This document shows positions 1 to 32,967 of a DNA stretch of 32,967 nucleotides, piece by piece. The notes below the pieces were generated by a model. That model saw only the letters and a list, made by a program, of their open reading frames with translations. It did no database searches and was not told where the DNA came from. A program made the position numbers and the translations under genes. Position 1 is the first letter of the stretch; each line of letters begins with the position of its first letter. The stretch lies in NCBI RefSeq assembly GCF_028823615.1, contig NZ_JAPEHT010000026.1, forward strand, positions 1 through 32,967. The letters are read 5' to 3'. This stretch comes from Planococcus sp. A6. GTDB lineage: Bacteria; Bacillota; Bacilli; Bacillales_A; Planococcaceae.

Positions 1-37
1 TTTCAATAGAAAAATTGATCTGCGTGTTGCACAACCG

Positions 38-1654
38 TTAAGCGAGTTTATACACCCGTGCTTCATACGGTTTTAATTGATGCAAATCGCGTTCTTGGTA
101 ATTGGCGAGCAGCAGTTCTGCGCCTTCGGGTTCCAGCCAAGTGCATATCGTACTTCCTAGGTTCGAAAGGATGAGCACTTGTTCTTCCCCTTGCGTACGG
201 GTATAAGCGTAAACATCCTCGCAATCGGTCTCGGCCAAATCGTAGCTGCCATAAACCAATACGTCCATGTTTTTGCGCAAGAAAATCATTTGTTTATAAA
301 ACGACAACACGGATGCCGGATCTTGCATCTGGCTTTCGACATTGAGCCATTCGAAATTCGGGTTCATCTGCAGCCACGGAGAGCCTGTCGTGAATCCGGC
401 ATTCTCCTCCCCATTCCATTGCATCGGCGTGCGGGAATGGTCGCGGCTTGTCGATTTCAACAAAGTCATGATTGCATCGTGTTCCATGCCTTCCGCCAAG
501 TTATAGAAATACAAATTATGCGTATGGACATCGTCATAATGATGGATTTCCTCGAACGGCGCATTGGTCATGCCGATTTCCTGGCCTTGATAGATGAACG
601 GTGTCCCTTGCATGAAGAAATACATGCAAGCGAGCGCTGTCGCACTTTCGCGCCAGTATTCCCCGTCATTGCCCCAAGTCGAGACGACGCGTGGCTTGTC
701 ATGGTTTTCGATGAACAACGCATTCCAGCCGACGCCGTCGACCGCTTTCTGCCAGCGCGTCAAGACGGTTTTCAAGTCATTGACGTTTATACCTTGTTTG
801 ACACCGCTGTCCCAAAGCGTCAAATCTTCGAATTGGAACACCATATCGAATTTGCCGTCTTCTTCGCTGATCCATTCGTCGATATCTTCCGCGTAGACGC
901 CATTCGCTTCCCCGACCGTCATGATGTCGTATTTCGCAAAGGTCTCATCGCGAAGTTCCGCAAGCAACGGCTGAATGCCGTCAACATTCATCATTTTTTC
1001 CCATGCCGGCACCCATGGCTTGTCCTCTTCGATCGGCAAATCCGTAAAATCTTTTTTGATGTGGCTGATGGCATCGACACGGAACCCATCGATGCCTTTA
1101 TCCAGCCACCAATTGACCATTTTATAGAGCTCTTGACGCACTTCTGGATTTTCCCAGTTTAAATCAGGCTGCTTTTTCGAGAAGATATGCAGATAGTATT
1201 GCCCCGTCTTCTCATCGAGTTCCCATGCCGGGCCGCCAAAAATGCTCTCCCAATTGGTCGGACGGTCACGCCAAACATACCAATCGCGTTTCGGGTTATC
1301 GAGCGACGAGCGCGATTCCAAAAACCATGGATGTTCATCGCTCGTATGGTTGATAACCAGGTCGATGATCAATTTCATGCCGCGCGCGTGTACTTCTTCG
1401 AGCAAACGGTCGAAATCCGCCATCGTTCCAAGTTCATCCATGATCTCCTGGTAATCGCTGATGTCATAGCCATTATCGTCATTCGGCGATTTATACATCG
1501 GGCAGATCCAGATGACATCAATCCCCAGTTCCTTCAAATAATCCAGTTTTTCCGTGACACCGTTGATATCCCCGATGCCGTCTCCATTCGAGTCATTGAA
1601 GCTGCGTGGATAGACCTGATACGCCACTGCTTCTTTCCACCATGTTTTGTTCAT
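38..1654 (-). CDS. GH13 alpha-glucosidase (alpha-1,4 / maltase type)
   Basis: A 538-residue cytoplasmic GH13 enzyme (no signal peptide) that should release glucose from the non-reducing end of short alpha-glucosides. The N-terminus WWKEAVAYQVYPRSF, the calcium-loop-like DSNGDGIGD and the NHTSDEHPWF motif are typical of the oligo-1,6-glucosidase/alpha-glucosidase subfamily. Catalytic residues are visible: nucleophile D194 in GFRVDAI, acid/base E249 in VGEA, and transition-state stabiliser D319 in ENHD. The subsite -1 loop RDHSRTPMQW (404-413) is intact. The residue after the nucleophile is Ala195; in this subfamily Val there goes with alpha-1,6 and smaller residues with alpha-1,4 specificity, so a maltase-like role is inferred. 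The start is supported by GAAAGGAAACG just upstream. It is the last gene of the transporter-regulator operon, 12 nt after the LacI gene. Confidence 0.95.
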   Translation of the reverse strand: MNKTWWKEAVAYQVYPRSFNDSNGDGIGDINGVTEKLDYLKELGIDVIWICPMYKSPNDDNGYDISDYQEIMDELGTMADFDRLLEEVHARGMKLIIDLVINHTSDEHPWFLESRSSLDNPKRDWYVWRDRPTNWESIFGGPAWELDEKTGQYYLHIFSKKQPDLNWENPEVRQELYKMVNWWLDKGIDGFRVDAISHIKKDFTDLPIEEDKPWVPAWEKMMNVDGIQPLLAELRDETFAKYDIMTVGEANGVYAEDIDEWISEEDGKFDMVFQFEDLTLWDSGVKQGINVNDLKTVLTRWQKAVDGVGWNALFIENHDKPRVVSTWGNDGEYWRESATALACMYFFMQGTPFIYQGQEIGMTNAPFEEIHHYDDVHTHNLYFYNLAEGMEHDAIMTLLKSTSRDHSRTPMQWNGEENAGFTTGSPWLQMNPNFEWLNVESQMQDPASVLSFYKQMIFLRKNMDVLVYGSYDLAETDCEDVYAYTRTQGEEQVLILSNLGSTICTWLEPEGAELLLANYQERDLHQLKPYEARVYKLA

Positions 1655-1666
1655 AATCGTTTCCTT

Positions 1667-2686
1667 TCAAAGACTTTGACAAGATCCTCTTTCGATCAAT
1701 GTTGCCGGAACGATGATGTTCCGGGGAGGTGCATTGTCATCGTTTATTTTTTCCAATACCAGATTCGCTGCTTCCATTCCAAGGTCAAAAATCGAAATAT
1801 CCACCGTGCTGAGCGGGGGCTTTAAATGGCTCGACAAGGTATGGTTGTTGAACCCGACGATCGACACATCGGCCGGTACAGCAATATTCAAATCCTCCAA
1901 ATAACTGATCACTTCATAGGCGACCAGGTCATCGTGCGTGACGATGGCTGTAGGCGGATTTTTCTGTTCCATCAAATTGCGGATCGCCTGCTGCTCGTGG
2001 CCTTCCATCTTTTCCTGTGTAACCACATAATCCGAAGCGAACGGAATCCCGGCGTCATCCAGCGCTTGCCGGTAGCCGCTCAAGCGGTCCGCAGACACGA
2101 TGAAATCGGAAGCGCCGCCGACGAAGGAGATATCCCGGTGGCCGAGTGAAATCAAATGGCCCACCACTTCCTTCGCAATGGCGACATTGTCATTATCTAC
2201 ATAAGAGATAGCGTCCGGGCGCGTGTATGGCCGCCCCACCACTGAAAACGGCACGCCATTCGCTAGTAGGTAGTCCAAGATTTTATCATCAATTTTCGAA
2301 TACAGCAAGATAACGCCATCGACGCGCTTGCCTTGTGTCATCGCCACGACTTCTTCGTAGATTTCCTGCTCGGTCGCACTGGTCGATAAATACAGGCCGT
2401 ACTGGCTGTGGTGGGCACTGACAGAAATGCCGCGCAACACTTCTGGGAAGAATGGATTCTGGAAAGCAAGCGTTGTGGAATTCTCCATGATGACGCCAAT
2501 CGCTTTGCTTTTTTGCGCCACTAGGTTGCGCGCCTGGAAGTTCGGGTAATAGCCAAGCTCTTCCATGGCTGTTCGTACTTTACGCTTTGTTTTCGGGGTG
2601 ATCTTCGGATGATCCGCAATAACCCGGGAAACCGTCGCCGGCGAGACTTCCGCCAGTTTCGCGACATCTTTAATTGTGATTGCCAT
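1667..2686 (-). CDS. LacI/GalR-family transcriptional regulator (MalR-like)
   Basis: A 339-residue regulator. The N-terminal LacI helix-turn-helix is clear (TIKDVAKLAEVSPATVSRV, about residues 4-22, with the hinge helix near 45-58), followed by a periplasmic-binding-protein-like effector domain to the end. It sits between the permease genes (13 nt gap) and the alpha-glucosidase gene (12 nt gap), so it is co-transcribed with the pathway it probably controls. The likely target is the LacI-type dyad at 5778-5797 in front of the sugar-binding protein gene, which would make it autoregulatory. The inducer is probably maltose, isomaltose or a related alpha-glucoside; this comes from context, not from residues. 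Confidence 0.93.
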   Translation of the reverse strand: MAITIKDVAKLAEVSPATVSRVIADHPKITPKTKRKVRTAMEELGYYPNFQARNLVAQKSKAIGVIMENSTTLAFQNPFFPEVLRGISVSAHHSQYGLYLSTSATEQEIYEEVVAMTQGKRVDGVILLYSKIDDKILDYLLANGVPFSVVGRPYTRPDAISYVDNDNVAIAKEVVGHLISLGHRDISFVGGASDFIVSADRLSGYRQALDDAGIPFASDYVVTQEKMEGHEQQAIRNLMEQKNPPTAIVTHDDLVAYEVISYLEDLNIAVPADVSIVGFNNHTLSSHLKPPLSTVDISIFDLGMEAANLVLEKINDDNAPPRNIIVPATLIERGSCQSL

Positions 2687-2699
2687 TGCGATTGCCCCC

Positions 2700-3515
2700 T
2701 TATTTTACAGCGCCATCTGAGACACCTTTGATAATCGAGCGCTGCGCAAAGAAATAGAAGATAATGACCGGAATGATCGCCAGCGTAAGTCCCGCTAGCG
2801 CCAAATGCCATTGCTTCGTATATTCACCGAAGAAGAAAAACATCTTCAACGGAATCGTTTCACTGCCGGTCGTATTGATGACCAGTGACGGCAAGAGATA
2901 ATCGTTCCAGATCCAGATGATATTGAGTATGGCGACCGTGACAGTGATTGGCTTGAGGATCGGGAAAATGATATGCCAAAACACTTGCCACCGATTCGCC
3001 CCGTCGATTTTCGCCGCTTCATCGAGCGATTTCGGGACATTATTCAAAGCACCATGATACAGGAAAATCGACAGGCTCGCACCGAAACCGATATACATAA
3101 AAATCAGTCCGCCGCGGTTCAGCATATCAAACTGGCCGAATACCGTGACGAGCGGAATCATCACCGATTGAAACGGGATGAGCATCGCTGAGACGAACAG
3201 GAAAAACAAGAATGTGGATATCTTGCTTTTCGCTCGCGACAACGCATAAGCAGCCATCGCCGAGAACAAGACGATGAGCAAGACACTGACGACGGTGATC
3301 AATAAAGAATTGAACAAAGTTCTGAGAAAGTCGAGTTCCTGAAATGCCACGATGTAATTATCGAAGCTCCACGCTTCCGGAGGGCTCGTCGTGTCGAGGA
3401 AAATTTCCTTTTTTGATTTGAAGGAATTGACGAACATTAAGTAAAAAGGCAATAGCCATAGAATCGCCAGTGCGACGCCGAGCACTTCAACTTTTATATT
3501 CCAGCGGTTGCGCAT
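2700..3515 (-). CDS. Sugar ABC transporter permease, MalG type
   Basis: A 271-residue inner-membrane permease of the carbohydrate uptake-1 ABC family, with about six hydrophobic segments. The cytoplasmic EAA loop that docks the ATPase is present at about 166-189 (DEAAKIDGANRWQVFW followed by IIFPILKP). Its ATG overlaps the stop codon of the MalF-type gene (TAATG), so the two permeases are translationally coupled and should form a heterodimer. No ATP-binding subunit is encoded anywhere in this cluster, which fits the Bacillus habit of sharing the multitask ATPase MsmX. The substrate is inferred to be a maltose- or isomaltose-type oligosaccharide from the two flanking GH13 genes. Confidence 0.95.
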   Translation of the reverse strand: MRNRWNIKVEVLGVALAILWLLPFYLMFVNSFKSKKEIFLDTTSPPEAWSFDNYIVAFQELDFLRTLFNSLLITVVSVLLIVLFSAMAAYALSRAKSKISTFLFFLFVSAMLIPFQSVMIPLVTVFGQFDMLNRGGLIFMYIGFGASLSIFLYHGALNNVPKSLDEAAKIDGANRWQVFWHIIFPILKPITVTVAILNIIWIWNDYLLPSLVINTTGSETIPLKMFFFFGEYTKQWHLALAGLTLAIIPVIIFYFFAQRSIIKGVSDGAVK

Positions 3516-4375
3516 TACATTTCGACCTCCCGGCGTTTATTGATATACACTTGAACGAGTGCAATAATAGCGACGATCAGGAAGAAGATGATCGCTTTTG
3601 CCTGCGCGTAGGCGAACGCATTTTGCACGAACGCTGTCTTGAAAATTTCCATGGCGACCATTTCCGTCGAATTGTACGGGCCGCCCGCTGTCAGCGATAA
3701 GTTCTGGTCATACAGCTTGAATGTATTCGATAAGGTCAAGAACATACTGACTGTGAACGCCGGTGCGACGAGTGGAAAGATGATATAGCGGAAGCGCTGA
3801 ATCGTCGATGCGCCGTCAATTTCAGCCGCTTCGATCAACTCATTCGGCAAGCCTTCCAAATAAGCGATGTAGATGACCATGATATAGCCAGCCATCTGCC
3901 AGCTCATCAAAATGACCAATCCCCAAAATCCCGTCTCCGTCGTTGACAGCCAAGCTTGCAAGCTCTCCATGCCAACCGCTTCGCCAACGCTCGCAAACAC
4001 TTTCAGGAAAATGAACTGCCAGATGAATCCGAGGATCAAACCGCCGATCAAGTTCGGCATGAAGAAAGTCGTGCGCAGCAAACTGCTGGTCTTGATCTTG
4101 GACGTGACGATCAACGCGAGCGACAGCCCGATGAAGTTGATCAAAATAACCGATACGACCGAGAATTTCGTCGTGAACCAAAGCGAATCAAGGAAACGCT
4201 CATCTGTAAACAAGTTTATGTAGTTCTGAAATCCGACAAATTCGCCGGTTTGAATGCCATTCCACGCTGTGAATGAATAGAAAAGCCCGAGCACCATGGG
4301 TACCACCACAACCAAGCCAAGTGCCAACAGCACCGGCGCTAAAAACAACCAATAGGAAAGATCCCGTGTACGCAT
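3515..4375 (-). CDS. Sugar ABC transporter permease, MalF type
   Basis: A 286-residue carbohydrate ABC permease. The start RTRDLSYWLFLAPVLLALGL is typical for short MalF-like subunits lacking the large E. coli periplasmic insert. The EAA loop is at about 182-205 (EAAEIDGASTIQRFRYIIFP). It lies 76 nt downstream of the binding-protein gene, with a small hairpin in the gap, and overlaps the next permease gene by one base. It should pair with that permease to make the transmembrane pore for alpha-glucoside import. Confidence 0.95.
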   Translation of the reverse strand: MRTRDLSYWLFLAPVLLALGLVVVVPMVLGLFYSFTAWNGIQTGEFVGFQNYINLFTDERFLDSLWFTTKFSVVSVILINFIGLSLALIVTSKIKTSSLLRTTFFMPNLIGGLILGFIWQFIFLKVFASVGEAVGMESLQAWLSTTETGFWGLVILMSWQMAGYIMVIYIAYLEGLPNELIEAAEIDGASTIQRFRYIIFPLVAPAFTVSMFLTLSNTFKLYDQNLSLTAGGPYNSTEMVAMEIFKTAFVQNAFAYAQAKAIIFFLIVAIIALVQVYINKRREVEM

Positions 4376-4416
4376 ATTTTCGCCTCTCTTTCTATTTTAG
4401 CCTTGAAACAAAACAA

Positions 4417-4434
4417 AGCAGCACATTGGCTGCT
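4417..4434 (-). terminator. Possible intercistronic attenuating hairpin
   Basis: Between the binding-protein and permease genes there is a 6-bp perfect stem (AGCAGC/GCTGCT, loop 6 nt) followed on the minus strand by TTTGTTTTG. It is too weak for a full terminator. Partial terminators or mRNA-stabilising stems at this place are common in binding-protein-dependent sugar operons, where they let the binding protein be made in excess over the permeases. Confidence 0.4.
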
Positions 4435-4451
4435 CTGGTTTGATAGACAAG

Positions 4452-5756
4452 TTACTCGCCGCGGTCTGCTTCCCACGCCGCTTTTGCTGAATCGACCACT
4501 TCGTCCCAGCTCGCTTCATCGCTCAAGTATTTCTGGATGTTCGCACCCAGTTCATCTTGGCCCCATCCAGTCGGATAGCCCATGAAGACCCAACCGATTG
4601 TTTCGCCTGCTTCTGAAGCATCGTAAATCGCTTTGGACATCGGATCGGTAATTTTAGATGTGTCATACCCTTCATACGCGGGAATGAATTTGAAATCTTC
4701 CAAAACGGCTGTTTTCCCAGCATCGGAAGTGTAGAGCCAATCAAGGAAATCTTTTGATGCCGTTACGACTTCTTCATCTTGGTTCGAGTTGACGCCCCAA
4801 TACATCGGAACGCCGACCGGCAACCCGCTTTCTTCCAAGCCTTCTACTGGAATTGGCATCATGCCGACGCCGGAGTCTGCCAACTCCTGGTCAATGCCGG
4901 CAATCGAACCGTATGCCCAGTTTCCTTGCTGGATGATCGCCACGCGCTCAAGTGAAAACAGTTCTTCTACTTGCTGGGAGTAATCCAGGCTCACGGTTGG
5001 CTGTTTTGAATACTCGTTTTGCAAATCGAGGATTTTCTTGAAGCCTTCGCCGTATTCGAATTCCACTGTGTCTGCATCGTATGCTGTCAAGACGTTATTA
5101 TCGAACTCAGGCGCGAGGAAGGTGTTCGACAAATGAAGCCCCGTTACCCACGTCTCTTTTCCTGGCAATGCAAAGACAGATTCAAGGCCAAGTTCGTCTT
5201 TTTTCGAATCAAGTGTCTTCACCGCTTCTTCCAAGCTTGCATAATCCGTAATGGAAGCCGCATCAATTCCCGCTTCCTCGAACAAGCGTGTATTGTAGAT
5301 GAATCCGTAGCCTTCTTGGTTATACGGCAAACCGAGCACTTCCGATTCGACTGTCACCCCATCTAGCGTGCCTTCAAGCGCTGCACCTGCCGCGCCTGTA
5401 TCGGACAAGTCAGTCAAGTTGTCTTTCCAGTCCGCTACATCTTGTGGCCCGCCGATGTTAAAAATAGCCGGCTCATTGCCTGAAGCGAAGCGGGAACGAA
5501 GCGCAGCGCCGTAATCTTCCCCGCCGCCGACTGTCGTGATTTCGATATTGACGTCAGGATTTTCTTCTTCATATTGTGCGACGACATCTTCGAACTGGTC
5601 TTTGAACTCCACTTTAAACTGGAAGATATCGACTGTTACTTGCTCTCCGCCGCCTTCTGCCGTTGCCCCTCCATCCTCTGAACTGCATGCTGCAAGCGCC
5701 CCAGCTGACAGTAAAACAGATGCCAATAACCCCTTGCTGAACTTTAATTCCTTCAC
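4452..5756 (-). CDS. Extracellular sugar-binding lipoprotein (MalE-type)
   Basis: A 434-residue solute-binding protein of the carbohydrate ABC importer. I place the start at a GTG (5756), because AAAGGGGGA lies 6-7 nt upstream and this gives a normal lipoprotein signal: KELKFSK, a hydrophobic core, then lipobox LAAC with the lipidated Cys at residue 24. Longer in-frame starts up to 5852 would run through the operator and promoter region. The mature part has the features of a cluster-1 sugar-binding protein (IEITTVGGGEDYGAALRSRF; RVAIIQQGNWAYGSI). It is the first gene of the binding protein-MalF-MalG-LacI-GH13 operon, and should capture alpha-glucosides outside the membrane. Confidence 0.93.
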   Translation of the reverse strand: MKELKFSKGLLASVLLSAGALAACSSEDGGATAEGGGEQVTVDIFQFKVEFKDQFEDVVAQYEEENPDVNIEITTVGGGEDYGAALRSRFASGNEPAIFNIGGPQDVADWKDNLTDLSDTGAAGAALEGTLDGVTVESEVLGLPYNQEGYGFIYNTRLFEEAGIDAASITDYASLEEAVKTLDSKKDELGLESVFALPGKETWVTGLHLSNTFLAPEFDNNVLTAYDADTVEFEYGEGFKKILDLQNEYSKQPTVSLDYSQQVEELFSLERVAIIQQGNWAYGSIAGIDQELADSGVGMMPIPVEGLEESGLPVGVPMYWGVNSNQDEEVVTASKDFLDWLYTSDAGKTAVLEDFKFIPAYEGYDTSKITDPMSKAIYDASEAGETIGWVFMGYPTGWGQDELGANIQKYLSDEASWDEVVDSAKAAWEADRGE

Positions 5757-5777
5757 TTGAACTCCCCCTTTGAGTTG

Positions 5778-5797
5778 TTGTGCAAACGATTGCACAA
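5778..5797. promoter_or_regulatory. LacI-family operator (MalR-type dyad)
   Basis: A 20-bp dyad TTGTGCAAACGATTGCACAA with one mismatched pair and the central CG typical of LacI-family sites. It is just upstream of the ribosome binding site of the sugar-binding protein gene and overlaps a plausible -10 on the minus strand (TATATT, complement of 5796-5801), so binding would block initiation. The core TGCAAACGATTGCA also matches 12 of 14 positions of the CcpA cre consensus, so CcpA could share it. The most likely ligand is the LacI-family protein of the same operon. Confidence 0.75.
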
Positions 5798-5811
5798 TAT
5801 AACAGAAAAAA

Positions 5812-5873
5812 ATGGAAATACGTTTGCACAATCTATTTTTAAAATATTTCAATTGTTTTTATGTTGTGCAAGC
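5812..5873. promoter_or_regulatory. Secondary operator half-sites
   Basis: Two further copies of the operator arm occur upstream of the main dyad: GTTTGCACAA at 5822-5831, whose other arm (5812-5821) is degenerate, and TTGTGCAAGC at 5864-5873 with no matching second arm. Centre-to-centre spacing from the main site is about 34 bp for the first. They may allow cooperative binding or looping. Confidence 0.45.
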
Positions 5874-5962
5874 AATCTATCGACAACTGGCGCCCTGCAC
5901 GGCCTTCGCCAGCCTTTTCACTTGGGCATGGCTCAGGCTTCAGGATATTTGGACTCTTATCT

Positions 5963-6835
5963 TTATTTATCCAAAACGAGTAGCGCCGCCCCAAGCATGC
6001 CGGCATCGTTTTCGAATTGTGCCACTTCTACTGGCAATGGATTTAAAAGCACTTCTGCCAATTGACGCTTTAGTTCATCCATCCATGCAGAGGCCGATTC
6101 CGATACACCACCGCCGATAATAAGCATGTCCATATCGAAGATCGCCTGTAAGCTGCTAATGTAGATTGCCAAGTCCTCGGTGAAGTCAACGACCAGCTTT
6201 TGCGCTTGGGCATCCGTTTCAGCCAGTTCGAATAATTCGGGCGGCGTCACCGAAAGCCCCGCTTCTTTGATACGGCGTACAAGGGCCGTGCCCGACAGGT
6301 ATTGCTCTGCACAGCCAAGCCGGCCGCAAGCGCATCGTGAACCGTTCGGATACAAGATCATATGGCCCAGTTCTGCAGCCCCGCCGTGCGGGCCGCCGCT
6401 CAACAGCTTGCCATCCCAGATGATGCCGCCGCCAAGCCCCGTGCCGAGCGTGATGCAGACGACGCGGCCGAGGCCTGTTGCGGCGCCGAATTTCGCTTCA
6501 GCGAGCGCCGCGCAATTGGCATCGTTCTCCACTTCCACGTGTCGCCCTGTCGCTTGTTCCAGCGGTGCTTTTACTTCTGTCCCTGTCCAGCCCGGGAGCA
6601 TATCGCCTGCGAAAACGATGCGCCCTGCTTGCGGGTCGACAAAGCCGTGCGTTCCGATGCCGATTGCGGACACATCAGGATGCTCCTCCAAAAACAACAG
6701 CACGTGACGCTCCAAATGCGGATACAATGGAAACTCCGTTCTCACTTGACGCTCTGCGAGTATCCGCCCCTCTGCATCAATAACCCCCATACGGATTTTC
6801 GTTCCCCCAATGTCTACACCAATCACTTTACTCAT
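5963..6835 (-). CDS. ROK-family glucokinase
   Basis: A 290-residue sugar kinase of the ROK family that should phosphorylate the free glucose released by the GH13 enzymes. The phosphate-binding motif VDIGGTKIRMG is at 7-17, the catalytic END triplet at 103-105 (D105), and the ROK signature has its zinc ligands H158, C168, C170 and C175 (CACGRLGC). An upstream in-frame ATG at 6844 directly abuts the GGAAGG ribosome binding site; the ATG at 6835, nine bases further on, fits better. The stop of the second GH13 gene is 21 nt upstream, so the two are probably co-transcribed. The absence of a DNA-binding domain separates it from ROK repressors. Confidence 0.93.
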   Translation of the reverse strand: MSKVIGVDIGGTKIRMGVIDAEGRILAERQVRTEFPLYPHLERHVLLFLEEHPDVSAIGIGTHGFVDPQAGRIVFAGDMLPGWTGTEVKAPLEQATGRHVEVENDANCAALAEAKFGAATGLGRVVCITLGTGLGGGIIWDGKLLSGGPHGGAAELGHMILYPNGSRCACGRLGCAEQYLSGTALVRRIKEAGLSVTPPELFELAETDAQAQKLVVDFTEDLAIYISSLQAIFDMDMLIIGGGVSESASAWMDELKRQLAEVLLNPLPVEVAQFENDAGMLGAALLVLDK

Positions 6836-6856
6836 TTTCCCCATCCTTCCCTAAAC

Positions 6857-8443
6857 TCATTTATCTATTTTTTGATTGCCCGCATAAAAGCATAGAGCTT
6901 CATATGGTCTGAGCAGCACGACGCCCTGATTTTCCTGCGGAGGGTAATTTCCGATCAGCACCTGGCCCGTTGGCAATGGCAGTTCACGCGGCGTTTCGGA
7001 AAAATTGCAGTAAACCGTCAATTGCTCATCCGCTGCACGGCGTGTATAGGCAAAAATCTCTTTATCTTCACGGTGCAATAGCTTGAAATCGCCTTTGGTG
7101 ATAACTTCAAGTTCTTTTCTGAACGCGATCAATTTTTGGTAATAGCCAAATACCGAATCCGCTTCGTGACGATTTTCCGCATTGATCTCAGGATAATTGG
7201 GATTGACTGAGATCCACGGATTGCCTTTTGTAAAACCGGCGTTTGTTCTGGCGTTGTCACGGCCTTTTACGTGGATTGACTTCATGAGTTCTTCGTGCGG
7301 AATGCCTTGCGCGCGCTTTTCCTTATACATATTCAAGGTCTCGATATCCCGGTACTCATCGATTGATGAAAACGCCACATTGGTCATGCCCAGTTCTTCT
7401 CCTTGGTATATATACGGCGTCCCTTGCAAGAAATGAAGGCAAGTGGCGAGCATTTTCGCCGATTGCTTGCGGTACTGCGCGTCATTCCCGAAACGCGAGA
7501 CGATGCGCGGCTGGTCGTGATTGTTCCAATACAAGCTGTTCCAGCCTTTTTCAAAAAGCTCCACTTGCCATTTCTCCAGGTTTTCTTTCAAATCCGTGAG
7601 GCGCAGCGGCTGGAGCTCCCATTTTCCGCTCGGCCCCTGGTCCAGGTTCATGTGTTCGAAAGTGAAAATCATGTTCAGTTCGCGGCGATTCGGTCCCGTA
7701 TATAATTTCGCGTCTTCCGTCGCGGCGCCGGGCATTTCCCCGACCGTTACGATGTCATAATCGGACAGCACTTTTTCGTTCATCTCCTGCAAAAATTCAT
7801 GGACGCGCGGCCCGTTGAAGAAGTGGGGGGTGCCATCGCCATCGATGCCATCCGGAAAATGCTGGTCTTTGGAAATCATATTGATAACGTCCATGCGGAA
7901 GCCGTCGACGCCTTTATCAAGCCACCAGCGCATCATCTTATACACTTCGTTTCGCAGTTCCTCGTTCTCCCAGTTTAAGTCAGGCTGTTTCTTGGAAAAC
8001 AGGTGCAGATAGTATTGCTCTCTCTCTTCATCGAATTGCCACGCCGACCCGCTGAAAAAAGAGCGCCAATTGTTCGGCTGGTCTTTCCAGATGTAATAGT
8101 CAGGGCGCTGCGTAAACCAATTGTGTTCGTCAGACGTATGATTGACGACCAAATCCATGACAAGGCGCATCCCGCGCTCGTAAACTCCCTCAAGCATCCG
8201 TTCGAAATCATCCATCGTCCCGAACTCCTGCATGATTTTTTGGTAGTCGCGGATGTCGTAGCCATTGTCATCGTTCGGTGAATCGTAGATAGGGGAGAGC
8301 CATAACACATCCACGCCGAGCTCCGCCAGATAATCCAGCTTGCGGATGATCCCTTGGATGTCGCCAATCCCATCGCCATCAGAATCCATAAAACTTCTCG
8401 GATAAATTTGATACACCACTGCTTTTTTCCACCACTCCGTCAT
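6857..8443 (-). CDS. GH13 oligo-1,6-glucosidase-like enzyme (loop-deleted)
   Basis: A 528-residue cytoplasmic GH13 enzyme, a paralogue of the one at 38-1654. Catalytic residues are D185 (GFRMDVI), E236 (VGEM) and D310 (NNHD). Val186 after the nucleophile is the residue associated with alpha-1,6 (isomaltose-type) specificity. Two regions are shorter than in the paralogue: the segment around TQRPDYYIW (111-119), and the usually highly conserved RDNARTPMQW loop, which reads RDNARTNAGF at 395-404. About eight residues (PMQW plus the following acidic stretch) are missing in frame. The arginines of that loop (R395, R399) remain. It lies upstream of the glucokinase gene and probably forms its own transcript with it. 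Confidence 0.93.
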   Translation of the reverse strand: MTEWWKKAVVYQIYPRSFMDSDGDGIGDIQGIIRKLDYLAELGVDVLWLSPIYDSPNDDNGYDIRDYQKIMQEFGTMDDFERMLEGVYERGMRLVMDLVVNHTSDEHNWFTQRPDYYIWKDQPNNWRSFFSGSAWQFDEEREQYYLHLFSKKQPDLNWENEELRNEVYKMMRWWLDKGVDGFRMDVINMISKDQHFPDGIDGDGTPHFFNGPRVHEFLQEMNEKVLSDYDIVTVGEMPGAATEDAKLYTGPNRRELNMIFTFEHMNLDQGPSGKWELQPLRLTDLKENLEKWQVELFEKGWNSLYWNNHDQPRIVSRFGNDAQYRKQSAKMLATCLHFLQGTPYIYQGEELGMTNVAFSSIDEYRDIETLNMYKEKRAQGIPHEELMKSIHVKGRDNARTNAGFTKGNPWISVNPNYPEINAENRHEADSVFGYYQKLIAFRKELEVITKGDFKLLHREDKEIFAYTRRAADEQLTVYCNFSETPRELPLPTGQVLIGNYPPQENQGVVLLRPYEALCFYAGNQKIDK

Positions 8444-8520
8444 AGTCTCGCCTGCTTTCCTGAAGATTCATTCATTTCTTTTTATCATACGGAAAATTGG
8501 AAAAGAAACACAGAACTTTT

Positions 8521-8574
8521 TAAGTAAACCTTTTATAAAAATAAGTTGACTTAAAATAACTCATTCTTTATACT
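8521..8574 (+). promoter_or_regulatory. bioY promoter with candidate BirA operator
   Basis: A clear sigma-A promoter, TTGACT (8546-8551), 17-bp spacer, TATACT (8569-8574), precedes bioY. A wide dyad overlaps its -35: TAAGTAAACC at 8521-8530 and AGTTGACTTA at 8544-8553, where 8 of 10 positions pair across a 13-bp gap. Widely spaced dyads of the TTGTTAACC type are the BirA sites of Firmicutes biotin genes, and bioY is a standard member of that regulon. The arms are imperfect, so the promoter is firm and the operator tentative. Confidence 0.6.
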
Positions 8575-8606
8575 CGATTTTAGTACATAAGAAGTGGAGG
8601 ATTTTC

Positions 8607-9191
8607 ATGACAACTTCAGTAACCAGATCCAGCAATCATTCGCGTACCTTAACACTCGTTCACATCGCCATGTTCGCAGCGCTCATGGCGATCGGCGCCA
8701 ATATTTCCTCTTTCCTGATCGTCGGGGGCGTGCCAATCACTTTGCAGACCTTCTTCGCAGTTCTCGCCGGCATTCTGCTTGGTAAGCGTCTCGGCGCTGC
8801 GGCGATGATCGTCTATGCCGCAATCGGCCTTGCCGGCGTTCCTGTCTTCGCCAAGTTTTCAGGTGGCATGGACACATTGATTTCCCCGACATTCGGCTTT
8901 ATTGTTTCATACATCTTCACCGCTTTTGCAGCAGGCTGGATTGCAGAGAAAATGCCTTCCAAAAAAGGATTTATCTTCGCGGCTCTTGTAGCGACAGCGA
9001 TTAATTACGTGTTCGGTACCAACTGGATGTATGCCGCTTATAAACTCTGGTTTGCCGCGCCGGAAGGCTTTACTTACGGCATGGCATGGGCGTGGATGGC
9101 AGTGCCTCTTCCAAAAGACGTGCTGCTCGCTGTTTTCGCCGGCTTGTTCGGTTTCCGGATACAGCCCATTATTAATAAATACTTGCCTTAA
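8607..9191 (+). CDS. bioY: Biotin transporter BioY
   Basis: A 194-residue integral membrane protein of the BioY family, the substrate-binding S component of energy-coupling-factor biotin uptake. About six hydrophobic segments are visible, and the family pattern GVPITLQTFFAVLAGILLG (around 48-66) is clear. AGTGGAGG lies 6 nt before the ATG. No EcfA/EcfT genes are near, so it would use a shared ECF module or act alone, as BioY proteins can. Promoter and possible BirA operator lie upstream; a strong terminator follows. Confidence 0.95.
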   Translation: MTTSVTRSSNHSRTLTLVHIAMFAALMAIGANISSFLIVGGVPITLQTFFAVLAGILLGKRLGAAAMIVYAAIGLAGVPVFAKFSGGMDTLISPTFGFIVSYIFTAFAAGWIAEKMPSKKGFIFAALVATAINYVFGTNWMYAAYKLWFAAPEGFTYGMAWAWMAVPLPKDVLLAVFAGLFGFRIQPIINKYLP

Positions 9192-9203
9192 CAGGAAAAG
9201 GCG

Positions 9204-9236
9204 CAATTGCCGAAATTACGGCAATTGGCTTATTTT
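9204..9236 (+). terminator. Rho-independent terminator after bioY
   Basis: A 9-bp perfect stem CAATTGCCG/CGGCAATTG with a 6-nt loop (9204-9227), followed by GCTTATTTTT. It overlaps the 3' end of the convergent ketopantoate reductase gene. Confidence 0.8.
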
Positions 9237-10186
9237 TGTACGCTCGGCTCGTCGACGCGCAGCTTATAATTTTGCTCGATAATGCGGATCAACCCGGACA
9301 GGGCGGAATTGACGGGCGTTTCGATTCCGTGCTTTTTCCCCAGCTTCACGATGCCGCCATTGATGACTTCGATTTCGGTTTGGCGTTTTTTCAAGATATC
9401 CATGAGCATCGATGATTTATTGCCGCCGATATCCTGCCGGCCCATTCTCAAGCATTCTTCAACGACCGCCTCTACGTCCGCATTCACTCCTTCCGCACGG
9501 GCGACGAGCACCGCTTCTGCCGTGACCGCACGAAGCAAGTCCTCCCCTTCCTGCGTATTGAGGATGTCGCCGTTCTTCAGGCGGGTGAGGGCGGTCACGG
9601 AGTTGAAAGCGGCATTGACGAATAATTTATTCCAGATGACGGCGTTGACGTCTGCCGACACTTCCGTTTTCATGCCCGCTGTACTCAATTTTTCGGCAAA
9701 AGCTTTGAGTTTCTCGCTGGCAGCTTCTTCTTCGACATTGCCCAAGTAGTTTATGCCCCAGCCCCTATGCAGAATTGTGCCATCGTGTTCAACGCTCGCG
9801 CCATGGCCAAGTGTCCCGGAGACGACCGTATTCATCGGAAACAATTGTTGGATCGTTTCGGCGTTCCCGATGCCATTTTGCATCGTGACGATCACCGTAT
9901 CCTCAGCCAGTTTGCCACGCAGTTTGCTGAGCACCGCTTCATTGGCCTGGGCTTTCAACAGGACAAGAAGGATATCCACCTGCTCATCGGCTTTCAACTC
10001 CTGCACAATCTCCAGCTCGATTTGCGTAACCGAATTATCTTTTTCGACGATGCGCAAGCCTTGCTTATTGATGGCTTCCACGTGTTGATTCAAGCGGTTA
10101 TATAAGCGCACTTCTTCCCCGCTTGCCTTCAGTTTGCCTCCAGCTAAACACGCCATCGCGCCTGCACCGGCAATTAAAATCTTCAT
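9230..10186 (-). CDS. panE: 2-dehydropantoate 2-reductase (ketopantoate reductase)
   Basis: A 318-residue NADPH-dependent reductase expected to convert ketopantoate to pantoate in pantothenate/CoA synthesis. The N-terminal Rossmann motif is GAGAMA at 7-12. The catalytic set with the spacing known from E. coli PanE is visible: K187, N191 and N195 in WNKLFVNAAFNSVTAL, and E271 in RQTEIEVINGG. AGGAGG precedes the ATG by a normal distance. Bacillales often carry several PanE paralogues, and some act on other 2-oxoacids, so the exact substrate is less certain than the fold. It converges on bioY. Confidence 0.87.
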   Translation of the reverse strand: MKILIAGAGAMACLAGGKLKASGEEVRLYNRLNQHVEAINKQGLRIVEKDNSVTQIELEIVQELKADEQVDILLVLLKAQANEAVLSKLRGKLAEDTVIVTMQNGIGNAETIQQLFPMNTVVSGTLGHGASVEHDGTILHRGWGINYLGNVEEEAASEKLKAFAEKLSTAGMKTEVSADVNAVIWNKLFVNAAFNSVTALTRLKNGDILNTQEGEDLLRAVTAEAVLVARAEGVNADVEAVVEECLRMGRQDIGGNKSSMLMDILKKRQTEIEVINGGIVKLGKKHGIETPVNSALSGLIRIIEQNYKLRVDEPSVQK

Positions 10187-10233
10187 CCCATTCCTCCTAT
10201 ATATATATGTCTGCTTTCTTTCTTCACTATACC

Positions 10234-10265
10234 AAAAAGGCCTTCTGCGTGGCAGAAGGCCTTTT
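10234..10265 (-). terminator. Terminator after the YkvI-type gene
   Basis: A 10-bp perfect GC-rich stem GGCCTTCTGC/GCAGAAGGCC with a 3-nt loop (10239-10261), flanked by AAAAA on the left and TTTT on the right. It should work for the minus-strand gene ending at 10267 and would also act in the other direction. Confidence 0.9.
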
Positions 10266-10266
10266 C

Positions 10267-11349
10267 TTAGTTTGTTGCTTTCTTTTCGCGCTGGGCTTTG
10301 TCGTTTTTGCCGACTTTGCGGATATCCGCCAAGATCAAGGCCCCGATCAACAGCAAACCGAGATAGCCGACTGCCGGGTACAGATAATTGACCAAAGCTG
10401 TAAAGCCGACGAAGCTGAGTGCAAAGGCGATCAATCCCGCAATGATAACGAAAATGCGGAATTTCTTCGTGCCGATTTCCGTGAACCGTGCAGAGAACGA
10501 CAGCAGCATGCTGACAGCCGTATTGTAAATCATCGCAAAAATAACAACAGCCATGATGATTCCGAGAATTGGGGAGATATCATCCCCGATAGCTAGCATT
10601 GGCAAATCCGCTCCCCCGACAACATCCACTTTCGCGAATATCGCCACATAGCTGAGCAGGATCAACACGCCGAAGCCAAGCCCGCCGATCAAACCGCCGC
10701 GTGCCGCCACTTTCTCATCTTGTTCGGCACCGCCCATCACGAGCGACATCGATGCCCCAAGCGCAATGGCGAGCGATACATAGTTAACTGCCGACAATAG
10801 CCAGTTCGGTGTAGCGGACAGCTGTTCTTTCGCAACCGGGTCGAGTGCGCTGAAACTGCTGTCCATCGTGATGACACTGTAAATAGCGATGCCCACTACC
10901 ATTAAAATCAAAAATGGCGTAATGCTGGAAATGACAGTGATAACTTTTTTGACATTCATCATGATGGTCACGATGACCAAGACAATCATGATGCTGCGCC
11001 CAAATGCCGGCGCCAGATCAAATTGTTGGGAAAAGATAGATCCAGCTCCCGCAATCATAACGACTAAAATACCGAATAAGGTCAAAATCAATGTATAGTC
11101 GATCACTTTCCCTAGCCATTTCCCGCTGATACGGTAGACGACATCTTCATGTGAAGTAGTTTGCATGCGGCTTCCAAGACGCGTCAGGATCATCCCGATA
11201 TACCCGAATAATGCAGTAGCGACCAAAACGCCTCCTGCACCCCAATAGCCAAAACTGGTAAAATATTGCAAAATCTCTTGTCCGGACGCAAAGCCAGCGC
11301 CGACAACGATCCCGATGAAGGCACTGGCTATTTTCAAGCTTCTTTTCAT
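10267..11349 (-). CDS. YkvI-family membrane transporter
   Basis: A 360-residue polytopic membrane protein (about ten hydrophobic segments) resembling B. subtilis YkvI, a LeuT-fold transporter-like family of unknown substrate. The N-terminal signature IVVGAGFASGQEILQYF (14-30) is characteristic. The start at 11349 has GGGAGAGG upstream; the longer frame to 11424 would begin inside the probable -10 at 11420-11425 and is rejected. The tail after the last membrane segment is short and basic (KAQREKKATN). Nothing in the neighbours reveals the substrate. Confidence 0.82.
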   Translation of the reverse strand: MKRSLKIASAFIGIVVGAGFASGQEILQYFTSFGYWGAGGVLVATALFGYIGMILTRLGSRMQTTSHEDVVYRISGKWLGKVIDYTLILTLFGILVVMIAGAGSIFSQQFDLAPAFGRSIMIVLVIVTIMMNVKKVITVISSITPFLILMVVGIAIYSVITMDSSFSALDPVAKEQLSATPNWLLSAVNYVSLAIALGASMSLVMGGAEQDEKVAARGGLIGGLGFGVLILLSYVAIFAKVDVVGGADLPMLAIGDDISPILGIIMAVVIFAMIYNTAVSMLLSFSARFTEIGTKKFRIFVIIAGLIAFALSFVGFTALVNYLYPAVGYLGLLLIGALILADIRKVGKNDKAQREKKATN

Positions 11350-11419
11350 AAAATCCTCTCCCTTTTCTTGGTGGTGGTTGATCTGGGTGGTCGAAAAAAT
11401 GTTTTTATGTAGATAATTT

Positions 11420-11447
11420 CTCATACCCCTAACTTAGGGGGTGTCAA
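11420..11447 (-). promoter_or_regulatory. Promoter of the YkvI-type gene with a dyad in its spacer
   Basis: Read on the minus strand: -35 TTGACA (complement of 11442-11447), a 16-bp spacer, and -10 TATGAG (complement of 11420-11425). The spacer is almost wholly a perfect dyad, CCCCTAA-C-TTAGGGG (11426-11440 on the plus strand). A repressor or MerR-like activator could bind exactly between the promoter elements. Confidence 0.55.
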
Positions 11448-11455
11448 ACAAATCC

Positions 11456-11484
11456 TTGCTTTTCCGGACCTTTTCGCTTATTCT
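11456..11484 (+). promoter_or_regulatory. Probable promoter of the DedA/TVP38-type gene
   Basis: TTGCTT (11456-11461), 17-bp spacer, TATTCT (11479-11484), located 39 nt before the GTG start of the next gene. It is divergent from the YkvI-type promoter. Confidence 0.45.
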
Positions 11485-11522
11485 TCCTTATTAGTAACAG
11501 AAGCTGAAAGGCGGGGAGAACA

Positions 11523-12086
11523 GTGGATTTGGCTGAGTTCGAGCAAGCGATAGAAAACTTCATCGGGCATGCGGGACTTTGGGCGCCACTTTTGTTCATA
11601 ATGCTTCATTTGATCCGGCCACTATTGTTCTTGCCGGTCATAGCCGTATGCATCGCAGGTGGGTTTCTTTTCGGTTTTTTCCAAGGGGCTATCCTGTCTT
11701 TTATCGGATTGACACTGATGAGCTATATTTCATATATGATGATCAATAAATTTCCTCGCTTCCGCTCCAAACTCGCCGCCTTGAAAGACAAATGGTTTCC
11801 TGACCGCAACCTAACCGTTTCCCAAGTGATGATTCTGCGGGTCATGCCCTTTGTGCATTTTCACCTGCTGTCGTTTTATTTGATGGAGATGACTAATACG
11901 CGCCGTGAATATATGTATTACTCCGCACTCGGTTTGATCGCCCCAGCTATCCTGTATACCGCTTTTGGCAGAGCCATTTCGGAATTCCCCTGGTATACGA
12001 CACTCAGCATGTTCCTATTGCTCGCTGCGATTTTCAGCTTTATCGATAAATGGCAAAGCCGCAAGCATAAATTGGATAAAACCTGA
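11523..12086 (+). CDS. TVP38/DedA-type (VTT domain) membrane protein
   Basis: A 187-residue membrane protein of the SNARE-associated/VTT superfamily. The core pattern FLPVIAVCIAGGFLFGFFQGAILSFIG (about 37-63), a cytosolic charged stretch, and the LRVMPFVHFHLLSFYLMEMTN segment (about 103-123) match the family, where the motif is usually R-x-x-P. The start codon is GTG with AGGCGGGGAG four bases upstream; no earlier start fits. Members of this superfamily act in lipid scrambling/flipping and envelope maintenance, but the role of this one cannot be read from the sequence. It is a single gene with its own terminator. Confidence 0.8.
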   Translation: MDLAEFEQAIENFIGHAGLWAPLLFIMLHLIRPLLFLPVIAVCIAGGFLFGFFQGAILSFIGLTLMSYISYMMINKFPRFRSKLAALKDKWFPDRNLTVSQVMILRVMPFVHFHLLSFYLMEMTNTRREYMYYSALGLIAPAILYTAFGRAISEFPWYTTLSMFLLLAAIFSFIDKWQSRKHKLDKT

Positions 12087-12087
12087 C

Positions 12088-12121
12088 AAGCGCAGACGGG
12101 CTTCCCGTTTGCGCTTGTTTT
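12088..12121 (+). terminator. Terminator after the TVP38-type gene
   Basis: A 13-bp stem with one G-U pair, AAGCGCAGACGGG (12088-12100) and CCCGTTTGCGCTT (12104-12116), 3-nt loop, then GTTTTA. It begins 2 nt after the stop codon. Confidence 0.85.
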
Positions 12122-12167
12122 ATTGAGGTATAGTAATACAGTACATAGAGATGAGAGGAAGAAAATA

Positions 12168-12944
12168 ATGCCTATATTCACCAGAAATGATGTCAACTTG
12201 TATTACGAAGATATTGGAAGTGGACAACCGCTTCTGTTGTTCCATGGATTGACCAGCAGCTCCGCCATGTTTTACCGCGAGATCGGCTTTTTCCGCACGA
12301 AGCGCCGCATCATCGCATTGGATTCACGAGGCCATGGCCACTCGGCAAAACCCGATTCCTATACACTCGACAACCATATCGAAGATGCCGCCGCTTTATT
12401 GGACCATCTGGGGCTGGAATCAGTCGATGTCATCGGAGTATCCATGGGCAGTTATATCGCACAAGGATTAGCGGCGAGACGCCCGGAACGCGTGCGCAAA
12501 TTATTATTGGTCGCCACCAAATCCTACGGCGAGCAATCTTCCATGGCCGAATTGTTCGAACGCCATGCAGAAGATTTCAACGGCTTATCTATCCACGATA
12601 AGCTGGATAAAGCACAAGGCTATATGTTCCACCGTTTGACGGCGGTCAAGAAATGGCAGGAAAAAACGGCCCAGAACAGCCCCCAACTGACGATGGAACA
12701 GCAAGGCATCGCGTCGAACGCCTTGGAACGTTTCGATTTGCGTCCCGAAATTACTGGCATCACCGCAGAAACTCTGGTCATCAGCGGGCGTTATGACGAA
12801 TTGAACCCGCCTGATAGAGGACGCGAGACCGCCCAGATCATCCCGCAAGCAAGTTTTATGGAATTCAAGCGTTCAGGCCATGCGCCGAACGTCGAACAGC
12901 CCCGCCTGTTCCTCGGCATCGCTGAAAACTTTCTCGACGATTGA
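12168..12944 (+). CDS. Alpha/beta hydrolase
   Basis: A 258-residue soluble alpha/beta-hydrolase fold protein. The catalytic triad is readable: nucleophile S92 in GVSMGSY, D210 in SGRYDELNP, and H238 in GHAPNVEQP. The oxyanion-hole motif is FHGLTSS (25-31). The start at 12168 is preceded by GAGAGGAAG; the longer frame from 12123 has no ribosome binding site. It resembles 3-oxoadipate enol-lactonase/esterase-type hydrolases in general shape, but no aromatic-degradation genes are near and the substrate is unknown. Confidence 0.88.
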   Translation: MPIFTRNDVNLYYEDIGSGQPLLLFHGLTSSSAMFYREIGFFRTKRRIIALDSRGHGHSAKPDSYTLDNHIEDAAALLDHLGLESVDVIGVSMGSYIAQGLAARRPERVRKLLLVATKSYGEQSSMAELFERHAEDFNGLSIHDKLDKAQGYMFHRLTAVKKWQEKTAQNSPQLTMEQQGIASNALERFDLRPEITGITAETLVISGRYDELNPPDRGRETAQIIPQASFMEFKRSGHAPNVEQPRLFLGIAENFLDD

Positions 12945-12975
12945 GTTTTCATTTAAAAGCCTATATAAAAATAAG

Positions 12976-13007
12976 AAAGCAACGGCGCAAAAATGCGCCG
13001 TGCTTTT
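12976..13007. terminator. Shared bidirectional terminator
   Basis: Stem ACGGCGCA/TGCGCCGT with an AAAA loop (12982-13001), extended by AAAGC/GCTTT across a one-base bulge and ending in TTTT. It separates the convergent hydrolase and hydroxybutyrate dehydrogenase genes. Confidence 0.8.
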
Positions 13008-13782
13008 ATTGTGCTGTATAGCCGCCGTCCAGGACCACTGCCTGCCCCGTGATGCCACGGGCTTTATCGCTCGCGAGATACATCGTGTAATCCGAGATTT
13101 CCTGTACCGACAACAAGCGTTTCTGCGGAACCAATGGATAGATGACTTCTTCCAGCACTTTTTCCAGAGAGACATTGCGCGTCTTCGCCAAATCGCCCAG
13201 CTGATTGCGCACGAGCGGCGTGTCGACGTAACCCGGGCACATCGCATTGACCGTGATGCCATGCTCTGCGCCTTCTAACGCCGCGACTTTCGTCAAGCCG
13301 ATTACGCCGTGCTTAGCGCTATTATAAGCCGCTTTTCCGGCGAAGCCGACGAGACCGTTGATCGACGCCATATTGATGATGCGTCCGAAGCCTTGTTTCT
13401 TCATGATCGGGAAGGCATGCTTGGTCGCGATAAACGGTGCGACCAGCATGATCTTGATCAGCAATTCGTATTTCTTGGTCGGAAATTCTTCGATCGGCGA
13501 GACGTGCTGCATCCCCGCATTATTTATTAAGATGTCCAAAGAACCGAATGTTTCCACCGTTTTGTCGATCGCTGCCTTGATTTCAGCTTCGCTGGTGACA
13601 TCGCATTTGATGCCGATGCAATCAAAGCCCTGCCTCTTCAACTCATCCGCAGCTTGTTGCACCGCTTCTTCGTTGATATCGGTCAACACGATCTTTGCGC
13701 CTTCTTTGGCAAAATCCACGCTGATTTCATAGCCGATGCCGCTCGCGGCGCCGGTGATCAATACCACTTTCTTATCTACCAT
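13006..13782 (-). CDS. bdhA: 3-hydroxybutyrate dehydrogenase (SDR family)
   Basis: A 258-residue short-chain dehydrogenase expected to oxidise D-3-hydroxybutyrate to acetoacetate with NAD+. It has the cofactor motif TGAASGIG (10-17), the NNAG motif (87-90), and the catalytic set S140, Y153 and K157. Q92 (NNAGMQHVSPIEEF) and K150 lie where substrate-binding residues are known in bacterial 3-hydroxybutyrate dehydrogenases, which favours this over a generic SDR. It ends in a typical GITGQAVVLDGGYTAQ. The gene is 24 nt downstream of a GntP-type permease gene, the same arrangement expected for uptake and oxidation of 3-hydroxybutyrate. Confidence 0.9.
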   Translation of the reverse strand: MVDKKVVLITGAASGIGYEISVDFAKEGAKIVLTDINEEAVQQAADELKRQGFDCIGIKCDVTSEAEIKAAIDKTVETFGSLDILINNAGMQHVSPIEEFPTKKYELLIKIMLVAPFIATKHAFPIMKKQGFGRIINMASINGLVGFAGKAAYNSAKHGVIGLTKVAALEGAEHGITVNAMCPGYVDTPLVRNQLGDLAKTRNVSLEKVLEEVIYPLVPQKRLLSVQEISDYTMYLASDKARGITGQAVVLDGGYTAQ

Positions 13783-13806
13783 GATGGAGTCCCTCCAAGA
13801 GAAAAA

Positions 13807-15126
13807 TTAAATGCCTAGTCCTAAGCTAAACAGTACAATCGCAATCGCCAAGCCGATCAGCGGCACGATAACCGTTACAGCCCCCATAGCGCCGTATGCT
13901 GCTTTATGGGTCTCGCCGCAAATCCCTTGGATCGTCGTAACGACGTAACCGTTATGCGGCAATGAATCGAGCGCCCCGGAAGAAATCGCGATGGTCCGGT
14001 GAAGTGCTTCTGTGTTGACGCCCATATCGATGTAATGAGGGGCAATCAATGGCAAGGCGATGACCTGGCCGCCGGATGCGGACCCTGTAAGACCAGCGAT
14101 GACACTGACTGCCACGGCGCCGCCGATTAACGGGCTTCCTGGAATGCTTGTCATGGCATCGACTGCCACTTGGAAAGCCGGCACTGCTTTTGCAACGCCG
14201 CCGAAGCCGACAACCGCTGCCGTATTGCCGATAGCGATCAATGCACCGATCGTTCCATCCGTCAATGCTTTGCCGAGGTTCGTGAAATATTTCATATTCA
14301 ATAAGTACGTGGTGATAACACCGCCGAGCAATGCCAAAATCAAGGCTGACGTGCCCAGTGAGTCGTGGAAGATGAACGACACAGCCAAAACGACCAACAG
14401 CGGAATCAGGCCTGTAACCGGATGAGGCAATGCGCGATCGGCCATTTGCGGATCTGATTCACGTGCTTCAAAACGCTCGCCTTTTTTCACGGCTTTGTTG
14501 ATCATGCGCTTCAACCACCAATAGCCGAATACTGCCATGAAGACAGCGACGATGATGCTGACTTCCCAGCCAGCGTATGGGCTGGTGTTCAAATACTCAA
14601 TCGGGATCCAGTTTTGGATCTCTGGTGACCCTGCAGAAGTCATCGTGAACGTGACAGACCCGAGCGCAAGCGCTGCCGGGATGAAGCGGCGAGGAAGATC
14701 CGCTTGCTTGAACAAGCTGAGTGCCATCGGATACACCGAGAACGCAACGACGAACAAGCTAACGCCGCCGTATGTCAGAACCGCACAGGCAATGACAATC
14801 GCCAGTACTGCTTTTGACAAGCCGAATTTCCCGACCAGCCATTTGGAGACGCTGTCTGCAGCCCCTGTATCTTCCATGACTTTACCGAATATGGCCCCGA
14901 GCAAGAACATCGGGAACCACGAGGTGATGAAGCCTGAGAAGCCGCCCATATAATTCGATAGTAAATTGGCCTCTCCCTCGCCCACTAATTGTGGAAATAG
15001 CGGCAAGCCGCTGAGTACTGCGACGAACAATGCCGACAATGGGCCGGCAATCAACAAATTGACGCCTCTCATCGTCAACACGATCAATAGAATAAGTCCT
15101 CCAACCATTCCGATCATACTTAACAT
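13807..15126 (-). CDS. GntP-family permease (probable 3-hydroxybutyrate uptake)
   Basis: A 439-residue membrane transporter of the gluconate:H+ symporter (GntP) superfamily with about 12 hydrophobic segments. AAAGGGGGA precedes the ATG at 15126; the longer frame to 15294 would cross the promoter and cre site and is rejected. The conserved GLTGSASGGQVIALPLIAPHYIDMGVN stretch (about 346-372) and the ISSGALDSLPHNGYVVTTI stretch (about 381-399) are typical of the branch found beside hydroxybutyrate dehydrogenase genes rather than true gluconate permeases. It is the first gene of a two-gene operon with bdhA and divergent from a LysR gene. The substrate is inferred from that context. Confidence 0.88.
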   Translation of the reverse strand: MLSMIGMVGGLILLIVLTMRGVNLLIAGPLSALFVAVLSGLPLFPQLVGEGEANLLSNYMGGFSGFITSWFPMFLLGAIFGKVMEDTGAADSVSKWLVGKFGLSKAVLAIVIACAVLTYGGVSLFVVAFSVYPMALSLFKQADLPRRFIPAALALGSVTFTMTSAGSPEIQNWIPIEYLNTSPYAGWEVSIIVAVFMAVFGYWWLKRMINKAVKKGERFEARESDPQMADRALPHPVTGLIPLLVVLAVSFIFHDSLGTSALILALLGGVITTYLLNMKYFTNLGKALTDGTIGALIAIGNTAAVVGFGGVAKAVPAFQVAVDAMTSIPGSPLIGGAVAVSVIAGLTGSASGGQVIALPLIAPHYIDMGVNTEALHRTIAISSGALDSLPHNGYVVTTIQGICGETHKAAYGAMGAVTVIVPLIGLAIAIVLFSLGLGI

Positions 15127-15169
15127 GATAAATCCCCCTTTTGAATGTGTTACGGTTTTTCGAACAAAT

Positions 15170-15183
15170 TGGAAACGCTTACT
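15170..15183. promoter_or_regulatory. Candidate CcpA cre site
   Basis: TGGAAACGCTTACT matches 12 of 14 positions of the cre consensus TGWAANCGNTNWCA. It lies between the gntP-type promoter and its start codon, about 50-65 bp into the transcript. Bound CcpA would act as a roadblock, so the hydroxybutyrate operon would be repressed when preferred sugars are present. Confidence 0.7.
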
Positions 15184-15241
15184 TTTCTCTTCGAAAAGCA
15201 TAGATGAATTGTCTAAATATTTAGTCCCGAAACCTTTTAAT

Positions 15242-15270
15242 ACTATACAACGAAGAAATTGATAGGTAAA
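15242..15270 (-). promoter_or_regulatory. Promoter of the gntP-type/bdhA operon
   Basis: On the minus strand: TTTACC (complement of 15265-15270), 17-bp spacer, TATAGT (complement of 15242-15247). A perfect 12-bp palindrome CTAAATATTTAG (15213-15224) lies just past the start point and may be a LysR-type or other operator. Confidence 0.6.
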
Positions 15271-15285
15271 ATGAATAATTATAAT
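15259..15285 (+). promoter_or_regulatory. Possible promoter of the LysR-type gene
   Basis: TTGATA (15259-15264), a short 15-bp spacer and a perfect TATAAT (15280-15285), 39 nt before the ATG. It overlaps the divergent gntP-type promoter, so the two cannot be occupied together. The short spacing keeps confidence low. Confidence 0.45.
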
Positions 15286-15324
15286 AGCTTCCATAGGTTT
15301 TAGTTATAGATAAGGAGCATTCAA

Positions 15325-16206
15325 ATGGATATTCGACAACTCAGCTATTTCATCGAAGTAGCCAAACACCAAAGTTTCACAAAAGCTGCGCAAGCCCTCC
15401 ACGTGACACAGCCAACACTCAGCAAAATGGTTAAAAACCTTGAACTGGAAATGGATGTGTCTTTATTCGACCGCTCTTCCAGGAAAGTACGCTTGACCGA
15501 CGCCGGAGAAGTCGTCTTCGTACAGGCACAGAAAATCGTCAATAGCCTCGATGACCTGTCCTCTTCGCTCTATGACATCATGAACTTAAATAAAGGCAAG
15601 ATTAAAATCGGGTTGCCGCCGGTCATCAGTACGTTGTTTTTCCCGACCATCATTGCAGCGTTCCAATCCCGCTATCCCGATGTGACCGTCATTCTGATCG
15701 AAGACGGCGCCAAGAAAGTAGAGGAAAAAGTGGCCGACGGCGAAGTGGATCTCGGGTTCGTCATGCTCCCTGTCGAGGCCGAACGCTTCGATGTCGTTCC
15801 TTTTGTCGATCAGGAAATTAAACTGCTCGTCCACGAAGACCATCCACTCGCGAACCAGGAAACACGTGATTTGATCGATTTCCGAGACGACCCGTTCCTA
15901 CTTCTCAGCAAGGAATTCACGCTCAATGGTCGGACCGTGGAATTTTGCCGGAGCGAAGGATTCGAACCGAAAATCGCCTACGAAAGCTCGCAATGGGATT
16001 TCATCGTCGGCATGGTCGAGAAAAACCTCGGCGTCACTTTGATGCCGAAACTGATTTGCGACCGCGTCCAGGACGGTCCGTTCAAAACCGTCTCCCTGAC
16101 ACAGACTTTCCCATGGCGGCTCGGCATCATCATGGCCAAGAACCGCTATGTGCCCTACGTATCCCGCGAATTCATCACACTTGTCAACCAGTTGCCGAAA
16201 GTATGA
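15325..16206 (+). CDS. LysR-family transcriptional regulator
   Basis: A 293-residue LysR-type regulator. The N-terminal winged helix-turn-helix is unmistakable (MDIRQLSYFIEVAKHQSFTK, then AAQALHVTQPTLSKMVKNLE, residues 1-40), followed by a linker helix and a two-lobed effector domain from about residue 90. TAAGGAG lies upstream of the ATG. It is divergent from the GntP-type permease/bdhA operon with overlapping promoters, so it most likely senses 3-hydroxybutyrate or a related metabolite and activates that operon. The effector is not deducible from the sequence. Confidence 0.93.
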   Translation: MDIRQLSYFIEVAKHQSFTKAAQALHVTQPTLSKMVKNLELEMDVSLFDRSSRKVRLTDAGEVVFVQAQKIVNSLDDLSSSLYDIMNLNKGKIKIGLPPVISTLFFPTIIAAFQSRYPDVTVILIEDGAKKVEEKVADGEVDLGFVMLPVEAERFDVVPFVDQEIKLLVHEDHPLANQETRDLIDFRDDPFLLLSKEFTLNGRTVEFCRSEGFEPKIAYESSQWDFIVGMVEKNLGVTLMPKLICDRVQDGPFKTVSLTQTFPWRLGIIMAKNRYVPYVSREFITLVNQLPKV

Positions 16207-16212
16207 TCCACT

Positions 16213-16245
16213 AAAAAGAAGCTGCCCATTTAGGCAGCTTCTTTT
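16213..16245. terminator. Bidirectional terminator
   Basis: An 11-bp perfect stem AAGAAGCTGCC/GGCAGCTTCTT (16216-16226 and 16233-16243) with a 6-nt loop, A-tract before and TTTT after. It serves both the LysR gene and the convergent sodium channel gene. Confidence 0.85.
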
Positions 16246-16253
16246 GCTTATTA

Positions 16254-17057
16254 TTATTTCCGGTCGACAAGTGTTTGGACCATGCTTTTCAGTTCGCCGA
16301 CTTCTTTTCTCAAATCTTCAATCTCCGATGTGTCTTCTTTGATGCCTTCGAGCTCAGCAGTTTCCTTGTCGATTTCATCCGAGATCTTCTGTGCGTTATT
16401 GACGATCTCCCCGACGATCAAGTTGATCATCAGGAAAGTTGAAACGATGATAAAGGAAATGAAATACAACCAAGACCATGGTTCCGCCGCAAAAACCGGG
16501 CGGAAGATCCCACTCGCCCAGGATTCCAAGGTGAAAATCTGGAACAGCGAGATGAGCGAAAGTCCAAGATCGCCGAAATATTCCGGTTCAATATCCGCAT
16601 AAAAGAACGTTCCGATAACCGCATAGACGTAAAAGATAATCGACATAAGCAAAATGACGCTAGTGATGGTCGGAATGGCCATGAACAAAGCCGTCACGAC
16701 ACGGCGCAGCGACGGAATGGTCGATACCGTCCGCAGCACACGCAGCACCCGGAAAATCCGCAACACGCTGATAAACGGCGAGTTGTAGAGGATAAGGCTC
16801 CCGACGACGATGATGAAATCGAAATTATTCCATGCATTGCCGAAGAATTTCGCCCGGTAAACATAGAGCTTAGCGAGGATTTCCAAAGCAAAAAATGCCA
16901 GAATGATAATGTCCAGCGTCAACAGCCATGCCCCGTAGTTCTCCGCAATTACAGGATAAGTCTCCAAGCCGACCAGCAGCGCATTGATTAAAATTAAAAC
17001 AGTGATGAATGTATTGAACCGCGCACTCTCCACGATTCGCTTTAATGATTCCTTCAT
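16254..17057 (-). CDS. Voltage-gated sodium channel, NaChBac type
   Basis: A complete 267-residue single-domain, six-transmembrane-segment channel that should assemble as a homotetramer in the membrane. The voltage sensor S4 has gating arginines at every third position (R100, R103, R106, R109 in SVLRIFRVLRVLRT). The selectivity filter is TLESWAS (176-182), identical to that of NaChBac, so Na+ selectivity is expected. S6 spans about 198-220, and a charged heptad-like stretch (225-265) is the usual C-terminal coiled coil. An extended -10 is upstream, but the ribosome binding site AAGGAG is 14 nt from the only usable ATG, which is long. In alkaliphilic and marine Bacillales such channels support pH homeostasis, motility and chemotaxis. 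Confidence 0.95.
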   Translation of the reverse strand: MKESLKRIVESARFNTFITVLILINALLVGLETYPVIAENYGAWLLTLDIIILAFFALEILAKLYVYRAKFFGNAWNNFDFIIVVGSLILYNSPFISVLRIFRVLRVLRTVSTIPSLRRVVTALFMAIPTITSVILLMSIIFYVYAVIGTFFYADIEPEYFGDLGLSLISLFQIFTLESWASGIFRPVFAAEPWSWLYFISFIIVSTFLMINLIVGEIVNNAQKISDEIDKETAELEGIKEDTSEIEDLRKEVGELKSMVQTLVDRK

Positions 17058-17127
17058 AGGGCGATAGACGACTCCTTATATAATCTGATATAACCGATAT
17101 GCTTATCATGCAATAAAGATCCATCCA

Positions 17128-17136
17128 ATTATATCA
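17128..17136 (-). promoter_or_regulatory. Extended -10 promoter of the sodium channel gene
   Basis: On the minus strand the sequence reads TGATATAAT, an extended -10 (TGnTATAAT). The expected -35 position holds only a weak match (GCAACT, 17-bp spacing). It lies about 70 nt upstream of the ATG at 17057. Confidence 0.5.
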
Positions 17137-17251
17137 TGCACTTATATGGAAGTTGCTTTTCAACTGGACTGTCCCTAAAGGATTGTTGCAAAAATGTGAC
17201 GGCCCCAAAGTTTTCCAGTCCTTTGAAATGATAAGAAAACCAAAACCATGC

Positions 17252-17283
17252 ACCAAAAAAAAGCGCCTCCAGAGAGACGCTTT
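17252..17283 (-). terminator. Terminator after the sortase gene
   Basis: A 10-bp stem with one G-U pair (arms 17260-17269 and 17274-17283, 4-nt loop), followed on the minus strand by eight T residues (complement of 17252-17259). Confidence 0.88.
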
Positions 17284-17284
17284 C

Positions 17285-17953
17285 CTAGTCTTGCACAAGC
17301 GAGGCGTAGACAATCAAGCGTTCCTCTCTTGTTCCCCGGTCATAGTCATAAGTTCCAGAGCAAGTAATCAACACCAGCTCCGGGGATGAATGATAACCGA
17401 AGACCGAATCGACATCCGCCAGATCGAGCGGCACCGACTCCATCGTATGGACCTTGAACCGCAGCTCGCGATCGTCGCCGGCTACGACAATTTCATCTCC
17501 CGGCTCCAGCTCCGTCAAGTCCCAAAACACTGCCGGGCCGTCCAAATCATCGACATGTCCAGCTATGACCGCCCGCCCTCTTTGGCCGGGTTGGTAGCCC
17601 GGCGAAAACCAGCTTAGTTCTTCGCCGTTATCCGGCACCGCCATTTCCCCCGAGTCGGTCACGCCGAGATGCGTGACATCCGACGTCTCTGGCGCGATGC
17701 CTGGCTGGTTCAGTTCATTGATCGGGTTGGCCGCCTGCTTCGACTGGGCCGCAGGTTTTTCTTTTTCTACGGCCTTCGCCTTCTCTAGCTCTTTTGGTTG
17801 TTCTGTCCAAGCCGGTTCTGCCTTGACAGCATAGCCGACTTCCGCACTGCGAACACTCACTTCATCTTGCGGAGCAGCGGTACATCCTGCAAGAAATACT
17901 GCTGTGAGGAGCAATGCCAATTTATTGAAATCGTTTTCTCCACACAAGCCCAC
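17285..17953 (-). CDS. Class F-like sortase with a lipoprotein-type N-terminus
   Basis: A 222-residue sortase, a membrane-anchored cysteine transpeptidase that joins proteins with an LPxTG-like signal to the cell wall. Catalytic residues are H133 (VIAGHVDD), C198 (LITCSG) and R212 (EERLIVYA); the compact catalytic domain at 105-222 is like class F. The N-terminus (KLALLLTAVFLAGC, Cys24) reads as a lipobox rather than a plain anchor, followed by a charged Glu/Lys/Ala linker (about 45-75). The GTG start at 17953 lies 32 nt inside the end of the DUF4397 gene; a TTG at 17947 is an alternative, and neither has a strong ribosome binding site, so translational coupling is likely. The neighbouring protein, with its MPTTG sorting signal, is the obvious substrate. 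Confidence 0.85.
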   Translation of the reverse strand: MGLCGENDFNKLALLLTAVFLAGCTAAPQDEVSVRSAEVGYAVKAEPAWTEQPKELEKAKAVEKEKPAAQSKQAANPINELNQPGIAPETSDVTHLGVTDSGEMAVPDNGEELSWFSPGYQPGQRGRAVIAGHVDDLDGPAVFWDLTELEPGDEIVVAGDDRELRFKVHTMESVPLDLADVDSVFGYHSSPELVLITCSGTYDYDRGTREERLIVYASLVQD

Positions 17954-18722
17954 TAGCTGCCACTAAGAATAACGCGCCACCGATCAACAACCACATGGAC
18001 TGGGATTGTTCTGGTGTACCAAGACCAGTTGTCGGCATTTCGTCTGGTGAAGCAGCCGCTTCGTAATCGACAAGCGCGATCACTTCAAGCGAATCGACTG
18101 TGTTCACTGCAAACACTGAGTAGACTGTATCTGCGGCAAGTTCAGTTCCTTCAAGCGGCAATACTTGCGTGCCATCCGGCAAGCGGATTTCCAAGTCATA
18201 TGTGCCAGGGTCTACTTCGGCATAATCCGTGATGGATGGGAACTCAGCTCCACTGAACAAAGCATCTCCACCGATGATCCCAACATCAACTGCTGGAGCA
18301 TCCGGTGACAAATGGCCGACACGGATTTTCGCTTGGCCTTCAGTGACTTCCATGGAATCTTCAGCTACTACAAATTCGATGGATTCCAAGAGGTTGGCGG
18401 CAGCTACTGTATAAGCTTTTCCAGCTTCCACTTCCAAGTCAGCCTGCAAAACGCCTTCTCCTGCTGCATATTCAGTACCTGCAGCGAATACTTCTACATC
18501 ATGCGTACCAGCCGGGACTTCCAAATATCCGGAATCCGTTTTGAATGGTACTTCTTCGAGTGTTAAATCACCGTTGACGTAAACATCTACTGCAGGGGCA
18601 TCAGGCGAAGCGTGCAACACCCGTACTTTTGCCATGTCACCATGGTTGTCAGCCATGACCAGAGATGCGAGAAGCGAAAACAACACCAGCATTGCGACGA
18701 GAGAGACAGATAACTTCTTCAT
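17922..18722 (-). CDS. DUF4397 surface protein with C-terminal sorting signal
   Basis: A 266-residue exported protein. A signal peptide covers about 1-24 (cleavage near VMA-DN). Two tandem DUF4397 units begin with nearly the same motif: VRVLHASPDAPAVDVYVNGD (33-52) and IRVGHLSPDAPAVDVGIIGG (133-152). The C-terminus is a sorting signal: MPTTG (229-233), a short linker, a hydrophobic segment (243-260) and the basic tail WRKRFQ. MPTTG departs from LPxTG at the first position. The ATG at 18722 has AAGAGG upstream. DUF4397 domains have a beta-sandwich-like repeat and no known activity; an adhesive or structural role is only a guess. It is co-transcribed with the overlapping sortase gene. Confidence 0.9.
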   Translation of the reverse strand: MKKLSVSLVAMLVLFSLLASLVMADNHGDMAKVRVLHASPDAPAVDVYVNGDLTLEEVPFKTDSGYLEVPAGTHDVEVFAAGTEYAAGEGVLQADLEVEAGKAYTVAAANLLESIEFVVAEDSMEVTEGQAKIRVGHLSPDAPAVDVGIIGGDALFSGAEFPSITDYAEVDPGTYDLEIRLPDGTQVLPLEGTELAADTVYSVFAVNTVDSLEVIALVDYEAAASPDEMPTTGLGTPEQSQSMWLLIGGALFLVAASGLVWRKRFQ

Positions 18723-18747
18723 GTGTCCAACCTCTTTCCATATAGTA

Positions 18748-18769
18748 TTTGTATAACTTTTGTACACCT
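18748..18769. repeat. Tandem 11-bp direct repeat in the leader
   Basis: TTTGTATAACT (18748-18758) is followed directly by TTTGTACACCT (18759-18769), 9 of 11 identical. The one-helical-turn period is typical of response-regulator binding. It lies at the expected transcription start of the DUF4397-sortase operon. Confidence 0.45.
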
Positions 18770-18771
18770 CA

Positions 18772-18800
18772 TTTATACACCCTCTGCTATAGAATTTCAA
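18772..18800 (-). promoter_or_regulatory. Sigma-A promoter of the DUF4397-sortase operon
   Basis: On the minus strand: TTGAAA (complement of 18795-18800), 17-bp spacer, TATAAA (complement of 18772-18777). It lies 49 nt upstream of the start codon. Confidence 0.7.
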
Positions 18801-18869
18801 TAGATATCACACTATTCTGATAAATTTGAGTGATTTGTCATGGAAAGTAATACAAACTTACATAGAATA

Positions 18870-18905
18870 GAAAAAGTTGCCAGAAATACTTCTTCCTGGC
18901 AACTT
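18870..18905 (-). terminator. Terminator after the RNase H-like gene
   Basis: A 10-bp perfect stem AAGTTGCCAG/CTGGCAACTT (18874-18883 and 18896-18905) with a 12-nt loop, followed on the minus strand by TTTTTC. Confidence 0.82.
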
Positions 18906-18917
18906 ACGTGTATGGGT

Positions 18918-19583
18918 TCAATTATCTGCATTTAAATCAATGAGGCTTTCAATCACGATTCCGCCTAGGGCTTGCGTGGCCAAACGATCCGCTTCAGCGT
19001 TTTCTTTCCTTGGCACAAATTCATATTCGGGATGGACGCCAATTTTCTCCAAACGTTGATCGATCCGGTCCGCCCAGCTCGCCAAAGTTTGTTCAGGCAC
19101 TGCCCATTCCCCGCTCATCTGATTGACCAAGGTTCTCGAATCACCTACAAAACGAACAGGGAGATGATGGACGCCGAGCAATTCAAGTTCTTGCACTGCC
19201 ATCGACAGCGCTGCATACTCCGCTTCGTTATTGGAGGCGATTTCGTCAATCAGTGCATTTTTCCTCAAGCGATATTCTTTGCCGTTTTGCTTGAAATAAA
19301 TTGCACAGCCGAGTCCTGCCCGTTTTGACTGGAGGTCGAATCCGCCATCGTAATAGGCCGTAACGTCATGCGGCTCCGTCTCCACTTCCTTAACATAGTT
19401 CTTCAACTCTTTGATGCTCCAATTGCTGTTATGCCGATCAGCAAACTGCAGGCGCTTGGTACGGCCCGTACGTTCGAGATCTTGCGCCACTAACAGCGCT
19501 TCACTCGCTTCAAGCTCCTCGGAGAGAAATTGCACCACTTTGTTTTTGGGTGATTTATAGGTCCAATCAATCCGTACTTTCAT
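18918..19583 (-). CDS. RNase H-like protein (YpeP/YpdQ type)
   Basis: A 221-residue protein with a C-terminal RNase H fold. The four acidic metal ligands are readable: D79 (YYDGGF), E120 (SNNEAEY), D148 (VGDSR) and D199 (ENAEADRLA). The N-terminal 70 residues are a separate basic, mixed helix-strand region that could help bind nucleic acid. In Bacillus the equivalent type 1 RNase H-like proteins are of uncertain activity, the main RNase H enzymes being HII and HIII. A complete DEDD set argues that this one could cleave RNA-DNA hybrids. It is 36 nt downstream of the RCK gene and probably shares its transcript. Confidence 0.85.
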   Translation of the reverse strand: MKVRIDWTYKSPKNKVVQFLSEELEASEALLVAQDLERTGRTKRLQFADRHNSNWSIKELKNYVKEVETEPHDVTAYYDGGFDLQSKRAGLGCAIYFKQNGKEYRLRKNALIDEIASNNEAEYAALSMAVQELELLGVHHLPVRFVGDSRTLVNQMSGEWAVPEQTLASWADRIDQRLEKIGVHPEYEFVPRKENAEADRLATQALGGIVIESLIDLNADN

Positions 19584-19619
19584 TCAGCTACCGCCTTTCT
19601 CTAGCGATTGCGCTGCCGC

Positions 19620-20276
19620 TTACAGCCCTTTGTCTTCAAAGCGCTTAAGATCTTCTTTGTGGCCCATCGCGATTAAAATATCTCCTTCTTCGACCGAATC
19701 TTCAAGAAGCGGAGCGATATTGACATCTTCGCCATGCTTGATCGCCAAAATCATGCAGCCGTAATCTTTGCGGATATTCAGTTCACCGAGCGTTTTTCCG
19801 ATGACTTTTTTGGATGCCGCTAGTTCAATGATGCTGTAGTTTTCCGACAGATTGATATAATCGACCACTTTTTCTGAATCAATATGATGAGCCGTCCGGA
19901 CGCCCATTTCATATTCGGGCTGGATGACACGGTCTGCTCCGATGCGTTCGAGGATCTTTTGATGCTGCTGGTCGCGTGCTTTAACCCAAACTTTCGGAAC
20001 GCCGAGTTCCTTCAGCATGAGCGTGCACAAAACGCTCGCTTGCAAGTCATCGCCGATTGCGACTATGGCAAACTCGAAATTCCGGACGCCGAGGGATTTC
20101 AGACTGCCTTCATCCGTCGCATCGGCCGTTGCGGTGTGACTCGCATAGTCCGACATCGTGCTGACTGTTTCCGGATTGGAGTCGATCGCCATGATGTCAT
20201 GCCCCATTCCGTAAAGCTCTTTGCAGACACTGCTTCCGAAGCGTCCAAGCCCGATTACCACTATTTGTTTTTTCAC
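19620..20276 (-). CDS. RCK protein of Ktr/Trk potassium uptake (KtrA/KtrC type)
   Basis: A 218-residue cytosolic gating subunit. An N-terminal RCK_N Rossmann domain starts with KKQIVVIGLGRFGSS (glycine motif GLGRFG) and an acidic strand end in MAID, and binds ATP/ADP or NAD. A C-terminal RCK_C domain (about 135-218), the class that binds c-di-AMP in Firmicutes, follows. I choose the GTG at 20276 because AGTAGGGA lies 5 nt upstream; a longer start at 20300 is possible. The pore subunit KtrB/KtrD is not in the window, so this is an orphan regulator gene like B. subtilis ktrC. Confidence 0.9.
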   Translation of the reverse strand: MKKQIVVIGLGRFGSSVCKELYGMGHDIMAIDSNPETVSTMSDYASHTATADATDEGSLKSLGVRNFEFAIVAIGDDLQASVLCTLMLKELGVPKVWVKARDQQHQKILERIGADRVIQPEYEMGVRTAHHIDSEKVVDYINLSENYSIIELAASKKVIGKTLGELNIRKDYGCMILAIKHGEDVNIAPLLEDSVEEGDILIAMGHKEDLKRFEDKGL

Positions 20277-20319
20277 GTCTGTCCCTACTTTCCATTGCAT
20301 GATTCGAACGATTTCCCGT

Positions 20320-20347
20320 TACCAAAATAGTACGCTACTCTTTGGTA
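20320..20347. repeat. Dyad in the ktr/cysK divergent region
   Basis: Nested inverted repeats: TACCAAA (20320-20326) with TTTGGTA (20341-20347), and inside them AGTA (20329-20332) with TACT (20336-20339). The element overlaps a plausible minus-strand promoter of the RCK gene (TCGACA, 18-bp spacer, TACTAT), so it may be an operator. Confidence 0.4.
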
Positions 20348-20514
20348 TTTTGTCGAAGATTTCATCCCATCCGACTTCATAGCCAAAACACTTTCTACTA
20401 TAAATATGCGCCTTCCGCCATTGTCTCCTCAAACAAGCGAATGGCACGCCCTTTCGCTTTGTACTACAATAGAACAATATCCTTCATATCCGATAGAGAA
20501 AGGTTGTTTAGTTG

Positions 20515-21432
20515 ATGAAACCATTTGAATCCATTACTGACCTGATCGGCGATACGCCTGTTGTTAAATTGAACCGCATTGTCCCAGAAGGCGCAGCGGA
20601 TGTCTATGTAAAATTGGAAATGTTCAATCCGACCAAAAGCGTCAAGGATCGGGCGGCTTACAATATGATCAAGCAAGCTGAAGAGTCTGGCGCCTTGAAG
20701 GCAGGCTCGACAATCATCGAACCGACGAGCGGCAATACCGGCATCGGCCTGGCGATGGTTGCTGCAGCGAAAGGCTATCGCTCCATCCTCGTGCTGCCAG
20801 ATAATGCTACTCAAGAGCGCATCAACTTGCTGAAAGCCTTCGGGTCGGAAGTTGTATTAACGCCTAGCGATGACAAAATGCCGGGGGCAATTCAAAAAGC
20901 ACTCGAATTGCGTGAAACGATTCCCGGCAGCTTCATCCCGCAGCAATTTGAAAATCCGGCCAACCCCGATGCCCACCGCGGCACGACGGCACTTGAGATC
21001 CTCGAGCAAATGGACGGGCAGCTTGACGCCTTCGTTGCTTCGGCTGGAACAGGTGGCACCATCACCGGAACCGGTGAAACTTTGAAAGAACATTTGCCGA
21101 ACCTCCACATAACAGTTGTCGAACCGAAAGGCTCTCCTGTCCTGTCTGGTGGTAAGCCAGGTAAACACAAGCTGGTCGGCACCAGCCCTGGATTCGTGCC
21201 GGATACATTGAATACGGCGATCTACGATGAGATTATGGCGATTGAAGACGAAGACGCCATCGAGATGTTCCGCCGATCTGCCCGAGAAGAGGGCGTCTTT
21301 GTCGGGCCTTCTGCGGGCGCAACCATTTATGCGGCCATCGAAATCGCCAAACGGCTCGGATCCGGCAAAAAAGTATTGTGCATCGCGCCAGATACCGGTG
21401 AACGCTATTTGAGCATGAATTTATTTGAATAA
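20515..21432 (+). CDS. cysK: Cysteine synthase (O-acetylserine sulfhydrylase)
   Basis: A 305-residue PLP enzyme that makes L-cysteine from O-acetylserine and sulfide. The PLP lysine is K44 in NPTKSVKDR, the substrate loop TSGNTG is at 71-76, and the phosphate-binding GTGGTITGTG follows near 177-186. Length and motifs match CysK rather than cystathionine beta-synthase. ATG at 20515 and TTG at 20512 are both possible; AGAGAAAGG precedes them. No S-box, T-box or other leader is visible in the short upstream region. A strong terminator follows. It sits near thioredoxin, peroxiredoxin and a sulfonate-type importer. Confidence 0.95.
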   Translation: MKPFESITDLIGDTPVVKLNRIVPEGAADVYVKLEMFNPTKSVKDRAAYNMIKQAEESGALKAGSTIIEPTSGNTGIGLAMVAAAKGYRSILVLPDNATQERINLLKAFGSEVVLTPSDDKMPGAIQKALELRETIPGSFIPQQFENPANPDAHRGTTALEILEQMDGQLDAFVASAGTGGTITGTGETLKEHLPNLHITVVEPKGSPVLSGGKPGKHKLVGTSPGFVPDTLNTAIYDEIMAIEDEDAIEMFRRSAREEGVFVGPSAGATIYAAIEIAKRLGSGKKVLCIAPDTGERYLSMNLFE

Positions 21433-21442
21433 GTAATATATG

Positions 21443-21480
21443 AAAAAAAGCTCCCGCTAAACCAAGCGGGAGCTTTTTTT
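21443..21480. terminator. Bidirectional terminator after cysK
   Basis: A 10-bp perfect stem AGCTCCCGCT/AGCGGGAGCT (21449-21458 and 21465-21474) with a 6-nt loop, seven A before and eight or more T after. It is shared with the convergent CGNR gene. Confidence 0.92.
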
Positions 21481-21494
21481 CGTTGAATTGTCTT

Positions 21495-22073
21495 TTACTG
21501 TTGCTGCTGGGCCTGGCTATCCTTTTTTTTGAGATACTGCTTTTTGGCTTTTTCCCGGTTGCCGCACACTTCCATGGAACACCATTTGCGCTTGCCGCTG
21601 ACATCCACGAAAAAACTGTAGCAAGGAGCGCTGCCGCATTTCTTCACTTTTTCAAAAAGGTCCTCTTTAGCCCCGCGCAACATCTCAAACGACACGAGTG
21701 ACAGAAGGCCAGCCGTTCCCCCTACACTTGGAATCGGCGTTAACTGCGAATCGAAATAAAGTGGCACTTGTTTAACGTATTGCGCTAGCGATTCCAGCGG
21801 GTACTCCGAAATCTCCAACTGCGATAAATGACCTCTCCAGCGCACACGGAAATCCTGCAATTCGCTCGCATCGATGGGCAGCTCTTTTAGTTTCTCGACT
21901 TGCCGGAAATCGAGCAGTTTCAATTGTTGCATGAGTTTTAGCCATTCCTCGACCCCACCGTTGTCTACTAGAAAATCCATTCTCTTGCTTCGTTGGCGTT
22001 TTGTCGTATTTAGCAGGTTCAAAAATAAATAATCGCTTAGGTAAGGATATTGTGTTTCAATTTTTCCATCCAT
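21495..22073 (-). CDS. ABATE-CGNR zinc-finger protein (putative regulator)
   Basis: A 192-residue protein with an N-terminal ABATE-like helical region and a C-terminal CGNR zinc finger. Counted from the ATG, the metal ligands are C146, C151, C165 and C170, in CGSAPC and WCSMEVCGNREK. The ATG at 22073 is preferred over the GTG at 22082, which abuts the GAGGAC ribosome binding site. The tail is basic and glutamine-rich. Members are described as putative stress-related transcription regulators, but targets are not known. It is divergent from the thioredoxin gene across a region holding a perfect 10-bp inverted repeat, so it may control that gene or itself. Confidence 0.85.
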   Translation of the reverse strand: MDGKIETQYPYLSDYLFLNLLNTTKRQRSKRMDFLVDNGGVEEWLKLMQQLKLLDFRQVEKLKELPIDASELQDFRVRWRGHLSQLEISEYPLESLAQYVKQVPLYFDSQLTPIPSVGGTAGLLSLVSFEMLRGAKEDLFEKVKKCGSAPCYSFFVDVSGKRKWCSMEVCGNREKAKKQYLKKKDSQAQQQQ

Positions 22074-22100
22074 TTTATACACGTCCTCGAAACTCTATCG

Positions 22101-22129
22101 TTGACGTAAATCATAACATACTTTAAAGT
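22101..22129 (+). promoter_or_regulatory. Probable promoter of the thioredoxin gene
   Basis: TTGACG (22101-22106), 17-bp spacer, TAAAGT (22124-22129), placed directly before the inverted repeat at 22132-22169. Confidence 0.55.
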
Positions 22130-22131
22130 TA

Positions 22132-22169
22132 TTTTCTAACCTTCTGATTAATTATGAATGGTTAGAAAA
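22132..22169. repeat. Perfect 10-bp inverted repeat, likely operator
   Basis: TTTTCTAACC (22132-22141) and GGTTAGAAAA (22160-22169) are exact inverse complements 18 bp apart. They lie just downstream of the thioredoxin promoter and upstream of a weak minus-strand promoter for the CGNR gene (TTAGAA, 18-bp spacer, TATGAT). There is no U-tract, so it is not a terminator. A regulator acting on both genes would fit. Confidence 0.6.
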
Positions 22170-22186
22170 AACAGAGGAGAGATTAC

Positions 22187-22501
22187 ATGTCTATCAAAGA
22201 AGTAACAGATGCTACGTTTACCGAATTGACTGGCCAAGGAACTGTCATTGCAGAACTGGGAGCAGCTTGGTGCGGCCCTTGTAAAATGATCGCTCCTGCA
22301 CTCGAAGAAATTGACCAGGATTCCAACAACCAAATCAGTGTCGTCCAATTGGATGTCGACGAAAACCAAAAAACGGCCCAGCAGTATGGCGTCATGAGCA
22401 TACCGACACTCTTGTTCTTCAAAGATGGCGAGTTGAAAGAAACGACTGTAGGCTTCAAGCCCAAAGAACAAATCCTTTCCATCGCTGAAAAACACGTCTA
22501 A
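22187..22501 (+). CDS. Thioredoxin-like protein
   Basis: A 104-residue thioredoxin with active site WCGPC (28-32) and cis-proline P73 (MSIPTL). The strand before the active site reads AELGAAWCGPC instead of the usual VDFWAPWCGPC, which sets it apart from housekeeping TrxA and suggests an accessory thioredoxin. GAGGAGAG precedes the ATG. It is followed after 52 nt by a peroxiredoxin-like gene, so the pair may form a reducing unit in which thioredoxin recycles the peroxidase. Confidence 0.93.
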   Translation: MSIKEVTDATFTELTGQGTVIAELGAAWCGPCKMIAPALEEIDQDSNNQISVVQLDVDENQKTAQQYGVMSIPTLLFFKDGELKETTVGFKPKEQILSIAEKHV

Positions 22502-22553
22502 AAGAAAATTTTATTTGATAAGCAATTTAATTACCGAAATGGAGATGATGGGC

Positions 22554-23204
22554 ATGACAACCGAAATGAGACGTGAATTCGACGAATACATCAAAAAATT
22601 CAAGGCTTCAAAACCAGAGGGAATCCAGCAGCAAATGCAGGACGCCATCACTGAACTTGAAGCTTCGGATGAAGGCAAAGGCTTGAAAAAAGGCGATAAA
22701 GCCCCGAACTTCACCTTGCCGGACGCTGCAGGAAACTCCATATCGCTTGATGAGCAATTGAAGCAAGGCCCAGTCATTTTGACTTTCTACCGTGGCAATT
22801 GGTGCCCTTACTGCAATATGGAACTACGTGCTTACCAACAGATTATCGGGGAAATCCACGGTGCTGGAGCCGAACTATTGGCCATCAGCCCGCAGACTCC
22901 TGACCATTCCATGTCGGCCCAGGAAAAGCATGACTTGGAATACAAAGTATTGAGCGATGTCGGCAACAAAGTAGCGGACGAATTCAATTTGGTCTATCGC
23001 TTGCCGGATTACCTCATCGATATCTACAAAGGCAATAAATTAGATGTCGACAAGTACAATGGCGATGCAGAATGGACTTTGCCTGTATCCGCTACGTACA
23101 TCATTTCAAGCGATGGCACAATCGCTTATGAATACACAAAAGCAGATTATAAAGATCGCGTAGAACCGTCCGAAGTATTGGCCGAGTTGAAAAAAATACA
23201 ATAA
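22554..23204 (+). CDS. Peroxiredoxin-like (AhpC/TSA family) protein
   Basis: A 216-residue thioredoxin-fold protein of the AhpC/TSA PRX-like branch. The active site is RGNWCPYCNMELRAYQ (80-95) with two cysteines C84 and C87 in a CxxC, unlike the single peroxidatic Cys of classic AhpC. The first 45 residues are a charged helical extension. I choose ATG 22554 because GGAG lies 9 nt upstream; the track of in-frame starts back to a TTG at 22515 has no better site. It probably reduces peroxides or disulfides using the thioredoxin encoded just upstream. Confidence 0.88.
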   Translation: MTTEMRREFDEYIKKFKASKPEGIQQQMQDAITELEASDEGKGLKKGDKAPNFTLPDAAGNSISLDEQLKQGPVILTFYRGNWCPYCNMELRAYQQIIGEIHGAGAELLAISPQTPDHSMSAQEKHDLEYKVLSDVGNKVADEFNLVYRLPDYLIDIYKGNKLDVDKYNGDAEWTLPVSATYIISSDGTIAYEYTKADYKDRVEPSEVLAELKKIQ

Positions 23205-23209
23205 TTCCT

Positions 23210-23239
23210 AACCCCCATCTTTAACAGGTGGGGGTTTTT
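23210..23239 (+). terminator. Terminator after the peroxiredoxin-like gene
   Basis: A 10-bp stem with one G-U pair, AACCCCCATC (23210-23219) and GGTGGGGGTT (23227-23236), 7-nt loop, then TTT. Confidence 0.88.
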
Positions 23240-23590
23240 GACTTTTCTAAAGCTTTTCTTGGCCATTCGTTAAATGCATATATTCACAGTTTTCTTCAGA
23301 TGGTTGATAGTGTTCAGCCAAACGAATAGTCAATGAATGAGCGAAGCTTAGCTGAGGACATTCATTTGCGACGCAACTGTAGCGCAGATGCGTGAGCAAC
23401 GGTTTTCTTGCGATGCTCGAACGCAGTGATAGTTGAATATAAGGTTTTTCGCAGCAAATGAGGCGGCTCGATTCCCCCTTCACGGAAAACGAGCGATAAG
23501 CTTCGGAAAATGCGACTTCTTTATTTTCTAGACTGCCTGAAAAGAGTGGCCATTGCCGCTCTTTTTTCTTCCTCTAAAAAGTTCGCAGGA
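23240..23590. other. Long intergenic element, structured, no clear gene
   Basis: The gap between the peroxiredoxin gene and the ABC operon is 470 bp, the largest in the window. It has an imperfect hairpin at 23366-23399 (TTGC/GCAA and ACGCA/TGCGT), a 9-bp long-range pair CGAAGCTTA (23342-23350) with TAAGCTTCG (23497-23505), and ends in an orphan terminator. The minus strand is open for roughly 100 codons (about 23247-23560) in a Cys/Ser/Leu-rich frame, but there is no ribosome binding site before the GTG at 23483 and the product looks unlike a folded protein. A dispersed repeat, a decayed gene or a small RNA are all possible. Confidence 0.4.
23541..23569 (+). terminator. Orphan rho-independent terminator
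   Basis: A 9-bp stem with one G-U pair, AAGAGTGGC (23542-23550) and GCCGCTCTT (23555-23563), CATT loop, then TTTT. The peroxiredoxin gene already has its own terminator 300 bp upstream, so this one either backs it up or ends an unrecognised short transcript. Confidence 0.7.
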
Positions 23591-23594
23591 ATCA

Positions 23595-23622
23595 TTGACA
23601 ATCCCTATAAAACTACTATACT
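23595..23622 (+). promoter_or_regulatory. Strong sigma-A promoter of the sulfonate-type ABC operon
   Basis: TTGACA (23595-23600, perfect), 16-bp spacer, TATACT (23617-23622), about 50 nt upstream of the ATPase gene start. Confidence 0.75.
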
Positions 23623-23674
23623 TTATTAAATGATATCCGATTGGAAAGGTAGGTTTTATAGCCGGTGAATTATT

Positions 23675-24463
23675 TTGTTTATTGAAATTCAGCACATCAA
23701 CAAAATCTATACCGATAAAGATAATAATGCCAATACGGTATTAGAAGATATCAACCTTGAGATTCCGAAAGGCCAATTCGTCTCGATTCTCGGCCCTTCC
23801 GGTTGCGGCAAGTCGACTTTATTGTCAATGATTGCCGGCCTCACTTCCGCTTCTTCCGGCGGCATCGTCGTCGACGGAAAAAATGTGCAGAAACCGGGTA
23901 AAGACCGCGGCATGGTGTTCCAGGAAGCCGCATTGTTCCCATGGATGACGGTCACAGAGAATGTCGTGTTCCCGCTGCGCAAGGAAATGAATAAAAAACA
24001 GGCGATTGAACGCGCACGCCATTTCCTGCAGATGGTCCAGCTCAGTAATTACGCCGGCCATTATCCGCACGAACTGTCTGGCGGCATGCAGCAGCGGGTC
24101 TCAATCGCCCGTTCCCTCGCGATGGACCCGGCTGTGCTCTTGATGGATGAACCGTTCGGCGCGCTCGACGAACAGACGCGCAGCCGACTGCACGGACAGC
24201 TCGAGAAGATTTGGATCGATACACAGAAAACAATCGTCTTCGTCACGCACAGCATACAGGAATCGATTAAATTATCGGATCGGATCGTGGTGATGGGCAC
24301 GCGTCCCGGCACCGTCATCGCCGATATCGAAGTCGACATTCCGCGCCCTCGGGACGAACATAAACAACAAGTCGCCGCACTCGAAGAGCGCATCATGGGG
24401 CTGTTGAAAGGCGAAATCGACAAAGTCATAAATGAGGAGCTTGCTTATGAAGCCCGCAGTTAA
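23675..24463 (+). CDS. ABC transporter ATPase, SsuB/TauB/NrtD type
   Basis: A 262-residue ATP-binding subunit. Walker A GPSGCGKST (40-48), Q-loop FQEAALFPW (82-90), signature LSGGMQQR (134-141) and Walker B VLLMDEPFGALDE (154-166) are all intact. ALFPW after the Q-loop is typical of nitrate/sulfonate/taurine importers. The start codon is TTG with GGTGA about 6 nt upstream; no ATG is available nearby. Its end overlaps the permease gene by 17 nt. It powers uptake through the next two gene products. Confidence 0.95.
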   Translation: MFIEIQHINKIYTDKDNNANTVLEDINLEIPKGQFVSILGPSGCGKSTLLSMIAGLTSASSGGIVVDGKNVQKPGKDRGMVFQEAALFPWMTVTENVVFPLRKEMNKKQAIERARHFLQMVQLSNYAGHYPHELSGGMQQRVSIARSLAMDPAVLLMDEPFGALDEQTRSRLHGQLEKIWIDTQKTIVFVTHSIQESIKLSDRIVVMGTRPGTVIADIEVDIPRPRDEHKQQVAALEERIMGLLKGEIDKVINEELAYEARS

Positions 24464-25202
24464 GCGCCTCATCTTTTTCGCAGCACTCATTTTATTCTGG
24501 GGGCTTGGCTCCCATTTCGAATTATGGCATGAAACCATCTTGCCTTCCCCGTTTAGCGTGTGGGATGCACTTGTGGCAGGCTTTGCCGACCTGACTTTAG
24601 TCTATGATTTAGTGGCAAGTTTCCGCCGCCTGTTGATCGGCCTTGCCGTTTCCTTATTGATCGGCACCGCACTTGGCATTTTGCTGGCACGCTCGAAGAC
24701 GGCCGATGATACGATTGGCTCGATGGTGCTCGCCTTGCAAAGCGTGCCGAGCATCATCTGGCTGCCGCTTGCGATGATGTGGTTCGGCCTCGGCGAAGGC
24801 GCTATCATCTTCGTTGTCATCTTAGGCGGCACATTCGTCATGACACTCAATGTACGGACGGGCATTAAAAACGTCAATCCGCTCTATATAAAAGCAGCGC
24901 GCACGATGGGATCTACCGGCATCGACTTGTTCTGGAAAGTCATCATTCCGGCTTCCATCCCTTATCTCGTAACCGGTGCGCGTCTCGCCTGGGCATTCGC
25001 CTGGCGTGCGCTGATGGCCGGTGAGCTGCTAAGTGCCGGACCGGGACTTGGCTATACATTGCGTTACGCTTCCGACTTTGGCAATATGGCGCTCGTTATC
25101 GGCGTCATGATCATCATCGGTGTCGTCGGTGCAGTCGTCGACCAATTGATTTTCCAACGCATCGAAAAAAACGTCCTGAAACGCTGGGGACTCGAATCCT
25201 AA
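24447..25202 (+). CDS. ABC transporter permease, SsuC/TauC type
   Basis: A 251-residue permease with about six membrane segments. The cytoplasmic coupling loop is visible near IKAARTMGSTGIDLFWKVIIPASIPYLVTG (about 150-179), the EAA-like motif of this family. ATG 24447 is chosen over 24432 because GAGGAGC lies 6 nt upstream. It overlaps the ATPase gene and is 31 nt upstream of the binding-protein gene. Confidence 0.93.
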   Translation: MKPAVKRLIFFAALILFWGLGSHFELWHETILPSPFSVWDALVAGFADLTLVYDLVASFRRLLIGLAVSLLIGTALGILLARSKTADDTIGSMVLALQSVPSIIWLPLAMMWFGLGEGAIIFVVILGGTFVMTLNVRTGIKNVNPLYIKAARTMGSTGIDLFWKVIIPASIPYLVTGARLAWAFAWRALMAGELLSAGPGLGYTLRYASDFGNMALVIGVMIIIGVVGAVVDQLIFQRIEKNVLKRWGLES

Positions 25203-25233
25203 AACCCAAAACCATTTGAGGAGGAACTATTTC

Positions 25234-26226
25234 ATGAAAAGATCCGGACTTATTTTAACGACATTTGCAGCTGCAGGAATCTTATCAGCGTGCGGCGCTT
25301 CAGGTGCTGCGACAAGCGATTCCGAAGATACCGTCGTACTCGGCTATTTCCCGAACCTTGATCACGCCACGGCAATGGTCGCCAAAGACCAGCAGTTTTA
25401 TGAAAGCAATTTACCGGAAGGCACCAATGTCGAATACGTCACATTCGCTGACGGCTCCGACTTCATGACAGCGCTGAAAACCGGTGATATCGACGGTGGG
25501 CTGGTTGGTCCCGGACCTGCGATGAACAACTACACGAACGGTGCAGATGTGCGCATGATCGCCGGCGGTGCGAGTGGCGGAACCGTTGTCATGGCACGTG
25601 ATGGCAGCGGCATCGAATCCATCGAAGATATTCCGGGCAGCACATTCATCACTCCGCGCGTTGGTTGCACACATGATGTCCAGTTCGAGACGTACATGAA
25701 AGAAAACGACATCACATCAAACCGCATCGGCGGTGAAATGATTCACCAAACGGGAAAACCGGCGCAATATGAAGCGATGTTTGAAACAGGCAAAATCGAT
25801 GTCGCGGTCGCACCTGAACCTTGGGCATCTGTTCTTGCCCAAAATACCGGTGCCAAAGTGATCATCGAACCGGATGAAATTTCATTTGGCACATCACTTC
25901 CGGCATCTGTCCTTGTCACTTCGAGCGAAATGATCGAATCCAATCCTAAAACGGTTCAAGGAATAGTCGATGCGCACGAAGAGGCAACTGCTTATATTAA
26001 AGAAAATCCAGAAGAATCCAAAGAAATCGTCATCTCCACAATTGACGATATAACTGGCCAGGAACTCGATAAGTCCGTCATTGACGGAGCTTGGGGCAAT
26101 ATGTTCTTCAGCACGGACATCGATGGCGATGAAATCCAAGCCTTTGGCGACTCGTCATTCGACTTGAAATTCCTGAAAGAACAACCTGATTTCAGCGAAT
26201 TGACCGATACACAGTTTTTGAACTAA
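25234..26226 (+). CDS. ABC substrate-binding lipoprotein, SsuA/TauA/NrtA type
   Basis: A 330-residue binding protein. The lipoprotein signal is MKRSGLILTTFAAAGILSAC with lipobox LSAC (Cys20). GAGGAGG precedes the ATG at 25234. The mature part begins VVLGYFPNLDHATAMVAK, like proteins that bind small oxyanion-type organics (sulfonates, taurine, nitrate). A ligand-site loop reads TPRVGCTHDVQFETY, where relatives usually have GNTQDV, so the ligand may differ. No sulfonate monooxygenase gene is near, but cysK lies upstream; organosulfur import is the leading guess, with nitrate or a pyrimidine precursor as alternatives. Confidence 0.9.
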   Translation: MKRSGLILTTFAAAGILSACGASGAATSDSEDTVVLGYFPNLDHATAMVAKDQQFYESNLPEGTNVEYVTFADGSDFMTALKTGDIDGGLVGPGPAMNNYTNGADVRMIAGGASGGTVVMARDGSGIESIEDIPGSTFITPRVGCTHDVQFETYMKENDITSNRIGGEMIHQTGKPAQYEAMFETGKIDVAVAPEPWASVLAQNTGAKVIIEPDEISFGTSLPASVLVTSSEMIESNPKTVQGIVDAHEEATAYIKENPEESKEIVISTIDDITGQELDKSVIDGAWGNMFFSTDIDGDEIQAFGDSSFDLKFLKEQPDFSELTDTQFLN

Positions 26227-26239
26227 CTGGAATGAACGA

Positions 26240-26274
26240 AACCCCTCACCAGAATAAGCGGTGAGGGGTTTTTT
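26240..26274 (+). terminator. Terminator after the ABC operon
   Basis: An 11-bp perfect stem AACCCCTCACC/GGTGAGGGGTT (26240-26250 and 26260-26270) with a 9-nt loop, then TTTT. The convergent Na/Pi gene ends at its edge and may use it in reverse, though the T-run on that side is weak. Confidence 0.9.
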
Positions 26275-27821
26275 CATGTCCGCTGCGCTTTTTCAAGCCT
26301 TGCAACAGCGCGCCAAGCATGGTAAATCAACCGGTCGAACCATAACAAGGCATCGACTTTTTTCAAAACCGTCGCGAGCTCCGTTTCGTTTTTTGCAGCA
26401 CGGACGTAATATTCATTGCGCCGTGCTTTCCGTTCGGCAGCCATTTCTCCGGAAGCGGAACTGAATTCCTTGGCAAGTTCCGGCAATTGTTCGTCTTCGG
26501 TCATTTCCGTTTGTGCTTTGTCGAGCAGCGGCATCCATTTTCCGGTGAGGCCTGGATGGACTAGGTAGGCTTCCCGGCCGATCGGCTCTTCGATCACTTG
26601 CAGCAGGCGATCGACATGGTCAAGTGTATGGAGAATCTGGACATGCCGCTGGAATGCTTCTTGCGGCATGGACTGGATTTGGTCAAGAAACGTACGTATT
26701 TCCATTGCCGCCCCATGCAATGTATCCACTTTTCGCCGGTCCACAGTGCCATCACGCAGCACCATCCGCATGAGTTGCATCAACTCCGATAATACCAATT
26801 GAATCGCTTGATGCACTGCTTCGAGCGCTACTTCCGGAAGCTTGGCTACTTGCGGGTTTAGATGCCGGACGAACGGATTGCCTTTTTCCGGGACGATTTT
26901 TTCGATAAAACGAATGAACGGGCGGATCAACACCGCAAAGACCAAAACACCGAGCACATTGAACAAAGTATGGAAAATGGCGATGCCGAATGCCGGATCG
27001 AATTCATCGAATATCATCTCGGTGATGGCAGCCGTCATTTGCAATAACTGCGGCGTCAACATAAGCGCCAACACGGCAGTCCCGATATTGAACAACACAT
27101 GCGTCAAGCCTGCCCGTTTCGCGGCTGTCCCCGCCCCGATTGCGGCAAGAATGGCGGTGAGTGTCGTCCCGATGTTTTGGCCGATGACGAGATATGCCGC
27201 CTGTTCAAATTCGATAACCCCCGAAAATAAAGCTGTCAGTGTGGTCGCGACAGCAGCACTCGAAGATTGCATGATGATGGTCATCACAGTGCCGATCAAC
27301 ACGAGCAGGAAAATATTCGTCAGCCCCGCAAACGAAACGGCTTGCTGCAGTTCACCCATCCCTTCCTGCAATACGCCAATGCCCAAAAATAATAGCCCGA
27401 ATCCTGCAAGAACCGAACCATAAGCCATGTTTCGCTCGGGCAGAAACGTTTTCAATAACACCCCGAAACCGACGATGGGCAGCGCCCAGGCTTGCAGGTC
27501 CACTTTAAAGCCAATGAGCGAGACGAGCCAGCCAGTGCTGGTGCTGCCGATATTCGCCCCCATGATCACGCCGACGGATTGCGCAAAGCTGAGCAATCCT
27601 GCACTGACAAAGCCAATCGTCAAAAGTGTAATGGCAGTGGATGATTGGATGATGGCTGTAATGAGAGCACCGGAAAAAATGGCACGGCCAGTACCTCCCG
27701 CGAAACGGTTCATCCATCCCTTGATGAATTCCCCAGTCAGCTCTTTCAAAGAACCCGTCATCATTTGCATACCGAGAAGAAACAAGCCAATCCCCCCCAG
27801 AATCACCAAAAGCATCCCCAT
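26274..27821 (-). CDS. Na/Pi cotransporter with C-terminal PhoU-like domain
   Basis: A 515-residue membrane protein of the Na+-dependent phosphate cotransporter (NptA/YjbB-like) family. The inverted repeat of the family is visible as two QSS motifs, QSSTA (59-63) and QSSSA (185-189), each followed by a hydrophobic segment and a GANIG/GQNIG turn. After the membrane part, residues from about 330 form a helical PhoU-like cytoplasmic domain. The ATG at 27821 sits 8 nt after AGGAGG; an upstream GTG overlaps that site. The direction of phosphate movement is not deducible; some homologues export phosphate. Confidence 0.92.
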   Translation of the reverse strand: MGMLLVILGGIGLFLLGMQMMTGSLKELTGEFIKGWMNRFAGGTGRAIFSGALITAIIQSSTAITLLTIGFVSAGLLSFAQSVGVIMGANIGSTSTGWLVSLIGFKVDLQAWALPIVGFGVLLKTFLPERNMAYGSVLAGFGLLFLGIGVLQEGMGELQQAVSFAGLTNIFLLVLIGTVMTIIMQSSSAAVATTLTALFSGVIEFEQAAYLVIGQNIGTTLTAILAAIGAGTAAKRAGLTHVLFNIGTAVLALMLTPQLLQMTAAITEMIFDEFDPAFGIAIFHTLFNVLGVLVFAVLIRPFIRFIEKIVPEKGNPFVRHLNPQVAKLPEVALEAVHQAIQLVLSELMQLMRMVLRDGTVDRRKVDTLHGAAMEIRTFLDQIQSMPQEAFQRHVQILHTLDHVDRLLQVIEEPIGREAYLVHPGLTGKWMPLLDKAQTEMTEDEQLPELAKEFSSASGEMAAERKARRNEYYVRAAKNETELATVLKKVDALLWFDRLIYHAWRAVARLEKAQRT

Positions 27822-27839
27822 CACAACCACCTCCTTTGA

Positions 27840-27852
27840 TTTACAGTGTAAA
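27840..27852. promoter_or_regulatory. 13-bp dyad before the Na/Pi gene
   Basis: TTTACA-G-TGTAAA is a perfect palindrome around one base, immediately before the ribosome binding site of the Na/Pi gene. TTTACA resembles a single PhoP half-box, but the 11-bp direct spacing of a true Pho box is absent. Confidence 0.35.
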
Positions 27853-27915
27853 CGAAAACGAAGATTTTTACTGAAAGAAAATCAGCTGTTTTTCCGCTGG
27901 TGAATTATAACCACT

Positions 27916-27943
27916 CAAAAAAGAGCCTTCCGCAGAAAGCTCT
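27916..27943 (-). terminator. Terminator after the YusW-type gene
   Basis: A 9-bp stem with one G-U pair (arms 27922-27930 and 27935-27943, CGCA loop) followed on the minus strand by TTTTTT. Confidence 0.8.
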
Positions 27944-27949
27944 TGCTCT

Positions 27950-28804
27950 TTACTTCATGTCATGGGAAAACTTAATCTCTTCCCCACCTTTATAATCGAC
28001 TTCCAGCTCGAAATCCTCTACTTCAGCCGCCTCGATCGACAATGCTTGAAGAACTTCAGCTTTCATGTCATCGATGGAACGGGCTGTCGTGATGTTAATT
28101 TGGCCGAGCAACTGTTCCATCTCATCGAGTGCTCCTGCCCCTTCGCTTTCCGATCCATCGCGGCGCTCGATTTCCGCTTCCCGCTCATCGCTTTCGAAAT
28201 CATAACTCGATTCGCCGCCTCCCGCAAATGTCAGTTCGAGTGAGAATTCATCGAGCTCTTCGGATCTTGCGCCGTTTCTCACATCGTGGTCGATCTCCAT
28301 TTCTTCGCCCGAATCAAATTTCACATCCAGTTCAAACTCCCGGACCTCCGCTTGCTCGGCATTGACTGCTTCCAACACTTCGCGCTTGATGTCTTCTAGT
28401 GGGCGTGCCGTTGAAAACTGAATGGCCTGGAAAAGCTGCGCAAATTCATCTTGGGCTTCCTGGCCAGATAGCCGGTCTCCCGAATCGCGCTCGATTGAAG
28501 CTCGGTTGCGGTCGTAATCGAATTCCCATTCACGGTCATCCGTGAACGCTAAATCCAAGTCGAATTCGCGGATCTCGCCGTTTGCTGCTGAAGATGCTGT
28601 TTGGTTATCTGACGCTGCCTTCTCCGTGCTGTCCGCTTGTTCAGCAGACTCTCCTTGCGCTTCGCCACTATCGCCATTCGTTGCACCTGTCTGTTGTTGC
28701 GTTGCATTTTCGGTATCTGCTGTTGTCGTTTGGCTCGTATCTTGTCCTGTGCCGCATCCTGCCAATAAAATCACCGCGGCCATTCCTGCCGTCATTTTCT
28801 TCAT
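27950..28804 (-). CDS. Lipoprotein with two YusW-like domains
   Basis: A 284-residue exported lipoprotein. The signal peptide ends in LLAGC (Cys17). A Thr/Ser/Gln/Asn-rich low-complexity linker follows (about 18-75), then two acidic beta-rich modules of the YusW type. The two copies share the patterns REFDLDLAF / DEFSLELTF, and STARPLEDIKREVLEAV / TTARSIDDMKAEVLQAL, each helix followed by (R/E)(E/D)FELDV. An internal duplication is therefore plain; B. subtilis YusW has one such module. The ATG at 28804 has AAAGGGTG 7 nt upstream. Function of the family is unknown; high acidity hints at cation binding or an adaptation to salt. Confidence 0.85.
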   Translation of the reverse strand: MKKMTAGMAAVILLAGCGTGQDTSQTTTADTENATQQQTGATNGDSGEAQGESAEQADSTEKAASDNQTASSAANGEIREFDLDLAFTDDREWEFDYDRNRASIERDSGDRLSGQEAQDEFAQLFQAIQFSTARPLEDIKREVLEAVNAEQAEVREFELDVKFDSGEEMEIDHDVRNGARSEELDEFSLELTFAGGGESSYDFESDEREAEIERRDGSESEGAGALDEMEQLLGQINITTARSIDDMKAEVLQALSIEAAEVEDFELEVDYKGGEEIKFSHDMK

Positions 28805-28826
28805 CTTCAAACACCCTTTCTCGCTT

Positions 28827-28844
28827 TATGATAGTTCTATCATA
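28827..28844. promoter_or_regulatory. 18-bp dyad before the YusW-type gene
   Basis: TATGATAG and CTATCATA are perfect inverse complements separated by 2 bp, about 22 nt upstream of the start codon. It could be an operator, and TATGAT can also be read as a -10 on either strand. Confidence 0.45.
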
Positions 28845-28895
28845 TCCGCGTGGACTGAGTGACTGCTGAGGAGAACATTAAAATTCCATGAGAAT

Positions 28896-28927
28896 GAAAA
28901 AAAGCGGAGGCATCCAATCCTCCGCTT
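28896..28927 (-). terminator. Terminator after the MFS gene
   Basis: A 9-bp perfect stem AAGCGGAGG/CCTCCGCTT (28902-28910 and 28919-28927), 8-nt loop, with a T-run on the minus strand (complement of 28897-28901). Confidence 0.88.
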
Positions 28928-28928
28928 C

Positions 28929-30227
28929 TTATGAAATACTGGTTTCTTGATTGCGCCAAAACCAAATGACAACGGGCACCAATAATAATGACAGGATTCC
29001 GCCGCCAAGCGACAGCACCGCAAAGCTCGTGCCGGCTACAACCATCCCCGACATGCCACCGCCAGTCGCACCGGCCAAGGCGATCAGGACATCGACCGAC
29101 CCTTGTGTTTTCGCTCGCGCTTTCGGTTTTGTCGAATCGACAATCAATGCCGTGCCGCTGATCAAACCAAAGTTCCAGCCGAGCCCGAGCAACGCTAATG
29201 CCAGAATCAGGACAAACAGCGAATCTCCAGGAGCGAAAGCCGCAACAAGCCCTGCTGCGAGCAAGGTCACCCCGGCTGCGACGACCATCGCGACGCGTCC
29301 GGCCTTATCGACCAGCACCCCGGTCACGAGCGACGGCAAATACATCGCCGCGACGTGGATGCCGATGACCATGCCAATCGCATTGAGGCTATGGCCGTGG
29401 TGGCCCATATGCACCGGCGTCATGGTCATGATTGCAACCATGACGATTTGCGTGATGACCATAACCGTTGCACCGAGGAAAACACCGCGGCTATTGACCG
29501 CTGGGCCCGCTACTTCTTCTTCTCCTGACGCGGCTTGATCCCGCTTTTGCTGATCGCTGATAAAACGCGACACCATGAGCGGATCTGGCCGCAATAGCGC
29601 AAATAACACGATGCCTGCCAGTATGTATGCAGCTCCCGCTAAAATGAACGGACCGGCAAGTGATGGAACCCCGATTGATTCAGCGAAACTTCCCATGACG
29701 CCAACGAGATTCGGCCCGGCAAATGCACCGAACGTTGTCGCCACCATAGCGATGCTAATGGCCGTTCCACGCTGCTTCGTGCTTGCCAAGTCTGTTCCTG
29801 CATAACGCGCTTGCAGATTCGTCGCCGTTCCTGCCCCGTAGATGACAAGCGACAGGAATAACAGAAATACATTCCCCCAGATCGCGGCAAATACGACGCC
29901 GACCGAACCGACACCGCCTGTCAGAAAACCGGCAGCCAAGCCCGTCCTGCGGCCAAAACGCTGCGACAAGCGCCCAACGACGAGCGCGGCCCCAGCTGAT
30001 CCGAGTGTAAAGAGAAAGACCGGAAGCCCCGCGTAGCTATCTGTGCCGAGCATATCCCGTGCGAGCAAAGCCCCGACCGTAATTCCGGCAGCCAGTCCCG
30101 CTCCCCCGAAAATTTGCGAGAGCATGACAATCCATAAGGTGCGCTTATACAAGCCCTGCAGTTTTTCTGGCGACTCGATATAGCTTTCAAGCGTTTGACT
30201 GCCTGCTTTTGTTCTTCCATTAGCCAT
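28929..30227 (-). CDS. MFS transporter
   Basis: A 432-residue major facilitator superfamily protein with about 12 membrane segments. The loop 2-3 signature is recognisable (GRLSQRFGRRTGLAAG, about 89-104), with a central cytoplasmic loop rich in charged residues (SDQQKRDQAASGEEE). A His/Met-rich stretch MTMTPVHMGHHGHS (about 267-280) is typical of a group of uncharacterised Bacillales transporters. ATG 30227 is chosen because GGAGG lies 7 nt upstream; a longer frame to 30245 would overlap that site. Drug or metabolite export is possible; no substrate clue is present. Confidence 0.88.
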   Translation of the reverse strand: MANGRTKAGSQTLESYIESPEKLQGLYKRTLWIVMLSQIFGGAGLAAGITVGALLARDMLGTDSYAGLPVFLFTLGSAGAALVVGRLSQRFGRRTGLAAGFLTGGVGSVGVVFAAIWGNVFLLFLSLVIYGAGTATNLQARYAGTDLASTKQRGTAISIAMVATTFGAFAGPNLVGVMGSFAESIGVPSLAGPFILAGAAYILAGIVLFALLRPDPLMVSRFISDQQKRDQAASGEEEVAGPAVNSRGVFLGATVMVITQIVMVAIMTMTPVHMGHHGHSLNAIGMVIGIHVAAMYLPSLVTGVLVDKAGRVAMVVAAGVTLLAAGLVAAFAPGDSLFVLILALALLGLGWNFGLISGTALIVDSTKPKARAKTQGSVDVLIALAGATGGGMSGMVVAGTSFAVLSLGGGILSLLLVPVVIWFWRNQETSIS

Positions 30228-30308
30228 CGTTCGGCCTCCATTCAAGGTTAAATAACAGCTTCATTATAGCGTGTTTCCTTTTGCTGTGGAGGATAGAATT
30301 TCAGGCAA

Positions 30309-30333
30309 TAAAAAAAGAGCCAGTTGCGGCTCT
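30309..30333 (-). terminator. Terminator after the small hypothetical gene
   Basis: Stem AGAGCC/GGCTCT (30316-30321 and 30328-30333) with flanking A/T runs on both sides; on the minus strand it ends in TTTTTTT. Confidence 0.75.
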
Positions 30334-30339
30334 CGTTTT

Positions 30340-30696
30340 TTAAACAGCCTGTTCGCTGCTTTCTTCAACTTCGCGGCGCCATTTTCTCAGCGCACGCCGT
30401 TGCCTTGTGTCCCGGACTGTGTATCCTTTTGCACGGCCAAGCAAGTGGATGCGCTCTGCTTCATGCGCGGAATCGATTTGCCCGAGATGGATCGCCAGAA
30501 AGAATTCCAAAAAGCGGATCGCTTCGATCTGTTCTCCAGTTGAAGTTGGATCTAACCTGTCCAGATTCAATTTCATTCGCTGCAAATCCGGAACCCCGGG
30601 TTCATGGACTTTGGAAAAGCGTTTATAAAAAGCCATCATGTCTGAATACAAACTGCTGGTTTCTTTCCGAAGCTTGCTTCTGGTCATTGGCGTCAT
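30340..30696 (-). CDS. Small conserved-looking hypothetical protein
   Basis: A 118-residue soluble protein that I do not recognise. It is highly charged and predicted mostly helical, with an Arg-rich C-terminal part (VRDTRQRRALRKWRREVEE) that could bind nucleic acid or a partner. There are no cysteines or membrane segments. The ATG at 30696 has GGAGGGG 9 nt upstream, a strong ribosome binding site that argues for a real gene; a GTG three bases earlier is the alternative. It follows the glycerate kinase gene by 121 nt without a visible terminator, and has its own terminator. Confidence 0.75.
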   Translation of the reverse strand: MTPMTRSKLRKETSSLYSDMMAFYKRFSKVHEPGVPDLQRMKLNLDRLDPTSTGEQIEAIRFLEFFLAIHLGQIDSAHEAERIHLLGRAKGYTVRDTRQRRALRKWRREVEESSEQAV

Positions 30697-30817
30697 CACG
30701 GGAAACCCCTCCTTATTTTCATTTCGTCCGCATGTATCTATGCTTTAGGCAGTTAATGATTTCTACCCCTTTTCGCATTTGGCTACACCTGTTCCAAAAT
30801 GAAAATTGTCCGGATGG

Positions 30818-31963
30818 TTAATTTGATTGTGGCTGGTTGCGCAAATAAGCGGCGAGGACGTCCGCTGCCCGTTGGCGCACATGAATAAAAGCATGGTCCA
30901 TCGATTGTTTTTCAGTGACAATTCCGCCTGAGACTGAATGCACTTCTTTGAAAAAGCGCATCAAGTCCTCGCGGCTCTCCGGATCGATCACGCCGGATAA
31001 TAAGATGACCGGCTTATTGTGGGCAGCAGCCGCTTGTGCAATGCCAAAAGCCGTTTTTCCGGATAAAGTCTGCCGATCTGACTTCCCTTCACCTGTGAAA
31101 ATCAAATCACTCGACGCCACGCTTTCTGAAAATCCCGAAGCTTCAAGAACGACGTCGATTCCGCGCTTCATTGCGGCCGGGAAAAATGCCAGAAACGCGC
31201 CGCCAGCACCTCCTGCAGCCCCCGCCCCTGGATAGTCATGCAAAGACACGCCAGTCTCATTCTCCACGATATCGGCGTAATGGCTTAACTTTCGGTCCAG
31301 CGCCTCCGCCATCTTCCGATTCGCGCCTTTTTGAGGGCCGAATACATGCGAAGCGCCGTTTGGCCCGGTCAGTGGATTATCGACATCACTCGCGATGACA
31401 AAATAGCAATCCTGGATACGCGCATCAAAAGAACTTGTATCTATCATATAAAGTTTATCCAGTGCCCCAGCTCCTGGCGGCAGTTCCTTACCTGAAGCAT
31501 CAAGAAATCGCATACCAAGCGCACGCAGTATTCCTGTCCCTCCATCATTCGTCGCGCTGCCCCCAAGCCCGATGATGAAATTCCGAAACCCGGCGTCAAG
31601 TGCATGGCAGATCAATTCCCCAGTCCCTTCCGTCGATGCGCGTTCCGGGTTGCGCTCTGTTTGTGAAAGCAAAGTTAATCCGGATGCCTCGGCAATCTCA
31701 ATCACGCAAGTCTCGGAGTTCCCGAGCACTCCATAACTGGCAGCGACCGGCTTTCCGAGAGGTCCTGATACTTGATGCGTAACCATGCGGCCGTTTGTCG
31801 CTGCGACCAGATTCACCATGGTCCCTTCACCGCCGTCCGCGGACGGCAATTCGATGACCTCGCTATCTGGCGCTGCATCCATTATCCCTTCTGCCATTGC
31901 ACGTGCTGCTTGTTCAGCTGAAATGCTGCCTTTAAACGAATCCGGCGCCACAATAATCTTCAT
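30818..31963 (-). CDS. glxK: Glycerate kinase (GlxK family)
   Basis: A 381-residue glycerate kinase of the GlxK/GarK family that phosphorylates D-glycerate with ATP, feeding it into glycolysis. The N-terminus MKIIVAPDSFKGSISAEQAA is diagnostic; LPSADGGEGT (about 39-48), IIGLGGSATNDGGTG (about 128-142) and the ASDVDNPLTGPNGAS stretch follow. ATG 31963 has GGGGGGAT upstream; the longer frame to 31999 lacks a site. No glycerate transporter or CdaR-like regulator is adjacent, so its supply pathway is not apparent here. Confidence 0.95.
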   Translation of the reverse strand: MKIIVAPDSFKGSISAEQAARAMAEGIMDAAPDSEVIELPSADGGEGTMVNLVAATNGRMVTHQVSGPLGKPVAASYGVLGNSETCVIEIAEASGLTLLSQTERNPERASTEGTGELICHALDAGFRNFIIGLGGSATNDGGTGILRALGMRFLDASGKELPPGAGALDKLYMIDTSSFDARIQDCYFVIASDVDNPLTGPNGASHVFGPQKGANRKMAEALDRKLSHYADIVENETGVSLHDYPGAGAAGGAGGAFLAFFPAAMKRGIDVVLEASGFSESVASSDLIFTGEGKSDRQTLSGKTAFGIAQAAAAHNKPVILLSGVIDPESREDLMRFFKEVHSVSGGIVTEKQSMDHAFIHVRQRAADVLAAYLRNQPQSN

Positions 31964-32128
31964 ACAATCCCCCCAATCTGAATAAATGCGATCGTTCAAA
32001 AAAATCTACCTATATTGAATGTACAAGTTTCAAAAAGTTGCGGCAAGATGTTTAAGCACGATTGGCATGTGGTAACTACTTAACAGAAGCGTTTAATGAG
32101 CTTCCCCTTCACCCCCAAATTTTTTGAA

Positions 32129-32160
32129 GGCCCGATGCAGGCAACTGCACCGGGCCATTT
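32129..32160 (+). terminator. Orphan hairpin, possible terminator
   Basis: Arms GGCCCG-a-TGCAG (32129-32140) and CTGCA-c-CGGGCC (32145-32156) form an 11-bp stem with one mismatch, a GCAA tetraloop and a weak T-rich tail. No plus-strand gene lies upstream (31964-32128), so its source transcript is unknown. The rest of the 255-bp gap 31964-32218 shows no gene. Confidence 0.5.
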
Positions 32161-32176
32161 CTTTTAGTGCGTAATC

Positions 32177-32216
32177 AAAAAATCCCCGCAGCAAATATTT
32201 GCTGCGGGGATTTTTT
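32177..32216. terminator. 40-bp perfect palindrome, bidirectional terminator
   Basis: A perfect palindrome centred at 32196/32197: AAAAAA, a 10-bp GC-rich arm TCCCCGCAGC, AAAT, and the exact inverse complement. It would form a stem with U-tract on either strand. It terminates the minus-strand membrane protein gene ending at 32219. Confidence 0.9.
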
Positions 32217-32218
32217 CT

Positions 32219-32671
32219 TTAAATGATGCCTTGCCAGCGCAAGATCACTTCAGCGATCAACGCTGAGCCAATGAAGGTCCCGAGGAAGACCGCGACGGCG
32301 ACCAAAAAGCTCCGGAAGCCCAGTTTGCGGAAATCTGCCCAGTTCGATCCGACCGAGATGCCGGCATAAGCGAGAATCGGTGTGGCAAGCGCCAAAATAC
32401 CGATCTGGCTTGTCCAGGCAACGACATAATCCGAACCCGGAAACCATGGCAAAGAAATGATGATGGCAAGTATGCCGATATAGCCGACTGCCGGCATGCT
32501 GAAAGGCAGTGCTTTCTCCAACATCAACCCGACGAGGCTCACTGCAATCAAGACAAGCATTCCCGGAATCGCTTCCCATGGCAAGACGTCCATGCCGAAC
32601 CAATTGCCGATTAAGGCGGCGACGCCGAAAATGGCCAATACCCACGTCCATTCGATTACGCTTTTAAGCAT
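32219..32671 (-). CDS. Membrane protein, partner of the DUF3100-type gene
   Basis: A 150-residue, very hydrophobic protein with four to five membrane segments and no recognisable catalytic motif. Its ATG overlaps the stop of the upstream gene (ATGCTTAA, 8 nt), so the two are translationally coupled and probably form one transporter-like complex. I do not recognise the family with confidence. Confidence 0.75.
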   Translation of the reverse strand: MLKSVIEWTWVLAIFGVAALIGNWFGMDVLPWEAIPGMLVLIAVSLVGLMLEKALPFSMPAVGYIGILAIIISLPWFPGSDYVVAWTSQIGILALATPILAYAGISVGSNWADFRKLGFRSFLVAVAVFLGTFIGSALIAEVILRWQGII

Positions 32672-32967
32672 TCGGCCCGCCTCCTTTTGCAGCTTTCCGT
32701 TCCGACCGTCTCATCATGATGCTGTACAATTTCTCCGTCAGCGGCAAACCGATGAAGATACTGAAATACAAACCGGTGGAAAGCGACAGCAAATTGCTCG
32801 CTCCCGCAAAAGCAACGATCTGTTCTTCCAATTCGGGATATGCCCCGATCAGCGAACCACTCGCCGCAGCCATCATCGATCCGCTCCCGACGCCGGATGC
32901 CATGGCGAACGACAGCGGGTGAAGCGGCGTCGCCGTCGCAAGCAATCCGGATATCAAGCCAAGAAAA
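32664..32967 (-). CDS. DUF3100-like membrane protein (5' end outside window)
   Basis: The 3' part, about 100 codons, of a membrane protein gene; the frame stays open to the window edge. Conserved-looking segments are HPLSFAMASGVGSGSMMAAASGSL and GLYFSIFIGLPLTEKL, which resemble DUF3100-type membrane proteins; the family name is from memory and unverified. The basic C-terminus (RRSERKAAKGG) should be cytoplasmic. A TTG at 32957 is not a likely start because no ribosome binding site precedes it. Confidence 0.7.
   Translation of the reverse strand, partial: FLGLISGLLATATPLHPLSFAMASGVGSGSMMAAASGSLIGAYPELEEQIVAFAGASNLLSLSTGLYFSIFIGLPLTEKLYSIMMRRSERKAAKGGGPNA

Follow-up and report, generated by a model that had tools for sequence, protein, structure and literature searches.

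A DUF4397 surface-protein gene and its overlapping class-F-like sortase gene in Planococcus, with a candidate +1 frameshift site at the junction

The stretch of DNA analysed here (the window) comprises 32,967 nucleotides of Planococcus sp. A6 (family Planococcaceae; NCBI RefSeq assembly GCF_028823615.1, contig NZ_JAPEHT010000026.1) and is part of a draft genome of 265 contigs. Its minus strand carries a gene for a DUF4397 surface protein, the 3′ end of which is overlapped by an open reading frame for a sortase (Table 1). The DUF4397 protein runs from a signal peptide through two DUF4397 units to MPTTG(LG), a hydrophobic helix and the residues WRKRFQ, followed by the stop codon. An earlier note on this DNA had described the same ending and had called the two units tandem duplicates, and both descriptions hold: the ending is read in the translation of the gene, and PF14344 matches twice, the two units being 40% identical over 90 aligned columns (E 8e-16).

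Table 1. Features of the DUF4397-sortase locus, in window coordinates.
Feature	Position	Strand	Remark
DUF4397 surface-protein gene	17922..18722	-	ATG at 18722; 266 aa
DUF4397 unit 1	18282..18632	-	132 bits (PF14344)
DUF4397 unit 2	18039..18332	-	69.4 bits (PF14344)
Sorting motif MPTTG	18024-18038	-	read in translation
Junction CGA-TTT-CAA-TAA	17922..17933	-	candidate +1 slip site TTTC at 17927-17930
Sortase ORF	17285-17953	-	counted from first GTG; +1 frame relative to DUF4397 gene
Start candidates of the sortase	GTG 17951-17953, TTG 17945-17947	-	the only ones ahead of the hydrophobic core
Lipobox LAGC	17882..17893	-	Cys codon 17882-17884
Sortase domain (PF04203)	17294..17656	-	
Sortase triad codons	His 17555-17557, Cys 17360-17362, Arg 17318-17320	-	
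Nine-residue gap of the window sortase	17681..17686	-	relatives hold a segment around x-I-P-x-I

The two-unit DUF4397 region was predicted with a mean pLDDT of 80.7. The model (region 17925-18644) resembles the extracellular domain of the mammalian peptide transporters PepT1 and PepT2 (5a9i; E 2.3e-08, TM 0.57/0.69) and, more weakly, AlgF domains (E 3.3e-03 and 6.9e-03), at only 11–19% sequence identity in these matches. Since the PepT and AlgF domains are described, in the parts of the sources consulted, as protein-binding beta-sandwich modules (PMC10641220; PMC4597091), the DUF4397 protein is putatively, and with low confidence, a wall-displayed protein-binding adaptor.

The second frame belongs to the sortase superfamily: PF04203 matches at 1.1e-19 (70.8 bits, the cut-off being 26.6), and the His-Cys-Arg triad (H118, C183 and R197 of the first row) is invariant across 21 aligned sequences, the window copy included. 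The best class model is that of class F (NF033748, 115.6 bits, with the next class at 35.2), and the enzyme is termed class-F-like only, as the curated cut-off of 166 bits is not reached. Its predicted fold (mean pLDDT 77.5) matches solved sortases to a moderate degree (best E 7.2e-08, TM 0.46/0.49).

The pairing of the two genes is real. DUF4397 exceeds its cut-off in 31 of 200 genomes of the family, and a close sortase (E < 1e-60) occurs in the identical 31; three other family genomes have DUF4397 matches only below threshold, in long proteins. At the level of the order DUF4397 exceeds the cut-off in 48 of 261 genomes, and at all 48 junctions, each of which was read, the sortase gene overlaps the 3′ end of the DUF4397 gene in the +1 frame (the sortase row of G219 is truncated where the locus ends). 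Adjacency and co-occurrence thus back the partnership that the earlier note had proposed. Counts over 48 genomes given below include genome G215, and counts over 47 (third-base changes, codon use, dN/dS and Shine-Dalgarno energies) leave it out.

In a search of the class the cut-off is exceeded in 92 of 398 genomes, not all of whose loci were fetched. Among 80 loci of other Bacilli outside the window's order sample (L158-L237), both frames are present in 46, of which 45 are in +1 overlap and one (L202) is the sole frame-0 pair, with no overlap; an in-frame DUF4397-sortase fusion was found in none of the 80. In 24 named pairs outside the family the sortase lies in frame 0 in 12, in +2 in seven and in +1 in five, and at one locus (L257) the sortase model finds no sortase. 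The constancy of the +1 frame was dropped as independent evidence because the overlap is probably inherited, and outside the family all three frames occur.

Ahead of the sortase domain all 48 genomes have a hydrophobic segment that ends in xGC; position -3 is occupied by L, F, V or M. The lipobox is LAGC in 30, as in the window, and fits the strict pattern [LVI][AST]GC in 38. We recognise the sortase here as a predicted lipoprotein, a feature which the earlier note had overlooked together with the weak or absent start codon and the loss of nine residues from the window copy. Other class-F-like sortases within the family also have lipobox-type ends, and one paralogue group has the hydrophobic segment without a lipobox. 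A second class-F-like sortase of the family (L116-L119, L135) carries a C-terminal extension past the domain and has no lipobox.

The substrate side of the pair is equally constant, with MP[TSAV]TGL in all 48 genomes (MPTTGL in 42, MPSTGL in three, MPATGL in two and MPVTGL in one), and MPxTG proteins adjoin many other class-F-like sortases of Bacilli, so the Met in the first motif position, earlier taken to be unusual, is the rule in this group. The partners of those sortases are either a DUF4397 protein or a protein of about 450 residues unrelated to it, for which two examples scanned gave no Pfam match; this larger partner looks internally duplicated in L135:599-1939 and L124. LPXTG-type profiles stay below cut-off on the DUF4397 tail (PF00746 14.1 of 20 bits, TIGR01167 14.7 of 15.9), although motif, helix and charged tail are all there, with Met in place of Leu. 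One genus of other Bacilli (L160-L163, L165, L166, L168-L170, L172-L177, L233-L235) has AP[ED]TG[QE]G tails beside sortases without a lipobox, and ACG at the position where its strain L175 has ATG.

Whether the sortase serves a single substrate, as the earlier note predicted, is doubtful in this genome. A plain scan of its DNA for MPTTG was uninformative (52 matches, with loci given for 30, vs 103 in a reversed control), whereas a model of the MPxTG tail picked up, besides the window protein (E 1.5e-21), two further proteins, ending in MPSTGFGG (E 4.3e-12) and MPSTGMGG (E 3.4e-10). These are encoded on contigs C88 (L319, 444 aa) and C112 (L320, 455 aa), and the sortase model finds no sortase beside either gene in the surrounding 8 kb and 4 kb. 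Four sortases were found in the genome, the window enzyme as the one assembled class-F-like sortase and three class D-type enzymes, all of them adjoining one LPxTAS protein each; the third of these (L003, contig C144, 1477-2078) is split over two frames, as a pseudogene or through an assembly fault. The window sortase may serve all three MPxTG proteins, or another sortase may be missing from the assembly, given that contig C112 ends by its MPSTG gene.

The gap of nine residues in the window sortase, near 17683, spans a nearly invariant Ile-Pro and occurs in this genome only among the 48; the enzyme may be impaired here, or the draft sequence may be wrong. We regard it as rather unlikely that the window gene is in decay and the pair functionless in this strain. 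Besides the unique loss around x-I-P-x-I, the two MPSTG proteins without a sortase in the stretches fetched would fit such decay, but the remaining frame is intact and retains the triad, comparison with two near relatives gives dN/dS of 0.081 and 0.093, the predicted model still matches sortases (at a moderate TM of about 0.46), and the gap may itself be a draft-assembly fault. Our conclusions on the system rest on the relatives and not on the window copy.

To locate possible starts of the sortase, ATG, GTG and TTG codons were counted in its frame from the upstream in-frame stop to the lipobox Cys, those at least 14 residues before the Cys being called far. No genome of the 48 has a far ATG, 33 have a far TTG or GTG, and 15, spread over several separate lineages of the tree, have none of the three and are here termed startless (named examples, recognised by sequence, are L244, L253-L255, L258, L260, L261 and L265). 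A single canonical start common to all 48 was rejected, as no one position is available in every genome. The startless sortases are nonetheless under strong purifying selection, with dN/dS of 0.050–0.134 between pairs of startless genomes (six of nine pairs usable; two were saturated and one had a dS of 5) vs 0.049–0.094 between pairs with a candidate start (seven of eight).

In the window, estimated Shine-Dalgarno energies are -1.5 kcal/mol for the GTG and -1.8 for the TTG, vs -8.0 for the ATG of the substrate gene. Across genomes the mean is -9.1 kcal/mol for the substrate gene, a value flattered by taking the best-scoring candidate, -4.8 for the best far start of the sortase in each of 32 genomes, while positions taken at random average -2.6 (sd 2.2). 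Far starts in the window's clade range from 0.6 to -5.0, with little Shine-Dalgarno pairing in most members. Counted from the window TTG, the residues ahead of the core are MCGENDFNKL, with a net charge of -1, and the n-region has a charge of -1 in the four members of this clade that were examined. A start of the window sortase at the GTG (17953) is not established, because there is no appreciable Shine-Dalgarno sequence and neither candidate codon is conserved; the overlap of 32 nucleotides given in the earlier note is correct if counted from that GTG.

Ordinary translational coupling would start the sortase from a weak TTG or GTG located within the 3′ end of the DUF4397 gene, aided by ribosomes that translate this gene or terminate on it, while lineages lacking such a codon found other starts; this is a real possibility, though we lean against it. 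It is consistent with the far codons of the 33 genomes, and several other clades have GGAG upstream of the TTG or GTG (about -5.6 kcal/mol) followed by a positive n-region, so that normal initiation may well operate there. Elsewhere in the Bacilli, pairs in this +1 overlap likewise have ATG (L167, L187 and L215-L229 among others) or TTG/GTG (L159 and the genus of L160). Coupling sits less easily with the window's clade, where the Shine-Dalgarno sequence is mostly weak or lacking and the n-region acidic where examined, or with the 15 genomes that have no start outside the core, in several lineages and with undiminished selection.

These startless genomes could be accommodated by re-initiation just after the DUF4397 stop, with translation resuming within the core or on a non-canonical start codon such as AUU or CUG, and in 13 of the 15 an ATG, GTG or TTG does lie 4–13 residues ahead of the Cys, within the hydrophobic core. 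In four of them (G112, G079, G206 and G208), however, the only such codons are 4–7 residues from the Cys; G069 and G164 have none anywhere ahead of it, and starts inside the core would leave no charged n-region. Far near-cognate codons (CTG, ATT, ATC, ATA or ACG) occur in only three of the 15, one being an ATT 17 residues ahead of the Cys in G164, and are absent from the other 12. We consider re-initiation improbable.

Coupling leaves the frozen codon of the junction unexplained. NTT-CAR is present in all 48 genomes, which is a conserved site of the kind expected for programmed +1 frameshifting: TTT-CAR stands in 44 and GTT or ATT replaces TTT in four, CGN precedes it in 47, and the stop follows directly in 19 and one codon later in 29. 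On the protein tree of 47 genomes the junction Phe codon has undergone no third-base change, vs at least three in each of 32 other pyrimidine-ending two-fold columns (3–8 in the six other Phe columns); with purine-ending columns added, one Glu column is also at zero, making two of 53. Within the 15 startless genomes alone the figures are zero for the junction Phe vs 0–3 elsewhere, too few to stand alone. The third bases of the flanking codons, 231 and 233, change 10 and four times, and therefore the frozen Phe codon is not a general consequence of the overlap, nor are the +1-frame residues on either side frozen. The Arg codon before the Phe is CGA or CGG in 36 of 46 cases, vs 27 of 144 Arg codons counted within the body of the substrate gene and 149 of 355 in the sortase gene. 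No consensus RNA structure, and hence no stimulatory element of that kind, emerged from 16 aligned junctions, and a conserved downstream stem was rejected accordingly; the mean folding z, at -1.17 relative to simple shuffles, is weak. Slippage driven by the stop codon (NNN-TAA/TGA) was rejected as well, as the codon immediately ahead of the stop is variable and pairs poorly after a slip, pairing being judged by eye.

We tentatively propose, at a level of confidence just short of an even balance, that in Planococcus and its near relatives the sortase is mainly reached through a +1 frameshift at UUU-C. The locus would encode a wall-displayed DUF4397 protein and a class-F-like sortase, held by a lipid anchor, that cuts the MPxTG tail of this protein. 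Ribosomes would shift at CGN-NTT-C, one or two codons ahead of the DUF4397 stop, the slip from UUU to UUC placing them in the sortase frame; most would terminate and yield the substrate, and the few that shift would yield a substrate-sortase fusion. This fusion would form a membrane hairpin, with the sorting helix crossing from outside to inside, the Arg/Lys-rich loop remaining cytoplasmic and the lipobox helix returning from inside to outside, after which lipidation and a cut by signal peptidase II before the Cys would free the sortase as a lipoprotein. One message would thereby give a low enzyme-to-substrate ratio set by the slip. Such a topology would be sensible and would supply the positive segment that the startless sortases otherwise lack, and an enzyme produced next to its substrate would be well served by a low yield of shifting. 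Observed in the sequences are the pair of genes, the triad and the lipobox, the +1 frame, the lack of start codons despite purifying selection and the frozen junction, whereas the shift, the fusion, the release by signal peptidase II and the anchoring to the wall are inferred. That the sortase is made only in this manner, as a +1 extension of its own substrate that is freed from the hairpin by lipoprotein processing, is a stronger claim which we judge doubtful, though not far-fetched.

Several observations count against frameshifting. A second frame under selection that lacks an independent start is found in 15 of the 48 genomes, but the other 33 have candidate starts, and the GGAG sequences and positive n-regions of several clades suit ordinary initiation. 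In the window's clade the base that makes the TTG is unchanged in 12 genomes, yet so are 38% of the columns there. The second zero-change column and the frequency of CGA and CGG in the sortase gene weaken the case, as do the missing RNA structure and a CAA codon that is not evidently slow. The four genomes with GTT or ATT would require out-of-frame entry at UUC, or the use of their TTG. Outside the family, moreover, most pairs have usable starts: ATG is found in all 19 named pairs whose sortase is in frame 0 or +2 (just beyond the first 30 codons in L280 and L285) and in two of the five named +1 pairs, two more of which have only TTG or GTG ahead of the core, while the fifth (L279) has no ATG, GTG or TTG outside the core. 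An ordinary overlapping start may have been present in the ancestor and have weakened later.

If the frameshift proposal is right, recoding would here be put to a new use, the making of a fusion of substrate and enzyme, and the ratio of the two would be set in a new way, a single slip site governing how much wall-anchoring enzyme is made per anchored protein. If frameshifting fails, the group still offers predicted lipoprotein sortases with MPxTG tails. In the literature searched, which yielded mostly title-level matches, no account of a frameshift-made or lipoprotein MPxTG sortase was found.

Among known systems, class F sortases (NF033748; the Cutibacterium acnes enzyme) share with the window sortase the best-scoring class and the His-Cys-Arg triad. 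The C. acnes enzyme, however, uses LPXTG according to the part of PMC13257024 consulted (a further source on the class, likewise seen in part, is PMC13251363), whereas the window sortase would recognise MPxTGL, scores below the cut-off of its class, is a predicted lipoprotein and is encoded by a gene that overlaps that of its own substrate. The class D loci of the same genome resemble the window pair in placing a sortase gene beside a gene for a protein with a sorting tail, and differ in their LPxTAS tails, in scoring best with class D models and in the ATG starts of their two intact copies. The DUF4397 model shares a tandem beta-sandwich with the PepT1/PepT2 extracellular domain and AlgF; unlike PepT1 and PepT2, the DUF4397 protein is bacterial and predicted to be anchored to the wall.

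In bacterial chromosomes, +1 frameshifting is best known from release factor 2, whose gene, prfB, is an example of programmed +1 frameshifting to which the candidate junction can be likened. The part of PMC3711429 consulted names the release factor 2 GeneTack cluster, and the word "sortase" is absent from the text of that paper. Influenza PA-X provides a +1 shift at UCC UUU CGU (PMC8310308), with no evident stimulatory RNA structure and a very low level of shifting (PMC5009743), as far as the parts of these sources consulted describe it. At L279 (Salipaludibacillus daqingensis, outside the family), the +1 pair mentioned above as startless outside the core, TTT-CGC lies in the short open stretch, a resemblance to the PA-X site that is a single case judged by eye. 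The proposed junction has in common with prfB and PA-X the +1 direction, a UUU-C site (UCC-UUU-CGU in PA-X) and the sufficiency of a low yield. It differs in having a sense codon, CAA, in the A site and no known stimulator, and in that its shift would fuse a substrate with the enzyme that processes it.
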